A DNA stretch of 64,000 nucleotides from assembly GCF_000313565.1 (NCBI RefSeq), contig NZ_HE578923.1, forward strand, positions 190,942 through 254,941, read 5' to 3'. Under the pieces are notes generated by a model. It ran no database searches. It was given only the letters and a program-made list of their open reading frames with translations, and was not told where the DNA came from. Source of the DNA: Dielma fastidiosa. Its GTDB lineage: Bacteria; Bacillota_I; Bacilli_A; Erysipelotrichales; Erysipelotrichaceae. Positions 1-64,000 of the stretch are shown one piece after another. Positions within the stretch are counted from its first letter, which is position 1. Each line of letters starts with the position of its first letter. The translations under genes and the position numbers were made by a program.

Positions 1-3000
1 TGTATGTTGATGTGACAACAGCGAAAGCATTAGAGCTGAAAGGTGTAACTGTAAAAGGCAAATTAGTTGTTATTGGTGACAACAAGACAGCGGGTAAGTT
101 AACGATCACTGATTCAAAGATTGAAGCAATCAGTACACAGACAAGAAATACAGAAGTTGTATTAAGCGGTGAAACAGAAGTTAAGACAATCGTATTGGAA
201 GAGACAGCGGCGGTAACACCGGATAAGAGCTTCAAAGGGGAAGTAGAGAAGATTGAAGTGCAGTCAACAACTAAAGGTGAAATCGTGATTGAAGTCCCTG
301 CACAGGAAGTAAGTACACGGACATATGCAAGTGTTGATATCCAAGCACCGGTGGAAAGCCTTGAAGTAAAGACTGATACACAAATCAAGGTAAATGCCGA
401 TGTTAAGAATGTTTTGGTAACAGAAAGTGCAAAAGATACGAAGGTAGAAGTATCAAAAGGCAGTACAGTAGGCACAATTACAGCAGATGCTCCAGTAAAA
501 ATTGAAGGAAGCGGAACAATTAACAAAGTTGAAGCAAACGTTGATGGCGTAGAAGCTGGCAAGGATACAGTAATTAAAGATGTAGAAACAGGCAAAGATG
601 TTGAGAAAGCACCAGAAGTAAATAAACCTTCAGCTGGCGGCTCAGCAGGTGGCTCTGGAGGTGGAGGCAACACACCGATTACTTACGAACTATCGATTCA
701 AGAGACTGATCAAGTGCTCGAAGTATCTGATACAATTCAATTGCATGCAACTGTAAAACCTTCAACAGCAAGTCAAAAGGTAACATGGCATTCATCAAAT
801 GATGCAGTGGCAACAGTTGATGAAAATGGTTTTGTTACAGTAATGGGTTTGGGTACCTGTATGATTACGGCTAGTGACATTTACGGTAATAAAGCAAATA
901 TCACTATAACCGCAGATACATCAAAAATGACGTCACTGACACCTTATATAGATAGCAATACTGTCGTGGCAGGTTCTGTTATAGATATTTATTATGAATA
1001 TTATCCGTCTGATGCTACAAATATATGGTTGGAATGGTCATCAGATAATCCAGGAGTAGCTGATTTTGAGGATTATTATTTGGTTGCGAAAAATCCCGGC
1101 ACTGCTGTTATTACGGGATTAGCGCAGGATGGCAGTGGTTTATCAGCTGTTTATACACTGAATGTTATATCACCTGATAGTACAATTAATGTATCTAGCA
1201 TGTTTATTGATGAACATTTTACAGATGTCAGTAATACGAATAATCCTTTCGCAATCAATCATGTATTAGATAGAGATTGGCTGAAAAGTACCAATGAAGG
1301 AATTGATGACAGTGTATCTGAAATTGAATTTAGTGTGCAGGGAAAAGGGTATTTGCTTTTTGATTATCTGCTTTCAAGTGAAGATTCTTGGGATTATCTC
1401 TCCGTAATAATCAATGGTGAAGAAACAAAGATTAAAGAACCATATAAGGTTGATGGTTCTGTATTTACTTCTTTTGAGAATATTACACCAATTACAAGAC
1501 AATTTACGTTACCTCTAGATGTCAATCAAGTTAAGATATCTTATGTTAAAGATTCATCAGGAAATGGAGCATTAGATGCTTTATGGTTATCAAATATTCA
1601 ATTCTTAGATGAAAGTAATCCAGCAGTACGCAGCTTAAAAGTAAATTATGATACCACAAAAGGTACTGTGATTTTAAAAAATAGTGAACAGCCTGATGGA
1701 ATTTCAGTCGATAACGGGCAGAGTTATTCGTTGAAACTAGCTAATGCCATAACCTTGGAAGCTGCTCCATTGTATAATTGTGCGTTTATGGGCTGGTATG
1801 AGAATGGTGAACTATATAGTGAAAAAAGCAGTATTTCTTTTGATTTATTAACTGATCGTGAATTAGAAGCTCGTTTTTATGAGTACGCCAAACTGCCGGA
1901 AACGTTGACTGTACAGCGTACAGGTTCAGTGACTGCAGATTATAATGCTGCCGAAAAAGATATAACGATTGAACAAAATGCGATTAGTGAAACGGATAAT
2001 GAATATCACATTATAATGGGAGCACTTGAAGAAGAAACGACAATTGCTGTTGAGGTGAATGGAAAACCTGTGGAATATCAGGGCAATACCGTTATCCTAT
2101 CACAGCCAAAAGATAATGTTGTCATAACACTGACCGCTAATCGTGCAAATCATGCATCCGTAAAGCGTGTCATAACAATAAATGTTGGCGTGGCATTAAA
2201 TAATATTGTTACCGAAGGTTCTGTTCTTGCGGAAAGTATATCAGGAAAAAATTACACAGGTTATGAATGGAAGCTGTCAAATGAGATTTATAATGAAGAA
2301 GGTTTTCTGGCTTTTAGTCCTAATGAAATTGGTAGTAGTTATAGATACGAAAACCTTCATTTAACAACTACAGGTTCAGGTCTTCTTCAATTTGATTATA
2401 AGACGGACTTTATTCAATCAAGCAGTTATCTAATGTTAGACAGTGCACTGATAAAGTCATGGTCTTCTAGTAAAACGAAAATAAAATTACCTGCCAGTAG
2501 TGAATGGACGACCTATACATTACCTATTGATGTTAATGCAGATGCTGTTAAAGATACTTATATGGCTTATTATCACTCAGCAAAAGAGACTGGTTCACCG
2601 GCTGTTAAGAATGTTCGCTTCTTGCAAGGGGATGTAAAAATAGAGTTTACTTCATCTGATGATTCATTAGGTTCTGTTTCAGCTTCATATACAAAAGGTA
2701 ATGCACTTGATAGCGGAACCATGAGTTCTATTGGCAGAAGTGTAAGTTTTACGGCTTTACCAAATGCAGATGTTTTATTCATGGGTTGGTATAATGAAGC
2801 AAACGAACTGCTGACTCATTCAGAAACATATGAAATTACTGTTACTGATAATGTAAATATTCATGCATTATTTGCGGAAGCGGGCACTTATGTAGCAAGA
2901 ATTGGTGATCAGATATTCACTAGTCTAGAGGAAGCTTTTGCAAGTGAATTAACTGATAATATAATCTTGATGGATGATTTAACGTTAGATCAGAACCTAA

Positions 3001-4361
3001 TTATTCCAGAGGGTAGAACATTAGTCGTACCATGTATAAGCGGTGATGAGGGTTATGATGCACGAATTGAAAATAAAGCACAATACAACCCTGATGGTAC
3101 AGTTGCAGATCGTAATGATCATAAACAGCTATATCAAAGCCTTACCGTTCCAGAAAATATCACTTTAGAGGTAAAGGGAACGTTGATTATTAATGCGGTC
3201 ACTGGACGAGCGGCCGCCGGTCATTTTGATATGGATAATACAGGCGGCTATGGTCAGCTGAATCTAAATGGTACACTGATAATCAGTGGTAATGGTCTAG
3301 TTGATTCAGCAGGCTTTGTAAAGGGTTCAGGTGAAGTTATTGTAAAAGAAAATGGAACTTTAAGAGATTTATATGTAGTTAAGAATTGGCGCGGCGGCTC
3401 ACAAGCATCCGAGGTTGTTTTGAATCATAACGTGTATCCGATGAATGAAGCGGACTGTCAGAATGTTGAAGTGCCAATTACCATTATGGATAATGGCAGC
3501 TATACAGGAATAGTAAAAATGTATGCGTCAGGGTCTTATAATAAAACAAGATTTCCATTAGTTGATCGTTATAATGGACTGATTCGTTTGACAGATAATG
3601 CTGAATTGCTAATCACTCGAAATAGTGATTTGTCGAGAACTAGTTTTTTAATAAATGGTGGTGCGGCAGCGTCAAGCAGTACATTAAACATTGTAGGTCT
3701 TGATTTATCGACAGGTACTTTTATTTATCCGGTTGACGGAGACACAACCTATATCTTAAGCAACGGCATTTATACATTTGAAAATGATTTTAAATTCCTT
3801 ACTGGGTCAGAGTTATATGTGAAAGAGGGTGCTGAACTTATTCTTAATGAAGAAAACACACTGGTTTTCTATGATAAGTTTGATGATGTGGTAAACACAA
3901 GCACGACACAATATCCGGATCGCCCTGCATCTTTTATCAATATGGAAAAGGGTACGGCTTTTATTATAAATGGCAGTTTTGCTGGGAATATTGTAATTGA
4001 TAAAAATGCAGACAGAGAGAGTCCTGTTACAATCAATACAGGCATTAATGCTAGGTTTAGGGTTATAACACAAGAAGCCGATGGTTATTATGATAAAATT
4101 ACAGATGAAAAATATGTTCGTGATTTAACCTTTAATGCAACAATTAATGGTAAATCATTTGATTTTGAACCTGATACCACTTATACCTTCTATTATGAAG
4201 ACAGTGTTCTGAAAGTTTTAGTTAATGGTATTGAACCCACTCTGTTTAATGAGACAGATGCTGACATAATTGAACCAGAAAATGAAATCATTCAGCCAAC
4301 CGACTCACTTCCTGAAGAAATTCAGCAAACAACAGTTGCTGAGGACAGTATTGAAGAATAA
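1..4361 (+). CDS. Giant modular surface protein, 5' end outside window
   Basis: The frame is open to the left edge, so the N-terminus is missing; at least 1450 residues remain. Counting from the GTG at 12: residues 1-200 are a repetitive Val/Thr/Lys-rich beta-solenoid-like stretch; about 205-220 is a Gly/Ser linker (GGSAGGSGGGG); about 225-305 is a BIG2-type Ig-like domain (TWHSSNDAVATVDENG) with a second, weaker one after it. Then comes a module of jelly-roll-like segment plus InlB-B/Flg_new-type repeat (FMGWYENGE), repeated once (FMGWYNEANE). About the last 450 residues look like a beta-helix. No LPXTG, sorting tail or SLH domain is seen at the C-terminus, so any anchor must lie in the missing part. 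The family suggests an extracellular adhesin or matrix protein; the ligand is unknown. Confidence 0.75.
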   Translation, partial: YVDVTTAKALELKGVTVKGKLVVIGDNKTAGKLTITDSKIEAISTQTRNTEVVLSGETEVKTIVLEETAAVTPDKSFKGEVEKIEVQSTTKGEIVIEVPAQEVSTRTYASVDIQAPVESLEVKTDTQIKVNADVKNVLVTESAKDTKVEVSKGSTVGTITADAPVKIEGSGTINKVEANVDGVEAGKDTVIKDVETGKDVEKAPEVNKPSAGGSAGGSGGGGNTPITYELSIQETDQVLEVSDTIQLHATVKPSTASQKVTWHSSNDAVATVDENGFVTVMGLGTCMITASDIYGNKANITITADTSKMTSLTPYIDSNTVVAGSVIDIYYEYYPSDATNIWLEWSSDNPGVADFEDYYLVAKNPGTAVITGLAQDGSGLSAVYTLNVISPDSTINVSSMFIDEHFTDVSNTNNPFAINHVLDRDWLKSTNEGIDDSVSEIEFSVQGKGYLLFDYLLSSEDSWDYLSVIINGEETKIKEPYKVDGSVFTSFENITPITRQFTLPLDVNQVKISYVKDSSGNGALDALWLSNIQFLDESNPAVRSLKVNYDTTKGTVILKNSEQPDGISVDNGQSYSLKLANAITLEAAPLYNCAFMGWYENGELYSEKSSISFDLLTDRELEARFYEYAKLPETLTVQRTGSVTADYNAAEKDITIEQNAISETDNEYHIIMGALEEETTIAVEVNGKPVEYQGNTVILSQPKDNVVITLTANRANHASVKRVITINVGVALNNIVTEGSVLAESISGKNYTGYEWKLSNEIYNEEGFLAFSPNEIGSSYRYENLHLTTTGSGLLQFDYKTDFIQSSSYLMLDSALIKSWSSSKTKIKLPASSEWTTYTLPIDVNADAVKDTYMAYYHSAKETGSPAVKNVRFLQGDVKIEFTSSDDSLGSVSASYTKGNALDSGTMSSIGRSVSFTALPNADVLFMGWYNEANELLTHSETYEITVTDNVNIHALFAEAGTYVARIGDQIFTSLEEAFASELTDNIILMDDLTLDQNLIIPEGRTLVVPCISGDEGYDARIENKAQYNPDGTVADRNDHKQLYQSLTVPENITLEVKGTLIINAVTGRAAAGHFDMDNTGGYGQLNLNGTLIISGNGLVDSAGFVKGSGEVIVKENGTLRDLYVVKNWRGGSQASEVVLNHNVYPMNEADCQNVEVPITIMDNGSYTGIVKMYASGSYNKTRFPLVDRYNGLIRLTDNAELLITRNSDLSRTSFLINGGAAASSSTLNIVGLDLSTGTFIYPVDGDTTYILSNGIYTFENDFKFLTGSELYVKEGAELILNEENTLVFYDKFDDVVNTSTTQYPDRPASFINMEKGTAFIINGSFAGNIVIDKNADRESPVTINTGINARFRVITQEADGYYDKITDEKYVRDLTFNATINGKSFDFEPDTTYTFYYEDSVLKVLVNGIEPTLFNETDADIIEPENEIIQPTDSLPEEIQQTTVAEDSIEE

Positions 4362-4378
4362 TTTATTTTATTCGTTAG

Positions 4379-4411
4379 GATCTCTTCCAATTATAGAAGA
4401 GATCTTTTCTT
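4379..4411 (+). terminator. Rho-independent terminator after surface protein
   Basis: A perfect 9-bp stem (GATCTCTTC/GAAGAGATC) with an 8-nt loop is followed by TTTTCTTATT, just after the stop codon at 4361. Confidence 0.9.
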
Positions 4412-4472
4412 ATTCCCTGAATCTGGGAATGCATTTCATTTGAAAAAATTATATTTATATGCTATCAGCCTA

Positions 4473-4527
4473 TTGACAAATAATGTTATCCGAGGTAAAC
4501 TCATGGTGTGAGTTAGATTAAACTAAC
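4473..4527 (+). promoter_or_regulatory. feo promoter with candidate metal-regulator dyads
   Basis: TTGACA (4473-4478), 17-nt spacer, TAAACT (4496-4501). Overlapping the -10 is AACTCA-N5-TGAGTT (4498-4514). Immediately after is a 16-bp near-palindrome GTTAGATTAAACTAAC (4512-4527), just before the AAGGAGG of feoA. The 16-bp element matches the pattern of the palindrome in front of feoB (GTTA..TTAA..TAAC). A DtxR/Fur-type iron repressor is the obvious candidate, but the regulator gene is not in the window. Confidence 0.7.
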
Positions 4528-4539
4528 CAAGGAGGTAGC

Positions 4540-4758
4540 ATGATGCCGCTCTTATTAGGTAGAATTGGTGAACGCATGAAGGTTATTGAAATTCGTGGCA
4601 AAGAAGATGTTTGCACACATCTGAAAAATCTGGGATTTGTACCCGGTGCCGATGTATATATTACTGCCCGCAATGCTGGAAATATGATTATAAATATCAA
4701 GGACAGCCGAATTGCTATTGATGAGAAGCTGGCCGGTAAAATCCAGGTAGAAGTCTAA
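4540..4758 (+). CDS. feoA: FeoA family ferrous iron transport protein (first copy)
   Basis: A 72-residue SH3-like FeoA domain. The core contains LKNLGFVPGADVYITARNAG, which fits the FeoA pattern of a Leu-rich turn followed by Gly-x-x-Pro-Gly. FeoA proteins are small cytosolic accessory partners of the FeoB Fe(II) transporter. AAGGAGG (4529-4535) lies 4 nt before the ATG at 4540; the adjacent ATG at 4543 is equally well placed. It is the first gene of feoA-feoA-feoB, 11 nt before the second copy. Control is probably by the iron-type operator that overlaps its promoter. Confidence 0.88.
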   Translation: MMPLLLGRIGERMKVIEIRGKEDVCTHLKNLGFVPGADVYITARNAGNMIINIKDSRIAIDEKLAGKIQVEV

Positions 4759-4769
4759 GGAGGATGGGT

Positions 4770-4991
4770 ATGAGACAATTAAGTCAGGCGTCAATCGGTG
4801 AAACTGTCACTGTCAGTAAAATTGATGGTGAAAAGGGGCTGAAACGCAGAATTATGGATATGGGAATTACTAAAGGCGTGGAAGTATATATTCGTAAAGT
4901 TGCACCATTAGGTGATCCCATGGAAGTAAAAGTAAGAGGATATGAATTAAGTATTCGTAAAGCGGATGCGGAGAAAATCGAAATTTTATAA
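4770..4991 (+). CDS. feoA: FeoA family ferrous iron transport protein (second copy)
   Basis: A 73-residue FeoA/SH3-like protein with the family features LKRRIMDMGITKG and PLGDPMEVKVRGYELSIR. An ATG at 4764 directly abuts the AAGGAGG (4757-4763) and is too close to be used. The ATG at 4770 has a 6-nt spacing and was chosen. It is more typical of canonical FeoA than the first copy, which has diverged. Tandem feoA genes upstream of feoB are common in Bacillota. A palindromic operator candidate separates it from feoB. Confidence 0.9.
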   Translation: MRQLSQASIGETVTVSKIDGEKGLKRRIMDMGITKGVEVYIRKVAPLGDPMEVKVRGYELSIRKADAEKIEIL

Positions 4992-5024
4992 GCAGAGGTC
5001 ACTCTGTTTAATTTTTGAATCATC

Positions 5025-5042
5025 AGTTAACTTAAGTTAACT
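5025..5042 (+). promoter_or_regulatory. 18-bp perfect palindrome before feoB
   Basis: AGTTAACTTAAGTTAACT is a perfect inverted repeat lying between feoA2 and the TTGGAGG of feoB. It shares the GTTA-N2-TTAA-N2-TAAC frame with the dyad at the feo promoter, which suggests the same regulator binds twice. Confidence 0.65.
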
Positions 5043-5056
5043 ATTGGAGGGAAACT

Positions 5057-7075
5057 ATGAGCTTGAGAATCGCACTTGCAGGTAATCCAAACTGCGGTAA
5101 GACAACATTATTTAACGCGCTGACTGGCAGCAGTCAATATGTCGGCAACTGGCCAGGAGTTACGGTTGAAAAAAAAGAAGGTAAATTGAAGGGACATAAA
5201 GATGTTACTGTTATCGATTTACCAGGCATCTATTCATTATCGCCTTATACTTTGGAAGAGGTAGTCGCAAGAAACTTTCTGATGCAGGAAAAACCAGATG
5301 TCATCATTAATTTGGTTGATGCGACTAATCTTGAAAGAAATCTATATCTGACTACCCAGTTACTTGAAACAGGGATACCGACAGTCATCGCATTAAATAT
5401 GATTGATATCATCGAAGAACGCAAAGATGTGCTGCATGCTGATGAATTATCGAAAAGTCTAGGCTGCCCGGTTTGTGAAATATCCGCGTTAAAGTCAAAT
5501 GGCATTGATGGGATGATTGAAAAGGCGCTTTCATTGGCTGAACATGCTTCGGCCTATCATCCGGTTGAAATTTATACCGGTTTGCTTAAAGAAAAGGTGC
5601 TTGAGTGTGAAAAGCTATTAAGTGATAAGGCTGATAAAACATCCTCACGCTGGTATGCTGTTAAGCTGTTAGAGGATGATCAGGAAAGTCTTAAGGATAT
5701 AACGTTGAGTGAAAATGATAAAGCATCTGTAAAAAAAGCCCGTGAAGTAATCGAACAGGAATACGATGATGACGCGGAAAGTATTGTAACCAATGCCCGC
5801 TATGAGTATATTGCTAAAATTCGTGATCAAATCATGATTCGTCATGACCATGAGGCACTGACCATATCGGATAAAATTGACCGTGTCCTTACCAATCGCT
5901 GGCTGGCCCTGCCTATTTTTGCTTTAGTAATGTGGGCGGTATATTATATTGCTATGAGTACGATCGGTACGATGGGTACCGATTGGGTCAACGATGTATT
6001 GTTTGGTGAAATAATCCCCAATGCGGCTGATTCACTGCTGACATCATTAAATGTCGCGCCATGGCTAACCAGTCTGATTCAAGATGGCATCATTGCCGGT
6101 GTCGGCGCTGTACTCGGCTTTGTCCCTCAAATCATGGTACTGTTTTTCCTGCTTTCAATTCTTGAAGACTGCGGTTATATGGCCCGTGTTGCCTTCATCA
6201 TGGATCGAATTTTCCGCAAATTTGGGTTATCTGGAAAAAGCTTTATTCCAATGCTGATTTCAACAGGCTGCGGGGTGCCGGGAATCATGGCAAGCCGTAC
6301 AATAGAGGATGAAAAGGACCGCAAAATGACAATTATGCTGACAACCTTTATTCCTTGTTCAGCAAAGCTGCCAATCTTTGGACTCTTTGCCGGTGCCTTA
6401 TTTAACGATGCTGCCTGGGTATCTGCAAGTATGTATTTTATCGGTCTGGCATCGGTAATTGTCTGCGGGATTCTGTTAAAGAAAACTAAATATTTCGGCG
6501 GTGATCCAGCGCCGTTTGTCATGGAGCTGCCGGCCTATCACTGGCCTAGTGTCAAGGGCTTGTTTATCCATATGTGGGATCGTGCTAAAGCCTTTATTAA
6601 AAAAGCAGGAACGATAATCCTGCTGGCAACTATTCTCGTATGGTTTATGTCGAGCTTCAGCTGGTCATTTGAAATGGTTGATGCAAATGAAAGTATTTTG
6701 GCATCAATTGGTAATGTGATTGCTCCATTGTTTGCGCCGCTTGGCTGGGGTGACTGGCGGGCAGCTGTCGCAACCTTTACCGGTTTGATAGCGAAAGAAA
6801 ATATTGTCGGTACCTTTGGTGTCCTGTATGGCTTAGAGGAAGTGGCTGAAAATGGTACTGAAATATGGACACAGATTTCGCAGCTTTTTACACCGGTATC
6901 CGCCTATTCATTTATGGTATTTAATCTGTTATGCGCGCCATGCTTTGCTGCTATCGGTGCTATTCGCAGAGAAATGGGCAGTGCTAAGTGGACATGGATT
7001 ACCATTGCTTTCCAATGTGGTGTTGCTTATATTGCTGCATTATTGATTAATCTGATTGGTAATATGATTTTCTAA
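5057..7075 (+). CDS. feoB: FeoB ferrous iron transporter
   Basis: 672 residues, full length for the family. The N-terminal G domain starts with the P-loop GNPNCGKTT (residues 9-17), followed by WPGVTVEKKEG (G2 region), DLPGIYSL (G3) and NMID (G4). The C-terminal half has about 8-10 membrane segments. It carries Gate motifs around GCGVPGIMASRT and, later, LIAKENIVGTFGVLY and the CAPC segment. It imports Fe(II) across the cytoplasmic membrane. GGAGGG precedes the ATG. It is followed 25 nt later by its small Cys-rich partner. Confidence 0.96.
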   Translation: MSLRIALAGNPNCGKTTLFNALTGSSQYVGNWPGVTVEKKEGKLKGHKDVTVIDLPGIYSLSPYTLEEVVARNFLMQEKPDVIINLVDATNLERNLYLTTQLLETGIPTVIALNMIDIIEERKDVLHADELSKSLGCPVCEISALKSNGIDGMIEKALSLAEHASAYHPVEIYTGLLKEKVLECEKLLSDKADKTSSRWYAVKLLEDDQESLKDITLSENDKASVKKAREVIEQEYDDDAESIVTNARYEYIAKIRDQIMIRHDHEALTISDKIDRVLTNRWLALPIFALVMWAVYYIAMSTIGTMGTDWVNDVLFGEIIPNAADSLLTSLNVAPWLTSLIQDGIIAGVGAVLGFVPQIMVLFFLLSILEDCGYMARVAFIMDRIFRKFGLSGKSFIPMLISTGCGVPGIMASRTIEDEKDRKMTIMLTTFIPCSAKLPIFGLFAGALFNDAAWVSASMYFIGLASVIVCGILLKKTKYFGGDPAPFVMELPAYHWPSVKGLFIHMWDRAKAFIKKAGTIILLATILVWFMSSFSWSFEMVDANESILASIGNVIAPLFAPLGWGDWRAAVATFTGLIAKENIVGTFGVLYGLEEVAENGTEIWTQISQLFTPVSAYSFMVFNLLCAPCFAAIGAIRREMGSAKWTWITIAFQCGVAYIAALLINLIGNMIF

Positions 7076-7100
7076 TCTGAAAGGATAGAGAGGTGAACTC

Positions 7101-7292
7101 ATGGGTACACTCATTGTAGGACTCATACTTCTGGCGGCTTGTATCATGGCAATTCGCTCATTGATTAAAGACCATGGCAGCTGCGGCGGCGGTTGTTCAG
7201 GCTGCAGCGGCAGCTGTGGAAAATGCCATCCTGCCACTGCAAAGGGAATCGATAAGCTGGTTAAGGAGAGCAAGGCTCGTCATGCAGGCTGA
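7101..7292 (+). CDS. FeoB-associated Cys-rich membrane protein
   Basis: 63 residues: one N-terminal membrane helix (about 3-23) followed by the Cys/Gly-rich stretch CGGGCSGCSGSCGKC. This is the signature of the FeoB-associated Cys-rich membrane protein family, found downstream of feoB in many Bacillota. Its role is thought to be accessory to iron uptake, possibly metal binding, but is not settled. GAGAGG lies upstream of the ATG. It overlaps the following HTH gene by 11 nt. Confidence 0.88.
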   Translation: MGTLIVGLILLAACIMAIRSLIKDHGSCGGGCSGCSGSCGKCHPATAKGIDKLVKESKARHAG

Positions 7293-7491
7293 TAAATGGT
7301 TCTCAAATTTAAAAAGAATACGTAAAGATGCGCATCTGACACAGGAAGAACTGGCAAAATGTGTCGGTGTAAGGCGTGAAACAATATCACAGCTGGAAGC
7401 GGGTAAGGGCAATCCTTCATTGCTTACTGTTCTTAAGATTGCTGAATTTCTTGAGACACCCGTTGATGAATTATTCAAACTGGCTGATTAA
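7282..7491 (+). CDS. Small XRE-family HTH regulator
   Basis: 69 residues made up almost entirely of one HTH_3 domain: TQEELAKCVGVRRETISQLEAGKGNPSLLTVLKIAEFL. The ATG at 7282 was chosen because translation from earlier starts would only read the Cys-rich protein gene in another frame. It overlaps that gene by 11 nt, so translational coupling is likely. YgzD/YozG-like small regulators are similar in size. As the last gene of the feo transcript it may act on the operon or on other targets; nothing in the sequence decides this. Confidence 0.8.
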   Translation: MQADKWFSNLKRIRKDAHLTQEELAKCVGVRRETISQLEAGKGNPSLLTVLKIAEFLETPVDELFKLAD

Positions 7492-7512
7492 CTCCTTTTA
7501 ATTTCATAAAGA

Positions 7513-7550
7513 GGTAGCATGACAGAAATGTCAGCTATCTTTTTATTTTT
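7513..7550 (+). terminator. Terminator of the feo operon
   Basis: Stem GGTAGC-(A)-TGACA / TGTCA-GCTATC with a one-base bulge and GAAA loop, followed by TTTTTATTTTT. Confidence 0.85.
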
Positions 7551-7587
7551 ATCGTATATAATATAAGAAACAACAGGAGGAATTAAA

Positions 7588-8268
7588 ATGAAATATGAAA
7601 TAATCGGCAATCAGCTGCCAGCTGTGGAATTGACTCTCGGTAAGGATGAAAGTGTATATACTGAGTCCGGCGGCATGAGCTGGATGGATGACTGCTTTGA
7701 GATGAACAGCAATACCCGCGGCGGCCTGATGAAAGGATTGGCACGGGCATTCAGCGGTGAATCGATATTTATGACAACCTATACATGTCTTAAGGAAGGC
7801 GGTAAGATTACCTTTGGCTCCAGTTTCCCGGGAAATATCTTACCTGTACAGCTAAGCGAAGGTGAATCATTAATCATACAAAAAACAGCGTTTTTAGCTG
7901 CCGAGGAGAGCGTCATCCTGGAAGTGTTTGTTAACAAACGGGCGGGTGCTGGTTTCTTTGGCGGAGAAGGATTTATCTTACAGAAAATCAGCGGCCCTGG
8001 TACAGCTTTTCTGGAAATCGATGGTGAAGTGATGGAAAAAACATTAAAACCTGGTGAAAAGCTGAAGGTGGATCAAGGTTATATCGCAGCCTACGAACCA
8101 AGCGTTGATTTTAGTGTTGAAACAGTTAAAGGGGTCAAGAATGTCCTGTTTTCAGGCGAAGGATTATTTTTGGCTACCTTGACAGGCCCAGGTAAAGTTT
8201 GGCTGCAGACAATGCCATTCAATGTTTTGGCTGGCCGTATTGCTGCCTGTATGCCAACTAAGAAATAA
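7588..8268 (+). CDS. AIM24 / TIGR00266 family protein
   Basis: 226 residues matching the AIM24 (DUF124) beta-sandwich family: an N-terminal ESGGMSWMD segment, Gly-rich central repeats (SSFPGNILPVQL, GAGFFGGEGFILQKISGPG) and a C-terminal LTGPGKVWLQTMP motif. The three similar turns suggest the pseudo-threefold trimer-like fold of this family. The bacterial function is unknown; the yeast homologue is mitochondrial. There is no signal peptide, so it is probably cytosolic. AGGAGG precedes the ATG. The stop codon TAA overlaps the next start codon (TAATG). Confidence 0.88.
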   Translation: MKYEIIGNQLPAVELTLGKDESVYTESGGMSWMDDCFEMNSNTRGGLMKGLARAFSGESIFMTTYTCLKEGGKITFGSSFPGNILPVQLSEGESLIIQKTAFLAAEESVILEVFVNKRAGAGFFGGEGFILQKISGPGTAFLEIDGEVMEKTLKPGEKLKVDQGYIAAYEPSVDFSVETVKGVKNVLFSGEGLFLATLTGPGKVWLQTMPFNVLAGRIAACMPTKK

Positions 8269-8591
8269 TGCTTTGGCTGATTTATATCGGATCAGTGCTG
8301 CTGATGATCATTCTGGGTATCAGGATTTCACATTGTTCATATCCAGTTCAATATATGGCAAATGCTGAGGAGCGGCCAAAGGTAGAAGACATCTGCGGTT
8401 ATAATCATGCATTGGGCAGGAATTTCATTTTATTCGGCATGCTGCTGCTGATTGTTTTGCTGCCGATGCTGCTGCCTATGCCCTATGCGATGCTCATGCT
8501 GTTCTGCATTCCTTTCTGGGCCATCGGGTTTATGCTTCGCTGTATGCAGATACAAACCCGCTATGAAGCTCAATCAAACAAGAAAAACTAG
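8268..8591 (+). CDS. Small membrane protein of unknown function
   Basis: 107 residues with three hydrophobic segments: about 2-20, 52-70 and 75-90. A polar loop lies between the first and second. A Met/Leu/Pro-rich run (LLPMLLPMPYAMLML) is unusual. It starts on the last base of the upstream stop codon, so it is translationally coupled to the AIM24-family gene and presumably works with it. No family was recognised. Confidence 0.65.
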   Translation: MLWLIYIGSVLLMIILGIRISHCSYPVQYMANAEERPKVEDICGYNHALGRNFILFGMLLLIVLLPMLLPMPYAMLMLFCIPFWAIGFMLRCMQIQTRYEAQSNKKN

Positions 8592-8687
8592 ACAAATAGA
8601 GTATTCTGTCTGTTTATCGGACATGAAATAATGGCTGTCTATGGCAGAAGCTATGAATTTGCTTATGATTAAATTGGAAGTGATAAT

Positions 8688-8996
8688 GTGGATAAGGATT
8701 ATGATCTAGTGTTTGAGACACCGCGGGGGAAGCGGAGCGGCTATCTGATTTTCATGATTGAGAAACAGGCATTAAATGGTGTGCTGAATATCGGCAGCGC
8801 AAATGCTTCCTTTTTTGGCGGCACTTTTGATGAGCGTCAATTTAGTTTTAAAGGAAGTATTTACTTTCATTATTTACATTTGAATTATCAGGTAAAGGGA
8901 CAATGGCTCTCAGATATGATTCAGGGAAATTTGTATATTCGGCACATGAAGTTTAATTTTAAGGGATACCCGCACATAAGAAAGCATCAGCCTTAG
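8688..8996 (+). CDS. Hypothetical beta-rich protein, 102 aa
   Basis: GTG start at 8688: an in-frame TAA at 8670 excludes longer forms, and GGAAG lies about 8 nt upstream. The protein alternates hydrophobic and polar residues (GVLNIGSANASFFGGTFDERQFSFKG) and resembles a small all-beta protein with an internal repeat. There is no signal peptide or membrane segment. No family was recognised. Its stop codon lies inside the loop of the following terminator. Confidence 0.55.
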   Translation: MDKDYDLVFETPRGKRSGYLIFMIEKQALNGVLNIGSANASFFGGTFDERQFSFKGSIYFHYLHLNYQVKGQWLSDMIQGNLYIRHMKFNFKGYPHIRKHQP

Positions 8997-9010
8997 ACTG
9001 ATGCTTTTAT
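8982..9010. terminator. Bidirectional terminator between convergent genes
   Basis: Stem AAGCATCAG/CTGATGCTT with a 7-nt loop. The plus strand continues TTTAT and the minus strand TTCTTATG, so it may serve both the hypothetical gene and the convergent TetR gene. Confidence 0.75.
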
Positions 9011-9012
9011 GC

Positions 9013-9576
9013 TTATTGGTTTCTAAGATTGTCAATCGCGTTAGTAAAGCTTCCCTGCAGCATCGTTGATAAGGTAGCCGCCAGCTCTTCACTGCTGTCA
9101 CGGCAGCCGCGGGTCAGCCATTGAATAATTAAACCAGAGAATGCAATCGCATAAAAATTAACAATGAAATTAAGTCTGTCCGGATCAATATTCACATCAT
9201 GAGCAAATTGACGGATACCGTTCTCTACCATCGCAAATGAGGTTTCTGAAAGAAACATCTCCAAATGATCGCGGCCTAATGAATTAAATGTATTCAGACA
9301 GAATACCTTATTCTGTTCGATATATTTCAAGATTTTCAAAAAGTGGTCCGGCCATTGTTCTAAAGAATCAAATTCCGGAAGCTTTTCGATAACTTCACTT
9401 TGATAGATATAACCAAGGCATTCATAAATATCCTGAAAGTGATAATAAAAGGTCTGACGGTTCAGATCGCATTTTTCGCATACCATGGCGACGGTGATTT
9501 TATTCATGGGCATGAGGTTCATCAATTCTTTTAAAGCATGACCCAATTCTTTTTTTGTTAATGCTGAACTGCTCAT
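9013..9576 (-). CDS. TetR/AcrR-family regulator (DhaS-like)
   Basis: 187 residues from the ATG at 9576, chosen because AGAGGTGAG precedes it; an earlier start would add ten residues without a ribosome site. The N-terminal HTH is KITVAMVCEKCDLNRQTFYYHFQDIYECLGYIY, typical of TetR proteins with the FYYHF motif. The C-terminal part (IAFSGLIIQWLTRGC) fits the TetR_C group found in DhaS-like regulators. It is divergent from degV, with a candidate dyad operator over the degV -35 box, so degV is its probable target. The ligand is unknown. Confidence 0.85.
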   Translation of the reverse strand: MSSSALTKKELGHALKELMNLMPMNKITVAMVCEKCDLNRQTFYYHFQDIYECLGYIYQSEVIEKLPEFDSLEQWPDHFLKILKYIEQNKVFCLNTFNSLGRDHLEMFLSETSFAMVENGIRQFAHDVNIDPDRLNFIVNFYAIAFSGLIIQWLTRGCRDSSEELAATLSTMLQGSFTNAIDNLRNQ

Positions 9577-9666
9577 AATCTCACCTCTATGCAGACATTG
9601 TACCATAAAATTAAGTGATTTAGAAGACGAACAAGCTCTCTTAATAAAATGACTAAATAATTAATA

Positions 9667-9708
9667 AAGTCAAAAAATGATTGACTTCTTGTTTGACCAT
9701 GTTATAAT
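9667..9708 (+). promoter_or_regulatory. degV promoter with dyad over the -35 box
   Basis: TTGACT (9681-9686), 16-nt spacer, TATAAT (9703-9708). The inverted repeat AAGTCAA-N7-TTGACTT (9667-9687) covers the -35, where a TetR-type repressor could block RNA polymerase. Confidence 0.7.
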
Positions 9709-9732
9709 GAATTCACTTAACGGAGGAAATTT

Positions 9733-10590
9733 ATGTCTAAATTCTTGATAGTTACAGATACTACATCCACACTGATTCCTCAGGATTCAGAGAAATACGG
9801 AATTGAAATTGTACCACTCAGCGTACTGAATAAAGGGATTGAATATGCAGATGGTATTGATATTAATGCCGAGCAGTTTGCCGATTTGCTGCGTAATGGT
9901 GAGATGCCGACAACCTCTCAGCCTAACATCGGCAGAGTAGAAGAATTAATGAAGAAATGGAAGGCTGCTGATTATGATGCGATCCTAATTATTACGATTA
10001 GTTCTTATCTGTCAGGCACTTATCAAGGCTTCTTGATGACCGCCAAAAATCTGGATATGAAAAATGTACATGTGATTGATTCGCTGACTGTTGGCGCGCC
10101 AATGCTGGATATGGCATTGACTGCGAAGCGTTATGCGGATGCGGGACGTTCACTGGATGATATTTTGACAATGCTTAAGGCAAAAATCAAAGATACTTAT
10201 TCAATGCTTTATCCGAAGAATTTGGAGCAGCTGAAAAAAGGCGGCCGCATTTCACCAGTTGCTGCCGGTATGGCTTCATTACTTAAAATTAAGCCGCTGC
10301 TTTATTTAAAGGAAGATGGTACTTGCGTTGAAAAATATGGAATGGCCAGAACAGATTCCAAGATTTATGATATGATCATTGAAGAATTTAAAAAGCGTAA
10401 CGTAAATGCTGAAACCCATGAATTTTATATCATGGAGGCTGAAGGCATGGAGAATGTTGAAGCCTTTCTCAGTAAGGCCAAAGAAGCGTTTGGCACTGAT
10501 ATGAGTTTTAAAATTATACAATTACCTGCCGTACTTACATGTCATGCCGGCTTGGGCAGCTTTGCGGTACAATCTTGTTTAAAAAACTAA
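9733..10590 (+). CDS. DegV family fatty-acid-binding protein
   Basis: 285 residues, full length. The start VTDTTSTLIPQDSEKYGIEIVPLSV is characteristic, as are the TTSQPNIG segment, the ISSYLSGTYQG motif and the C-terminal CHAGLGSFAV. DegV/FakB proteins bind a fatty acid and present it to a FakA kinase for phospholipid synthesis; no fakA lies nearby. CGGAGG precedes the ATG. The gene is monocistronic with its own promoter and terminator, and is probably controlled by the divergent TetR protein. Confidence 0.9.
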   Translation: MSKFLIVTDTTSTLIPQDSEKYGIEIVPLSVLNKGIEYADGIDINAEQFADLLRNGEMPTTSQPNIGRVEELMKKWKAADYDAILIITISSYLSGTYQGFLMTAKNLDMKNVHVIDSLTVGAPMLDMALTAKRYADAGRSLDDILTMLKAKIKDTYSMLYPKNLEQLKKGGRISPVAAGMASLLKIKPLLYLKEDGTCVEKYGMARTDSKIYDMIIEEFKKRNVNAETHEFYIMEAEGMENVEAFLSKAKEAFGTDMSFKIIQLPAVLTCHAGLGSFAVQSCLKN

Positions 10591-10612
10591 TGAGCGAATG
10601 CTCATTTTTCTT
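10589..10612 (+). terminator. Terminator of degV
   Basis: Stem AATGAGC/GCTCATT, GAAT loop, then TTTCTTT. It begins at the stop codon. Confidence 0.85.
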
Positions 10613-10706
10613 TGCAAGTTATTGTGCAATCAATGCAACTTAAGAATGGAAGCTGGCAAAACATGGCATTCAGTGACATAATAAAGTAAAGAAGGAGGGT
10701 CTGCTT

Positions 10707-11399
10707 ATGAAAATTATCTGTGCAATGCTATTAATGCTGTTATGCGGCTGCAGCACTCTTGTCCGTCCTGATGCTATTGATCATTATCAGTATGAGGGCA
10801 AAATTGTGGAAATAAAAGATGATCAGATGATGATCCTGGGAAAGGATGGCTTAGTACACGTTGGCGGTGAATTTGATACTCAATCATTAAAGGAAGGAAT
10901 GCAGGTATTAATCGACACGAATGGAACCGTGAATGAAACATATCCTATGTCAATTCAATGTATTGGATCAATTCAGGTGGTCAAAGAAGAAGATGACCTG
11001 ATTGGCTTCTATCTGGATGTGATACAGGATTTATTTGATACTGATCCAGGCTTGAATGATAAGATTGAGATGATTGCTTTTGATCTAAGCAAGGCTGACA
11101 ATCTGGATGAAGCAGAAAAAGATGCGTTGATCTGGATGGCCGGCAGTATGCTGGGCACTGATACCCGGGCCGCAACATATGATGAGCTTGTAGAAGAAGG
11201 GCTTATCGATGATGAAAATCTATATTTTGAGAAAGGACTGCTGTTTAATCTTGAAGCTAAGACTGTCGATGAGAACCATTTTACTTTCACAATACAGAAA
11301 TGGCGCAGTGGTTTAGGCGCTTATTGGTTTGCTGATTGCAAGGCGGTTAAAACGGATAATGAATGGCATTATGAAATCGGCGCTCAAATGATATCCTGA
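10707..11399 (+). CDS. Predicted lipoprotein of unknown function
   Basis: 230 residues. A short lipoprotein signal peptide (MKIICAMLLMLLCGC) has a lipobox LCGC with the acylated Cys at residue 15. Residues about 28-75 look like a small OB-like beta domain (YEGKIVEIKDDQMMILG). The rest is acidic and alpha/beta. No family was recognised. GAAGGAGG precedes the ATG. It stands alone between degV and a hydrolase and should sit on the outer face of the membrane. Confidence 0.7.
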   Translation: MKIICAMLLMLLCGCSTLVRPDAIDHYQYEGKIVEIKDDQMMILGKDGLVHVGGEFDTQSLKEGMQVLIDTNGTVNETYPMSIQCIGSIQVVKEEDDLIGFYLDVIQDLFDTDPGLNDKIEMIAFDLSKADNLDEAEKDALIWMAGSMLGTDTRAATYDELVEEGLIDDENLYFEKGLLFNLEAKTVDENHFTFTIQKWRSGLGAYWFADCKAVKTDNEWHYEIGAQMIS

Positions 11400-11420
11400 T
11401 GAAATTTAGATAAAAATGAG

Positions 11421-11456
11421 TGATTCAATGAATGGCTTTGATGTATAATAATAAGC
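11421..11456 (+). promoter_or_regulatory. Promoter giving an apparently leaderless mRNA
   Basis: TATAAT at 11444-11449 ends only 7 nt before the ATG at 11457, so transcription should begin at or next to the start codon. The -35 region (about 11421-11426, TGATTC) is weak. No Shine-Dalgarno sequence is visible. Confidence 0.55.
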
Positions 11457-12146
11457 ATGGAAACCATTATTTATGTAAATCAATGCAGATTGTATCTGGA
11501 AATTGAAGGCGAGGGTGAGCCCTTGCTTTTTCTCCATGGCAATGGTGAAGACAGTCATTATTTTCAGCGTCAGCAGTCATTATTCACAAAATATTATCAA
11601 TGTATTTTTATGGACAGCCGTGCTCACGGTAAAAGCGATGTAGGTACAGCGCCGCTTTCTTTAACGCTGATGGCTGATGATGTCATAAAGGCCATTGAGG
11701 CATTAAATCTGCCGCCGGTGAATGTGCTGGGCTTCAGTGATGGAGCTAATATTGCTTTACTGGCCGCGTTGAAACAGCCGCAATTATTTAAACGCATTAT
11801 TTTAAATGGGGCCAATATTATGCCAAGCGGTCTGAAAACTAGTGTATATCTGTCAATTTTGCGTGAATATGTTTTCGCTAAAGGGCTTAATCGGCAGCTG
11901 CTCGCACTGATGGTCAAGGAACCTAAGCTGTCATTTAAAGATTTGACACGCGTTCAATGTCCGGTACTAGTCATTGCGGGTGAGCATGATATGATTAAAA
12001 AGGCACATACACAAAAAATTGCCGCTTCACTGCCTGATGCAAAGCTGGCAATTATCCCTAAGGCAGATCATTTCTGCGCGTTTAAACACGATCAGATATT
12101 CAATCAGATTGTTCTTGAATTCTTGGCTGGCAACTTAATCCCTTAA
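11457..12146 (+). CDS. Alpha/beta hydrolase
   Basis: 229 residues. The oxyanion segment is LLFLHGNGED; the nucleophile elbow is GFSDG with Ser94; the acid is probably the Asp of AGEHDMI; the catalytic His is in KADHFCAF. The substrate cannot be told. The ATG at 11457 is the first possible start after an in-frame TGA at 11439. It lacks a ribosome site and lies 7 nt after a TATAAT box, so the mRNA may be leaderless. The stop codon is inside the terminator stem. Confidence 0.88.
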   Translation: METIIYVNQCRLYLEIEGEGEPLLFLHGNGEDSHYFQRQQSLFTKYYQCIFMDSRAHGKSDVGTAPLSLTLMADDVIKAIEALNLPPVNVLGFSDGANIALLAALKQPQLFKRIILNGANIMPSGLKTSVYLSILREYVFAKGLNRQLLALMVKEPKLSFKDLTRVQCPVLVIAGEHDMIKKAHTQKIAASLPDAKLAIIPKADHFCAFKHDQIFNQIVLEFLAGNLIP

Positions 12147-12175
12147 GCTAAATACTTAAGGGATTTTATTTTACT
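12137..12175 (+). terminator. Terminator of the hydrolase gene
   Basis: Perfect 11-bp stem AATCCCTTAAG/CTTAAGGGATT, 7-nt loop, TTATTTT tail. The left arm overlaps the end of the coding region. Confidence 0.9.
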
Positions 12176-12179
12176 TGTA

Positions 12180-12212
12180 TAAAAAAAGAATGACATCCCT
12201 TGATTGTCATTC
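12180..12212 (-). terminator. Terminator of the LytTR gene (minus strand)
   Basis: Read on the minus strand: GAATGACA/TGTCATTC with a 9-nt loop, followed by a seven-T run. Confidence 0.85.
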
Positions 12213-12229
12213 TCAGTAATTCAAAATTT

Positions 12230-12943
12230 TTAATTCTCAATATAATCAGCATATTGCTTTTTAATATTATTTAAAGATTCTTTTGGAATCGGTATCGTGA
12301 TATTACTGATTAAAGTAAAATGCCGATTTTCCAGCTTATTAATATAATTCATACTGACTAAATAGCTTTTATGACATCGCAGAAATCTTCGATCATCTAA
12401 TTGCTTCTCGATATTATCCAGCTTATCATTAATTGATATGACACTGCCATCCTTGCAGTGGAAGAATACCTGCCGTTTTAAGCTTTCTACATAGACAATA
12501 TCCTTGTGTTTGATTCGATAATAACCAAACTTAGAATTCAGTGTGATGTAGCGGGCATCTATTTTTTGGAAAATATGACATAATTCATCAGCCAGCGCTT
12601 TAACTTCTTGCGCATTATACGGCTGAAGAATATAATTAAAGGCACGTATTCCATAAGAAGCATAGGCATAGTCCTTAACCGCTGAAGTTATCACAATCTT
12701 GCAATGACTGTCATAGGTGCGAATATAACGTGCCAGCTTCATTCCTTCACTGTCCTCGCCGTCAACGGCGATAAAGATAATATCATAGACAACATGGTTG
12801 TCACAATGATTCAGCGCCTCTTTGTAGTTATCATATTTGGTAATTAGAAAGGGTGTTTTATTAGCTGTGAGAGCATCGAATAACATTGTATAGAGTGTTT
12901 CTAAATTTTCTTTATTGCTGTCACATATTGAAAATCTTAACAT
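12230..12943 (-). CDS. LytTR-type regulator with degenerate receiver
   Basis: 237 residues. Residues 1-115 align with a receiver domain and about 138-235 form a LytTR DNA-binding domain (VYVESLKRQVFFHCKDG, FLRCHKSYLVSMNYI). The receiver has lost key residues: the phospho-acceptor Asp is Ala59 (DIIFIAV), the acidic pair is D8-S9, and the conserved Lys-Pro is Gln107-Pro. It probably works without phosphorylation. No histidine kinase is adjacent. TAGGAGG precedes the ATG. It lies last in a minus-strand run behind the SDR, DUF975 and GT51 genes. Confidence 0.85.
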   Translation of the reverse strand: MLRFSICDSNKENLETLYTMLFDALTANKTPFLITKYDNYKEALNHCDNHVVYDIIFIAVDGEDSEGMKLARYIRTYDSHCKIVITSAVKDYAYASYGIRAFNYILQPYNAQEVKALADELCHIFQKIDARYITLNSKFGYYRIKHKDIVYVESLKRQVFFHCKDGSVISINDKLDNIEKQLDDRRFLRCHKSYLVSMNYINKLENRHFTLISNITIPIPKESLNNIKKQYADYIEN

Positions 12944-12960
12944 GTTGAGCCTCCTAAAAA

Positions 12961-13677
12961 TTAAAAATTGTTTTCAACAAAAGGCCGCAGCACAAGTTCA
13001 TGAACAACCGCATCATCCTCACATTCTAATACGGCAAGGATAGCGTTGGCAACTGTTTTAGGATGCATGTAATCTTCACGGACATTTGTACGGAAATTTG
13101 TGTTAATTCCACCGGGATATATACCAGTAACCTTGATATGACTTTCTCGGACTTCTTTTAATAAGATCTGATGCAGGATATCCATCGCGTGTTTACTGGC
13201 AGAATAAGCGCCGCTGTTTTCAATGGAATGCTTGCATACTGAAGAAAGAATATTTATGATATGCCCATCACCGACTTCCTTCATATGGGGAAGTACACCT
13301 TGAATAAAGATCAGCGGTGATACACAGTTCAGATTAAGCATATATCTTAAATCATTCAAATCAATATTTTCTACTAAATCTTTTTTTATATTTGCACCGG
13401 CATTATTAATTAGTATATCAATATCACCAAGCGCTTCCTGAGCGTTGCGGATGAAGGCATAACAGCATTCATCATCAGTAACATCGAAGCATGCCGCAAA
13501 TACCTTGACACATGGGTTTACGGTATGGACTGCGCGTACAGTTTCCTTTAGCTTAGCTTCATTTCTGCCGCAGATTGCTAATGAGCAGCTATATTTGCTG
13601 GCAATCGCCAGCGTCAATGCTTTACCAAGACCATCACTGGCACCGGTAATCAAGACCTTAGATTGATTGCTGATCAT
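12961..13677 (-). CDS. Short-chain dehydrogenase/reductase
   Basis: 238 residues with classical SDR motifs: TGASDGLG (cofactor loop), NNAG, a Ser in ILSSVCK and YSASK as the catalytic Tyr/Lys, then PGGINTNF. The cofactor loop and the following CGRNE suggest NADP(H) use. The substrate is unknown. It starts 5 nt after the end of the DUF975 gene with only a weak ribosome site (CAGGTAA), so coupling is likely. Confidence 0.88.
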   Translation of the reverse strand: MISNQSKVLITGASDGLGKALTLAIASKYSCSLAICGRNEAKLKETVRAVHTVNPCVKVFAACFDVTDDECCYAFIRNAQEALGDIDILINNAGANIKKDLVENIDLNDLRYMLNLNCVSPLIFIQGVLPHMKEVGDGHIINILSSVCKHSIENSGAYSASKHAMDILHQILLKEVRESHIKVTGIYPGGINTNFRTNVREDYMHPKTVANAILAVLECEDDAVVHELVLRPFVENNF

Positions 13678-13682
13678 AAGCG

Positions 13683-14417
13683 TTACCTGTAAAAGCCTGG
13701 GAATTCATCAAAACCGGCATATCCGGCATCAATGTATTCATCACGCAGGGTAATATATAGCTCAGCATAGGTAGCTTCCATATAAGGCATAACAGCAACA
13801 CCGACAATGCCGCAGGTGAAGGAAGACAGAATCATCCAGCCAATGAAAGATAAGTATAATACGAAAATATCCCATTTATTACCCATTGTCATTTCCCGTG
13901 TCATTTGAAATACCCGATGGGAATTAAGTCCTGGATTTTCAGCAAGAATATATGAAATTTGACTGTACTCAATGCTTTTAATAATACCCGGTACAATAAA
14001 CAGCAGGGTCCATAGGAAGATATACAGATTGCATATAAACATAATCGCCACAATGTTGAAGTAATCCTTTTGTCTGAATGTAAACAGCAGGGCTTCCATG
14101 GATGAAGGCTCTTCACGGTTTTCCAAGAAGTAACGGGCCTTACCAACATTTAATGGATTAATAATAAAAATGCTGTAAATAATGCCAAGGATTCCCAGCA
14201 AAGAAGCTGAGAATAAAGAAAGAAAAAGCAGGGGCCGATTATAGTAGGAAGTCATTGAACCTAAATTCAATGTGAATTCCTGATAATCGAGGTTATATTC
14301 GACGGATATGAAATTGCCGGCCAGTACCGCGATGACGATACAAACGAGCAGGCACTGCCAGTAATTCGCTTTAATTGAAGCTTTGGCGCGTGCTTTTAAT
14401 TCGGAACGTGTCCACAT
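13683..14417 (-). CDS. DUF975 family membrane protein
   Basis: 244 residues. The start MWTRSELKARAKASIKANYW is the hallmark of DUF975 proteins. About five or six membrane helices follow, with a conserved FIINPLNVGKARYFLE segment. The family has no established function; it often accompanies envelope genes. GAGGTGATTTT precedes the ATG. The gap to the upstream GT51 gene is 42 nt. Confidence 0.85.
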   Translation of the reverse strand: MWTRSELKARAKASIKANYWQCLLVCIVIAVLAGNFISVEYNLDYQEFTLNLGSMTSYYNRPLLFLSLFSASLLGILGIIYSIFIINPLNVGKARYFLENREEPSSMEALLFTFRQKDYFNIVAIMFICNLYIFLWTLLFIVPGIIKSIEYSQISYILAENPGLNSHRVFQMTREMTMGNKWDIFVLYLSFIGWMILSSFTCGIVGVAVMPYMEATYAELYITLRDEYIDAGYAGFDEFPGFYR

Positions 14418-14459
14418 AAAATCACCTCACTATTATTATACGCTAATCAAGCAACTATT

Positions 14460-15179
14460 TTAAGTGTTTATTTCAGAAGTGTCACTCTGATACCTGATTA
14501 TATCGGCCTGTTCCTGAGTGATTAATGCTTGCTTAAGCATTGCGTCAAGAACCTCAAGCTGACGCTTTCTGGCGGCCTCATAACCATCAGACAGCTGCAG
14601 CACTGCCGGAGCTTGCGGAAGACCGGCCAGCAATGTTGCCTCATCTAGTGTTAATTCATCGGCGTTTTTATGAAAATAGCCCTGCGCCGCGTTTTGAATG
14701 CCATAATAGCCGTCTCCGAAATAAATGATATTCAAATAAAGCGTCAGAATTTCATCCTTGGTCAATGCGCTCTCCAGATCGCGTGCAAAGAACAATTCTG
14801 CTACTTTTCGAGATAAATTCTTATCCTGATCAAGAAATAGGTTTTTAGCCAGCTGTTGGGTTATTGTAGAGCCGCCCATGACATAATTCAGATGGATTAT
14901 ATCGGTAATTACGGCCTCAACTATTTTAGCGATACGAATGCCTTTATGAGTGTAAAAATGCGGGTCTTCAACAGCCAGAATCGCATTGATAAAATCTTTG
15001 CTGATTGCATTAAGCGGTGTATAGGAGGCGTCATCCTGTATAGCTTGGATGGTAAGCGTCATGGATTCATTACTGCGAATTGACACATAACGGCGATAAC
15101 CAACACAAAAAGTCGCTGATAAAAAGAGCAATGCGGTCAGCAGCAGACAGGTTATACAGCGTTTGAGATGCTTTTTCAT
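14460..15179 (-). CDS. Monofunctional peptidoglycan glycosyltransferase (GT51)
   Basis: 239 residues: an N-terminal membrane anchor (about 8-28) and a GT51 domain. The catalytic Glu71 lies in AVEDPHFYTHKG; GGSTITQQLAKNLFL and the second Glu in RKVAELFFARDLE are present, as are YFGDGYYGIQNAAQGYF and LLAGLPQAP. No transpeptidase domain follows, so it polymerises lipid II into glycan strands outside the membrane but does not crosslink. It is the first gene of the minus-strand group ending in the LytTR regulator. Confidence 0.92.
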   Translation of the reverse strand: MKKHLKRCITCLLLTALLFLSATFCVGYRRYVSIRSNESMTLTIQAIQDDASYTPLNAISKDFINAILAVEDPHFYTHKGIRIAKIVEAVITDIIHLNYVMGGSTITQQLAKNLFLDQDKNLSRKVAELFFARDLESALTKDEILTLYLNIIYFGDGYYGIQNAAQGYFHKNADELTLDEATLLAGLPQAPAVLQLSDGYEAARKRQLEVLDAMLKQALITQEQADIIRYQSDTSEINT

Positions 15180-15311
15180 GGCTTACCTCCTAAGAACGTG
15201 ATTTACTATATCATTTTTGTGTGAAATTGAAAAGCGGCGTTGTTTGTTTTATACTATATTTTATACCGGCAGCCGCTATTTAGACGTTATTGGCTGCGGA
15301 AAGGATCGGCG

Positions 15312-16394
15312 ATGCTTCTACAATGTACAAAGACAATGCAGAATAAACTGAAAATCAATGATGGTGATCTTGAGCACCATCAGGGACATGAAATTGATTT
15401 TTATGCATGGCACGTTCATATGATTACCATTGACCGCCGCCGTATTTTTGTTTTAATGAATAATGTTACCCGTTATCCAGTATTAATTTATCGACCGTCA
15501 GATGCTGATATGCGGCACCCGAAACAGCTCTTTTTAACGGCAATCAAGGCCGCCTTGCTGGAAGAGGGAATTGATTTACAAATCGTTGAACGATATATCG
15601 AGGGTAAAATCAGCTATGCGGCATGCAGCGGCATGAGCTTGGTTTCTAAACTCAATGCGTTATGTCAGGATATTCGTAATCATTATTGTAAATGCTTTGA
15701 ACCTAATATGGTTTGTCAGCCGAGATTATCAGTGCTGCTCTCCCATCAGCCGCAGACCTATGGCAAAGTGATTGACATGCCTTATAAGCGAATGCTTCGG
15801 CAATTAAACAGAGTCTATGATTTAAACCAGACAAATCTAATTAATACGCGTACTTATCAGCTTCGTGTCAGCCTTGATTTAAACCAGACCACCGTGATGC
15901 GCCGCTTTACCATTCCGGCTCATTTTACCTTTCATCAGCTTCATGAGGTCATCAAAATCTTGTTTCAGTGGCCGTCAGCGATGAAGTATGAATTTCAGGT
16001 AGATGAGCAGCGGCTGCAGGATGGCAGTGTGATCGCTAGTGAAAACGGGGATACACACCGATGTCTGTCAGCGCTGATTGAGAGCTGTAAAGACTGTGTT
16101 TATCAAAATACATGGCGGCATACTATTGTGTTAGAGGGAATCATTGAAGAGGGCCATCGTTCAGGTCCATATTTAATAGAACGTGAAGGCATCCGGCCGC
16201 CTTTAAATGTCCGTACTGAAAAAAGCTATCTTGAGTATCTGAAAATCATCAGCAATCCCAAAAGCAAAAGACGCCGTCAGTTAATGGCCGGTAATTTTGG
16301 TGACCGCTATGAGAAAGCCTGCAGTGATGAACGGCTGAACCAACTGTTGAATAAATGGCCGCAGGCATGCCGGTCGAATCATGATCATCATTAA
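15312..16394 (+). CDS. DUF6933 + pRiA4b ORF-3-like fusion protein
   Basis: 360 residues from the ATG at 15312, preceded by AAAGGAT; a longer TTG form lacks a ribosome site. Residues about 1-140 resemble DUF6933 (MLLQCTKTMQNKL, then DFYAWHVHMITIDRRRIFVLMN). Residues about 200-340 match the pRiA4b ORF-3/IS1096 TnpR-like domain (YQLRVSLDLNQTTVMRRFTIPAHFTFHQLHEVI, later WRHTIVLEG). Neither domain has a well-established activity; the second occurs in mobile elements and stand-alone genes. No transposase or inverted repeats are seen nearby. Confidence 0.75.
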   Translation: MLLQCTKTMQNKLKINDGDLEHHQGHEIDFYAWHVHMITIDRRRIFVLMNNVTRYPVLIYRPSDADMRHPKQLFLTAIKAALLEEGIDLQIVERYIEGKISYAACSGMSLVSKLNALCQDIRNHYCKCFEPNMVCQPRLSVLLSHQPQTYGKVIDMPYKRMLRQLNRVYDLNQTNLINTRTYQLRVSLDLNQTTVMRRFTIPAHFTFHQLHEVIKILFQWPSAMKYEFQVDEQRLQDGSVIASENGDTHRCLSALIESCKDCVYQNTWRHTIVLEGIIEEGHRSGPYLIEREGIRPPLNVRTEKSYLEYLKIISNPKSKRRRQLMAGNFGDRYEKACSDERLNQLLNKWPQACRSNHDHH

Positions 16395-16400
16395 ATGAAT

Positions 16401-16442
16401 TATAAAAAAGAACAAGCTCTGCTGAACTTGTTCGTATTTTTT
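16401..16442. terminator. Bidirectional terminator between fusion gene and tRNA
   Basis: Stem GAACAAG/CTTGTTC (16410-16433). T-rich tails lie on both strands (GTATTTTTT on plus, TTTTTTATA on minus), so it can end both the plus-strand gene and the minus-strand tRNA. Confidence 0.85.
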
Positions 16443-16445
16443 AAT

Positions 16446-16519
16446 TGGCAGGAGGAGAAGGGATCGAACCCTCGATTACAGAGCCAGAATCTGTCGTCTT
16501 ACCACTTGACCATCCTCCT
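16446..16519 (-). tRNA. tRNA-Gln (anticodon CTG)
   Basis: A complete 74-nt cloverleaf including encoded CCA. The acceptor is AGGAGGA/TCCTCCT, the anticodon stem ACAGA/TCTGT with loop TTCTGGC, and the T arm GAGGG-TTCGATC-CCTTC. The anticodon CTG reads CAG. It lies alone, with a candidate promoter upstream on the minus strand and a shared terminator downstream. Confidence 0.95.
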
Positions 16520-16593
16520 AAAGATGGGGTGAAAACAATGAATGATTCATCATTTTCTGCTTGGGATAATGAGCACACAAAATCCCTGCTAAT

Positions 16594-16622
16594 AGTATAT
16601 AAGATTTCAAATAAAAATGCAA
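16594..16622 (-). promoter_or_regulatory. Candidate promoter for tRNA-Gln
   Basis: On the minus strand TTGCAT (16622-16617), 17-nt spacer, TATACT (16599-16594). This leaves a 5' leader of roughly 65-70 nt before the mature tRNA. The remaining bases to 16745 hold nothing recognisable. Confidence 0.45.
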
Positions 16623-16745
16623 GATGAAATTTTAAAAGTTTTTCACCTTAAGGAACGAGATCAAAATGATTCCTGATGTTGAGGGAAATTCATTCCTTGA
16701 GCTCCTGGATTATCCAAAGGCACACTAGATAGGATGCCATAATTT

Positions 16746-17648
16746 TTATTTATCATCCATCCACTTTAGAAATTCAATTTGTATTTCCAGCATTGCATTT
16801 TCAAGACTGGCAATCGCTCGGCCACCCATTTTCGTAATCAGCAGATTCACAACCGTTAAGCCCAAACCAGAAGCTTTTCCCCGCGACTTATCAGCGGTAT
16901 AGAATCTGTCAAAGATATGCTGCACATTCAAGTCAATATCTTTTTGCACAGGGTTTTTAACTGACAGTATTACAACATTCCCAATATTTTTTAATTCTAT
17001 TTCGATATCGCCCACAGAATGAGTAATACAATTTTGTATCAGATTCTGTAAAATTCTTGTCGTATAGTTCTCATCAGCACGTACAAATAGAGACTTATCG
17101 TGTTTATATGTTACGGATAAACCCTTATTTTCTAATTGTGAAACATAATTTGCCAGATTTTCAGCCGTTAAGTTTGCCAGATTTATTCGTTTCAGAGGTA
17201 TATCTTGTTGGCATAATGAAAAATAGGAATATTCCCAAAAGTGTTCTGTAAGCAATGCCATTTCATCAACGTGTTTTTTGATGATTACAAGTTTTTCCAT
17301 CTGCCCGTCCGTCAGATTATCCTGTTCAAGCAATTGCAGATACCCCTTGATCGCGGTGAGCGGTGTGCGTAAATCATGAGAGATACTTGCAATTGTTTCT
17401 CTAAGTGTGTTTTCCTTTTGGATACTGTTTGATACAGCTTGCTGACCTATTTCTAAACACTGATTAATATTCGCTGCCAGCAAGGATAATTCAGTATTTA
17501 ATAATTCTAAAGAAATCGGCTGATTTGTGTTTCTATCCCGGCGCTCGGCTAGCTGCCGCTGTATTCTGCGTATTTGTTTGGAAAGTATAAATACATACAG
17601 CAATGATATCAGCAGCAGTAATACCAGAAATACAATAAGGCTATTCAT
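16746..17648 (-). CDS. Sensor histidine kinase of an ABC-transporter module
   Basis: 300 residues. One N-terminal membrane helix (about 3-22) leads directly into a short coiled region and the HisKA domain with His91 in SHDLRTPLTAIKGY. The HATPase domain has NLIQNCITHS (N box) and SGLGLTVVNLL (G2). There is almost no extracellular part, so it probably senses through the membrane or its partner transporter. It is the last gene of the regulator-ATPase-permease-kinase set, 10 nt after the permease. Confidence 0.9.
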   Translation of the reverse strand: MNSLIVFLVLLLLISLLYVFILSKQIRRIQRQLAERRDRNTNQPISLELLNTELSLLAANINQCLEIGQQAVSNSIQKENTLRETIASISHDLRTPLTAIKGYLQLLEQDNLTDGQMEKLVIIKKHVDEMALLTEHFWEYSYFSLCQQDIPLKRINLANLTAENLANYVSQLENKGLSVTYKHDKSLFVRADENYTTRILQNLIQNCITHSVGDIEIELKNIGNVVILSVKNPVQKDIDLNVQHIFDRFYTADKSRGKASGLGLTVVNLLITKMGGRAIASLENAMLEIQIEFLKWMDDK

Positions 17649-17658
17649 CGCAGCACAC

Positions 17659-18429
17659 TCATTTTAATTCGGCTTTTCGGAAGAAAATATGTGTCACTGC
17701 AATTACGGCAATAATACATAGTACACTGACGAAAGCCGATTGTAATAAATTTATAGAAGCATATTCGCACAGGGCCAGTTCCTTAAATGCTCCCAGTGGT
17801 GTTTTCGCGAGCAAGCGGCCTATTTCATAATTGGCAGCACCAATTGACATCAGTGCATTGCCGCCAAGCACAATCAGTACAAAACTTACACCCATAACAA
17901 TCATTGGTTTTCGCACAATAAATGCTAAAAAGAGTGTCAAGCCATTGATCGCCATCGCGTTAAGTATGATTGTTAAAAATACCACAAGCATTTTGAAGAT
18001 CACATCTGCTGTTATGGATGTACCAAATTGTATAAAGATTCCTTGAAAAACAGCGCGTCCTAATGGATATGGCAAAAATACTAAGCAATAGGCAATCCCA
18101 AAGGCGAAGATTTTGCTGAACATGATGGCAGTTCGGCTATGTCCAGCTGCAATTTCAGTTTGAATTGTACGATTTTCAAAATCATTGCATATCAATATGC
18201 CGACTATAAGAATGCCGATTACTGTAATTGTCGGCATGTCACGCAATGATGAAAAAAAAGCATCAAAGCCTGTTAAGGCAATTTCTAATTCTTCGGCATG
18301 TTCAGAGCCAACATAGTTAAAACTTGAAATAGAAGATACAATGGAAAGTGCAGCCATCAGCAAGAACATGATTTTGATTGGCAGCGATTTGCTTAGTTTT
18401 ATCATTTCGCATCGAATTAGATTAAACAT
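17659..18429 (-). CDS. ABC-2 type transporter permease
   Basis: 256 residues with about six membrane helices, starting MFNLIRCEMIKLSKSLPIKIMF. This is typical of ABC-2 permeases of the bacitracin/lantibiotic immunity type (BcrB, LanE/G-like). The pattern ICNDFENRTIQTEIAAGHSR is the conserved cytosolic coupling loop. It overlaps the ATPase gene by 8 nt. With the two-component genes it forms an antimicrobial-peptide-response-like module; the actual substrate is unknown. Confidence 0.85.
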   Translation of the reverse strand: MFNLIRCEMIKLSKSLPIKIMFLLMAALSIVSSISSFNYVGSEHAEELEIALTGFDAFFSSLRDMPTITVIGILIVGILICNDFENRTIQTEIAAGHSRTAIMFSKIFAFGIAYCLVFLPYPLGRAVFQGIFIQFGTSITADVIFKMLVVFLTIILNAMAINGLTLFLAFIVRKPMIVMGVSFVLIVLGGNALMSIGAANYEIGRLLAKTPLGAFKELALCEYASINLLQSAFVSVLCIIAVIAVTHIFFRKAELK

Positions 18430-19345
18430 TTCTGCTCCTTTCCATTAAATCTATATAATAGTTTTCTAATGTATTACCCTCAATCGATAAGTTAGTAATA
18501 AGAATATTTTTACGTTGAAATAACGCGGCAAGCGTCTCCATACGATCTGTAAAATCAAATAAACGTATAGATTTATCCGGCATTACAAGATAATTTTGAG
18601 TATGTAATTCTTTTTCCAATGTGCTGACCAATAATTCTGGCTGATTGGTGCGTAACAGCACATACTGTTTGCATTGTTCCTCAAGCTCTGACAGGGTGAT
18701 CGTTTCAATAATTTTGCCGTGATCGATGATGATATAATCGGTAGCGACTTGATAAAGCTGTGACAGATTATGACTGGACAGCAATATAGTGATGTTTTTC
18801 TCAGCGCATAGGGTTTGTAAGAGATTGCGCATATCTACGATGCCGACTGGATCAAGTCCATTGATCGGCTCATCTAAAATCAATAGCTCCGGGCTTCCAA
18901 TCAATGAAAGAGCGATACCTAATCGCTGTTTCATGCCTAAAGAAAAGTTTCGGGCTTTTTTCTTGCCGGTATTTTGCAGACCGACTAATGCAAGCAATTC
19001 CTGTTCTAATTCCTCATTGGGTATTCCTTTTATGATGCGATGCAGATGTACATTTTCTTTTGCACTCATTGATGTATTAATTGCAGGTGCTTCTATCATA
19101 AAACCGATTCTTTGCCGAGCATGCTGCAAATGTTTGGCTTGTGTATAGCCAAACAAATTTATTTCGCCGCTGGTTGGAAAGGTCAAGCCAGCGATAAGGC
19201 GCATAAAGGTTGTTTTTCCCGCCCCATTATGCCCGATGAGTCCATAAATCCTGCCGGGCTTCAATGTGATAGTTACATTATCCAAGGCAACAGTATTGCG
19301 GTAGGTTTTTGTCAGTGATCTAGTTTTTAAAACATATTCATCCAT
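18422..19345 (-). CDS. ABC transporter ATP-binding protein (BcrA-like)
   Basis: 307 residues. Walker A GHNGAGKTT, signature NFSLGMKQRLG, Walker B ELLILDEP followed by INGLDP, and an H-loop in LLSSHNLSQLYQ. The C-terminal extension of about 85 residues is typical of BcrA-like ATPases. It pairs with the overlapping ABC-2 permease. It follows the response regulator gene after 92 nt, so all four genes may be one transcript. Confidence 0.92.
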   Translation of the reverse strand: MDEYVLKTRSLTKTYRNTVALDNVTITLKPGRIYGLIGHNGAGKTTFMRLIAGLTFPTSGEINLFGYTQAKHLQHARQRIGFMIEAPAINTSMSAKENVHLHRIIKGIPNEELEQELLALVGLQNTGKKKARNFSLGMKQRLGIALSLIGSPELLILDEPINGLDPVGIVDMRNLLQTLCAEKNITILLSSHNLSQLYQVATDYIIIDHGKIIETITLSELEEQCKQYVLLRTNQPELLVSTLEKELHTQNYLVMPDKSIRLFDFTDRMETLAALFQRKNILITNLSIEGNTLENYYIDLMERSRNV

Positions 19346-19437
19346 TCAACGGCCTCCTTGTTTTCTGTATGGGTACAGAATAAAGGATAATGGTTTAGAA
19401 AAGGTTAAGATTTTAAGAAAGTATAAATAATTATCAA

Positions 19438-20118
19438 TCAGCCTTTATATAACCGATATCCTAAGCCCCAAACGGTTTCAATATATTCCTCATGAGGATT
19501 TGCCGATTTAAGCTTGCTGCGAATATTGCTGATGTGTGCTTTGACAGCATTATCATCACCAAGATAATCTTCACCCCAAATAGATTCATATAAATTTGCT
19601 TTTGTGAACACTTTGCCGTTATGTGTTAAAAGTAATTCTAAGATTGAATATTCTTTAGCAGTCAAATCTATTTCAATCTCATTAATTGCTGTACGCTTTG
19701 TTTCAGTATTAAGCGTCAGATCTTTATACTTTAGCAAACGGACATCATATGTATTTTGAGAACGGCGGATGTTTGTTTCCACCCTTGCGATTAATTCATC
19801 AAGATCAAAGGGTTTCGTTACATAATCATCTGCCCCTAATTTAAGCAAGTCGATTTTTATGCTGACCGCATCTTTTGCGGATATGATGATGACCGGACAT
19901 GTTGAAAAAGTCCTTAGTTCTTTTAAAAGCTCATCACCGTTTTTGTCAGGAAGCATTATATCAAGCAGAATCAAGTCATATTGGGTATGCTGCAGTTTAT
20001 TCAATCCATCGATGCCGGTATAAGCGGCATGTGCCTGATAGTCAGCATTAGACAGGGCATTTATTAACATCGTATTAATATCTGTATTATCTTCAATGAC
20101 TAAAATTCGCTTGCTCAT
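19438..20118 (-). CDS. OmpR/PhoB-family response regulator
   Basis: 226 residues. The receiver has the acidic pair E9-D10, phospho-acceptor Asp53 (LILLDIMLP) and Lys102 in VTKPFD. The winged helix ends in YIETVWGLGYRLYKG. It should be phosphorylated by the kinase at the end of the same module and control the ABC genes. AGAAGGTAAC lies upstream of the ATG. Between this gene and dedA the DNA (about 250 bp) holds only a hairpin. Confidence 0.92.
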   Translation of the reverse strand: MSKRILVIEDNTDINTMLINALSNADYQAHAAYTGIDGLNKLQHTQYDLILLDIMLPDKNGDELLKELRTFSTCPVIIISAKDAVSIKIDLLKLGADDYVTKPFDLDELIARVETNIRRSQNTYDVRLLKYKDLTLNTETKRTAINEIEIDLTAKEYSILELLLTHNGKVFTKANLYESIWGEDYLGDDNAVKAHISNIRSKLKSANPHEEYIETVWGLGYRLYKG

Positions 20119-20319
20119 CTTGTGTTACCTTCTTCCGGTTGTTTTAAAAATCTACATTGACTGTGCCGCATGTGCAATTCACAATGTCGGTGGGCTGTAT
20201 CCAGTAACTTATATAAAAAGTAAATCCTCATTCTTAAAGTTCTATTTCGATTGAATAGCCAGACATAGTATTTTATTTCATTATATTTCCTTTAATCAAA
20301 TTATACAATGATAAGTAAG

Positions 20320-20340
20320 AGTAGCTCATTGTGAGCTGCT
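20320..20340 (-). terminator. Possible terminator hairpin after dedA
   Basis: 9-bp stem (AGCAGCTCA/TGAGCTACT on minus, one wobble pair) with a 3-nt loop. The following minus-strand sequence (CTTACTTATC) is only moderately T-rich. Confidence 0.45.
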
Positions 20341-20374
20341 GAATTATTTGAAGGAATTTTTTCAACTGCACTCT

Positions 20375-20977
20375 TTAATCTTTTTTTCGTATCCAGCGGA
20401 TAATTACCGCCAATAGTCCGACAAAAAGCAGTCCATAGGTGATCCAAGAATAAGTATCCATGATCGTTAAGATATCGGTCCAATGTTCACCAAGCATCGC
20501 TCCGGCAAAGACTAAAACTGAATTCCAGATCAGACTGCCCAGCGTAGTTAACAAGATAAATGCGGATATTGACATCTTAGCCATGCCGGCGGGAATGGAG
20601 ATCAAAGAGCGAATTAATGGAACCATACGGCAGAAAAAAACGGTTTTGCCTTCATAGCGGGAATACCATTTTAATGCTTTCTGCACATCCTCATAGCTTA
20701 AATGAATGATGCTGCCATATTGATCAAGCAAAGGCTTAAGCCGTTCACTGCCTAAAAGATATCCCAATGCATAAAGCAGCAGCGCACCCAAAAGGGAGCC
20801 TAAGGTCGCAAAAATTATCACAGAAGCTACGCTCATTGATGTTGAGGCAGTCATAAAGCCGCCGAAGGTCAGAATCAGCTCTGAGGGAATAGGCGGAAAA
20901 ACATTTTCAATAAAGATCAGCAGAAAAACACCGAGATTGCCAAATTGACTCATGAACTGTTGAATCCAGATTTCCAT
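20375..20977 (-). CDS. DedA family membrane protein (UptA-like)
   Basis: 200 residues with the DedA signature: ENVFPPIPSELIL, GSLLGALLLYALG, then FFCRMVPLIRSLISIPAGMAKMSISAFIL. Several membrane segments and re-entrant loops are expected. DedA proteins of the UptA type recycle undecaprenyl phosphate across the membrane; other DedA members flip other lipids, so UptA is a best guess. It is divergent from a DUF368 gene, the other known carrier-recycling family. Confidence 0.9.
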   Translation of the reverse strand: MEIWIQQFMSQFGNLGVFLLIFIENVFPPIPSELILTFGGFMTASTSMSVASVIIFATLGSLLGALLLYALGYLLGSERLKPLLDQYGSIIHLSYEDVQKALKWYSRYEGKTVFFCRMVPLIRSLISIPAGMAKMSISAFILLTTLGSLIWNSVLVFAGAMLGEHWTDILTIMDTYSWITYGLLFVGLLAVIIRWIRKKD

Positions 20978-21066
20978 ACGATCACTCCTATCAATACAAA
21001 GATATAGATAATATATGCTGGGATTTGCTGATTAGTCTAACACATGTTGAATGAAAAAAACGTTTT

Positions 21067-21083
21067 TTAACCGAAATTTAACA
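21067..21083 (+). promoter_or_regulatory. Pho-box-like direct repeat between dedA and DUF368 genes
   Basis: TTAACC (21067-21072), 5 nt, TTAACA (21078-21083), with a weaker third unit CTCATA 11 nt further on. The 11-bp period and TTAACA unit match the PhoP box known from Bacillus. It lies upstream of the -35 box of the DUF368 promoter. Confidence 0.55.
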
Positions 21084-21101
21084 ATTCTCTCATAAATCGA
21101 A

Positions 21102-21130
21102 TTGCAATTTGATTATCAGTTCGTTATCAT
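21102..21130 (+). promoter_or_regulatory. Promoter of the DUF368 gene
   Basis: TTGCAA (21102-21107), 17-nt spacer, TATCAT (21125-21130), about 33 nt before the ribosome site. Confidence 0.6.
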
Positions 21131-21169
21131 AGTTAGAGAATTCGGTAATTGAATGTCTGGAGGAACAGT

Positions 21170-22006
21170 ATGATAAAAAATATAATCGGCGGTATCGCCG
21201 TAGGTATAGCAAATGTAATTCCCGGTGTCAGCGGCGGCACGATGATGGTTATCTTAGGCATCTTTGATCATATGATGTCCGCCATCAGCGGCGTCTTTAA
21301 GGTGCATAATCCTGACCGCAAGGCAGATATTCTGTTTCTGCTTCAGGTGCTGATCGGCGCTGCTATCGGCCTGGTTGGTTTTGCGAAGGTCATTTCCTTT
21401 CTATTTGACTATTTTCAAGTTCAGACAATGTTTTGGTTTGTCGGCCTGGTTGGTTTCAGTATTCCTGTTTTCTGGAAAAGTGAAAGCAAGAATGAAAAGG
21501 TACAATGGCTGCCGTTAGTCATCGGTATGGCTATTATATTCCTTATTAAGTTTTTAGCACCGGATGCTGCTGCCGAAATAAATCCTGAATTTCCGGCATT
21601 GTCAGTTTTCTACTGCCTGAAGCTGATACTCATCGGTATGATCAGCGGTGCGGCGATGCTGCTGCCGGGAATCAGCGGTTCAATGGTTCTGCTGATAATT
21701 GGCGAATATTATCTGTTTAAATCACTCTTAGCCAATGTGTTATCTTTTCAGCTGATTGTATTAGTACCCTTGGCATTTATTGGATTGGGTGTCTTATTGG
21801 GTATCATTCTGTCTGCTAAAGCAACCAAGTTTCTGCTTGAAAAATATCATTCCACAACGATTTCATTGCTGCTGGGTCTGATTATCGCATCAACACTCAT
21901 ATTGATTCCATTGGAGGCAGCCTATGATCTGCCGCTGATTCTCTCTTCATGTTTTGCCTGTCTGTTTGGCGGCTGTATCGTGTGGCTGATTGAACGCTTT
22001 GTATAA
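21170..22006 (+). CDS. DUF368 membrane protein (PopT-like)
   Basis: 278 residues from the ATG at 21170, which follows CTGGAGG. The N-terminus GIANVIPGVSGGTMMVILGIFD is the DUF368 signature, and its inverted second copy AAMLLPGISGSMVLLIIGEYY is present. About eight membrane segments. DUF368 proteins (PopT) translocate undecaprenyl phosphate, recycling the lipid carrier for peptidoglycan and teichoic acid synthesis. A longer reading frame starting at 21149 lacks a ribosome site. The pair with divergent dedA is notable. Confidence 0.9.
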   Translation: MIKNIIGGIAVGIANVIPGVSGGTMMVILGIFDHMMSAISGVFKVHNPDRKADILFLLQVLIGAAIGLVGFAKVISFLFDYFQVQTMFWFVGLVGFSIPVFWKSESKNEKVQWLPLVIGMAIIFLIKFLAPDAAAEINPEFPALSVFYCLKLILIGMISGAAMLLPGISGSMVLLIIGEYYLFKSLLANVLSFQLIVLVPLAFIGLGVLLGIILSAKATKFLLEKYHSTTISLLLGLIIASTLILIPLEAAYDLPLILSSCFACLFGGCIVWLIERFV

Positions 22007-22015
22007 TTGAATGCG

Positions 22016-22042
22016 CCATCTGGGTAACCAGATGGTTTTTTC
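22016..22042 (+). terminator. Terminator of the DUF368 gene
   Basis: Perfect 8-bp stem CCATCTGG/CCAGATGG, GTAA loop, TTTTTTCTT tail. Confidence 0.92.
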
Positions 22043-22085
22043 TTGCTTTAAACAGCGTTATTCAATATTTTGGTGTATACTAAAC

Positions 22086-22128
22086 TTAACAGAGAATTAA
22101 CATATTTTATCAGCAGGTCTGATAGAAT
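22086..22128 (+). promoter_or_regulatory. Pho box and -10 of ppx-ppk1
   Basis: Two exact TTAACA units (22086-22091 and 22097-22102) are spaced by GAGAA, an 11-bp period. A TAGAAT -10 lies at 22123-22128 with no good -35, which suits an activator-dependent promoter. The genes downstream handle polyphosphate. Confidence 0.65.
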
Positions 22129-22147
22129 AAATAGGGAGGAAACACTT

Positions 22148-23083
22148 ATGATTACAGGTATCATTGATTTAGGAAGTAATACGATTCGATTATCTATTTA
22201 TAAATGTGAGGATGGCAAGTTCCGTTTGCTGACGAATAAAAAAACGATGGCGGGCATTATTTCATATATTAAAGACGGCGCGTTATCTAATAAGGGGATC
22301 GATAAGATCTGTGAAATTTTAAATGCTTATCGGGAACTGCTGAATAATTTTGAGATTACAGACTGTCACTGCTTTTCAACGGCATCTCTGCGATTGATTT
22401 CCAATAAGAATGAAGTGCTGGAAGAAATTGAACGCCGAACTGGTATTTTTGTAGATTTAATCAGCGGTTTAGAGGAAGCCAAGCTCGATTTTATCGGTGC
22501 TACTTTATTCACTGATCTTGATGAGGGTGTATTAATCGATATCGGCGGCGGTTCGACAGAGCTGGTATCTTTTCAGGACGGTGAGATGCTTGAATCCTTC
22601 AGTATGCCGATCGGTTCTTTAAATACATACAACCGCTTTGTGAAGAAAATTCTGCCGGGTAAGGGTGAAAAGGCAGAAATCCGTAATGAAGTGATTTTGA
22701 ATCTTGAACGCAGCAAAACCTCAGCAATTGCGAAGAAGCGTTATCAAAAGGCAATTGGTGTCGGAGGTACAGCCCGTGCGGTATTAGCCTTATATAATGA
22801 TATTTTCGGCTATCCGAAAAATAACCGTCAGTTTGAAACCGCGCAGGTGAAGAAAATGCTGCAGCTGCTTAAGGATAATGGTAAATCAACCGTACAGAAG
22901 ATTCTGCAGATTGCGCCTGACCGCATTCATACATTGATTCCCGGCATGGTCGTTTTATATACGGTATTAAAAAACTTTGGCATTGAAAGTGTTATTGTTT
23001 CGACAAGCGGTGTCAGAGAAGGCTATTTATATCATAAGGTAATGAAAAATGAGGGATGCGGGTATGAGCCAGATTGTCTATGA
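22148..23083 (+). CDS. ppx: Exopolyphosphatase / Ppx-GppA family
   Basis: 311 residues from the ATG at 22148, preceded by GGGAGG. ASKHA-fold motifs: GIIDLGSNTIRLSIY (phosphate 1), IDIGGGSTELVSF (phosphate 2) and GVGGTARAV. This is a short one- or two-domain form. The family hydrolyses polyphosphate ends, or (p)ppGpp in GppA. The overlap of 20 nt with ppk1 supports a polyphosphate role. The codons just before the end double as the ribosome site of ppk1. Confidence 0.9.
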   Translation: MITGIIDLGSNTIRLSIYKCEDGKFRLLTNKKTMAGIISYIKDGALSNKGIDKICEILNAYRELLNNFEITDCHCFSTASLRLISNKNEVLEEIERRTGIFVDLISGLEEAKLDFIGATLFTDLDEGVLIDIGGGSTELVSFQDGEMLESFSMPIGSLNTYNRFVKKILPGKGEKAEIRNEVILNLERSKTSAIAKKRYQKAIGVGGTARAVLALYNDIFGYPKNNRQFETAQVKKMLQLLKDNGKSTVQKILQIAPDRIHTLIPGMVVLYTVLKNFGIESVIVSTSGVREGYLYHKVMKNEGCGYEPDCL

Positions 23084-25217
23084 CAGCAGCTACACACAGA
23101 ATCGGGAATTATCTTGGCTGAAATTTAATCAGCGGGTGCTGGAAGAGGCTGAGGATGAATGTGTCCCGTTAATGGAACGCATGAAGTTTATCTCGATTGC
23201 GACCAGTAATCTTGATGAATTTTTCATGATTCGTGTCGGCAGTATTACCGATCTGTCGATGCTGAAAGATAAGCATACAGAAAATAAAAAGAATATGCTG
23301 CCAAATGAAGAGCTTGCCGCTATTTATGCCGCCAGCGCGGGCTTGCTGCATCGCCGGGATAAGGCTTTTGTTAAAGCGGAGGAAGGGCTGAAGCAATACG
23401 GCATTCAGCGGCTTAATCTAAAAGAATTGGATAAGGCGGAAAAGAAGTTTGTCGATCATTATTTCAACACTTATATCGAACCTGTACTCTCACCGCAGAT
23501 TATTGATCCCCACCATCCTTTTCCGCATTTGATCAATAAGCTGCTTTATGTGGCGGTACTGCTGAAAGATAAGCTTACCAATACAACAACCTATGGCATC
23601 ATTCCCGTGCCGACAACGGTAAACCGAATCTTGCTGCTGCCGCAGGAGGGCAGCCGTTATTGCTTATTGGAAAAGGTGATTGCGGAATATGCCGCTAAGA
23701 TATTTAAACAATACACCGTGCTGGGCAAAACGGTAATCTCGGTTACCCGCAATGCTGATTTAGTGATTGATGGATCAGGCTTTGACGCGGATGAAGATTT
23801 CAGTCTCTATATGAAGAAAATCTTAAAGAAAAGGACAAGGCTGGCGCCGGTACGGCTTGAAGTACAGAATGATATTAATCAGCAGCTGCTTGATTTTTTA
23901 ATGGACAAGCTGCATTTAACAAAAGAGAAAGTATTCAAATGCAAGGCGCCATTAGATTGTTCCTATGTATTTAGCTTTAAGGATCTGTTTGCCGCAGCGC
24001 TGCCTGATGAATTATATTATGCGCCTTTTACGCCGCAGATTTCACAGAATGTTGATCCGAACCGGCCGATGATTGAACAGGTGCTGGATCATGATCTGCT
24101 GCTTTCTTACCCTTATGAATCCATGGATGATTATATCCGTATGATTAAGGAAGCGGCCAATGATTCGTGTGTGGTTTCAATTAAAATTACGATTTATCGG
24201 CTGGCTAAAAAGGCGAAGCTGATTAAATATCTTTGTGATGCTGCCGAAAATGGCAAGGAAGTCAGTGTTTTGATGGAGCTGCGGGCACGTTTTGATGAGG
24301 AAAATAATATTAACTGGGCAGAGAGTCTTGAAGAAAGCGGCTGCCGTGTGATGTATGGCTTTGAGGATTATAAGGTACATTCTAAGATTACCTGTATTAC
24401 CCGCATGAGTGAGGGCTCTTTGCAGACAATTACGCAGATTGGCACCGGCAATTATAATGAGAATACCGCTAAGATGTATACTGATTTCTCATTGATTACG
24501 GCTGATGAGCGGATAGGCCGGGATGCATTGCATTTCTTCAATAACATGGCAATGTCAGATCTCAATGGCAATTATGAAGAATTGCTGGTCGCTCCTAATG
24601 GGTTAAAAAATCAGATATTAGAAAAAATCGACTTGGAAATCATGAAAGTTCAAATGGGGCAGCCCGGTATGATTACGATGAAGTTTAATTCATTAACCGA
24701 CCGTGAAATCATCGATAAATTCGCTCAGGCATCAGCGGCGGGAGTGAAGATTCGGCTGATTATCCGCGGCATCTGCTGTATCCTGCCAAACATTGCTAAG
24801 AAGACTGAGAATATCCTCGTTACCAGCATCGTCGGCCGGTATTTGGAACACAGCCGCATTTATGCGTTTGGTGAGGGTGATGACGCGCAGGTATATATCG
24901 CCAGTGCCGATATGATGACCCGCAATACTGAAAAACGAGTGGAGATTGCCGCGCCGATCAAGGATGTCAGACTGAAACGGCAGATATGGGAATATCTCAA
25001 TCTGCAGCTGCAGGATAATGTGAAGGCACGCGTCGTTGATCAAAATGGTGATTTGAAGAAAAAGGTAGTGGCGGAAGGCGCACAGCGGCTGGATTCTCAG
25101 CAGCGAATGATGGAACTGGCTGTTGAACGGGCACCGGAAAAACTTGAAATCGCACAGGATCATGCGAAAAAGAATAAATTTATGGAAATGATCAAACACT
25201 TTCTGAAGCAGGCTTAG
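23064..25217 (+). CDS. ppk1: Polyphosphate kinase 1
   Basis: 717 residues from the ATG at 23064, which has GAGGGA 6 nt upstream; a longer form from 23049 is less likely. Motifs in order: RELSWLKFNQRVLEEA, TSNLDEFFMIRVG, HPFPHL, the catalytic His in KVHSKITCI, GTGNYNENTAKMYTD, and the second His in LEHSRIYAF with NTEKRVEIAAPI. It reversibly makes polyphosphate from ATP. It overlaps ppx by 20 nt, so the two opposing enzymes are co-translated, probably under the Pho box. Confidence 0.96.
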   Translation: MSQIVYDSSYTQNRELSWLKFNQRVLEEAEDECVPLMERMKFISIATSNLDEFFMIRVGSITDLSMLKDKHTENKKNMLPNEELAAIYAASAGLLHRRDKAFVKAEEGLKQYGIQRLNLKELDKAEKKFVDHYFNTYIEPVLSPQIIDPHHPFPHLINKLLYVAVLLKDKLTNTTTYGIIPVPTTVNRILLLPQEGSRYCLLEKVIAEYAAKIFKQYTVLGKTVISVTRNADLVIDGSGFDADEDFSLYMKKILKKRTRLAPVRLEVQNDINQQLLDFLMDKLHLTKEKVFKCKAPLDCSYVFSFKDLFAAALPDELYYAPFTPQISQNVDPNRPMIEQVLDHDLLLSYPYESMDDYIRMIKEAANDSCVVSIKITIYRLAKKAKLIKYLCDAAENGKEVSVLMELRARFDEENNINWAESLEESGCRVMYGFEDYKVHSKITCITRMSEGSLQTITQIGTGNYNENTAKMYTDFSLITADERIGRDALHFFNNMAMSDLNGNYEELLVAPNGLKNQILEKIDLEIMKVQMGQPGMITMKFNSLTDREIIDKFAQASAAGVKIRLIIRGICCILPNIAKKTENILVTSIVGRYLEHSRIYAFGEGDDAQVYIASADMMTRNTEKRVEIAAPIKDVRLKRQIWEYLNLQLQDNVKARVVDQNGDLKKKVVAEGAQRLDSQQRMMELAVERAPEKLEIAQDHAKKNKFMEMIKHFLKQA

Positions 25218-25230
25218 GTCTGCTTTTTCC
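25206..25230 (+). terminator. Terminator of ppx-ppk1
   Basis: Stem AAGCAG/CTGCTT, then TTTCC. The ppk1 stop codon is in the loop. Confidence 0.75.
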
Positions 25231-25385
25231 TTATTCTTATCAACTGAAACTTATGAATGTTAATGAATTCCTTTTCAAAAGTTTAATTTGTTTCAGAAAC
25301 AATGACGACATTTTTCAACACTAAATCATTTGTGAATTTTTATGAATTATTAAGTAAAAAAAACCGATAAAGTCGTTCAAAAACC

Positions 25386-25414
25386 TTTCAAAATGCGAAT
25401 AAAAGTTCTATAAT
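25386..25414 (+). promoter_or_regulatory. Promoter of nifJ
   Basis: TTTCAA (25386-25391), 17-nt spacer, TATAAT (25409-25414). The leader to AAGGAGG is short. Confidence 0.65.
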
Positions 25415-25442
25415 GAAATAGAAATTAACAAGGAGGAAATTT

Positions 25443-28400
25443 ATGACTAAGAAATTCATGTCAATGGATGGTAATACTGCTGCGGCTCATTGCGCCTATG
25501 CGTTTACTGAAGTAGCTGGAATCTATCCGATAACCCCATCTTCACCAATGGCTGAAGTTGTTGATGCTTGGGCATCACAGGGGCGTAGAAATATTCTGGA
25601 CTCAATTGTAAAAGTTACAGAAATGCAGTCTGAAGGCGGCGCAGCCGGTGCAGTACACGGTGCTTTACAGGGCGGTACATTGGCGACGACTTTCACAGCT
25701 TCACAAGGTTTATTATTAATGGTTCCAAACATCTACAAGATGGTTGGTGAATGTCTGCCGGGTGTTATCCATGTTGCAGCTCGTGCTATCGCAAGCCGCG
25801 CATTAAACATCTTTGGTGATCATGAAGATATCTATGCATGCCGTCAGACTGGCGTATGCATGATCGCATCTCACTCTGTACAGGAAGCAATGGATCTGGC
25901 TGGTGTTGCTCACTTGTCAGCAATCAAGGGCCATGTACCTTTTATCCATTTCTTTGATGGTTTCCGTACTTCTCATGAAATTCAGAAAGTAGAAGTAATG
26001 GATTATGAAGTATTTGATCGTTTATTAGACCGCAAAGCGCTTGAAGAATTCCGCGCAAGAGCATTAAATCCGCATACAAATCCGGTAACTCGCGGCGGTG
26101 CTGAAAATGATGATATCTTCTTCCAGGGAAGAGAAGCTCAGAATGAGCACTATAACAAAATACCTGATATCGTAGCTGAATATATGGCTGAAATTTCTAA
26201 GGTTACAGGTCGTGAATATGCTCCATTTACATATTATGGCGCACCTGATGCAGAACGCATCATCATCGCTATGGGTTCAGTTACTGAAACTGCCAAAGAA
26301 ACGATTGATGCATTAACTGCTAAGGGTGAAAAAGTAGGTATGATCAAGGTTCACCTGTATCGTCCATTCTCAGTTAAATACTTAACAGCTGTATTACCTG
26401 CATCTGTGAAGAAAGTAGCTGTATTAGACCGTACAAAAGAATTAGGCGGACGTGATCCACTGTATCTTGATGTTGTTGAAGCATTAAAAGATAAGAATCT
26501 TACAATCATCGGCGGCCGTTATGGTATGGGTTCTAAAGATACTCAGCCTAACCAAATCAAAGCTGTATTTGATGAATTAACTAAAGAAGCACCTAAATCT
26601 GAATTCACGATCGGTATCGTTGATGATGTTACCCATCTGTCATTAGAAGTTGATCCTGATTTCCATACTGACGGTGACTATACTTCTTGCTTATTCTATG
26701 GTTTAGGTTCTGATGGTACAGTTTCTGCCAATAAGAATGCTATCAAAATCATCGGTGATAACACGGATCAATACGCTCAGGCTTATTTTGCTTATGACTC
26801 TAAGAAAGCCGGCGGTGTAACACGTTCTCACTTACGTTTTGGTAAATCACCAATTCACTCAACTTACTATATCAATAACGCAGACTTTATTTCATGCTCA
26901 TTAGATGCTTATGTATTCAAATATGACATGGCTGCTAATTTGAAAAAAGGCGGTACTTTCTTATTAAATACTACATTTACTGCTGAAGAGCTTGAAGAGC
27001 ATCTGCCAAACCGCATGTTAGCTACATTAGCTAAGAAAAATGCTAAGTTCTATATTATTGACGCAACTAAGATTGCTCAGGAAATCGGCATGGGCAGAAG
27101 AACAAATACTATTCTGCAATCTGCATTCTTCGCATTGAATGAACAAATCATGCCATATGCTGAAGCTGTTGAATACATGAAGGGCGCTGCTAAGAAATCT
27201 TACTCTAAGAAGGGTGATGAAATCGTACAGCTGAACTACAAGGCTATCGATTCAGGTAAAGATGGTTTAGTTGAAATTGCTGTTAAACCTGAATGGGCTG
27301 ACTTGACTTATGATTCAACCCGCGCATTAACTGGCGATAAGTATTTTGATGAACACGTGGCTCCAATCAATGGTCTTGAAGGCTATGATCTGCCAGTTTC
27401 TGCATTCACTAAGTTCAACTTACTTGATGGTTCAATCAGAAACAATGTTTCTTATCTTGAAAAACGTACAATTGCTGTACAGGTACCTACTTGGGATCCT
27501 GAAAGCTGTATCCAATGCGGATTCTGTTCATATGTATGTCCTCATGCTACAATTCGTCCGTTCCTGCTGACTGAAGAAGAAATCAAGAACGCACCAATGG
27601 AATTCAAGACAATCAAAGCGATGGGTAAGGGTGTAGAAAATCTGCAATACCGTATCCAGGTTTCTCCGGATAACTGCGTAGGCTGTGGTCTGTGTGTTGT
27701 TGAATGTCCAGGTAAGGGCGGCAACAAGGCATTGAAGATGGTTGATATCAATGCTAAGCTTGATCAGGCTCCGCTTGCTGATTATCTGTATAAGGGTACT
27801 GAATATAAGACTGAATACTTCCCGGTTGATACGGTTAAGGGTTCACAGTTCGCAATGCCTTACTTTGAAATTTCAGGCGCTTGCCCAGGCTGTGGTGAAA
27901 CACCTTACTACAAGCTGGTTTCTCAATTATTCGGTAAGGATATGATGGTTGCTAATGCGACTGGATGTTCAATGATTTACTGTTCATCTACACCTTCAAC
28001 GCCATTTGTTAATGATAAGGATGGCAATGGTGTTGCTTGGGCTAACTCATTATTTGAAGATAATGCTGAATATGGTTATGGTATGGCTGTTGCTCAGACA
28101 TACAAAGAAGGCAGAATCCTTGAAATCATGGAAAAGAACATGGATGCTGTTGAACCAGAATTAAAAGAATTATTCAATAAATATATTGAAGCAAATAATG
28201 ACCGTGATGCACAGCGTGCAATTAAAGATGCTTTAGTTGCTGCACTTAAGGCTTCTAAGGTTGATGCAGTGAAGGAATTATTAGAATACGAACGTGATTT
28301 AGTATCTAAATCAATCTGGATCGTCGGCGGCGACGGCTGGGCATATGATATCGGATACGGCGGTTTAGACCATGTATTAGCGAACGATATGAACGTTAAC

Positions 28401-28949
28401 GTTCTGGTTCTTGATACGGAGGTTTACTCTAATACTGGCGGTCAGTCTTCAAAATCTTCTCAGGCTTCTTCTATCGCTAAGTTCGCAGCTGGCGGTAAAG
28501 CAACTGCTAAGAAGGATTTAGGTCAGATTGCAATGGCTTATGGCCATGTTTATGTAGCTCAGATTTCTATGGGTGCTAATAAGAACCAAACACTTAAAGC
28601 AATCAAGGAAGCTGAAAGCTATGACGGACCATCTTTAATCATCGCTTATGCACCATGTGTTGAACACGGTATTAAGGGCGGCTTGTCTAATCACCAGAAG
28701 ACTCAGGCTAAAGCTGTTGAATGCGGTTATGTAACTCTGTACCGTTTCGACCCACGCAAGGAACAGCCATTGACAATCGATTCTAAGGAACCTGATTTCG
28801 ATAAGTTCTTTGAATTCATCCTGTCAGAAACTCGTTACAACCAGCTGCCTAAGCTGAAGGGCGAAGAAACTGCTCATGCGATGTTTGAAAAGACTAAGGC
28901 TGATGCACAAAGACGTTATAACCGTCTGGTTAAATTAGCTAAGGACTAA
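25443..28949 (+). CDS. nifJ: Pyruvate:ferredoxin (flavodoxin) oxidoreductase
   Basis: 1168 residues, full-length single-chain PFOR. N-terminal YPITPSSPMAE (pyrimidine/substrate domain), then a gamma-type domain around GGRDPLYLDV. Two 4Fe-4S ferredoxin motifs follow, CIQCGFCSYVCPHA and CVGCGLCVVECPGKGG. The C-terminal thiamine-PP domain has CPGCGETPYY, GGDGWAYDIGYGGLDH and LDTEVYSNTGGQSS. It oxidises pyruvate and CoA to acetyl-CoA, CO2 and reduced ferredoxin in the cytosol. AAGGAGG and regular codon use indicate high expression. It is monocistronic. Confidence 0.98.
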   Translation: MTKKFMSMDGNTAAAHCAYAFTEVAGIYPITPSSPMAEVVDAWASQGRRNILDSIVKVTEMQSEGGAAGAVHGALQGGTLATTFTASQGLLLMVPNIYKMVGECLPGVIHVAARAIASRALNIFGDHEDIYACRQTGVCMIASHSVQEAMDLAGVAHLSAIKGHVPFIHFFDGFRTSHEIQKVEVMDYEVFDRLLDRKALEEFRARALNPHTNPVTRGGAENDDIFFQGREAQNEHYNKIPDIVAEYMAEISKVTGREYAPFTYYGAPDAERIIIAMGSVTETAKETIDALTAKGEKVGMIKVHLYRPFSVKYLTAVLPASVKKVAVLDRTKELGGRDPLYLDVVEALKDKNLTIIGGRYGMGSKDTQPNQIKAVFDELTKEAPKSEFTIGIVDDVTHLSLEVDPDFHTDGDYTSCLFYGLGSDGTVSANKNAIKIIGDNTDQYAQAYFAYDSKKAGGVTRSHLRFGKSPIHSTYYINNADFISCSLDAYVFKYDMAANLKKGGTFLLNTTFTAEELEEHLPNRMLATLAKKNAKFYIIDATKIAQEIGMGRRTNTILQSAFFALNEQIMPYAEAVEYMKGAAKKSYSKKGDEIVQLNYKAIDSGKDGLVEIAVKPEWADLTYDSTRALTGDKYFDEHVAPINGLEGYDLPVSAFTKFNLLDGSIRNNVSYLEKRTIAVQVPTWDPESCIQCGFCSYVCPHATIRPFLLTEEEIKNAPMEFKTIKAMGKGVENLQYRIQVSPDNCVGCGLCVVECPGKGGNKALKMVDINAKLDQAPLADYLYKGTEYKTEYFPVDTVKGSQFAMPYFEISGACPGCGETPYYKLVSQLFGKDMMVANATGCSMIYCSSTPSTPFVNDKDGNGVAWANSLFEDNAEYGYGMAVAQTYKEGRILEIMEKNMDAVEPELKELFNKYIEANNDRDAQRAIKDALVAALKASKVDAVKELLEYERDLVSKSIWIVGGDGWAYDIGYGGLDHVLANDMNVNVLVLDTEVYSNTGGQSSKSSQASSIAKFAAGGKATAKKDLGQIAMAYGHVYVAQISMGANKNQTLKAIKEAESYDGPSLIIAYAPCVEHGIKGGLSNHQKTQAKAVECGYVTLYRFDPRKEQPLTIDSKEPDFDKFFEFILSETRYNQLPKLKGEETAHAMFEKTKADAQRRYNRLVKLAKD

Positions 28950-28959
28950 TTGATAAGTT

Positions 28960-28992
28960 AAAGGATAGCTGAAAAGCTGTCCTTTTCTTTTT
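28960..28992 (+). terminator. Terminator of nifJ
   Basis: Stem GGATAGCT/AGCTGTCC with GAAA loop and TTTTCTTTTTT. A copy of this sequence recurs at 29789-29817 and its right arm again at 33632. Confidence 0.92.
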
Positions 28993-29061
28993 TGGTATAA
29001 AACAATAGGAATTTGTGTAAAAAATGGATCATTAAATGCTTGCTGTTACAAAGGTTGTTAC

Positions 29062-29090
29062 TTGTACTAAATTACAGGATTAGATATAAT
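29062..29090 (+). promoter_or_regulatory. Promoter upstream of small ORF and lipoprotein
   Basis: TTGTAC (29062-29067), 17-nt spacer, TATAAT (29085-29090), followed by AAAAGGGGG. Confidence 0.6.
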
Positions 29091-29109
29091 AATAAAAAGG
29101 GGGTATAGC

Positions 29110-29220
29110 GTGAAAAGAGTAAATAAAATAGTTATTACATTATACAATGGGTCATGGAAGGTATCGCTATTAAGAATCCCTGAAAAACATAATAATAGTA
29201 GCATAGATCTATATGATTGA
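29110..29220 (+). CDS. Small ORF, 36 aa, uncertain
   Basis: GTG start with AAAAGGGGG 6-10 nt upstream and a good promoter in front. The peptide begins MKRVNKIVITLYNGSWKV and ends NNSSIDLYD. It has no membrane helix or clear signal peptide. It lies 40 nt before a lipoprotein gene. It could be a real small gene, a leader peptide, or the relic of a longer gene in this rearranged region. Confidence 0.4.
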   Translation: MKRVNKIVITLYNGSWKVSLLRIPEKHNNSSIDLYD

Positions 29221-29260
29221 AGATTGCTTAGAGTCTAGTATTAGCAAAGGAGGATGACAA

Positions 29261-29737
29261 ATGTTTAGAAGAACTGTTTTGTACACGATCATTGTTATTT
29301 CTTTTTTAGCTTGTGCTTGTTCCAATATACAGGATGAAGTAAAAGTAACTCCAACAATACTATTTGAGAAAGTGGATGGTGTGGAACAAGAGGATATTTA
29401 TGCTTTACTTGTCAGCATAGCAACGAATGATATTCAGACGGATTTAACCTTTCATGAATTTCGGGCAAGTTATTCGGATATATTTGACGCTTTTGATTCA
29501 ACAGGGGATGATAGCTTGAATCAGGATAAGTGTACTGAATTATTTGATAGAGTTTCTAATGAATTAGGAGGAAAGCAGAGAACATCAACTTGCAAATATG
29601 TGAAGTATACGAAAGAGGGAGAAGAAAAGGCTCAGAAAGCTAAAATTACCCTAAAATTTTATAGTTATGAAGGTGAATTATTGTTAGAATATGAAGGTAA
29701 ATTATTTGATGATTTTGAATTTATCAAAAATAATTAA
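29261..29737 (+). CDS. Predicted lipoprotein of unknown function
   Basis: 158 residues. The N-terminus MFRRTVLYTIIVISFLACACSN is a lipoprotein-like signal peptide with Cys18 and Cys20 as candidate acylation sites; neither is a perfect lipobox. The mature part is acidic and rich in Asp/Glu, ending in beta strands (KITLKFYSYEGELLLEYEG). No family was recognised. AAAGGAGGATG precedes the ATG. The gene is AT-rich and sits between the true nifJ terminator and a degraded nifJ fragment, so it may have arrived with the rearrangement. Confidence 0.65.
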   Translation: MFRRTVLYTIIVISFLACACSNIQDEVKVTPTILFEKVDGVEQEDIYALLVSIATNDIQTDLTFHEFRASYSDIFDAFDSTGDDSLNQDKCTELFDRVSNELGGKQRTSTCKYVKYTKEGEEKAQKAKITLKFYSYEGELLLEYEGKLFDDFEFIKNN

Positions 29738-29789
29738 ATATGATTCCATTTCGTTGGTTTAGATCATATATTAGCGAACGATATGAACG
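29738..29789 (+). pseudogene. Degraded fragment of nifJ
   Basis: Bases 29756-29789 match nifJ 28362-28395 at 32 of 34 positions. The match fades upstream to about 29738. It is fused directly to a copy of the nifJ terminator, as if about 570 bp between had been deleted from a duplicated nifJ 3' end. Confidence 0.75.
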
Positions 29790-29817
29790 GATAGCTGAAA
29801 AGCTGTCCTTTTCTTTT
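29789..29817 (+). repeat. Second copy of the nifJ terminator
   Basis: 29 bases identical to 28963-28991. It still forms the GGATAGCT/AGCTGTCC hairpin with a TTTTCTTTT tail, so it should terminate the lipoprotein transcript. Confidence 0.85.
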
Positions 29818-29840
29818 ACCCAATAGGTAGGATATAATAG
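29802..29840 (+). repeat. 39-bp direct repeat, left copy
   Basis: Identical over 39 bp to 33632-33670. It holds the right arm of the nifJ-type terminator and a TATAAT (29833-29838). Downstream lies a leader with dyad TTTTAGGA-N3-TCCTAAAA (29856-29874) before the ABC exporter genes. Confidence 0.9.
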
Positions 29841-29967
29841 AGATGTAATACAAAATTTTAGGATTTTCCTAAAAAGCAGGCATATTTGATATACTTGTTG
29901 TCCCATAATGAATTGTAAATGCTTAAAAATGGATCAACTTTAGGATATTAAAAGAGGGGAAAATAAA

Positions 29968-31761
29968 ATGAGATTAGAAACTCGAAATTATAAGGGGATT
30001 GATATTCTGAAGCTTCCGTTTAAAATTGCTCCCTTAACAATGATAATTCAACTGTTTTTGTTTTTTCTTTCAGCACTTATAGAAACGGGTATTTTGGCAT
30101 ACGCTACCGCCAATTTTGTAGATACTGCTATTGGTATATTTGAAACTGAAAAATCTGTCAATGCAATTTATATGCCACTATCGGTTCTAATAATCATTAT
30201 CGGAATCACAAATGTTATGGGAAGTATATTAGAATTAATCAACGCAAGAATCACATATACATTAGAACGTGAAGTAACACCAGCTATTGTAGATATACAT
30301 GCTAAGCTTGCTTACAAATATATTGAAGATGCAAATAGTTTAGAATTAATCAATCGGGTAGAAGATGAAATGCTTGAGACGTTTAATGATGGTATCCGTG
30401 CATATGGTGCAGTGATTCAATGTGTTGTATCTATTATTTCGATTGGCGGTTTAATACTTATACAAATAGGGTGGGCAGCAATCGTAATTGCGTTTTTTTG
30501 TATACCACTTATTTCAGTATCTTTTTGGGCTGGCAAACGAAATTATGCAGCTAAGGTTGAAACTCGAAAATATGAACGGCGATACAGCTACTATTCTGAT
30601 GAAGTATTGACAAATCGTGAGGCTGTTGAAGAGCGCACTCTTTTTGGATACACTGACAATATAACCAACCGTTATTATAAGGATTTTGAGACTTCCCGTG
30701 ATATACAGTTAAAAGTATACTTAAAAACGCTTGTCACTATGAAAGCATCAAATATATCATTAGTTTTAGTCACTATAATTATTGCTTTTGTGCTTATTGG
30801 GCCTGTTACTAATGGAGATGTAAGCCCCGGCTTGTTTATGGGAATTATAGCTGCTTTATTTGGTGTAGCGGAAACGCTTGGCTGGCAATTGCAAGATGCG
30901 GCTAAAAATATAACTGAGGGTAATGAATATATGGTAGACTTAACAACCTTTGTAAATATGGACCGTGATGATGCTGCAATTGATTTACCTGATGAACAGC
31001 CGCTGCTTTTTAAAAGCTTGGTGTTTAAAAATGTGTGTTTTAAATATCCAAATAGTGATGAATACATCTTATATGATGCATCATTTACGTTAGAATCAGG
31101 CAAGCATTATGCATTGGTAGGTACAAATGGTGCGGGAAAGACTACGATTACTAAATTATTAACCCGTTTATATGATGAGTATGAGGGTGAGATACTGATT
31201 AATGGAAAAGAGTTAAGGTCATATCCTATATCAACTGTGAAGGCTCTATTCTCTATTGTATATCAAGATTTTTCACATTATCAAATTTCGATGGCTGATA
31301 ATATCGCACTGGGTGATTCAATAAGACAAGCAGATAAGAAACAATTACAAGATATTATAAATAAACTTGGCTTAAAGGATACTATTAATAATCTGCCTAA
31401 AGGTATGGACACGATTCTTGGCAGAATGGGTGATGATAGTTTGGATCTTTCACAAGGTCAGTGGCAAAAGATTGCTGTCGCGCGTTCTTTGTTAAGTCAA
31501 GCGCCTGTCAAAATATTAGATGAACCAACTTCGGCATTAGATCCAATTGCGGAAAATCAATTATATCAAGAATTTGAACAATTAATGAGAGGTAAAACAA
31601 CAATATTTATCAGTCATCGACTAGGTTCCACAAAATTAGCAGACGAGATTTTAGTTATTGATCGAGGCCGTGTAGCAGAAAAAGGAACACATTATCAGTT
31701 AATGAATAACAAAGGTATTTATGCAGCAATGTATGAATCACAAAGGGAATGGTATGAATGA
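29968..31761 (+). CDS. ABC exporter half-transporter (first subunit)
   Basis: 597 residues: an ABC exporter membrane domain with about six helices (residues 20-310) and an ATPase domain. Walker A is GTNGAGKTT, signature LDLSQGQWQKIAVA (SQGQ rather than SGGQ), Walker B VKILDEPTSALD, H-loop ISHRLGS. With the next gene, which starts 4 nt before its end, it should form a heterodimeric exporter. AGAGGGG precedes the ATG. The pair is flanked by direct repeats and is more AT-rich than nifJ. The substrate is unknown. Confidence 0.92.
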   Translation: MRLETRNYKGIDILKLPFKIAPLTMIIQLFLFFLSALIETGILAYATANFVDTAIGIFETEKSVNAIYMPLSVLIIIIGITNVMGSILELINARITYTLEREVTPAIVDIHAKLAYKYIEDANSLELINRVEDEMLETFNDGIRAYGAVIQCVVSIISIGGLILIQIGWAAIVIAFFCIPLISVSFWAGKRNYAAKVETRKYERRYSYYSDEVLTNREAVEERTLFGYTDNITNRYYKDFETSRDIQLKVYLKTLVTMKASNISLVLVTIIIAFVLIGPVTNGDVSPGLFMGIIAALFGVAETLGWQLQDAAKNITEGNEYMVDLTTFVNMDRDDAAIDLPDEQPLLFKSLVFKNVCFKYPNSDEYILYDASFTLESGKHYALVGTNGAGKTTITKLLTRLYDEYEGEILINGKELRSYPISTVKALFSIVYQDFSHYQISMADNIALGDSIRQADKKQLQDIINKLGLKDTINNLPKGMDTILGRMGDDSLDLSQGQWQKIAVARSLLSQAPVKILDEPTSALDPIAENQLYQEFEQLMRGKTTIFISHRLGSTKLADEILVIDRGRVAEKGTHYQLMNNKGIYAAMYESQREWYE

Positions 31762-33545
31762 TGAAATTAGATAGATATGGTGTGTTATCAATTGTTGTCC
31801 GAAATAGTGTCCAATATTTTAAAAAAGCAAAATTATGGGGAGCGGCAGAACAATGCGTCGCTGTCTTACGTGCCTTAGCATTAACTGCGGGTATTATAGC
31901 TACGCAGAGATTTTTTGATGCTATTACGGAAATAGGCTCAAAGAATAATTATAGTTATCTTGTAAGGTGTTTATTAACTTTAGCATTTATTATAGCAGCT
32001 CAACACATTTTAAGCGGGTTGGGACAATATTTGCTCAGTAAAATATCATACTCTAATATGGGAAAATTTATGACTGACTTCCAACGCAAGTTAGGTCGTT
32101 TGCCTGCTGAAACTTTCGAGGATACAACGTTTTTAGATAAGGCAGAAAGGGCAAAAGAGTGTTTGGAATACGAAAGTCTTGGTCATTTTGCCTCTGTTTG
32201 TTTACAGCTTTTAACCTATTATATTGTTTTATTTGTATCGTTAGGACATTATTTATTTCAATTATCACCGATTCTGCCATTTGTATTGATCGTATCTTTT
32301 ATACCGGCTATTCTAGGACAATTAATGCAAATGCGGATATTTGTGAAATTAGAGAATGAAAATTTACCCTTAAGACGGCAAAGCGAGTATTACAAAAAAA
32401 CAATAGTAGATCGTAAGTTTTATAAAGAGACCAGAATGCTGGGAGGTTTTCAATTTTTTCATAAATTATTTATTGAAGGCTTACAGACTTTAACCCAAAA
32501 TACGTGGAAAACAGAACGAAAAGCAGCGATATTAAAATTTCTGTTGGGCATTATAACCTTTTTAGGACTTGGCGTTTCGATTTTAATCTTATTTCAACTC
32601 ACCATTTCAAATGATATAAGCGTAGGGGCTTTTGCTTCTGTCTTTACAGCATTATCGCAGATTTTTTCTATCATGGATGAAATCGTATCAACTTGTCTGA
32701 GTCAAGGGAGTGAAACGATTGCTCAAGTAGTAAACTTCTATCGTTTAATGGATATGGAAGAAGTATCGGGTGCTGGGGGTGATTCTGATTTTACAAAAGG
32801 GATTGTGGCAGAGAATGTTAGTTTTACTTATCCTGGCTCATCGAAAGCAGCTTTGCATAATGTCAGTCTCACAATAAATAAAGGAGAAACCATCGCAATT
32901 GTAGGTGAAAATGGTTCAGGTAAGTCAACACTTGTACGTATTTTGACAGGGCTTTATAGCACTTATGATGGAAAGGTAATTATTGCTGGCCAAGATAGTA
33001 AGATGACACATCCTGATGTTTTGTACACAGGTATATCTGGTGTTTTTCAAAATTATCAACGTTATAAAATGACATTAGAAGAAAATGTTTCAATAAGTGA
33101 TACAAAGCAAGCAGTCGATTATAGCAAAATCAATAAAGTGCTTCAAAAAGCAGAATTTAATGAAAAGAAAGTAAATTTACAGTCTATGCTTTCTCCAGAA
33201 TATAATGGCGTAGATTTATCCGGGGGTCAATGGCAGCGTTTAGCAATTGCCCGTGGCCTTTATAGAAATCATTCCTTTATTATTCTTGATGAACCGACGG
33301 CAGCCATTGATCCAATTGAAGAAGCTCGTCTTTATAATCATTTTAAACAAATCGTAAAGAATAAATCTTCTATTATTGTTACACATCGGTTAGGTTCTGT
33401 AAGACTTGCCGATCGCATTGTGGTCATGGATCAAGGAAAACTGGCAGAAATAGGTACACATGAAGAGTTGCTTGCGAAAAAGGGTAAATATGCAGCTATG
33501 TGGCAGGCACAGATTAAATGGTATGAAAAAAGTGATGTTATTTAA
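31758..33545 (+). CDS. ABC exporter half-transporter (second subunit)
   Basis: 595 residues with exporter helices followed by an ATPase domain. Walker A GENGSGKST, signature DLSGGQWQRLAIARG, Walker B FIILDEPTAAIDP, H-loop VTHRLGS. The start codon overlaps the upstream stop (ATGATGA). Here both Walker B motifs of the pair keep the catalytic Glu, unlike many asymmetric exporters; only the signature of subunit one is altered. Drug or peptide export is likely; no peptidase C39 domain is present. Confidence 0.92.
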   Translation: MMKLDRYGVLSIVVRNSVQYFKKAKLWGAAEQCVAVLRALALTAGIIATQRFFDAITEIGSKNNYSYLVRCLLTLAFIIAAQHILSGLGQYLLSKISYSNMGKFMTDFQRKLGRLPAETFEDTTFLDKAERAKECLEYESLGHFASVCLQLLTYYIVLFVSLGHYLFQLSPILPFVLIVSFIPAILGQLMQMRIFVKLENENLPLRRQSEYYKKTIVDRKFYKETRMLGGFQFFHKLFIEGLQTLTQNTWKTERKAAILKFLLGIITFLGLGVSILILFQLTISNDISVGAFASVFTALSQIFSIMDEIVSTCLSQGSETIAQVVNFYRLMDMEEVSGAGGDSDFTKGIVAENVSFTYPGSSKAALHNVSLTINKGETIAIVGENGSGKSTLVRILTGLYSTYDGKVIIAGQDSKMTHPDVLYTGISGVFQNYQRYKMTLEENVSISDTKQAVDYSKINKVLQKAEFNEKKVNLQSMLSPEYNGVDLSGGQWQRLAIARGLYRNHSFIILDEPTAAIDPIEEARLYNHFKQIVKNKSSIIVTHRLGSVRLADRIVVMDQGKLAEIGTHEELLAKKGKYAAMWQAQIKWYEKSDVI

Positions 33546-33631
33546 ATATTGTTTATTATTAAAAAGATAATCTTTGATATTAAGAGGAGTGATACATGAT
33601 CAATGTCTTGCTCCTTTCATATTATATGTGT

Positions 33632-33670
33632 GCTGTCCTTTTCTTTTACCCAATAGGTAGGATATAATAG
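33632..33670 (+). repeat. 39-bp direct repeat, right copy
   Basis: Identical to 29802-29840. Its TATAAT (33663-33668) should drive the GNAT gene. A ribosome site and ATG at 33596 open a 23-codon frame that runs through the repeat, perhaps the stump of a gene broken at the junction. Confidence 0.9.
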
Positions 33671-33694
33671 TATTTAGAAAAGCGAGGATTTTGT

Positions 33695-34219
33695 ATGTTA
33701 ATTGAAAAGGCAGTAATGAGTGATTTAGAAGCAATGAGTGATTTTTATTATCAGGTAACAACGTATCTGGAAGCAACAATTAATTATCCGGGATGGATCA
33801 GTAATGTTTATCCGGCAAAAATTGACGCGCTGAATAGTATTGAAAACAATACCTTATATGTTGTGCGTGATGGAAATAGGATTGCTGCTTCCTTTATCTT
33901 AAATCATGTAACTGAAGCGGGATATAACGAGGGAAACTGGCATATAGAGGCAGCTTTGGATGAAATGCTGGTGGTTCATACTTTATGTGTGCATCCTGAT
34001 TATTTAAGAAAAGGGCTGGCTTCCATGATGGTTGAAAAAGCGATTGAAGAGGCAAAGTGGCAGGGTGTGAAAACGGTCAGACTTGATGTTTATGAGGATA
34101 ATGAACCAGCCATGCGTTTGTATGAACGTTATGGCTTTAAGGAATGCGGTAAGGCGGATATGCGGATAGGGAATAATGGCCCTGAATGGTGTATCTTATA
34201 TGAATTAGTTTTGATTTAA
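33695..34219 (+). CDS. GNAT family N-acetyltransferase
   Basis: 174 residues. The acetyl-CoA binding motif A is LVVHTLCVHPDYLRKGLASMMVEKAIEEA, followed by VRLDVYEDNEPAMRLYERYGFKECG. The acceptor is unknown. GCGAGG lies upstream of the ATG. Its promoter lies in the right copy of the 39-bp repeat, so the insertion left its expression signals intact. It is 15 nt upstream of the RpiB-like gene and probably co-transcribed with it. Confidence 0.9.
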   Translation: MLIEKAVMSDLEAMSDFYYQVTTYLEATINYPGWISNVYPAKIDALNSIENNTLYVVRDGNRIAASFILNHVTEAGYNEGNWHIEAALDEMLVVHTLCVHPDYLRKGLASMMVEKAIEEAKWQGVKTVRLDVYEDNEPAMRLYERYGFKECGKADMRIGNNGPEWCILYELVLI

Positions 34220-34234
34220 AGGAGGCGGGCATCG

Positions 34235-34882
34235 ATGAAGATTGCGGTGATTCAGGGAAGCTCTCAAAAAGCGAAAAATAATTTATTATATGAATGCAGT
34301 GTAAAAGCAGTGACGGATCAGGGTCATGAGGTTATTAATTTTGGTGTATGTGAAGATGAAGAGATTGAATTGAGTTATGTAGAGACTGCTTTGTTGATCA
34401 GCATGCTGCTGGTAAGTAAAACGGTAGATTTTGTAATTACAGGATGTTCATCAGGACAGGGGATGATGCTTGCCTGCAACAGTCTGCCCGGTGTGATGTG
34501 CGGTTATGTAGAAAATCCATCTGACGCATATTTGTTTGGCAGAATTAATGACGGCAATGCTATTGCTTATCCATTAGGACTTAATTTTGGCTGGGCAGGG
34601 GAGATTAATCTGCAGAATACATTGAATAATTTATTTAGTGAACCTTTTGGTATTGGTTATCCGCCGAAAGCAGCAGCCAGAAAGCGCCGTGACAGTGAAA
34701 TTCTGAAACAGATATATGCCGTATCAAAGCTTGATCTGCCAGCACTATGGCCGCTTTTGGATGATGAATTGAAGGCTCATGCGCTGAGCCGGCATTTGGT
34801 AGTTGATGCAATTTTGGAAAATGGCAGTGCAGAATTTAAAGAAATGCTGAAGAGCTGGCTTAAAGATGCTGATCAAAAATGA
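34235..34882 (+). CDS. RpiB/LacA/LacB-family sugar-phosphate isomerase
   Basis: 215 residues. MKIAVIQGSSQKAKNN and FVITGCSSGQGMMLACNSLPGV match the RpiB/LacAB fold and its active-site loop with the base Cys/Ser-Gly motif; NDGNAIAYPLGLNFGW is a further conserved stretch. The family interconverts aldose and ketose phosphates (ribose-5-P, galactose-6-P, and others). A C-terminal extension of about 60 residues makes it longer than RpiB (about 150). AAAGGAGG precedes the ATG. Confidence 0.85.
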   Translation: MKIAVIQGSSQKAKNNLLYECSVKAVTDQGHEVINFGVCEDEEIELSYVETALLISMLLVSKTVDFVITGCSSGQGMMLACNSLPGVMCGYVENPSDAYLFGRINDGNAIAYPLGLNFGWAGEINLQNTLNNLFSEPFGIGYPPKAAARKRRDSEILKQIYAVSKLDLPALWPLLDDELKAHALSRHLVVDAILENGSAEFKEMLKSWLKDADQK

Positions 34883-34899
34883 TATCTTGATTGGCTTCT

Positions 34900-34928
34900 T
34901 TGCATGCGATGCTGAAGCATGATATACT
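34900..34928 (+). promoter_or_regulatory. Promoter of the TPR-like/hflX unit
   Basis: TTGCAT (34900-34905), 17-nt spacer, TATACT (34923-34928), closely followed by AAAGGAAG. Confidence 0.65.
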
Positions 34929-34954
34929 TGTAAACATCTAAAGGAAGTGAACGT

Positions 34955-35692
34955 ATGGAATATATATTGATAATTATACTTGGTGCCGCGGTTGTATTTG
35001 CGGTTATGAAAGTTAAAAAACAGCGTCAGCAAAAGAGTCGGCAGAAGATGCTGAGTGATGAACTGGCACGCTTGAAACAGATGAATGTTGATTTGGATGT
35101 GGAAGGCTATATCCGTGAGGAAAAGCGGGCGATGGCTTATCCTGAAAATCGCGAAATTCTGACGACCATGCAGATGAATCTGGTAGCTGCTTATATTAAT
35201 AATGCTCAGGCTGAGGAAGCGGTCAGCTGTTTAAAGCAGATGGAACCAAGTGTTTTACCGCTCGATTTTCAGATTCTTTATCATCATAATATGCTGTTTG
35301 CTAAATGGATGCAGGATGAACATGCTTTTGGTGAACAATTAGCGGAAAGCTGGCCGCTGCTTGAAAAGCATGTTGATGAGGCGCAGTGGAAACCGATTCT
35401 TAAAATTATCCAGGTACTGAATGATCTGTATACAAAGAATTACGATGCTGCTCAGCAGCATATTCGTCAGCTGAGCGCACCGAACAGCAATCATGCGGCT
35501 TCACTGCAGGATATGCTCTGGGTTGAAATTAATATTCAGACCGGGCAAAAGGGAAAGGCTTTGGCATTGCTTGATAAAATGTCTCAGCGTCAGAATTTCC
35601 CAGTCATCACAGCATGGATCAAACAGAAGCGAATAGAATTAAAGAATAAGGGTGTTAAAGGTGAAGAAACTAAGAGCGAGGTGAGTGAATGA
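34955..35692 (+). CDS. Membrane-anchored TPR-like protein
   Basis: 245 residues. One N-terminal membrane helix (about 3-18), then a basic coiled stretch (KVKKQRQQKSRQK) and an alpha-helical, TPR-like cytosolic part with repeated helix pairs (NLVAAYINNAQAEEAVSCLKQME, QTGQKGKALALLDKM). No specific family was recognised. Its stop overlaps the hflX start, so the two are coupled. It is probably a scaffold or partner protein; its function is unknown. Confidence 0.7.
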   Translation: MEYILIIILGAAVVFAVMKVKKQRQQKSRQKMLSDELARLKQMNVDLDVEGYIREEKRAMAYPENREILTTMQMNLVAAYINNAQAEEAVSCLKQMEPSVLPLDFQILYHHNMLFAKWMQDEHAFGEQLAESWPLLEKHVDEAQWKPILKIIQVLNDLYTKNYDAAQQHIRQLSAPNSNHAASLQDMLWVEINIQTGQKGKALALLDKMSQRQNFPVITAWIKQKRIELKNKGVKGEETKSEVSE

Positions 35693-36939
35693 ATAAGTAT
35701 TGTATAATCGCTGGTCTGCAATTTGAAAATCAGACTGATTTTAAGGAAAGCTTTGAAGAGACATGTTCGCTTGCAGAAGCCTGCGGTTATGAGGTGATTG
35801 AGACAATGGTTCAGCCAAGGCGAAGCGCTCATCCGTCTACCTTATTTGGCAGCGGCAAGCTGGCTGAACTGCAGACACTGATTCATGAAACAAAGATTGA
35901 TACATTAATTATCAGCTGTGATATTACGCCGTCACAGATGCGTACATTAAAGGATTTATTCAAAATCCGCATTTTAGACCGCACGGATTTGATTTTGGAG
36001 ATCTTCGCGTCAAGAGCGCGGACAAAGGAGGCTCGGCTGCAGGTAGAACTGGCAACCTTGAAGCATCAGCTGCCTTATTTGATTCGCACGGTGCAGGAGT
36101 TCTCACGACAGGGCGGTGTCGGCGGTGCCCGCAATAAAGGTGAGGGTGAGAAGCAGCTTGAGCTTGACCGCCGTAAGCTGGAAACACGGATTCAGGCATG
36201 CAGGCGTGAGCTGGACAGCGTTGTTAATAATCGTGATACGATGCGCCGGCGCCGTAAGAAAGCTGGTGTGCCGATGGCGGCTTTGGCTGGTTATACCAAT
36301 GCTGGCAAATCAACGTTAATGAACGCGCTGCTTGAGCTTTGTGAATCAGATCAAGACAAGCAGGTATTTGTGAAGGATATGGTCTTCGCAACCTTAGATA
36401 CGACAGTGCGTTCGCTGAATTGGCAGCATCATGAGTTTTTACTCTCTGATACCGTAGGCTTTGTAAGCAATCTGCCTCATGAATTAATCAAGGCGTTCCA
36501 GTCAACGCTTGAAGAAGTTGTGGAAGCGGATGTAATCCTGCATGTAATCGATGAGTCAAGTCCTCAGCGTGAGGCACAAAAGCAGGTAACGGACAGTACC
36601 CTTGAAAAATTAAAAGCTGGTGATAAGCCTATTATTTATGTTCATAATAAATGCGATCTCTGTGAGTTTAAAGCAAATTATGATAATCATATCTATATTA
36701 GTGCTGCTAAGGCGCAGGGACTGAATGAATTAATGGATAAGATCAATGAAATTTGTTATGCAGATCATCGTCAGCTAACCGTGCGGATTCCTTATGACAA
36801 TCAGGAAATGATTCGCCTGATACAGAATAAGCTAACGATATTATCTTGTAAGCAGATGGAAGATGGTTTTCATTATGTGATTGAAACAGTACCGGGTTTT
36901 GTGGAATTGTTGAAGCCCTATTTAATTGAAGGCAGCTAA
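35689..36939 (+). CDS. hflX: GTPase HflX
   Basis: 416 residues. The N-terminal nucleotide-binding domain (LAEACGYEVIETM, HPSTLFGSGK) and Gly-rich linker GGVGGARNKGEGEKQLELDRR are typical of HflX. The G domain has GYTNAGKST (G1), DTVGFVSNLPHELIKAF (G3) and HNKCDL (G4). HflX binds the 50S ribosomal subunit and can split stalled ribosomes. It begins 4 nt before the end of the TPR-like gene (ATGA overlap). Confidence 0.95.
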   Translation: MNKYCIIAGLQFENQTDFKESFEETCSLAEACGYEVIETMVQPRRSAHPSTLFGSGKLAELQTLIHETKIDTLIISCDITPSQMRTLKDLFKIRILDRTDLILEIFASRARTKEARLQVELATLKHQLPYLIRTVQEFSRQGGVGGARNKGEGEKQLELDRRKLETRIQACRRELDSVVNNRDTMRRRRKKAGVPMAALAGYTNAGKSTLMNALLELCESDQDKQVFVKDMVFATLDTTVRSLNWQHHEFLLSDTVGFVSNLPHELIKAFQSTLEEVVEADVILHVIDESSPQREAQKQVTDSTLEKLKAGDKPIIYVHNKCDLCEFKANYDNHIYISAAKAQGLNELMDKINEICYADHRQLTVRIPYDNQEMIRLIQNKLTILSCKQMEDGFHYVIETVPGFVELLKPYLIEGS

Positions 36940-36952
36940 GCTGTCTTTTTCT
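36929..36952 (+). terminator. Terminator of hflX
   Basis: Stem AAGGCAGC/GCTGTCTT with TAA loop (the stop codon), then TTTCTT. Confidence 0.8.
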
Positions 36953-36995
36953 TATTTATGAGCTAAATGTCTACAAAATGCGTCCTGCGGCACTT

Positions 36996-37059
36996 TGGTA
37001 TAGTGGTATAGGTGTGGTATAGGTTGGTTTAGACCATGTATTTTTAATGGTTTATACCA
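36996..37059 (+). promoter_or_regulatory. Upstream operator array for the PTS operon
   Basis: Three TGGTATAG half-sites (36996, 37004, 37015) lead to TGGTTTAGACCA (37025-37036) and TGGTTTATACCA (37048-37059). Full sites fit TGGTnTAnACCA, the type bound by GntR/HutC regulators such as NagR. The array lies in a 345-bp gene-free stretch before the PTS genes. Confidence 0.75.
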
Positions 37060-37189
37060 TAAAAAAGATTATATATAAGGAATAAGAAGATATATGATGT
37101 TAAAAAAGTCTATAAAAAGTTAATAAATTGCTTATTTTATAGTGATTTAAAAGAAAAATAGAAAAAATGAAGTTTTTTAATGAAACCCC

Positions 37190-37217
37190 TTGCATTTTAA
37201 AAATACTGTGTTATTAT
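37190..37217 (+). promoter_or_regulatory. Promoter of the PTS-mupG operon
   Basis: TTGCAT (37190-37195), 16-nt spacer, TATTAT (37212-37217). Transcription should start near 37224, just upstream of two operators. Confidence 0.6.
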
Positions 37218-37232
37218 AAGAGTGTCAACAGG

Positions 37233-37267
37233 TGGTATATACCAAGTAAAACTAATGGGCTATACCA
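37233..37267 (+). promoter_or_regulatory. Two downstream operators for the PTS operon
   Basis: TGGTATATACCA (37233-37244, perfect palindrome) and TGGGCTATACCA (37256-37267) lie between the start of transcription and the AAGGAGG of the IIB gene. A repressor there could act as a roadblock. Confidence 0.75.
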
Positions 37268-37284
37268 AGAAAGGAGGATACAGC

Positions 37285-37590
37285 ATGGTAAATATACTTC
37301 TGGTATGTTCGGCTGGCATGTCAACCAGCGCACTGGTTAAGAAAATGGATGAGGCCGCTCAAGCCAAAGGAGTTGAAGCCAAGATTTGGGCGGTGGGAGA
37401 TGCCCAGTCTAAAGAAGATGCCGCCAAGGCTGATATCGTATTGCTTGGCCCGCAAGTTCGTTATCTTGAGAAGAAAATGAATGAGCGTGTCAATCATGAA
37501 AAACCGGTAATGGTTATCGATATGGCTGCTTATGGAATGATGAATGGAGCTAAAGTGCTCGATGATGCACTTGCATTATTAAACAAATAA
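37285..37590 (+). CDS. PTS IIB component, lactose/cellobiose family
   Basis: 101 residues from the ATG at 37285, preceded by AAAGGAGG. The phospho-acceptor is Cys8 in LLVCSAGMSTSALVKKM, and the C-terminal IDMAAYGMMNGAKVLDDAL fits the family. It transfers phosphate to sugar bound by the IIC protein encoded next, at the inner face of the membrane. First gene of IIB-IIC-IIA-orf-orf-DUF3284-mupG. A longer reading frame starting at 37222 runs through the operators and is not credible. Confidence 0.93.
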   Translation: MVNILLVCSAGMSTSALVKKMDEAAQAKGVEAKIWAVGDAQSKEDAAKADIVLLGPQVRYLEKKMNERVNHEKPVMVIDMAAYGMMNGAKVLDDALALLNK

Positions 37591-37612
37591 AAAATAAAAG
37601 GGAGAAAGAACT

Positions 37613-38917
37613 ATGTTTACATCTTGGATGGAAGAAAAGTTTGTTCCTGTAGCTGCGAAAATTGGCTCACAGAAACACCTCGTCGCTATACGTGACGCAT
37701 TTATTAGTATCATGCCGATTACAATGGCTGGTTCAATCGCTGTTTTGCTGAATGCAATCGTCAGAGATCTGCCTGCCAAATTTGAATTAAACGGCATTAC
37801 AGAAGCTTTCCAATGGCTGATTGGTATTAACGGCAATGTTTGGTGGGGAACGCTTGCTACATTGTCAATGGTATTCGCATTCGCTATCGGTTATCAATTA
37901 TCAAAGGCTTATGATACAAACCCATTAGCCGGTGGTCTGATTTCATTTGCATCATTTATTATCGCTACTCCTCAGTCAACCGTTGTGGCTTTGGAAGACG
38001 GTACGACAATCGGCGCTTGGGGTAACTTAGCTGTTGGTTATCTGGATGCGAAAGGTCTGTTTACCGCATTGATCGTTGGTTTCATCGCTACGATTATCTA
38101 CGCTAAGATGATGAAGAAAAACATCACTATTAAGCTGCCTGAACAAGTTCCGCCAGCTGTCAGCAAGGCATTTGCTGCAATCATCCCAGGTGTTACGGCA
38201 ATGTACGCTATCGGTTTGATTACATGGGCATTAGATAAATTTGCTGGAACTTCATTATATGCATTAATTCTTGAATATGTTCAAATGCCATTCCTGTCAA
38301 TGTCTCAGGGTCTTGGTTCAGTTATTATCATTACCGCTTGTGTTTCTATCTTCTGGTTCTTCGGTCTGCATGGCTCAAACGTGCTGGCACCGGTATTAGA
38401 TGGTATCTACAAGACAGCATTAGCTGAAAACACAAACATTTACAATGCTACACAGTCTATTTCTGAATTAAAATATATCTGGACTAGAGGTTCATTTGAC
38501 GCTTATGCATGGATGGGCGGCGCTGGCTGTACAATTGCTTTAATTATCGCAATCTTCATTTTCTCTAAACGTGAAGAAACAAGAGCGGTTGCTAAATTAA
38601 GTGCTCCGATGGGTCTGTTTAATATCAACGAACCGGTTGTCTTCGGTCTGCCGATCGTTTTAAATCCAGTTTATCTGATTCCTTGGGTATTAGTACCAAC
38701 GGTATTGGTTATCATTGCCTATGTTGCAACATCAATCGGCTTAGTGCCACCGGTATTCTTAGAAGTACCTTGGGTTATGCCGCCGGTATTATATGCTTGG
38801 TTCGCTACTGGCTTCAGCTTCTCAGCGGCTCTGCTCGCATTATTCAATCTGGCTGTCGGTATTGCTATCTGGTCTGTCTTTGTAATCATTGCTAACCGGG
38901 TTGAAATTAAAGAATAA
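37613..38917 (+). CDS. PTS IIC permease, cellobiose/diacetylchitobiose family
   Basis: 434 residues, about ten membrane segments. The conserved stretches RDAFISIMPITMAGS, FWFFGLHGSNVLAPVLDGIY and LFNINEPVVFGLPIVLNPVYLIPW are those of the Lac/cellobiose IIC family. It imports and phosphorylates a disaccharide or amino sugar. MupG downstream suggests a muropeptide-derived sugar such as a MurNAc-containing disaccharide, but the transported sugar is not proven. Regular codon use points to high expression when induced. Confidence 0.94.
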   Translation: MFTSWMEEKFVPVAAKIGSQKHLVAIRDAFISIMPITMAGSIAVLLNAIVRDLPAKFELNGITEAFQWLIGINGNVWWGTLATLSMVFAFAIGYQLSKAYDTNPLAGGLISFASFIIATPQSTVVALEDGTTIGAWGNLAVGYLDAKGLFTALIVGFIATIIYAKMMKKNITIKLPEQVPPAVSKAFAAIIPGVTAMYAIGLITWALDKFAGTSLYALILEYVQMPFLSMSQGLGSVIIITACVSIFWFFGLHGSNVLAPVLDGIYKTALAENTNIYNATQSISELKYIWTRGSFDAYAWMGGAGCTIALIIAIFIFSKREETRAVAKLSAPMGLFNINEPVVFGLPIVLNPVYLIPWVLVPTVLVIIAYVATSIGLVPPVFLEVPWVMPPVLYAWFATGFSFSAALLALFNLAVGIAIWSVFVIIANRVEIKE

Positions 38918-38922
38918 TAATT

Positions 38923-38957
38923 AAGCAGCGGGGAAGGATTCCTTCCCCCATGCTTTT
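38923..38957 (+). terminator. Intercistronic hairpin between IIC and IIA
   Basis: Strong stem GGGGAAGG/CCTTCCCC with a 3-nt loop, extended by AAGCA/TGCTT across a small internal loop and ending in TT. It could be a partial terminator or an mRNA-protecting hairpin. Confidence 0.5.
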
Positions 38958-38970
38958 GGAGGAAAAGGTC

Positions 38971-39279
38971 ATGGAAGGTTTGGAATTAATTTGTTTTCAG
39001 ATTATCTCTAATGTCGGCGGTGCCCGCAGCTGCTTCATCAACGCTATTCAGGAAGCTAAAGAAGGCCGTTTTGATGAAGCTGAAAAGATGATGGATGAAG
39101 GCGATCAGTTATTTCTTGAGGGACATCACGCGCATGCTAAACTGATTCAGCAGGAAGCCGGCGGCGAAAAAATTGATTTTGCTTTGCTGCTGCTGCATGC
39201 TGAGGATCAGCTGATGAGCGCTGAGGGTTTTAAAATCTTGGCTGCTGAATTTATCGACGTATATAAACGTTTGAAATAG
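38971..39279 (+). CDS. PTS IIA component, lactose/cellobiose family
   Basis: 102 residues from the ATG at 38971, which follows GGAGG with suitable spacing. Three-helix IIA-Lac fold: SNVGGARSCFINAIQEAKEGRFDEAEKMM, EGHHAHAKLIQQEA and the active His76 in LLLHAEDQLMSAE. It accepts phosphate from HPr and passes it to the IIB protein. The hairpin upstream may set its dosage relative to IIC. Confidence 0.93.
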   Translation: MEGLELICFQIISNVGGARSCFINAIQEAKEGRFDEAEKMMDEGDQLFLEGHHAHAKLIQQEAGGEKIDFALLLLHAEDQLMSAEGFKILAAEFIDVYKRLK

Positions 39280-39294
39280 AGAGGGGTGAATAAG

Positions 39295-39516
39295 ATGATT
39301 TGTGTTTCATGCCCAATTAAACAAGATTTTATTATTGAACAGCTGGAAAAATATGAGGGTGAGGACTGTCAGTTTAAATTTGTAGAAAAAAAGGGGATTA
39401 AAATGAAGTTTTCTGTTAATATAGAAGATAAGGAAAAGGCGATTGCTGCTGCGAAACGCATTATTAAGGCAACGGAAATCGGTTCTGTTTTATATTTTCA
39501 AGTAACAGAGGAATAG
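39295..39516 (+). CDS. Small protein of the PTS operon, unknown
   Basis: 73 residues from the ATG at 39295, with GAGGGG 8 nt upstream. It starts MICVSCPIKQDFIIEQLEKYEG and continues with a beta strand and a helix (DKEKAIAAAKRIIKATEIGSVLYF). A short alpha/beta fold with two N-terminal cysteines is suggested. No family was recognised. Its location between IIA and DUF3284 genes suggests a PTS accessory role. Confidence 0.7.
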   Translation: MICVSCPIKQDFIIEQLEKYEGEDCQFKFVEKKGIKMKFSVNIEDKEKAIAAAKRIIKATEIGSVLYFQVTEE

Positions 39517-39525
39517 GGTGATACA

Positions 39526-39675
39526 ATGAAGAACTGGACAATCTTTTTATTAAGTCTTGGCTTTTTGCTGATTGCGTTATCACCAACTGTAGAATTTTCT
39601 GCTTCACTTATGACAAGCGGAATAGTTCTGGTAGTTGGTTCAGCTTATATGCTTTATAGGAAAAGAGGGAAGTAA
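39526..39675 (+). CDS. Small membrane protein, 49 aa
   Basis: ATG at 39526 with AGGGTGA upstream. It reads MKNWTIFLLSLGFLLIALSP, a short loop, then a second helix and the basic tail YRKRGK. Two membrane segments are predicted. It lies 9 nt after the previous stop and 1 nt before the DUF3284 start, in perfect operon packing, which makes it a credible gene despite its size. Confidence 0.7.
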   Translation: MKNWTIFLLSLGFLLIALSPTVEFSASLMTSGIVLVVGSAYMLYRKRGK

Positions 39676-39676
39676 G

Positions 39677-40108
39677 ATGGAAGTCAAACGAATCGTACAT
39701 GGAGATATTAAAGCCTATTTCAAGGTTTTGACAGACTCTTTGCTAAGTGATTATAATGCTGCCATGCAGGCAGAGTATACCAGCGATGTATTGAAGAGCG
39801 GTCTTACTTATCAGAAAAAGCTGCGCAACAGTTTTGGCAATGAGGGAACGGTGAGTGTCAGTATTGACCGGTTTGAAGAGAATCATTATGCCGCCAGCTT
39901 TAAAAGTGCCCAGGGAATCAATCAATTATCTTATGATTTAGAGCCTTTAGATAATCAGCAATTTGAGGTGACGTATAAGGAAGATTTTTTCTCAGAATCA
40001 AAGAGTAAAAGTCTGAATTATTCAATCATGTCAAAATTATATAAACGTTCCAGTAAAAAGAAAATGAATCTCATGCTGGATGCGATTGAAAAAATGATAC
40101 AAGAATGA
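39677..40108 (+). CDS. DUF3284 domain protein
   Basis: 143 residues from the ATG at 39677 (GAGGGAAGTAAG upstream). The sequence (KAYFKVLTDSLLSDYNAAM, GLTYQKKL, SSKKKMNLMLDAIEKM) fits DUF3284, a small family found almost only beside Lac/cellobiose-type PTS genes. Its function is unknown. A full terminator hairpin starts inside its last codons. Confidence 0.8.
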   Translation: MEVKRIVHGDIKAYFKVLTDSLLSDYNAAMQAEYTSDVLKSGLTYQKKLRNSFGNEGTVSVSIDRFEENHYAASFKSAQGINQLSYDLEPLDNQQFEVTYKEDFFSESKSKSLNYSIMSKLYKRSSKKKMNLMLDAIEKMIQE

Positions 40109-40130
40109 GAATGGGAGCATTCTCATTTTT
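40104..40130 (+). terminator. Internal terminator between DUF3284 and mupG
   Basis: Perfect 10-bp stem AATGAGAATG/CATTCTCATT with GGAG loop and TTT tail. The DUF3284 stop codon lies in the left arm. It probably lowers mupG expression relative to the PTS genes. Confidence 0.75.
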
Positions 40131-40146
40131 ACTAGGAGGAACAACT

Positions 40147-41241
40147 ATGGCAAGATTAGGAATTTCAGTTTATCCTGAACATTCATCAATGGAAGAAATC
40201 CAAGAGTATATCAGGTTGGCAGCCCGCTACGGCTTTAAACGCATTTTCAGCTGTCTGCTTAGTGTGGGGGAACGCAGCCGTGAAGAGATTATTGAAGAAT
40301 ATTCAAAAATGATCGCTGCTGCTCATGAACATGGTATGGAAGTTATTTTAGATGTAGCGCCGTTTGTCTTTGAACGCTTGGGTATTACTTATAAAGATTT
40401 ATCGTTTTTCACAGCATTAAATGTAGATGGTATCCGTCTTGATGAGGGCTTTGATGGTTTAAAGGAAAGCTTGATGAGCTATAATAAAGAGCGGTTGAAG
40501 ATAGAAATCAATGCCAGCTTTGGTAATGGTTATATTGCTAATATTATGAGTCATTATCCGAATAAGGATGGTTTAATTACATGTCACAATTTTTATCCGC
40601 AGAAGTATACCGGACTATCGCTGAAACATTTCAATCACTGCAATGAAGATATTAAAAAGCAGGGATTGAAAATTGCGGCTTTTGTTTCTTCACAGAAGCG
40701 TGATACGTTTGGCCCTTGGCCGGTAAATGAAGGCTTATGTACATTGGAAATGCATCGTGAGCTGCCGATTGATGTGCAGGTACGGCATCTGTTTGCGACG
40801 CGTCAGGTGGATGATGTAATCATTGCCAACGCTTTTGCCAGTGAAGAGGAGCTGCGTATTTGTTCAATGATTGATCCAGCCCTGCTGACCTTCAGTATCG
40901 ACTTTGAAAAGGAATTAAATCCGACCGAATATAAGGTTATTTATGAACATGAGCATTTTGTCCGCGGTGATATGAGTGAATATATGGCACGTTCTACAAT
41001 GCCAAGAGTTACTTATGCGGCGGAAAGTGTGCCAGCGGCTAATACCCGTGATTTAAAACGCGGTGATGTAATTGTCATTAATGATAACTATTCACGGTAT
41101 AAAGGTGAACTGCAGATTATCTTAAAAGATATGCCAAATGACGGACGCCGCAATGTGGTGGGCAGAATTCCTGATAATGAGTCAATGCTGCTGGATTATA
41201 TTCAGCCATGGATTCCTTTCGCATTCATGAAAAAAGATTAG
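40147..41241 (+). CDS. mupG: MupG-like 6-phospho-N-acetylmuramidase (DUF871)
   Basis: 364 residues from the ATG at 40147 with TAGGAGG upstream. N-terminal TIM barrel (MARLGISVYPEHSSMEEIQEYIRLAARYGFKRIFSCLLS, LDVAPFVFERLG, GIRLDEGFDG) and a C-terminal small beta domain. MupG of Staphylococcus cleaves cytosolic MurNAc-6-phosphate-GlcNAc after PTS import. This agrees with the Lac-type PTS upstream, although no murQ etherase lies in the window. Assignment rests on family resemblance and context. Confidence 0.85.
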   Translation: MARLGISVYPEHSSMEEIQEYIRLAARYGFKRIFSCLLSVGERSREEIIEEYSKMIAAAHEHGMEVILDVAPFVFERLGITYKDLSFFTALNVDGIRLDEGFDGLKESLMSYNKERLKIEINASFGNGYIANIMSHYPNKDGLITCHNFYPQKYTGLSLKHFNHCNEDIKKQGLKIAAFVSSQKRDTFGPWPVNEGLCTLEMHRELPIDVQVRHLFATRQVDDVIIANAFASEEELRICSMIDPALLTFSIDFEKELNPTEYKVIYEHEHFVRGDMSEYMARSTMPRVTYAAESVPAANTRDLKRGDVIVINDNYSRYKGELQIILKDMPNDGRRNVVGRIPDNESMLLDYIQPWIPFAFMKKD

Positions 41242-41245
41242 AGTC

Positions 41246-41274
41246 TTGTTTTTTTGTGGACTATACCATATAAT
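41246..41274 (+). promoter_or_regulatory. gntR promoter with operator in the spacer
   Basis: TTGTTT (41246-41251), 17-nt spacer, TATAAT (41269-41274). TGGACTATACCA (41257-41268) fills the spacer up to the -10, which implies autorepression. Confidence 0.75.
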
Positions 41275-41303
41275 TATGGGAGAAAGCAAAAGGAGTGATA
41301 CTT

Positions 41304-41975
41304 GTGGCAGCACCCATTTATCTGCAGATAAAAGATCAGATGATTGAAGAGATACAGCAGCTTAGCGCCAATGCGCCAATTCTCAGTGAACGCGATCTTG
41401 CAGTTAAATATAACGCGAGCCGCATGACCGTACGCAAGGCTGTAAATGAATTGGTTGATGAGGGTTATTTGTACCGGGATTCCAATAAAGGCACCTTTGT
41501 AGCGGATGAAAGACTGCATAAGCGCAATACTTCAGTAGACCCTTTTGCGGAAGAGCGGCCGATCAAGTATAAGATTCTATATTTTGATATCAAGGCGACC
41601 TCTTCCAAAGATGTCCAGGATCGTTTATTTATCTCATCAGAGGAATCGGTGTTAAGAATTGTTCGGGTGGCAATGTTTGAGGAACGTCCTCAATCGATTG
41701 AGGAAATCTATTTTCCACGTTTAAGCATTCCTGATGAGGATCTGGGTAATTTTAAAAAGCTGCTTGATTTTAATTCATACATTGCGCATGGCAGCCTGTC
41801 ACAGACGTTTGTGCCGATCATTGTACCGCCGCAGTACGCGCATCTTCTTAAGCTTAAAATTAATACGCCGATTATTCTTGTGGAGAACGTGATTACCAGC
41901 AAGAACGGCAAGCCCTTATTATATATGAAGGTATTCAATAACCCTAATGAAAAGGTTATTGAAATGACATTATAA
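41304..41975 (+). CDS. GntR/HutC-family regulator of the PTS-mupG operon
   Basis: 223 residues from the GTG at 41304, which has AAAGGAG 8 nt upstream; the GTG at 41295 is inside that ribosome site. Winged helix (PIYLQIKDQMIEEI, LAVKYNASRMTVRKAVNELVDEGYLYRDSNKGTFVA) and a C-terminal UTRA effector domain (LRIVRVAMFEERPQSIEEIYFP). HutC-type proteins bind phosphorylated sugars. It is the obvious binder of the five TGGnnTAnACCA sites around this operon, including one in its own promoter. Confidence 0.9.
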   Translation: MAAPIYLQIKDQMIEEIQQLSANAPILSERDLAVKYNASRMTVRKAVNELVDEGYLYRDSNKGTFVADERLHKRNTSVDPFAEERPIKYKILYFDIKATSSKDVQDRLFISSEESVLRIVRVAMFEERPQSIEEIYFPRLSIPDEDLGNFKKLLDFNSYIAHGSLSQTFVPIIVPPQYAHLLKLKINTPIILVENVITSKNGKPLLYMKVFNNPNEKVIEMTL

Positions 41976-41986
41976 CGATAACTTAA

Positions 41987-42012
41987 GACAGTCAGACATC
42001 TGGCTGTTTTTT
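41987..42012 (+). terminator. Terminator of gntR
   Basis: Stem CAGTCAG/CTGGCTG (one wobble) with short loop and TTTTTTC tail. Confidence 0.85.
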
Positions 42013-42032
42013 CATTCAAGGCTGCCTTTGTG

Positions 42033-42041
42033 TGGTATAAT
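42033..42041 (+). promoter_or_regulatory. Extended -10 promoter of mgtE
   Basis: TGGTATAAT: extended TGn plus TATAAT, with no clear -35. It starts a leader of roughly 60 nt before the upstream ORF and 135 nt before mgtE. Confidence 0.6.
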
Positions 42042-42109
42042 TAAATAGGATTTAAAGTTGTGTCAGAAATGATTTGATGACAATTTATTCTCTGAAAGGT
42101 GGTGGTTTT

Positions 42110-42223
42110 ATGAGTCCGGATAGTCAAAACGATGGTTATGAGCGAGTCAGGAACATGATTCCACGATTGGAAGGAGAAGATTATGGAAGAAATCAAAAAA
42201 TTATTAGAAGCAAAGCAGTTTAA
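42110..42223 (+). CDS. Upstream ORF overlapping mgtE, 37 aa
   Basis: ATG with strong AAAGGTGGTGG upstream. The peptide begins MSPDSQNDGYERVRNMIPRL, contains the acidic EGED, and ends beyond the mgtE start in another frame (41-nt overlap). The mgtE ribosome site AAGGAG lies within this ORF, so translation of one affects the other. It could be a leader peptide that senses Mg2+ through translation, as mgtL does in enterobacteria. Confidence 0.55.
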   Translation: MSPDSQNDGYERVRNMIPRLEGEDYGRNQKIIRSKAV

Positions 42224-43514
42224 ACAGTTGAGAAAATATCTCTCAGAGATGAATATAGCCGATATTGCGGAAATCTTGGATGAGCTTGAAGATGAGGAAA
42301 TGCTGAAGCTGTTTCGCATTTTGCCTAAGGATGCGGCCGCTGATGTGTTTTCATATTTAGAGGTAGCCAGTCAGCAGTTTATTATTACATCCTTAAGTGA
42401 CCGTGAAGCGGCAACGATTATCGATAATCTGATGGCTGATGATGCCACTGATTTTTTGGAGGAAATGCCGGCAAATATCGTGAAAAAGCTGCTGACCAAT
42501 GCCAGTGCGGAAACGCGAAGGGATATTAATCATTTATTGCGTTATCCTGAATATTCGGCAGGCAGTATCATGACCGTTGAATATATTGATCTGAAGGAGA
42601 GTCTGACGGTCGCGCAGGCTATTGAGCGTATCCGCCGCAAGGGATTGGACAGTGAAACAATCAATATTTGTTATGTGCTGGATCATGAACGCAAGCTTTT
42701 AGGCACAGCAGCTTTGCGCTACCTCTTATTGAGCCGTCCAGATCAGACAATCGGTGATATTATGCATGAGAACGTTATTGCCATTCATACGCTGATGGAT
42801 CAGGAAGAGGTTGCCGCACAATTTAAAAAGTATGACTTTACCGCGATGCCGGTAGTTGATAATGAAAATCGGATGGTTGGGATTATCACAGTCGATGATA
42901 TCGTCGATATTATTGATGAAGAAACGACAGAGGATATTGAAAAGATGGCTGCCATCATGCCGTCTGATAAACCTTATATGTATACTGGCATTTTTGAAAC
43001 TTATAAAAAACGTATTCCATGGCTGTTGCTGCTGATGGTGTCGGCAACCTTTACCGGTCAGGTAATCAAAAGCTTTGAAGACGCGCTCAGTGTCTGTACA
43101 GTGCTGACCTTATTTATACCGATGCTGATGGATACGGGCGGCAATGCCGGCGGACAAGCCAGTGTTACTGTAATCCGCGGATTATCGTTAGGTGAAATTG
43201 AATACAGTGATGTGTTTGGCATCATCTGGAAGGAACTGCGGGTGGCGCTCTTATGCGGCGGCACACTGGCTGCGGCTAACTTTGTCAAGCTGATGCTGAT
43301 CGATCAGGTAGGCATGAGTGTTGCGCTTGTCGTATGCCTGACTTTAGTGATTACCGTAATCATGGCGAAGCTCATTGGCTGTACCTTGCCGATCTTGGCA
43401 AAAAAAGTAGGTTTTGACCCTGCCGTTATGGCCAGCCCATTCATTACGACAATCGTTGATGCATTGTCCTTGATTGTTTATTTCCAGATTGCCACCCATT
43501 TATTGGGGTTGTAG
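42183..43514 (+). CDS. mgtE: Magnesium transporter MgtE
   Basis: 443 residues. N-terminal MgtE_N helical domain (LRKYLSEMNIADIAEILDELEDEE, DDATDFLEEMP), two CBS domains (IMTVEYIDLKESLTVAQAIERI; IGDIMHENVIAIHTLMDQEEVAAQFKKY) and a C-terminal five-helix pore domain with PMLMDTGGNAGGQASVTVIRGL. It is a gated Mg2+ channel; acidic residues in the cytosolic domains sense Mg2+. Its start is buried in an upstream ORF. No M-box riboswitch is recognisable in the short leader. Confidence 0.95.
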   Translation: MEEIKKLLEAKQFKQLRKYLSEMNIADIAEILDELEDEEMLKLFRILPKDAAADVFSYLEVASQQFIITSLSDREAATIIDNLMADDATDFLEEMPANIVKKLLTNASAETRRDINHLLRYPEYSAGSIMTVEYIDLKESLTVAQAIERIRRKGLDSETINICYVLDHERKLLGTAALRYLLLSRPDQTIGDIMHENVIAIHTLMDQEEVAAQFKKYDFTAMPVVDNENRMVGIITVDDIVDIIDEETTEDIEKMAAIMPSDKPYMYTGIFETYKKRIPWLLLLMVSATFTGQVIKSFEDALSVCTVLTLFIPMLMDTGGNAGGQASVTVIRGLSLGEIEYSDVFGIIWKELRVALLCGGTLAAANFVKLMLIDQVGMSVALVVCLTLVITVIMAKLIGCTLPILAKKVGFDPAVMASPFITTIVDALSLIVYFQIATHLLGL

Positions 43515-43524
43515 AAATTAAAAC

Positions 43525-43555
43525 CAAGTTATGCATGCCGCATAGCTTTTTTTAT
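43525..43555 (+). terminator. Terminator of mgtE
   Basis: Stem AGTTATGC/GCATAGCT (one wobble), ATGCC loop, TTTTTTA tail. The next 200 bp, to about 43760, contain scattered TTCACAA/TTGTGA half-sites but no gene. Confidence 0.85.
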
Positions 43556-43764
43556 GGAGCTTGTGAAAAAGATTGGTTTCATAACGTTGAATTAGTTTAT
43601 GATAACACTTACATTTTGACTTTTAAGACGTGCTTTTCCACTAGGGGCTGAAAGCAAGGCGAGGCAATGAAAAAGCTTCACAAACAGCTGCGTAATTTTT
43701 TCACAAAATCCTCTTGAACATTAAGAAAAGGCTTTCATATCAGGCTTTTTGATGATTTGTAAAA

Positions 43765-43780
43765 TTGATAACGGTTACAT
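43765..43780 (+). promoter_or_regulatory. cre site upstream of adhE
   Basis: TTGATAACGGTTACAT matches the CcpA cre consensus WTGNNARCGNWWWCAW at every position. It lies about 70 nt upstream of the predicted transcription start, compatible with activation or repression by CcpA. Confidence 0.75.
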
Positions 43781-43795
43781 TAAAATAAATGTGAA

Positions 43796-43841
43796 TTTGT
43801 TAACAAAAGTGCTTGCAAACGTCATTTTCTTGTGTTAACCT
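43796..43841 (+). promoter_or_regulatory. adhE promoter with adjacent palindrome
   Basis: Palindrome TTTGTTAACAAA (43796-43807) lies directly upstream of TTGCAA (43813-43818), then a 17-nt spacer and TAACCT (43836-43841). TTGCAAACG also matches the left half of a cre. Confidence 0.5.
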
Positions 43842-43883
43842 ATGTGTGTGAAAGAAATCACAATAAGGTTTGGAGGAAAAAAT

Positions 43884-46523
43884 ATGGCAAACGAAAAACA
43901 AAAAGAAGTAGAAAATGTTCAAGCTGTCAGCCCGGCAGTTGCTGAAGTAAATCGTTTAGTAGATAACGGTTTGAAGGCACTCGATGAATTCATGCTGCTG
44001 GATCAAGATCAAGTTGATTATATCGTAGCGAAGGCATCAGTTGCTGCACTGGATCAGCATGGTGTGCTGGCATTGGCCGCAATCGAAGAAACCGGCCGCG
44101 GTGTGTTTGAAGATAAGGCAACAAAGAATTTATTCGCCTGTGAGCATGTTGTCAACAATATGCGTCATACCAAAACAGTAGGCATCATTTCTGAAAATGA
44201 TGTTACAGGCATTACTGAAGTAGCGGAACCGGTAGGTGTTGTCTGCGGTATCGTACCGACAACCAACCCAACCTCAACAGCAATCTTCAAAAGCTTAATC
44301 TGTTTGAAGACAAGAAATCCAATCGTGTTCAGCTTCCATCCATCTGCTGTTAAATGTTCAATTCAAGCGGCTAAGGTTGTCTATGATGCAGCTGTTGCGG
44401 CGGGTGCTCCTAAGAACTGCATTCAGTGGATTGAAAAACCTTCAATGGAAGGTACAAACGCATTGATGAATCATCCAGGTATTTCTACAATCTTGGCAAC
44501 TGGCGGCAATGCAATGGTTAAAGCAGCTTACTCATGCGGTAAACCAGCATTAGGTGTTGGTGCCGGCAACGTACCTGCTTATGTAGAAAAATCATGTAAT
44601 ATCCGTCAGGCTGCTAATGATATCGTGTTATCAAAGGCATTTGACAATGGTATGATCTGTGCTTCTGAATCGGCTGCCATAATCGATAAAGAAATCTATG
44701 ATGAATTCCTGAAGGAAATGAAAACTTTCGGAGTTTACATGGCTAATAAGAAAGAAAAAGAATTGCTTGAAAAATATATCTTCGGTGTAACAGCTTATTC
44801 AGCAGATGTTGATAAAGCTAAAATGAATCCGAATCAGGTTGGTAAATCTGCAAAATGGATTGCGGAACAAGCGGGCTTCAAGGTTCCTGAAAATACCGTC
44901 ATTATCTTAGCTGAATGTAAAGAAGTAGGTCCTAATGAACCGCTGACTCGTGAGAAGTTATCACCAGTATTAGCAGTGTTGAAATCAACAACTACTGAAG
45001 AAGGTATGAAGATGGCTGAACAGATGGTTGAGTTTAACGGTCTGGGACATTCAGCTGCGATTCATACATCTGATGATGCGATTGCGAAAGAATTCGGCAA
45101 ACGTATGAAAGCAATCCGTATTATCTGGAATTCACCTTCTACTTTCGGCGGTATCGGTAATGTATACAACGCCTTCCTCCCATCATTAACACTTGGCTGC
45201 GGATCTTATGGACATAACTCGGTTGGCAACAACGTAAGTGCCATTAACCTGATCAATATCAAGAAACTGGGGAGACGTAAAAACAATATGCAATGGTTCA
45301 AAGTACCTTCTAAGATTTATTTCGAAAGAGATTCAATTGAGTATTTGAGACAAATGAGAGAAATGGAACGTGTCTATATTGTTACTGACCGTTCAATGGT
45401 TGATTTAGGTTATGTAAATAAGGTCACTGATCAGCTGAACCTGCGCCGTAATAAAGTTCAATATCAATTATTCTGCGATGTTGAGCCAGATCCATCAATC
45501 GCAACAGTACAGCGCGGTGTTGAAATCATGAGAGCCTTCCAGCCGGATACGATTATCGCATTAGGCGGCGGTTCATGTATGGATGCTGCTAAGGGTATGT
45601 GGCTGTTCTATGAAAATCCTGAAGTTAACTTCGATGATCTGAAACAAAAATTCATCGATATCCGTAAACGCGCCTTCCGTTATCCGGAATTAGGCAAGAA
45701 ATCAAAACTGGTTTGTATCCCAACAACCTCTGGTACAGGTTCAGAAGTAACACCATTTGCGGTTATCTCTGATAAGATTGCCAACAAGAAATATCCGCTG
45801 GCTGATTACTCACTGACACCAACAATCGCGATTGTTGACCCAGCTCTGACAATGAATCTGCCGCGTTCAATAACGGCTGATACCGGTATGGACGTATTAA
45901 CTCATGCTACTGAGGCTTATGTTTCTACATTGGCTAATGATTATACGGATGGTTTATGCTTACAGGCAATTAAGATCGTGTTCAAATATCTGCTGCGCGC
46001 AGTAAATAATGGGGCTAATGATCCAGAAGCACGTGAAAAGATGCATAATGCTTCTTGTATCGCAGGTATGGCATTTGCCAACGCGTTCCTGGGTGTTAAC
46101 CACTCCATCGCTCATAAGATCGGTGCTGAATTCCATGTTCCGCATGGCCGTGCCAATGCGATTCTGCTGCCGCATGTAATCCGCTACAATGGTACAAAAC
46201 CGCAGAAAAACAGCTTATGGCCGAAGTATAATTACTATCGTGCTGATGAAAGATATGCAGAAATCGCTCAAATGCTCGGTCTGCCTGCATCCACTGTTGA
46301 AGAGGGTGTCGCATCTTACGCGAAAGCTTGCGCTGATTTAGGTAAAGCATGCGGTATCAAGATGAATTTTGCTGACCAGGGTATTGATGAAAAAGATTGG
46401 AAAGACAGAGAAAGAAGAATTGCTCTGCTTGCTTATGAAGATCAGTGCTCACCGGCAAATCCACGTCTGCCAATGATCGAGGATATGATTGATATTCTTG
46501 AAAAAGCATATAAAGGCAACTAA
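43884..46523 (+). CDS. adhE: Bifunctional aldehyde-alcohol dehydrogenase AdhE
   Basis: 879 residues from the ATG at 43884, preceded by TTTGGAGG. N-terminal aldehyde dehydrogenase domain with catalytic Cys in GMICASESAAII and NAD-binding GVGAGNVPAYVE. The C-terminal iron-dependent alcohol dehydrogenase has GGGSCMDAAKG and the metal histidines in HSIAHKIGAEFHVPHGRANAILLPHVIRYN. It reduces acetyl-CoA to ethanol via acetaldehyde, forms spirosomes, and re-oxidises NADH. It is monocistronic, with a perfect cre upstream. Confidence 0.97.
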   Translation: MANEKQKEVENVQAVSPAVAEVNRLVDNGLKALDEFMLLDQDQVDYIVAKASVAALDQHGVLALAAIEETGRGVFEDKATKNLFACEHVVNNMRHTKTVGIISENDVTGITEVAEPVGVVCGIVPTTNPTSTAIFKSLICLKTRNPIVFSFHPSAVKCSIQAAKVVYDAAVAAGAPKNCIQWIEKPSMEGTNALMNHPGISTILATGGNAMVKAAYSCGKPALGVGAGNVPAYVEKSCNIRQAANDIVLSKAFDNGMICASESAAIIDKEIYDEFLKEMKTFGVYMANKKEKELLEKYIFGVTAYSADVDKAKMNPNQVGKSAKWIAEQAGFKVPENTVIILAECKEVGPNEPLTREKLSPVLAVLKSTTTEEGMKMAEQMVEFNGLGHSAAIHTSDDAIAKEFGKRMKAIRIIWNSPSTFGGIGNVYNAFLPSLTLGCGSYGHNSVGNNVSAINLINIKKLGRRKNNMQWFKVPSKIYFERDSIEYLRQMREMERVYIVTDRSMVDLGYVNKVTDQLNLRRNKVQYQLFCDVEPDPSIATVQRGVEIMRAFQPDTIIALGGGSCMDAAKGMWLFYENPEVNFDDLKQKFIDIRKRAFRYPELGKKSKLVCIPTTSGTGSEVTPFAVISDKIANKKYPLADYSLTPTIAIVDPALTMNLPRSITADTGMDVLTHATEAYVSTLANDYTDGLCLQAIKIVFKYLLRAVNNGANDPEAREKMHNASCIAGMAFANAFLGVNHSIAHKIGAEFHVPHGRANAILLPHVIRYNGTKPQKNSLWPKYNYYRADERYAEIAQMLGLPASTVEEGVASYAKACADLGKACGIKMNFADQGIDEKDWKDRERRIALLAYEDQCSPANPRLPMIEDMIDILEKAYKGN

Positions 46524-46540
46524 TTAAGTAAAAGATGATT

Positions 46541-46573
46541 AAACACAGGATGCTTCTTCCTGTGTTTTTCTTT
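46541..46573 (+). terminator. Terminator of adhE
   Basis: Stem AAACACAGGA/TCCTGTGTTT, 7-nt loop, T-rich tail. Confidence 0.92.
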
Positions 46574-46647
46574 ATCTTAAATGGCGTATTCATTTATTTT
46601 AGTATTGATTAAAGATTTGTTATAATAAGGTAAATGGAGGATCAGCT

Positions 46648-47457
46648 ATGAAACGATATACGGTAGGACAGATGGCTAAGGCAATGGGTGTTTCACCGCA
46701 GACACTGCGTCACTATGAGGAGATGGGATTGGTAGAAGCGCAGCGGAATGAACAGAATCAGTATCGTGAATTTTCTATGCGTGATAATAAAATATTAATG
46801 CAGACGGCATTATACCGCTCAATGGGCTTTTCTTTAAAAGAGATTCGCTCTTTGTTTAAGGAATATCAAGATGAAGCGGTACAGGCAGCTTTTGATCGGC
46901 GCATCGATGAGGTTGATCAGCAGATTGCTCAGCTCCAGCTGTTAAAGGTTGAACTAAAGGAGTATGCGGATTCGATAGAGACGGCGCTGAAACACTCAGG
47001 GGAATGCTGGATTGATGAGCAGGATAAGGAATTTTATGGAGTCTTGAAAAAGGGCAGCGGTCTGGGGCTTGAGTCAGAGGATGGCGATGAATTGCTTGAA
47101 TTTCAGAAAAAGGCGCCGCATATCCGTCAGGGCTTTAAGATATCATTAAAGCGTGTTCTTGAACCCACTCATGCTTTTGATTTTCAATATGGCGTTTTTC
47201 TCAAAAAGGAATGGGCAGAAACGCATTGTCCAATTCATGAAATCGAAAATCACAAGATCACACTGAAAGCACCGCTGGCCCATCAGATATTGGAGACATC
47301 AACCTTTTCATCAACAGTGTTTCAGCCTTTGCTGGCCTATGCTGATGAACATGGATATGAGGCAGCCGGTGATTTTTATGGCATTGCTCTGTATATGAAC
47401 TATGTTGAAGAAGATAAGAATTATTTTGAATTTTTCTTGCCGCTGAAAAAGAAGTAA
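46648..47457 (+). CDS. MerR-family regulator with GyrI-like effector domain
   Basis: 269 residues. The MerR HTH (YTVGQMAKAMGVSPQTLRHYEEMGLV, then the wing NQYREFSMRDN) is followed by a dimerisation coiled coil (DRRIDEVDQQIAQLQLLKVEL). The C-terminal part of about 150 residues resembles a BmrR/GyrI-type ligand domain. TGGAGG precedes the ATG. Directly downstream is a flavoprotein gene whose promoter has the 19-bp spacer and dyad of MerR targets, so that gene is the probable target. Confidence 0.88.
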   Translation: MKRYTVGQMAKAMGVSPQTLRHYEEMGLVEAQRNEQNQYREFSMRDNKILMQTALYRSMGFSLKEIRSLFKEYQDEAVQAAFDRRIDEVDQQIAQLQLLKVELKEYADSIETALKHSGECWIDEQDKEFYGVLKKGSGLGLESEDGDELLEFQKKAPHIRQGFKISLKRVLEPTHAFDFQYGVFLKKEWAETHCPIHEIENHKITLKAPLAHQILETSTFSSTVFQPLLAYADEHGYEAAGDFYGIALYMNYVEEDKNYFEFFLPLKKK

Positions 47458-47481
47458 ATGCTAATACATTAACAATCACTC

Positions 47482-47512
47482 TTGACCTTAAAACAGTTGT
47501 AAGGTTTATCCT
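47482..47512 (+). promoter_or_regulatory. MerR-type promoter of the flavoprotein gene
   Basis: TTGACC (47482-47487), 19-nt spacer, TATCCT (47507-47512). The inverted repeat ACCTTA-N9-TAAGGT (47485-47505) lies between the two boxes. The long spacer and central dyad are the classical layout for DNA-untwisting activation by MerR proteins. Confidence 0.8.
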
Positions 47513-47536
47513 TAAATGGTAACAGGAGGGTTAAGG

Positions 47537-49663
47537 ATGAAAAAAGTTTTATGTCTGCTCATGTCGGCAATGATGGCATTGTCACTGAGCGCGTGTACAA
47601 AGGAAAATGCCGAGGGTATTTATACACCGGGAACTTATACCGGCGAAGCACAGGGGTTTGGCGGAACGGTAAGTGTTACGGTTACAACAGATGCTGATAG
47701 TATTACCGAGGTAACTATTGAAGGCAGTGATGAAACACCAAACATCGGCGGTGCTGCTTTGGAAACTCTGATTGAACAAATCAAGACAGAACAAAATAGT
47801 GAGATTGATGGTGTGTCTGGCGCAACGATGACTAGTAATGCGGTTAAGGCGGCTTTAAAACAAGCCTTGGATCAGGCAATGGGTGTTGTCAGTGAACAAA
47901 CAGCGTTGAATGATGGTACATATTCAGTGAAGAGTACGGGTTACAGCTGGACTGGCATGATCAGTGCTGATGTGACAATCAAGGATAATAAGATCAGTGC
48001 GATTACGATTACTGAGGAGCATGAATCAGAGACTGGTGAAATTGCCCAGACTGCTTTTGATCTTATGATTGATCGTCTGATTGAAAATCAAAGTCTGGCA
48101 ACTGATACAATCAGCGGTGCTACAACGACATCCAATGCGATCCGTGATTTAGTATCCCAGGCAATCGTGTTAGCCGGCGGTGATCCTGCCCAATGGCAGA
48201 AGGCTGTGGAAAAGAAAAGTGATACAGTTAAGCTGGAAGGCTATGACGTTATTGTTGTCGGTCTTGGCGGTTCCGGTATTTTATCTTATTGTGCGGCTGC
48301 AGATACGGGTGCGAATGTATTCGGTATTGAAAAAGCAGCAAAACTGGGCGGTCAGTCAGCAACCACTACCGGGCCGATGGTTATTAATTCAAAATCAGCG
48401 GTTTATGAGGATGTAACTTTCGCTAATCCAGACGATGTTTATAACACATGGATCGACTATGTTGAAAGTGACGTGAAAGCGGATATTATTCATGAAGCTG
48501 TTTATAACAGCGGTACTTACCTTGATTATTATATGGAGAACTTTGGCTTTGAATTTGCCGGTATGATTATGAGCTTTGCGAAACCGGAGTGGTCACAGTT
48601 CTGGACGCGTTATGTTGGTGAGGACGGCAAGGCCAATATCTTCGGTCCGCAAAAGACCAATCAATTTGACCGGGCCATGGAAAAAGCCGCGGCATTGAAT
48701 GATAAAAATGGTTATCAGCTTGAAACAACGGCAGAAGAATTGCTTTATGATGGTGATAAGATTGTCGGTGTAAAAGCTGTTGGTTATGACGGTACGACTT
48801 ATGAAATCTATGGTGATTCTGTAATTCTGGCAACCGGCGGTTATATCGGTGATGCAAAGATGGTTGAGGAAAACTGGGGCACGATGCCTAATACGGTTGC
48901 GGCTACGATCAATGACGGTGCTGGTATTAAGATGGGGCAGGCTGCCGGCGGTACGACTTACATGATGGCAGTAGCACCGATGATTCATATTCTTCAAGTG
49001 CCGAATATGATTAAGAATGATGATTTAAGTGCTGATCAGAAGGCTGTATTATCTGCTTTAGCTTTAGTGAAAGGTGAAAAAGCCGTAACCATTCATGGTG
49101 AGGACTTAGATCCAACCTTAACGGAAGCGATGATTCCGGGCTATAAATATTATAATGTTTATACTGAAGATCAGATCAATGAGTTTAAAACTGTAGGCTT
49201 CAGCGAAAACTTTGCAAGTGCTACATCGATGTTTATGGGACAGGGCGGCAGCTTTACCGTAGGTACGCCGATTGCTGATCTGGATACAATACTTGAAGTT
49301 GGCATGCAGTACAACAATGTGCTGAAGGCATCATCAATCAGTGATTTAGCGGCGCAGATCGGTTGTGATGAAGCCGTTTTATCAGCGACCTTAGGCGGTA
49401 ATGAAACAACATATTATGCCGTAATTTGTTCCGGCTATACCTATGGTACGGTTGGCGGACTTGATGTGGATGTCAACATGAATGTTCTTCGTGCTGACGG
49501 TACACCGATTGAAAATCTGTTTGCGGTAGGTACAGATTCAATGGGTGTTGAAAATATTGAAGGTAAACCATATACACCTTGGGGCGGTCAGGCTCAGTCT
49601 TGGACCTTCGTTTCTGGTTATCTTGGCGGTCACGCGGCTGCGGAATACGGTTTAACTAAATAA
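47537..49663 (+). CDS. Surface FMN-binding/fumarate-reductase-like flavoprotein
   Basis: 708 residues from the ATG at 47537, which follows AGGAGGG. Lipoprotein signal with lipobox LSAC (Cys20). Two FMN_bind domains carry ApbE-type flavinylation motifs SGATMT (Thr99) and SGATTT (Thr198). From about 235 a FAD_binding_2 domain begins VIVVGLGGSGILSYCAAAD and ends NLFAVGTDSMGVENIEGKPY with TPWGGQAQ. It should reduce an acceptor (fumarate, urocanate or an analogue) outside the cell using flavins as relays. The acceptor is not evident. It is probably controlled by the upstream MerR protein. Confidence 0.9.
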   Translation: MKKVLCLLMSAMMALSLSACTKENAEGIYTPGTYTGEAQGFGGTVSVTVTTDADSITEVTIEGSDETPNIGGAALETLIEQIKTEQNSEIDGVSGATMTSNAVKAALKQALDQAMGVVSEQTALNDGTYSVKSTGYSWTGMISADVTIKDNKISAITITEEHESETGEIAQTAFDLMIDRLIENQSLATDTISGATTTSNAIRDLVSQAIVLAGGDPAQWQKAVEKKSDTVKLEGYDVIVVGLGGSGILSYCAAADTGANVFGIEKAAKLGGQSATTTGPMVINSKSAVYEDVTFANPDDVYNTWIDYVESDVKADIIHEAVYNSGTYLDYYMENFGFEFAGMIMSFAKPEWSQFWTRYVGEDGKANIFGPQKTNQFDRAMEKAAALNDKNGYQLETTAEELLYDGDKIVGVKAVGYDGTTYEIYGDSVILATGGYIGDAKMVEENWGTMPNTVAATINDGAGIKMGQAAGGTTYMMAVAPMIHILQVPNMIKNDDLSADQKAVLSALALVKGEKAVTIHGEDLDPTLTEAMIPGYKYYNVYTEDQINEFKTVGFSENFASATSMFMGQGGSFTVGTPIADLDTILEVGMQYNNVLKASSISDLAAQIGCDEAVLSATLGGNETTYYAVICSGYTYGTVGGLDVDVNMNVLRADGTPIENLFAVGTDSMGVENIEGKPYTPWGGQAQSWTFVSGYLGGHAAAEYGLTK

Positions 49664-49680
49664 CTCAATAATTAACAAAT

Positions 49681-49727
49681 GCTGCAAGTGTTCAGTGAAT
49701 CTGGATGCCTGCGGCTTTTTGTTATAT
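49681..49727 (+). terminator. Weak terminator after flavoprotein gene
   Basis: Imperfect stem GCTGCAAG...CCTGCGGC with a long loop, then TTTTTG. Confidence 0.4.
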
Positions 49728-49761
49728 TCAGATTGAGGCTGTCATGGTTAGCTGAAAATGA

Positions 49762-49800
49762 TTGTTAATATGAATTATGTATTATATAATTTGATACATA
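49762..49800 (+). promoter_or_regulatory. Promoter and dyad of the HTH-membrane gene
   Basis: TTGTTA (49762-49767), 17-nt spacer, TATAAT (49785-49790). The inverted repeat TATGTAT-N11-ATACATA (49776-49800) straddles the -10, suggesting autorepression. A leader of about 135 nt follows with no further feature seen. Confidence 0.6.
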
Positions 49801-49932
49801 TTAGAGCAAGAATGGGATAAAAACATAAAAAATGACAATTTTAATAGCAATGCACCCTATAGTTGCGTAATAGTTGGTAGATATTTATAAAATTACGGTT
49901 TAAAATGTGAACAATGAAAGAGGTATACAAAA

Positions 49933-50496
49933 ATGGAAGATGAGAAGTTAGGATTACAGCTTCAAGATTTACGAATAAAAAAGAATATGACACAAGAAAT
50001 GGTAGCTGAATATATGAATATAAGTCGTCAAACGATTTCTAAGTGGGAAGCGAATAAGAGTAAACCAAGTACGAAGAATCTAATTAGACTTGCTGAATTT
50101 TTTGAAGTACCGTTGAGTAGATTAACAGGTACTGTTGATCATGAAAAAGAAATTAATATATCGAAATTCAATAGGAGCTTTATGATGCTAACGACTACTA
50201 TTTACAGCGGATCTTGTATTCTGTATTCGTTGGGCAAAGGAGATGCCTTACTGCAAGGGATTTGTCTATTTATTATTTTTGTAATGGGTATCTTAATGTC
50301 ATTTGGCATATGGAAGTTAAAACCAGAAATAAGAAAAAAGATTGCTTTTGAACAGTTGATATTTTGTATCATGTGTTGGCTTTTGAATAGTATATTACCA
50401 CTGTATATTGGCAATATAATAACTATGTTAGTAGCACTTGCAATATCAGCTTTTTGGGTAAAAAGAGTGGTTTTGAAATTACAGATGACCAATTAA
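49933..50496 (+). CDS. XRE-family HTH protein with membrane domain
   Basis: 187 residues. HTH_3 at about 8-65 (LQDLRIKKNMTQEMVAEYMNISRQTISKWEANKSKPSTKNLIRLAEFFEV), then four hydrophobic segments between about 85 and 180. The layout is that of membrane-bound XRE regulators. The signal and target are unknown. AAAGAGG lies upstream of the ATG. Its base composition is more AT-rich than its neighbours, which may point to transfer. It is monocistronic with its own terminator. Confidence 0.82.
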   Translation: MEDEKLGLQLQDLRIKKNMTQEMVAEYMNISRQTISKWEANKSKPSTKNLIRLAEFFEVPLSRLTGTVDHEKEINISKFNRSFMMLTTTIYSGSCILYSLGKGDALLQGICLFIIFVMGILMSFGIWKLKPEIRKKIAFEQLIFCIMCWLLNSILPLYIGNIITMLVALAISAFWVKRVVLKLQMTN

Positions 50497-50566
50497 TTTT
50501 GATTCAGCTTGATGAGTTATTTGAATAACAGAAGATTATTTAAATAATCAGTAGCAATAGAAAAAT

Positions 50567-50613
50567 AAGCTTTGATATCAGGAATTCATGATCCTGATAT
50601 CAAGGCTTTTTTG
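50567..50613 (+). terminator. Terminator of the HTH-membrane gene
   Basis: Long 17-bp stem (50567-50583 with 50592-50608, one wobble), 8-nt loop, TTTTTTG tail. Confidence 0.92.
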
Positions 50614-50722
50614 CGTAAATGAATGTATAAATTAGTTTTGAACACATTAATAAAACTTTTTGTTAACTTTTCCTTGCCAAGCTTTAATTTATAATAAAAG
50701 TATCAAAAAAGGATGGTAGCAA

Positions 50723-51553
50723 ATGGAACCTTATAAAATGCTGAATGAAAAAGCGGCACAGATCAGAAGATTAGCATTGGAATCAATTTATCTGGCGCAA
50801 AGCGGTCATCCGGGCGGTTCACTTTCAATCGCGGAACTGCTTTCGGTACTCTATTTTGATGTGATGGCAATCGATCCTTTAAAACCGGATTGGGCTGAGC
50901 GTGATCGTTTTGTCTTATCGAAAGGGCATTGTGCCCCCGCTTATTATGCGGCTTTAGCCCTTCGCGGTTATTTTGAGGTAGAAGCGCTGAAGCAGCTGCG
51001 CAAAGGCAGGGATACACTTCAGGGGCATCCGTCAATGACTAAGACCCGCGGCGTCGATGCTACAACTGGTTCACTGGGACAGGGCTTATCGATCGCAAAC
51101 GGAATGGCTCTTTATGCAAAACGCAGTCATATGAAGCAGCGAATCTATTGCTTATGCGGTGACGGTGAGATTCAGGAAGGTCAAATTTGGGAAGCGGCCA
51201 TGACCAGCGCGCATTATAAGCTGAATAATCTGGTGTTGTTTGTGGATGCGAATGGTTTGCAGATTGACGGTTTAGTGAGTGAAGTGATGAATGACGCGCC
51301 GATTGCGGAAAAGTTTAAGGCTTTTAATTGGCAGATCTATGAGATTAACGGCCATGATGTAAAGGTCATAAGCTCCTTGCTTAAAGATTTAAAAGAAGAA
51401 CAGACAAAGCCTGTCTGCATCGTATTAAATACCGTTAAGGGTAAGGGTGTGTCCTTTATGGAAAATCAAGCTGCTTGGCATGGCGGCGCGCCGAATCGTG
51501 AACAGTATGAACAAGCATGCAAAGAACTTACGGTTGGAGGTACTTATGAATAA
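50723..51553 (+). CDS. Transketolase, N-terminal subunit
   Basis: 276 residues. Thiamine-PP domain: SGHPGGSLSIAELLSVLYF, FVLSKGHCAPAYYAAL, QGHPSMTKTRGVDATTGSLGQGLSIANGMALYAK, and the diphosphate/Mg site GDGEIQEGQIWEA with VDANGLQIDG. With the next gene it makes a split transketolase. First gene of a 12-gene operon; TATAAT at 50690-50695 has no clear -35. It overlaps the C-terminal subunit gene by 8 nt. The donor ketose is unknown. Confidence 0.93.
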   Translation: MEPYKMLNEKAAQIRRLALESIYLAQSGHPGGSLSIAELLSVLYFDVMAIDPLKPDWAERDRFVLSKGHCAPAYYAALALRGYFEVEALKQLRKGRDTLQGHPSMTKTRGVDATTGSLGQGLSIANGMALYAKRSHMKQRIYCLCGDGEIQEGQIWEAAMTSAHYKLNNLVLFVDANGLQIDGLVSEVMNDAPIAEKFKAFNWQIYEINGHDVKVISSLLKDLKEEQTKPVCIVLNTVKGKGVSFMENQAAWHGGAPNREQYEQACKELTVGGTYE

Positions 51554-52475
51554 ATGCGCGAATCGTATAACCTATGGGAAGACATTGGTACAACTGGCGG
51601 CAGATAATGAGTTCTATGTGATGGATGCCGATTTATCAAAGGCAACCGGTACTAAGGCATTCGCGAATGCTTATCCTCAGCGTTTTATCAATATGGGAAT
51701 TGCGGAACAGGATCTGATGGCAACGGCTGCCGGCATCGCAAGCTGCGGTGTACCGGTATTCGCGTCAACCTTCGCCATGTTTGGCGCTGGCCGAGCCTAT
51801 GAACAGATTCGCAACAGCATTGCTTATCCGCGTGCCAATGTGAAAATTGTCTGTTCTCATGCTGGTGTGCTGATCGGCGAGGATGGTGCTTCCCATCAGT
51901 GCATTGAAGATCTTTCACTGATGCGTACACTTCCCGGCATGACGGTTCTCGCGCCATGCGACAGTGCCGAAACAGCTAAGGCATTAGCCGCCGCATTGAA
52001 ATTGAACGGCCCTTGTTACATACGCTTCGGCCGTCAGGAAGTAGATCAAATCTATGATGATACTTTAGATTATCAAATTGGCAAATCTTTCCTGCTGAGA
52101 AAAGGCGGCGATGTCAGTATCATTGCTTGTGGAGAGCTTGTCCAAAACGCCCTGCAGGCTGCGTCATTATTAAGTGAAAAAGGCATTGAAGCCGCGGTTA
52201 TCGACATGCATACCATTAAACCGCTGGATGAAGCACAGATCAATGAATGCATTGATCAGGGCAGTCTGCTTGTCGGCGTAGAAGATCACAGTGTTATCGG
52301 CGGCTTATCGAGTGCGATTGCGGAAGTCATTGCCCAGCGCGGTAAAGGCCGTCTGTTACGAATTGGCATTCAGGATGAATTTGGCTGTTCAGGCAATGCT
52401 GACTATCTTGCCAAGCTTTATCGCTTAACCCCCGAAGCGATTGCGGAAACGATTCAAAAGGAGCTGAAAGTATGA
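51546..52475 (+). CDS. Transketolase, C-terminal subunit
   Basis: 309 residues from the ATG at 51546, preceded by TTGGAGG. Pyrimidine-binding domain with FINMGIAEQDLMATAAGIASCGVPVFASTFAMF (including the conserved Glu), HAGVLIGEDGASHQCIEDLSLMR, and the C-terminal domain VIDMHTIKPLDE and GVEDHSVIGGL. It completes the enzyme with the preceding subunit. The stop overlaps the start of the TIM-like gene by 4 nt. Confidence 0.93.
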   Translation: MNKCANRITYGKTLVQLAADNEFYVMDADLSKATGTKAFANAYPQRFINMGIAEQDLMATAAGIASCGVPVFASTFAMFGAGRAYEQIRNSIAYPRANVKIVCSHAGVLIGEDGASHQCIEDLSLMRTLPGMTVLAPCDSAETAKALAAALKLNGPCYIRFGRQEVDQIYDDTLDYQIGKSFLLRKGGDVSIIACGELVQNALQAASLLSEKGIEAAVIDMHTIKPLDEAQINECIDQGSLLVGVEDHSVIGGLSSAIAEVIAQRGKGRLLRIGIQDEFGCSGNADYLAKLYRLTPEAIAETIQKELKV

Positions 52476-53308
52476 AACATATCATTGTCAATCTGAAACG
52501 TTTTGATATTCCTAAAGCCTATCATGGTGTTTCAGAGTGTGAACCGTCAGCCTATATTGATACGATTCTTTTACCATTAGTTGAACCATTAAAAAAATAT
52601 CCAGATCTGTCTTTTACCATTTATCCCCCGGAAGCTTATTTGATCCGTGGCTGTGAATTAGTTAAAGAGAGTCCTAACATCCGTATCGGCTGTCAAGCCA
52701 ATCATTATGAGGATGTCAGCAAGGAGGGGAATTTCGGTGCTTTTACCAGTTTAAGACCCGCCAGCGCGATGAAGGCAATCGGTGCGCAAAGCAGCCTGAT
52801 CGGCCATTTTGAGGAACGCAGGCATCTGAATACTTTATATCAGCTGGCCGGTGTGAATGATCCAATCATCGTAAATCAAGTGTTAAATAAAGAAATTCAG
52901 ATGGCTCAAAAACAGGGCATGGATGTCTGTTACTGCATCGGTGAAGCGGCAGAGCAGCTTGCGCAGTGGGATGAAGTATTGCTTCAGCAGCTGTCGATCG
53001 GCTTGGCAGACGTTGACCATCAGCACGTCATAATCGGTTATGAACCGCTGTGGAGTATCGGCCCAGGCAAACAGCCGGCGGATCAGGCTTATATCGAAAA
53101 GGTAATCCGGCTTGTCAAAACCTTTGATCCTGAATTAAGGGTTATCTATGGCGGCGGTGTAAAATTGGCCAACGCAGCGATGCTTGCCGGTATTGAAAGC
53201 ATGGACGGCGGTTTGATAGGCCTGACTAATTTTCAAGATCACCTCGGTTTTCATCCTGATGAATTTCTGGCCATCATCGAACGTTATCATCAGCATTTGA
53301 AGCAATAA
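52472..53308 (+). CDS. Triosephosphate isomerase-like protein
   Basis: 278 residues, somewhat longer than TIM (about 250). The key TIM residues are in place: Lys9 in NLKRF (NWK in TIM), His112 in LIGHFEERR and Glu191 in GYEPLWSIGPGK; the phosphate loop is GGGVK. The Trp of NWK is Leu and the loop motif IGHSERR is altered, so the substrate may differ from glyceraldehyde-3-P, for instance a tetrose phosphate. It is coupled to the transketolase gene by a 4-nt overlap. Confidence 0.85.
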   Translation: MKHIIVNLKRFDIPKAYHGVSECEPSAYIDTILLPLVEPLKKYPDLSFTIYPPEAYLIRGCELVKESPNIRIGCQANHYEDVSKEGNFGAFTSLRPASAMKAIGAQSSLIGHFEERRHLNTLYQLAGVNDPIIVNQVLNKEIQMAQKQGMDVCYCIGEAAEQLAQWDEVLLQQLSIGLADVDHQHVIIGYEPLWSIGPGKQPADQAYIEKVIRLVKTFDPELRVIYGGGVKLANAAMLAGIESMDGGLIGLTNFQDHLGFHPDEFLAIIERYHQHLKQ

Positions 53309-53329
53309 TTATTGCAGGGAGGCATTATT

Positions 53330-54781
53330 ATGAAGCTTGATTTTGAATATGGACAGGGCAGTGTGAGCGCTGAGCTTCCAGAGGATACTGAGGTTTTTAT
53401 TCCAGGTATTACAGTTAAAGATCCCGCTTGTATACCCGAGGATCAGATTGCTGAGGAGACATTAAAAAGTATCCGCAATCCTATCGGCATGGAGCCATTA
53501 TCTAAACTGGCTCATAAGGGAAGCAAGTGTGTGATCGTGTTTCCTGACCGCGTAAAAGGCGGTGAACAGCCAACCGCGCACCGCAAGGTAAGCATCCGGC
53601 TGATTCTTGACGAACTATATGCCGCCGGTGTTGAGAAAAAAGATATCCTGCTGATTTGTTCCAACGGTCTGCACCGTAAGAATACAGAACAGGAAATCCG
53701 CGGTGTTTTAGGCGATGCATTATATAATGAATTTAATCCAACAAATCAGATCATGAATCATGATTCTGAAGATGATGAACATCTGATCGATCTGGGCTTT
53801 GATGAAGCCGGTGATCATGTAATCATGAACAAATATGTTTTTGAAGCGGATGTAGCGATTCTGATCGGTCATGTCCAAGCCAATCCTTACGGCGGATATT
53901 CCGGCGGCTACAAGCATTGTGCGACAGGCATTACTCATTGGCGCTGCATCGCTGCCCATCATGTACCTAAGGTTATGCACCGTGATGACTTTACACCAGT
54001 CAGCTCTCACAGCCTGATGCGCCAGAAATTTAATCAGATTGGTATGTATATGGAAGCAAAGATGGGCAAGAAGTTCTTCTGCTGCGATGCTGTGCTGGAT
54101 ACACTCAGCCGTCAAATAGCAATCTTCAGCGGCTATGCAAAGGAAATGATGCCGCTTAGCTGGCAAATAGCGGATCAGCGCACTTATGTGCCGTTCGCGG
54201 AAAAGAAGTATGATGTGCTGATCTTTGGCGCTCCGCAGTTCTTCCATTACGGCGATGGCATGGGAACAAATCCAATCATGCTGATGCAGGCGATATCAGC
54301 GCAGGTAATTCGTTTAAAACGGGTGATGTCAGATCATTGTGTGATTATCTGCGCAGCGCTATGCAACGGCTATTTCCATGATGAATTGTGGCCGTATACC
54401 CGTAAGATGTATGAAATGTTTCAAAAAGACGGCATGAATACGCTGGTCGATATGAATCGATACAGTGAATATTTCGCGACAAATGAAGAATGGATCAGAC
54501 AATATCGTTATTGCAACGCGTTCCATCCCTTCCATGGCTTTTCAATGATCTCATGCGCACATATCGCGGAAATGAATACTTCCGCAATCTACATCTGCGG
54601 CGCCCAGGAACCTGGTTATGCAAGAGGCATGGGAATGAAGACCCGGGCAACGATTGAGGAAGCACTGGCTGACGCAAAGAAAAAATATGTCGGTGAGCAT
54701 CCGCATATTCTGGCACTGCCTTTAACGTTTAAGAAATGTGCTGTCCATTTAATGATGAAAGATGAGGTGTATACAGGATGA
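53330..54781 (+). CDS. LarA-family nickel-dependent racemase/epimerase
   Basis: 483 residues from the ATG at 53330, preceded by GGGAGG. LarA (DUF2088) landmarks: PDRVKGGEQPTAHRK where LarA has its Arg motif, GLHR with His115, GH with His181 and SGGYKHCATG with Lys195 at the cofactor site. LarA enzymes use the nickel-pincer cofactor to invert alpha-hydroxy acids. No larB, larC or larE is in this window. In a sugar operon it may epimerise a sugar acid or sugar phosphate; this is inference. Its last bases overlap the next gene. Confidence 0.82.
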   Translation: MKLDFEYGQGSVSAELPEDTEVFIPGITVKDPACIPEDQIAEETLKSIRNPIGMEPLSKLAHKGSKCVIVFPDRVKGGEQPTAHRKVSIRLILDELYAAGVEKKDILLICSNGLHRKNTEQEIRGVLGDALYNEFNPTNQIMNHDSEDDEHLIDLGFDEAGDHVIMNKYVFEADVAILIGHVQANPYGGYSGGYKHCATGITHWRCIAAHHVPKVMHRDDFTPVSSHSLMRQKFNQIGMYMEAKMGKKFFCCDAVLDTLSRQIAIFSGYAKEMMPLSWQIADQRTYVPFAEKKYDVLIFGAPQFFHYGDGMGTNPIMLMQAISAQVIRLKRVMSDHCVIICAALCNGYFHDELWPYTRKMYEMFQKDGMNTLVDMNRYSEYFATNEEWIRQYRYCNAFHPFHGFSMISCAHIAEMNTSAIYICGAQEPGYARGMGMKTRATIEEALADAKKKYVGEHPHILALPLTFKKCAVHLMMKDEVYTG

Positions 54782-55878
54782 TTTATCAAGCGCTGACCCA
54801 AATGCCGCTGCTGTTTCAGGATAACCGCATCACGCGCTTTTATATCGGCGGTAAGCTGATGCATGAATGGCGTAAAATGCCGCCCTGTGAGGATTCACAT
54901 CAGTGTGAGGAGCTATTGGTTACCTCCATTGGTGCAATCAGCAAGGGGCAGCCGAAAGGCTATGCCATCAGCAAAACGATAGATCAGCAGGGCGGTATTT
55001 TGCTGAGTGATTTAATTAAGGCTTATCCCAATGAAATCTTAGGCGAACGTTTTCAGAAGTACAACCCTGATCAGCTGACGATGCTGGCAAGAGTCGGTGA
55101 TACAACGGTGCGTTTAGTGATGCAGTGTCATCCTAACCGTGAAGATGCAAAACGTTATTTTCATATGCCGATGGGCAAGACTGAGGCGTGGTACATAGCG
55201 GGAACACGCGAGGTTGAAGGTAAAGAAACCTGTGTCTATGCCGGCTTTAAACCGCATGTGACAAAAGCGCTCTGGCGCCAGCTTTATGAAAAACAGGATA
55301 TTGACGCGATGGTTGACTGTCTGCATCAGATTCCTGTCAAGCAGGGACAGATGATTTTAATCCCAGCCGGTATGCCACATTGTGTCGGGCCGGGCTGTCT
55401 GTTTCTTGAATATCATGAATGCAATGATGTGACGATCCGTGTCGAACGCAGCATCAACGGCATGACTATCAGCGACGAGGAAATGTTCTACGGTCTTGGC
55501 GCGGATGCCTGCTTCGATATGTTTGATTATACAACCTATGATGATACCCAAATTCTTGAACGCTCACTGATGAAGGAGCGCTGTCTTGAACAAAATGAGC
55601 AGTACACGCTGAGCGCTCTGATCGAACCAGAACAGAACGATTCATTCAGCGTACAGCTGGTGACTATCACCGGCGAATATCCAATGCCTGAGTTTGACGG
55701 ACACCGGGTGCTGTGTGCGGTTGAAGGCGATGTGAAGCTATGCTGGTCAGATCATTCGATACCCCTGATCCAAGGTCACGCCGCTTTAATTCCGGCAGCC
55801 TGCAAAGGTGTACGCGTAGTTGGTGAAGGCAAGCTCACCATTGGCATTCCAACCATTAACGAGGAGGTAGGAAAATGA
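54778..55878 (+). CDS. Class I mannose-6-phosphate isomerase-like protein
   Basis: 366 residues with a cupin fold of the ManA type I class. The metal ligand set appears as QCHPNREDAKRYFHMPMGKTEAWYI (Gln, His, Glu) and GMPHCVGPGC (His). Residues about 40-60 (EELLVTSI) and C-terminal cupin fit. It should isomerise an aldose and a ketose phosphate; true mannose specificity is not established. It overlaps both neighbours by 4 nt. Confidence 0.85.
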   Translation: MIYQALTQMPLLFQDNRITRFYIGGKLMHEWRKMPPCEDSHQCEELLVTSIGAISKGQPKGYAISKTIDQQGGILLSDLIKAYPNEILGERFQKYNPDQLTMLARVGDTTVRLVMQCHPNREDAKRYFHMPMGKTEAWYIAGTREVEGKETCVYAGFKPHVTKALWRQLYEKQDIDAMVDCLHQIPVKQGQMILIPAGMPHCVGPGCLFLEYHECNDVTIRVERSINGMTISDEEMFYGLGADACFDMFDYTTYDDTQILERSLMKERCLEQNEQYTLSALIEPEQNDSFSVQLVTITGEYPMPEFDGHRVLCAVEGDVKLCWSDHSIPLIQGHAALIPAACKGVRVVGEGKLTIGIPTINEEVGK

Positions 55879-56186
55879 AAATTGTAGCCGTAGCCGCATG
55901 TACGACCGGCATCGCTCACACTTACATCGCGAAAGAAAAGCTGATTAAAAGTGCTGAGCTGCGCGGTCACACGATTTCCTGTGAGACACAGGGAAGTATT
56001 GGCATTGAGGATGAACTTGATCCTAAGGATATTCAAGATGCCGATGTAGTCATTTTGGCAATTGATGTTGCCATTGATAAGATGGATCGCTTTACGGGGA
56101 AAAAAGTGATTAAGGTTGATACTTCAACCGTTGTTAAGAATCCGATTGGTTTAATTCAGAAGGTTGAGAAAGTAATCCAAAAATAA
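55875..56186 (+). CDS. PTS IIB component, fructose family
   Basis: 103 residues. Cys9 in VAVAACTTGIAHTYIAKEKL is the phospho-acceptor and VILAIDVAIDKMDRF fits the fructose IIB family. It carries phosphate from the IIA protein (gene at 60187) to the sugar on the IIC. GAGGAGG lies upstream of the ATG, and the start overlaps the ManA-like gene. Confidence 0.93.
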   Translation: MKIVAVAACTTGIAHTYIAKEKLIKSAELRGHTISCETQGSIGIEDELDPKDIQDADVVILAIDVAIDKMDRFTGKKVIKVDTSTVVKNPIGLIQKVEKVIQK

Positions 56187-56200
56187 GGAGATGGAAACAT

Positions 56201-57298
56201 ATGAATGACATTATCAACATTAAGGAATTGAAACAGCATATTCTCACAGGTATTTCCTATTTTATTCCATTAGTTGTCGGTGCTGGTCTTACAATGGCGA
56301 TCGGCCGTGCGATGGCCGGTTCATCAGTCGCCAATCTCGGTGACAGCGGTATTGGCTATTGGCTCTATCAAACTGGTTCCTTAGGTATGCAGCTGATGGT
56401 ACCGATGCTTTGCGCCTACATTGCTTTTTCCATGGGCAGCAAGCCGGCACTGGCGCCTGGCTTTATCATCGGCTGGGTTGCTCAGAATATCAATACTGGT
56501 TTTATCGGCGGTATGGTCGGCGGTATCTTAGTGGGTATCGTTGTAAATCTATGCAAGAAATATATTCATCTGCCAAAGGTAATTGAATCCTTAAAAGGCA
56601 TGCTGGTCATCCCGTTTCTCGCAACCGCAATATCCGGCTTATTGATGTACGCGGTCATTCAGGGACCGATCATTTGGCTCATGGCACAGCTGACAGGCTT
56701 CCTGCAGTCATTATCTTCAGGCTCTAAATTTATTTACGGCGGCGTACTCGGCGCGATGGCTACCTTTGACTTTGGCGGGCCAGTCAACAAGACGGCGACA
56801 GCCTTTGTGAATGCCTTATATGCCGAGGGAATCAGAGATGCTAAAACAGTACAAATCATCGCCTCAATGATACAGCCATTCGGCATCGCAATTGCCTGTC
56901 TGCTGGCAAGAAATAAATTCACCCGCGCTGAAAAGGAAACATTAAAGGCAGCTGTACCGATGGGCTGCTTCATGATCTCTGAGGGTGTTATTCCGATCGC
57001 TGCCCGCGACTTAGCCAGAGTTGTATTTGCCTGTGTCTGCGGTTCATTTGTAGCTGGCGGTTTATCCATGGTATGGGGTAATTCCTCAGAACTGTTAAAC
57101 GGCGGATTTATTGCCTTCCCATTCTTTACATCACCGATGCAGGGCTTGATCTGTCTGGCCATCGGCTCGGCTGTGACGGGTATCGTATTGGCACTCATTA
57201 AGAAAAAGGTGACTGATGAGGATGAAAAACAAGAGGTTGAATTGGGTAAAGAATTATCCGATGAAGATCTCGACAACATTGAAATTGAAATCATGTAA
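56201..57298 (+). CDS. PTS IIC permease, fructose family
   Basis: 365 residues, about nine membrane segments. The conserved start LKQHILTGISYFIPLVVGAGLTMAIG, FDFGGPVNKTATAF and SEGVIPIAARD are typical of fructose-type IIC proteins. It imports and phosphorylates the sugar, usually at C1 or C6. An acidic C-terminal tail (DEDEKQEVELGKELSDEDLDNIEIEIM region) is unusual. AAGGAG precedes the ATG. Confidence 0.94.
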   Translation: MNDIINIKELKQHILTGISYFIPLVVGAGLTMAIGRAMAGSSVANLGDSGIGYWLYQTGSLGMQLMVPMLCAYIAFSMGSKPALAPGFIIGWVAQNINTGFIGGMVGGILVGIVVNLCKKYIHLPKVIESLKGMLVIPFLATAISGLLMYAVIQGPIIWLMAQLTGFLQSLSSGSKFIYGGVLGAMATFDFGGPVNKTATAFVNALYAEGIRDAKTVQIIASMIQPFGIAIACLLARNKFTRAEKETLKAAVPMGCFMISEGVIPIAARDLARVVFACVCGSFVAGGLSMVWGNSSELLNGGFIAFPFFTSPMQGLICLAIGSAVTGIVLALIKKKVTDEDEKQEVELGKELSDEDLDNIEIEIM

Positions 57299-57319
57299 GA
57301 AGAAAGCAGGTACCCAATT

Positions 57320-58180
57320 ATGTTGCTTAATTTAAAAGAGATACTAAGTGTCGCTAAAGAGAATCATTTTGCCATCGGTGCTTTTAACACCTCGGATCTG
57401 GCACTCGTAAGAGCCGTGGTGGAACAGGCTGAAGCATCCAATACACCAGCCATTCTCCAATTTGCCCCAGGTGAATTCAAGTATGCCACCCCTTACTTTT
57501 TCCGTTATGTCACAGAGCGCTTAAAAGCGAGTAAGGTTCCTTTTGCCTTACATTTGGATCATGGAAAATCGATTGAGGAATGTGCCGCCGCGATCCAAGC
57601 GGGCTTTACCTCGGTGATGTTTGACGGATCTTTGCTGCCCTTGGCTGAAAATATCAATCAAACCCGTCAAATCGTTGAATTTGCCCATCGTTTTAATGTT
57701 TCCGTGGAAGCTGAAATCGGTACGATTGGCTCGATGAGTAATTCCGATGAGGGCGGTGTTGAAAACATCACTTACACTAAAGCGGAAGAGGTTGTAGATT
57801 TTGTGGAAGCAACCGGCTGTGACGCGCTGGCCATCGCTATCGGTACAGCTCACGGCATCTATCCAAAGGGTTTCCGTCCTAAGCTTCAGTTAGAATTATT
57901 AACGGAAATCAACAAGGCAGCAACCGTACCGCTGGTGCTGCATGGCGGCAGTGATAATCCTGATGATGAAATTGCCAAGGCTTGTCAGATCGGCATCCAA
58001 AAGGTAAACATTTCCAGTGACATCAAGCAGGTATTCTTTAAAAAAGTGAATGAGATTTATACTGAAACCGGCAATTTCATGCCGCCGCAGGTTTTTAATC
58101 CATCTATTTTAGAAGTACGCAAGACGGTTCAGGAAAAAATGGAACTGTTTGGCAGCAGCGGCAAGGCCACTTATTATTAA
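57320..58180 (+). CDS. Class II ketose-bisphosphate aldolase
   Basis: 286 residues. Zn-binding and active-site motifs of the FbaA/GatY/KbaY family: FALHLDHGKSIEE, VMFDGSLLPL, EAEIGTIG, GTAHGIYP, LHGGSDNPDDEIAK and KVNISSD. It cleaves a ketose-1,6-bisphosphate (fructose, tagatose or another) to dihydroxyacetone phosphate and an aldehyde. A weak ribosome site (AGCAGG) suggests coupling to the IIC gene 21 nt upstream. Confidence 0.93.
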   Translation: MLLNLKEILSVAKENHFAIGAFNTSDLALVRAVVEQAEASNTPAILQFAPGEFKYATPYFFRYVTERLKASKVPFALHLDHGKSIEECAAAIQAGFTSVMFDGSLLPLAENINQTRQIVEFAHRFNVSVEAEIGTIGSMSNSDEGGVENITYTKAEEVVDFVEATGCDALAIAIGTAHGIYPKGFRPKLQLELLTEINKAATVPLVLHGGSDNPDDEIAKACQIGIQKVNISSDIKQVFFKKVNEIYTETGNFMPPQVFNPSILEVRKTVQEKMELFGSSGKATYY

Positions 58181-58188
58181 ACACAGAG

Positions 58189-58211
58189 AGGCAAGGCTTA
58201 ATGCCTTGCCT
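58189..58211 (+). other. Intercistronic hairpin before the regulator gene
   Basis: Perfect 9-bp stem AGGCAAGGC/GCCTTGCCT with a TTAAT loop and no T-run. It could be an mRNA-processing or stability element, or a partial pause site. Confidence 0.6.
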
Positions 58212-58227
58212 GATTAGGAGTTGAACA

Positions 58228-60168
58228 ATGAAGTCAGTGAAACAAAACGCTTTAATGCACAATCTTTTACTGCTGCTTTGTGAAAATGAAACCATTTCCG
58301 TATCCAGAATCGCTGCGATTTTGGATACCAGTGAAAGCACGATCCGCAGAAAGATTGATATACTCAATGATGCACTGAAGGAAACGGGATATGGCTATAT
58401 TGATAAATCCCCGCGCAGGGGCCTGCATCTGGTGGTGGAAGACAGAGCGGCAATCAATAAACTTTTCGCTAATTATGAATTAAAGAACATCATGACCGGT
58501 GAACGGCAGATTTATAAATATCTGATACTGATCCTATCTGGGAAAAACAACAAAATCACCTTGAATGAACTAAGCGAGCGGGTTTATGATTCCATCCCTG
58601 TGGTCAGAAAAAATCTGACGGTCTGTGAGGAATGGCTGAGCTTATTTGAACTTCATTTGTCAATCAAGAAAAATGTTGGCATAACCTTAAAGGGCAGTGA
58701 AGAAAGCATACGACTGGCAATAAAACATATAGTTATCAATAATGATTTATATAGTATTGATGAAAGTATCCGTATCTTTGCCCAGGGTATAGATTTAGAA
58801 TTGCTTAAGCAATGTATCTTTGCCATTGAAAGTGAATGGAATTTTAAATTTACTGAGGAATCTTTTCACTCCATGCTTGTCTATGCGGCATTGGCAATCA
58901 GCCGCTTTTCGCACACGGTACTGACTATTTCCGATACTGAGCGTAAGACGGTATTAAAGTACAACGAATACAGCTGGTCAAAAAGTCTGTTTAAGATGAT
59001 TGAGGAAAAGTTCAGCGTAGAGATTGGTGAGGATGAGATCATCTTTTTCGCGGTTCAGCTGTTATGTTCTTATTTGATTCACAGTGAAAATTTCGAGGAG
59101 AACAATGCTTACAAATATGATGAAAAGCTGAAAACGTTTATAACCCGTATTATATCTGTTGTCAGCGATGTGATAAATGTTGATTTGACACAGGATAAAG
59201 AGCTATACTACGGGCTTTTAAATCATATTCGGCCGGCTATTTTCAGAATGCGTTTTGAAAAGCACAGTACACAGACTTTAACAAATTTTATCAAAGAGGA
59301 ATATAAGCAGACGTACAGAGTTTCATGGGCTTTGTCGATCTTGTTTGAGGAATATTATGGAATCAATATATCCTCTACGGAACTAAGCTACATTACGCTG
59401 TATATTCAATCTTCATTAGACCGTATGTCACAGCCGATAAAAATGGCACTGGTTACTGAGCTTGGCATGGGATTGAATCAGCTGTTCTGTAATAAAATTA
59501 AGATTTCAGTGCCTAAGGTTGAGAAAATCGCAATTATTTCACTGCATGATTTTAATGTGAAAATGCTGGATCAGTATGATTTGATTGTTACGACCTCCAG
59601 TTTAAAAATCAGCAGTGATAAGGTTATTCAGCTCAGCTCCCTGCTGAGTGATAATGGAATTGGCTTGATTAAGCAAAAGATTGAAATGCTGAAAAGCCGA
59701 CAGTTAGAGACGAAGAAGAAATTTGATGTATCATGCCATACATTATTTGATCCAAAGCTTATTTTTACCCATCTTAAGGTGAAGGATAAGGAAGCGCTGC
59801 TGAGTCTGCTTTCCAAGCATTTAGTCAGTCTTGGTTATGTCAGCAGTAAATATCATGCGTCAATCTTAAAACGGGAGAAAACTGTATCAACCTATATCGG
59901 CAACAGTGTGGCTATTCCGCATGGTAATTCAGGCTTAGTTAATGAATCAAAGGTAGCGATTGCGATTTTGGATGAGGCTATTCAATGGGATACAGAGAAT
60001 GAAGTTGATACAGTATTTTTATTGGTATTTCGAATCAGCAGTCATGAGGATTCAAAACGAGTTCAATTATTTTATAAAGGCTTTTTAGAATTAATAGAAA
60101 CAGATGAGAAACTGAAATATCTGCGCAGCCTGCCTGAGGATGAGCTGTACAAATATTTGGTTCAATAA
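58228..60168 (+). CDS. BglG/MtlR-type PTS-controlled transcription regulator
   Basis: 646 residues. HTH_11 at about 10-70 (ISVSRIAAILDTSESTIRRKIDIL), a second HTH at about 85-160, then two PRD regions (about 170-390). A IIB-like domain (about 400-490) has lost its Cys (MALVTELGMGLNQL), and a C-terminal IIA domain (about 505-646) keeps its His in NSVAIPHGNSG. Such regulators are toggled by PTS phosphorylation and activate their sugar operon. AGGAG precedes the ATG. It sits in the middle of its probable target operon. Confidence 0.9.
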   Translation: MKSVKQNALMHNLLLLLCENETISVSRIAAILDTSESTIRRKIDILNDALKETGYGYIDKSPRRGLHLVVEDRAAINKLFANYELKNIMTGERQIYKYLILILSGKNNKITLNELSERVYDSIPVVRKNLTVCEEWLSLFELHLSIKKNVGITLKGSEESIRLAIKHIVINNDLYSIDESIRIFAQGIDLELLKQCIFAIESEWNFKFTEESFHSMLVYAALAISRFSHTVLTISDTERKTVLKYNEYSWSKSLFKMIEEKFSVEIGEDEIIFFAVQLLCSYLIHSENFEENNAYKYDEKLKTFITRIISVVSDVINVDLTQDKELYYGLLNHIRPAIFRMRFEKHSTQTLTNFIKEEYKQTYRVSWALSILFEEYYGINISSTELSYITLYIQSSLDRMSQPIKMALVTELGMGLNQLFCNKIKISVPKVEKIAIISLHDFNVKMLDQYDLIVTTSSLKISSDKVIQLSSLLSDNGIGLIKQKIEMLKSRQLETKKKFDVSCHTLFDPKLIFTHLKVKDKEALLSLLSKHLVSLGYVSSKYHASILKREKTVSTYIGNSVAIPHGNSGLVNESKVAIAILDEAIQWDTENEVDTVFLLVFRISSHEDSKRVQLFYKGFLELIETDEKLKYLRSLPEDELYKYLVQ

Positions 60169-60186
60169 AAGGTGCAGAGGTGGATT

Positions 60187-60648
60187 ATGGAATTAAAAGA
60201 TGTTTTAGATAAGCGGATTATCCGCATTGGTCTTGAGGGCAGGGATAAGGATGATGTCCTGAATAAGATGTCAAAGCTGCTGTTTGACAGTGGTTATATT
60301 GATGATGTTGAAGCGTTTGTAAAGGATATCTACCTGCGTGAAGCTCAGGGGGTGACGGGAATCGGTAATGGTATCGCGATTCCGCATGGCAAAAGTGCAA
60401 GTGCAAAGCAGCCGGGTATTGCCATTGCTACACTAAGTCATCCAATTGAATGGGAGACGCTGGATGAAAAGGATGTTGATACAGTTTTCCTGTTTTGTGT
60501 GAGCAGTGATAAAAATTTTGAACGTAATCATATGCTGCTTTTATCTAAGGTAGCAGCAAAGCTTGCCGATGATGAACTGCTTGCAAAGATCCGCAGGGTA
60601 GACAGCAGTGAGGAAATGGTGGCCTATCTGTGCGGAGAAAAAATATGA
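60187..60648 (+). CDS. PTS IIA component, fructose/mannitol type
   Basis: 153 residues from the ATG at 60187, which has AGAGGTGG upstream; a GTG at 60172 would put that site inside the gene. The active His67 lies in GNGIAIPHGKS, followed by EWETLDEKDVDTVFLF. It passes phosphate from HPr to the fructose-type IIB at 55875, and perhaps to the PRDs of the regulator. The stop overlaps the next start (ATGA). Confidence 0.93.
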   Translation: MELKDVLDKRIIRIGLEGRDKDDVLNKMSKLLFDSGYIDDVEAFVKDIYLREAQGVTGIGNGIAIPHGKSASAKQPGIAIATLSHPIEWETLDEKDVDTVFLFCVSSDKNFERNHMLLLSKVAAKLADDELLAKIRRVDSSEEMVAYLCGEKI

Positions 60649-61475
60649 GCGCTTTGATTCATGATGGAGTGTCAAGGCTGGCTGAATTAGACAACGGAAT
60701 TTTAAAGCTGCAGCTGGCGCTTGACCGCGGCAATATTTTTAAATCATTGATGTTTAAGGGACAGGAATTAATATTGATCAAGCCTGAGAATTATGCTTCG
60801 GACGAGCGGCCGACCTGCGGCTGTCCAATCCTGTTTCCTTATTCAGGGAATAATCAAGAGGGCTTGCTGCATCTAGGTGATGAATGCTATCAAAGCGGCA
60901 TTCATGGTATCGCTCATTCATTAGTCTGGGAAATATGTGCGTTTGCTGATTCATCGATCACGCTGAGTACACATGCTACTCAAAAGACAAAGGAAACCTA
61001 CCCTTTCGACTTTTGTCTTCAATCGAAGCTCTCTTTAGATGAGAATCGGCTGCGATATGAGCTGACTGCCAGAAATGAATCAGAGCGTGTCATGCCGTGT
61101 GATTTGGGTCTGCATCCTTTCTTTTTGAATCCTAATTTAAATGGGACCATTTTTTCTGGTAAATTTATGGATGGCAGAATGCTGACCAATGAGGATCTTG
61201 ATTTTGATCAGGTTTGTAAAAGCGGCTATCTGTGCGGGCAGCTGCGTGAATTGAGCTGTATCCTGCCTAATGGCCTGCGACTGACTTTTAATAGCCTTGA
61301 AGGCTTTGTGAATACCTTGATTTGGAGCGGTGATCCTCATCGTTTTATGGTTATCGAGCCATTGAGCGGTACGGTTAACGCCATTAATGAACATCGGAAT
61401 CGATTCAATGTACAGCCTGGTGAAACATGCAAAGCTGTGCTTGAAATCAAGATAAGTGATAGGCAGGATACATAA
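60645..61475 (+). CDS. Aldose 1-epimerase family protein (mutarotase-like)
   Basis: 276 residues from the ATG at 60645, with GGAGA upstream. The galactose mutarotase-like fold shows RPTCGCPILFPYSGN, GIHGIAHSLVWE (catalytic His pair region), CDLGLHPFFLN, and a Glu near WSGDPHRFMVIEP. LacX/YihR-like members act on sugar or sugar phosphate anomers. It overlaps the IIA gene by 4 nt. Confidence 0.88.
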   Translation: MSALIHDGVSRLAELDNGILKLQLALDRGNIFKSLMFKGQELILIKPENYASDERPTCGCPILFPYSGNNQEGLLHLGDECYQSGIHGIAHSLVWEICAFADSSITLSTHATQKTKETYPFDFCLQSKLSLDENRLRYELTARNESERVMPCDLGLHPFFLNPNLNGTIFSGKFMDGRMLTNEDLDFDQVCKSGYLCGQLRELSCILPNGLRLTFNSLEGFVNTLIWSGDPHRFMVIEPLSGTVNAINEHRNRFNVQPGETCKAVLEIKISDRQDT

Positions 61476-61540
61476 ATGCTGTCATTGATTGTGAAAATCA
61501 AACAGAAGTATGGTAAACTAAAAGCAAATGAGGTGATGAC

Positions 61541-62434
61541 ATGGGTGTACTGGCTATTGGTGTTGCCTGTATCGATACAACCATTGAAATTGATCAGCCC
61601 TTAATGGAGAATCGTAAATACAGCTGCACAGGCACTACCTTATCCGGCGGCGGCCCGGCTTTTAATGCGGCCTGTTTATGCGCGCTTTGGCAGGCTGACG
61701 CTTATTTGCTCAGCCGGATTGGAACTGATGAAAATGGCAGACATATTGAAGCAATTGCAAAACAATCCAAATTGAAACTGCTGGGCTGTGTAGATGAACG
61801 CTTTAGTACCGCGCATTCCTATATTGTCAGCTGTAATGTTAATGGAAGCCGTACAGTATTAAATTATCCGTGCCATCAAACCTTGAATGATTTCACCTTT
61901 CAGCCGCTGCCCATTAAAGTGATTTTATCCGATGGTCACTTGCCGGCGCTGACTTTGAAAGCGCAGAAATATTATGCTGACGCACAGCTGATTGTAGATG
62001 CTGATATCTGTAATGAAAATACCATTCAGGCTGCGAAAGCGGCTGACTTTATTATCTGCAGTGAGGAGTTCGCGTCAGATTATTTAGGCGAAGCTTTAGC
62101 GCTGCATGATAGGACTACATTGAATCAGCAGTTTGAAACGATCCGTGAGCTGAATCATCGGCAGTTAATTATAACGATTGGTGATCGGGGGGCAATTTAT
62201 AAAATAGGTGATCAGCCGGAAATTTTCCCTGCCTATCCAGTTAAGGCCGTTGATTCCTGCGGAGCAGGCGATATTTTTCACGGAGCCTTCGCATGGTGTG
62301 TGGATCAGCAAGCTTCAATGCTTGATGCACTGAAAATTGCCAGTCTTACCGCCAGTATATCAGTAACTCGCAAAGGCTCACAAACTTCCATTCCTTCATA
62401 CGATGAAGTGATGGCAAAGTTCAGACAATCATAA
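61541..62434 (+). CDS. PfkB-family carbohydrate kinase
   Basis: 297 residues. Ribokinase fold: GGGPAFNAACLCALW near the N-terminus, SRIGTDENG, and the catalytic DSCGAGDIFHGAFAW with anion hole. It phosphorylates a sugar, sugar acid or sugar phosphate, and could supply the bisphosphate split by the aldolase upstream. GAGGTGAT precedes the ATG. The gap of 65 nt to the mutarotase gene contains GATTGTGAAA and TATGGTAAACT but no strong promoter. Last gene of the operon. Confidence 0.92.
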   Translation: MGVLAIGVACIDTTIEIDQPLMENRKYSCTGTTLSGGGPAFNAACLCALWQADAYLLSRIGTDENGRHIEAIAKQSKLKLLGCVDERFSTAHSYIVSCNVNGSRTVLNYPCHQTLNDFTFQPLPIKVILSDGHLPALTLKAQKYYADAQLIVDADICNENTIQAAKAADFIICSEEFASDYLGEALALHDRTTLNQQFETIRELNHRQLIITIGDRGAIYKIGDQPEIFPAYPVKAVDSCGAGDIFHGAFAWCVDQQASMLDALKIASLTASISVTRKGSQTSIPSYDEVMAKFRQS

Positions 62435-62439
62435 AATAA

Positions 62440-62464
62440 AAAGCTTTCCAATAGCGAAAGCTTT
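62440..62464 (-). terminator. Terminator of the TfoX-like gene (minus strand)
   Basis: Perfect stem AAAGCTTTC/GAAAGCTTT with 7-nt loop; the minus strand continues TTATTTTAT. The T-run lies only on that side. Confidence 0.75.
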
Positions 62465-62467
62465 AGT

Positions 62468-62500
62468 ACGCTGTGTCATTATTGATGCAGCGTTTTATTA
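62468..62500 (+). terminator. Terminator of the sugar operon
   Basis: Stem ACGCTG/CAGCGT with 14-nt loop and TTTATTA tail on the plus strand, placed back to back with the minus-strand terminator. Confidence 0.65.
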
Positions 62501-62507
62501 TGTTCAG

Positions 62508-62825
62508 TTATTTCTTTTTCTTAGGTTTAGGCAGCGGCAGCTCAGGATAAGAGGCTTCGATAATATCTCTTAACAGTTCTTTATTTTCAATATCGGCAAC
62601 AAACATTTTCTTGGCGCCGGCATAGGGAAAATCTTCAACCACCGGATCAAGCAAAGCTTTGCCTGCCTTTGTTTCTTTGATAAACAGCTGACCATCACAG
62701 ATCAGCCCGATAACTTTATCCCGATAATAAATGACATATTCACCCATCATCCCCCGGGTGCGCAGCTCCTCTAAAAGACTTAACTGATCAAGGATATAGG
62801 CTAGCATATCTTCACTTGTTGACAT
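62508..62825 (-). CDS. TfoX/Sxy N-terminal domain protein
   Basis: 105 residues: LEELRTRGMMGEYVIYYRDKVIGLICDGQLFIKETKAG is the TfoX_N signature. The C-terminal TfoX helix-hairpin domain is missing, and the tail is KPKKKK. Stand-alone TfoX_N proteins are common and not known to control competence. A TATAAT on the minus strand (62862-62857) serves as its promoter and closely faces that of the PPK2 gene. Confidence 0.85.
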   Translation of the reverse strand: MSTSEDMLAYILDQLSLLEELRTRGMMGEYVIYYRDKVIGLICDGQLFIKETKAGKALLDPVVEDFPYAGAKKMFVADIENKELLRDIIEASYPELPLPKPKKKK

Positions 62826-62908
62826 TATGATTTCCTCATTTCTTGGTGATGCTTCTATTATACTTTAGTTCATCATTTAGTGGTATACTAAAAACAAAGG
62901 TGGTGCTT

Positions 62909-64000
62909 ATGGAAAAATCAGAAAAGAAAAGCATGAAGCGGAGTATTAAAGAATTGGAAAGCCGTTTTGCGATGCTTCAGCAGCAATTAAAAACCGCAAA
63001 GGTACCGGTAATTATAACATTTGATGGCTGGGGTGCCAGCGGCAAGGGTACATTGATTGGGAAAATGATCTTAAACCTTGATCCGCGCGGTTTTGAAGTA
63101 TGTGCGATGGATGAAGCGGAAGCGGCTGAAAAGCGTTATCCATTCTTATATCGTTATTGGCTGAAACTGCCGGCAAAGGGTGAAATTACGATTTTTGACC
63201 GCAGCTGGAATCAGGAAATCTCGGTTTTCCGCGTAGACTGTGAAAAGAAGCATAAGTGCTTTAAGGAACAGCTGGAAAGTGTTCTGCGCTTTGAGCGTCA
63301 GCTTTGTGATGATGGTGCTGTGCTCTTGAAATTCTTCTTGAATATCTCAAAGAAGGAGCAGGCCAAACGATTTGAAAAACTGCTTGCCGATAAGACGACC
63401 GCTTGGCGGGTAACGGATTTGGATATTTACCGCAATGAGCATTATGATGAATATGCGAAGGCTTTTGATGAGATGATTGAGAAAACAGAAACTGACCATG
63501 CACCATGGCATTTGATTGATGCTTGTGATAAGGATGAAGCCTATTATAAGATTCTGGAATGCTGTGTAGAGACTATTGAGGAGAAAATGAAGGAAAATCT
63601 TCAGCATGACGGCATTCGGGCTGATCAGATGAAAATGCCGCTGCTGAGTATGCCGTTGCTGCAGGATGTTGATTTATCTTTAACGATCGATGATGAGACT
63701 TATAAAGAAGAATTAAAAAAAGCCCAGAAAAAACTGCGCGTGTTGTCGAATGAATTATATCTAAAAAAGATTCCGCTGATATTATGCTATGAGGGATGGG
63801 ATGCGGCAGGTAAGGGCGGCAATATTAAACGGTTAGCTGCCTGCTTTGATCCGCGTGGTTATAATGTAAATCCCACCTCAGCCCCTAATGCTTATGAAGC
63901 AAGCCATCACTATCTCTGGCGTTTTTGGCGGCATCTGCCCAAGAGCGGACATATAGCTGTTTTTGATCGTACATGGTACGGCCGGGTTATGGTTGAGCGG
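62909..64000 (+). CDS. Two-domain polyphosphate kinase 2 (PAP-like), 3' end outside window
   Basis: 364 codons, cut by the right edge. ATG at 62909 with AAAGGTGG upstream and an extended -10 (TGGTATACT, 62881-62889). The first PPK2 domain has Walker A GWGASGKGTLI and FDRSWNQEI; the second begins GWDAAGKGGNIKRLAACFDPRGY and FDRTWYGRVMVER. Two fused PPK2 domains are typical of polyphosphate:AMP phosphotransferases, total about 490-500 residues. It would make ADP from AMP with polyphosphate, complementing PPK1. Confidence 0.92.
   Translation, partial: MEKSEKKSMKRSIKELESRFAMLQQQLKTAKVPVIITFDGWGASGKGTLIGKMILNLDPRGFEVCAMDEAEAAEKRYPFLYRYWLKLPAKGEITIFDRSWNQEISVFRVDCEKKHKCFKEQLESVLRFERQLCDDGAVLLKFFLNISKKEQAKRFEKLLADKTTAWRVTDLDIYRNEHYDEYAKAFDEMIEKTETDHAPWHLIDACDKDEAYYKILECCVETIEEKMKENLQHDGIRADQMKMPLLSMPLLQDVDLSLTIDDETYKEELKKAQKKLRVLSNELYLKKIPLILCYEGWDAAGKGGNIKRLAACFDPRGYNVNPTSAPNAYEASHHYLWRFWRHLPKSGHIAVFDRTWYGRVMVER

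Follow-up and report, generated by a model that had tools for sequence, protein, structure and literature searches.

How might Mg2+ control a Mg2+ transporter gene whose leader carries no magnesium riboswitch? The question is raised by the mgtE gene of Dielma fastidiosa, which lies in the 64-kb window (the whole stretch of DNA analyzed here, 64,000 nt) and is overlapped at its start by a short leader ORF (uORF). In gut Firmicutes whose mgtE genes have no M-box, a uORF of this kind suggests a possible route to Mg2+ control. The M-box (ykoK leader, RF00380) is a direct RNA sensor that works without translation and shuts off Mg2+ uptake genes at high Mg2+. A second way of measuring Mg2+, through the stability of ribosomes at acidic and proline codons of a leader peptide, is already documented in enterobacteria: the EPDP sequence of MgtL, the peptide encoded in the mgtA leader (E. 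coli sequence given in PMC8934632), provokes ribosome drop-off at low Mg2+, and MgtL works via Rho-dependent termination (PMC11282234). The preliminary description of the D. fastidiosa locus had proposed that its uORF encodes a Mg2+-sensing peptide.

Layout of the mgtE Leader

The window MgtE has the domains of an ordinary MgtE (MgtE_N, CBS, and MgtE). The features of its gene and leader, in window coordinates, are:

42033–42041, + strand: putative extended −10 promoter element TGGTATAAT, read by eye from the sequence
42073–42191, + strand: whole leader element, as matched by covariance model R1 (see below)
42088–42093, + strand: 5′ strand of the outer helix (UUCUCU), pairing with GGAGAA of the mgtE Shine-Dalgarno (SD) at 42173–42178 in the MFE and centroid folds
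42095–42105, + strand: SD of the uORF, AAAGGTGGTGG (SD duplex −11.2 kcal/mol; fold)
42110–42223, + strand: uORF, ATG at 42110, stop ending at 42223, 37 codons, MSPDSQNDGYERVRNMIPRLEGEDYGRNQKIIRSKAV
42154–42168, + strand: 3′ strand of the inner helix (CAUGA..CCAC.AUU), pairing with the SD and start codon of the uORF at 42098–42112
42170–42179, + strand: SD of mgtE, GAAGGAGAAG, within the uORF and the outer helix
42183–43514, + strand: mgtE, Mg2+ transporter/channel of 443 aa (Pfam PF01769, PF03448, PF00571)

The coordinates confirm the arrangement first described, in which the uORF starts 73 nt 5′ of the mgtE ATG, is read in a different frame, contains the mgtE SD, and overlaps mgtE by 41 nt; its ribosome site is indeed the stronger of the two, with an SD duplex energy of −11.2 vs. 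−8.1 kcal/mol for mgtE. An M-box had been thought absent, and the Rfam search found neither it nor any other family in the window's mgtE leader. Relaxed thresholds brought up weak look-alikes of eukaryotic snoRNAs only, which were taken as chance matches. From the extended −10 element, transcription would be expected to start near 42048 and to yield a leader of about 135 nt; the element has no good −35 partner and is absent from the output of the consensus promoter scan.

On the 5′ side of mgtE lie a gene for a MupG-type 6-phospho-N-acetylmuramidase (40105–41241) and then a GntR/UTRA regulator gene (41295–41975), closed by an apparent terminator near 41983–42013; on the 3′ side, after about 330 intergenic nt, stands a full-length ORF that by eye is bifunctional and AdhE-like (43842–46523). 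Among the best matches listed, identity to the window MgtE reaches 79% for Lachnospiraceae MgtE proteins and no more than 67% for those of Erysipelotrichales, and since the window protein is closer to the former, these sequences suggest that mgtE was horizontally transferred, perhaps along with its leader.

Occurrence of the uORF Upstream of mgtE

The frequency expected of any gene was taken from the window together with 400 kb of D. fastidiosa genome sequence, where 155 genes are preceded by 130 nt or more of intergenic DNA; a uORF was scored where an ATG with an SD duplex of −9 kcal/mol or lower lay at −180 to −45. The rule for mgtE homologs was nearly identical, with slightly wider limits (−200 to −40); the mgtE samples were dereplicated, and genes with no close long ORF preceding them were counted as non-operonic. 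Seven of the 155 control genes had a uORF, one of the seven being the window mgtE, which leaves 6/154 other genes; several of these cases look like real small genes (by eye, an acyl-carrier-like protein and a KdpF-like peptide). By contrast, of the non-operonic mgtE genes, 49 of 69 from Erysipelotrichales and 39 of 46 from Lachnospiraceae have a strong-SD uORF (together 88/115, so that about 27 have none). Where an ORF closely precedes mgtE, the counts are 0/14 and 3/29, respectively. A wider sample of the class Clostridia, scored with slightly looser SD and start-codon limits, gave 19/28. The ORF noticed in the window is thus a conserved companion of mgtE, present across Erysipelotrichales, Lachnospiraceae, and other Clostridia. 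No such uORF was found in the corA leader of D. fastidiosa, and a search of plasmid DNA gave no match.

Sequence Bias of the Leader Peptides

Nearly every Lachnospiraceae uORF encodes a core around D-x-P-L-P-G-R-S (e.g., MKSTKISSDNPLPGRSC and MKQSISASNSDIPLPGRSIK; the peptide of leader L101 is MKSNQISSDNPLPGRSC). The form in other Clostridia is MD(S/A/P)-x-PLP, with examples such as MDSGPLPNSY, MDASPLPSS, VDPGPLPSL, MDPIPSRSR, and MDNIPGRSS, and Erysipelotrichales peptides include NDVPEPS, SDQVPLC, MDEIPKS, MDDKPGGS, and MDVPLCN. The motif [DE]x(0-3)P within residues 2–16 occurs in 32 of 49 uORFs from Erysipelotrichales, 38 of 39 from Lachnospiraceae, and 11 of 19 from Clostridia, but in 17 of the 296 D. 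fastidiosa protein N-termini that served as background; the corresponding p-values (1e-20, 1e-35, and 2e-8) are descriptive only, because the tests were picked after the sequences had been viewed and the species are related. Asp stands at position 2 in 19/49 Erysipelotrichales and 17/19 Clostridia uORFs vs. 10/296 N-termini. The enrichment in Erysipelotrichales is confined to the reading frame of the uORF (Pro, 5.7% vs. 1.5%; Asp and Glu, 14.5% vs. 3.5–8%). Conservation of the Lachnospiraceae core is at the protein level, since its key Pro codon is fixed at positions 1 and 2 (0 bits of variation) and free at position 3 (1.34 bits); Asp is encoded equally by GAT and GAC, and Arg mostly by CGA (L056–L135). 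CGA is often a slowly decoded codon, and the core Arg may in this way add to pausing.

A search for the pattern SD-ATG-D.PLP in 392 genomes of the window's phylum returned 24 matches, mostly within other genes, and none of the ten loci inspected lay before mgtE, probably because the PLP form belongs to Lachnospiraceae, which GTDB places in another phylum.

The early codons of the window peptide (MSPDSQND) had been likened to the acidic and Pro-rich start of mgtL. The comparison supports this for the family, through the motif enrichment, but the window peptide itself, MSPDSQNDGYERVRNMIPRLEGED, is a modest and atypical, outlying member: it has only SPD and ND early and lacks the PLP-GR core, so its Mg2+ sensitivity, as judged from these residues, may be weak. 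The nearest partial likeness to the core is IPR at codons 17–19 (CCA CGA for Pro-Arg). Its relatives include further diverged peptides (L033, MSSDGVSLCR; L166, MAEGIPDKENR). The uORF peptide has no Pfam match.

Two Helices Over Both Ribosome Sites

The earlier reading of the leader as a translation-based sensor had missed a hairpin that sequesters both ribosome sites. The segment 42048–42200 folds with −39 kcal/mol (z = −3.61); the 5′ strand of its inner helix includes 42102–42105, within the uORF SD, and its outer helix takes in the mgtE SD. The window leader belongs by its layout to a group defined by a strong-SD uORF that starts 64–103 nt before mgtE and ends inside it (−73 to +41 in the window). 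In 58 such overlapping-uORF leaders, the fit of the two strands within a species was compared with that of strands swapped between species (5000 permutations). Native strands fitted better in both the inner helix (−14.3 vs. −10.1, z = −14.2, 0/5000) and the outer helix (−10.8 vs. −7.4, z = −11.5, 0/5000), and the signal of both was seen in each lineage separately, whereas six controls that paired these segments in other ways, reversed strands included, were flat (|z| ≤ 1.8). Examples of such strands are GAGGTGGTATTCATG with GATGAATACCATTTTC (L040), AGGTGATTTTCATGA with ACATGAAAATCATTA (L038), and GGATGTGATTGTATG with AATACAATTATGTCTA (L006).

Covariance model R1 was built from 26 Lachnospiraceae leaders and no Erysipelotrichales sequence. 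Its sole match in the 64-kb window was the mgtE leader (42073–42191, 39.7 bits, E = 3e-6), and it also matched 15 other Erysipelotrichales mgtE leaders; 400 kb of the D. fastidiosa genome gave a single match, with E = 0.59. The R1 score draws partly on the SD and start codons and is not a pure test of pairing. RNAalifold found no consensus structure on a mixed MAFFT alignment, and covariation on a rigid Lachnospiraceae alignment was modest, probably because the register of the helices shifts among lineages.

The computed cost of opening the mgtE site averaged 9.4 kcal/mol in native leaders vs. 5.8 kcal/mol with shuffled upstream sequence, and the site was the more occluded in its native context in 51 of the 58 leaders. 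With a ribosome placed at the uORF start, the mean cost fell to 5.5 kcal/mol (from 8.9 to 1.8 in the window leader); with a ribosome at codons 4–5, it was about 7 kcal/mol (3.5–4.6 in the window), and a ribosome at codons 8–11 hardly lowered it. Opening is thus eased only when the ribosome stands near the beginning of the uORF (start to codon 5) or late in it, and pausing at the Lachnospiraceae core alone fails to explain it, because a mid-uORF ribosome hardly lowers the cost. The dependence on ribosome position is a property of the opening energy of the whole site; the accessibility of the mgtE SD alone (−14 to −7) is independent of it. In this model, mgtE would be favored as long as ribosomes occupy or reload the uORF start and do not run through, and run-through followed by refolding would disfavor it.

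M-box Tandems and Other Mg2+ Transporter Genes of D. fastidiosa

Seven mgtE leaders (L019, L023, L024, L025, L030, L246, and L252) carry a uORF 3′ of an M-box, and the same order is found in the mgtA leaders of D. fastidiosa and L259. These tandems place uORFs in Mg2+-controlled leaders, which is short of proof that the uORFs sense Mg2+. D. fastidiosa itself has one M-box only, before mgtA and not at the window mgtE, and two more of its Mg2+ transporter genes, mgtE2 and mgtA, have leaders of the uORF type:

L138 500–574 (G000:C1, mgtE2 at 139942): strong-SD uORF MDASVPERLQIEPDEISTSKPSRC, which ends before the gene and has EPDE
L140 ~2676–2783 (G000:C4), − strand: leader of mgtA, a P-type ATPase gene, with an M-box (237356–237527) and then a uORF, MESGCSGIGHDDGHARVSILLTESDQTCILILSDL

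The peptide that follows the mgtA M-box begins MESGCSGIGHDDGHARV, and the comparable M-box and uORF of L259 yield MEDSPHCKY.... A peptide like that of mgtE2, MEASVPDRRWTAEESASLHEPLRR (MEASVPDRR...), is encoded in mgtE leader L201 of another genus.

Proposed Mechanism and Alternatives

The architecture of the leader suggests translational control, and from comparison of sequences the window leader is likely to sense Mg2+ for mgtE in cis, at the level of translation, by means of a leader peptide combined with an RNA hairpin. In the naked leader, the outer helix would mask the mgtE ribosome site and the inner helix that of the uORF, and ribosome loading on the uORF would open the hairpin. At high Mg2+, the acidic, Pro, and Arg codons would be read smoothly, and the ribosome would cross and occlude the mgtE SD and start, terminate 41 nt within mgtE, and let the hairpin reclose, so that little MgtE is made. 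At low Mg2+, ribosomes would pause or fall off at the early acidic and Pro codons; the uORF start would be kept occupied or reloaded, the hairpin would stay open, the mgtE ribosome site would remain uncrossed, and MgtE would be made. Expression at low Mg2+, as predicted if ribosomes stop or drop off early, is what an uptake gene would call for, and either pausing or drop-off could underlie it. The Mg2+-sensing leader of the preliminary description thus gains from conservation, the acidic and Pro bias, and the M-box tandems, with a window peptide that is a modest example; Mg2+ as the signal, pausing or drop-off at these codons, and the sign of regulation are what we infer.

Translation of the uORF could also act in the opposite direction, the ribosome melting the hairpin and delivering ribosomes to mgtE, so that full translation of the uORF raises mgtE expression; low Mg2+ would then lower mgtE, or the signal would be general translational capacity. 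Sequestration of the mgtE site in free RNA, as computed from the opening cost, agrees with this, as does the end of the uORF just past the mgtE start (+14 to +52 in the overlapping group), a classical geometry for coupling. However, its sign is wrong for a Mg2+ uptake gene, a kind of gene that the M-box, borne by some of the related leaders, turns off at high Mg2+; mgtE already possesses a good SD, and the position of the uORF stop varies widely and falls in two frames; we consider such positive coupling unlikely. Pausing at Pro and Arg might instead report charged tRNA-Pro or tRNA-Arg, EF-P activity, or osmotic or polyamine stress, and Pro and Arg (mostly CGA) are the most invariant residues of the Lachnospiraceae peptides. 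There is a precedent for Pro in Salmonella mgtP: of the two leader ORFs of mgtCBR, one is responsive to ATP and the other to charged tRNA-Pro (PMC8092293). Yet an acidic residue is almost as conserved as Pro in Lachnospiraceae, most Clostridia peptides have Asp as their second residue, the one to three Pro codons that most uORFs contain are few for a Pro attenuator, and the host genes are Mg2+ transporters, some with an M-box in the leader, which makes another signal quite unlikely.

A uORF that served to make a small protein with a function of its own, such as a regulator of MgtE, and not as a cis-acting leader would account for the real SD and the conserved presence beside mgtE, but the conserved core is short, length and C-terminus are free, no Pfam family matches, the mgtE ribosome site restricts what the C-terminal half can encode, and the RNA helices covary; we hold this very improbable. 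Short overlapping ORFs are frequent in any genome, and the window uORF could in principle be one of them without function; this is barely credible, chance being ruled out at the level of the family by the counts (88/115 vs. 6/154), the frame-specific bias, the codon constraint, the covarying helices, and the match to an independently built model.

Comparison with Known Leaders

The mgtE uORF of Bacillota resembles MgtL in being a short, SD-led ORF before a Mg2+ transporter gene and in having early acidic and Pro residues followed by Arg, as in the D-x-P-L-P-G-R of Lachnospiraceae and the MDSGPLP of Clostridia. By inspection, no homology to the mgtL/mgtA leader was found beyond the short PLP.R resemblance in relatives, and what the two share is composition and this string rather than a demonstrated descent. 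Destabilization of ribosomes at low Mg2+ is reported for MgtL and only proposed for the mgtE uORF, which precedes a different transporter in a different phylum, overlaps the transporter start in the window's group and, unlike MgtL's leader, comes with a hairpin that hides the transporter ribosome site. The Salmonella mgtB leader ORF mgtQ shares translational action, acidic codons (Asp2 and Glu5), and alternative helices that hide the transporter ribosome site (PMC8092293), but it has 8 codons, lies between mgtC and mgtB, is not described as overlapping mgtB, and uses different helices. The M-box controls genes for Mg2+ transporters in these same bacteria, in some cases in tandem with similar uORFs, but it is a direct RNA sensor and absent from the window leader. 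As described in PMC11109978, the Thioalkalivibrio mgtE motif is likewise a structured leader that takes in the mgtE SD and start codon; by that description, it is a riboswitch candidate restricted to one proteobacterial genus, for which the passages concerned describe no uORF. The M-box-controlled uORF2 of mycobacteria is also conserved, has a Pro that never varies, and belongs to a leader regulated by Mg2+, but it is specific to mycobacteria, lies upstream of PE/PPE genes, and is itself the regulated product (PMC12810186).

Searches of open-access literature found MgtL, mgtQ, mgtM/mgtP, the M-box, and the Thioalkalivibrio mgtE motif as related systems and no mgtE leader peptide in Bacillota, an absence that is not proof. 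From its sequence features, the mgtE leader is probably a leader-peptide Mg2+ switch for another transporter, in another phylum, and with a different RNA architecture. We lean slightly toward a broader view, in which gut Bacillota widely use leader peptides that arose independently of mgtL and converged on an acidic/Pro/Arg code, with the ribosome measuring Mg2+ and controlling MgtE by a two-helix translational switch that is sometimes stacked behind an M-box. Such a stack, if real, would set two different Mg2+ sensors on one mRNA. If ribosome-based sensing did arise in Clostridia and Erysipelotrichia for a transporter unrelated to that of enterobacteria, it would point to a general and testable rule tying ribosome integrity to Mg2+ homeostasis. 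The natural variety of the peptides provides many sequences for mapping the codons that make ribosomes Mg2+-sensitive.

Leaders with Non-overlapping uORFs

In a second group of leaders, the uORF stops before mgtE and hairpins follow, and these leaders may work differently. Eight of them (L015, L171, L178, L018, L020, L021, L196, and L197) have non-overlapping uORFs starting with MD and, in the interval from the uORF to mgtE, strong attenuator-like hairpins, possibly another version of the mgtE uORF switch.
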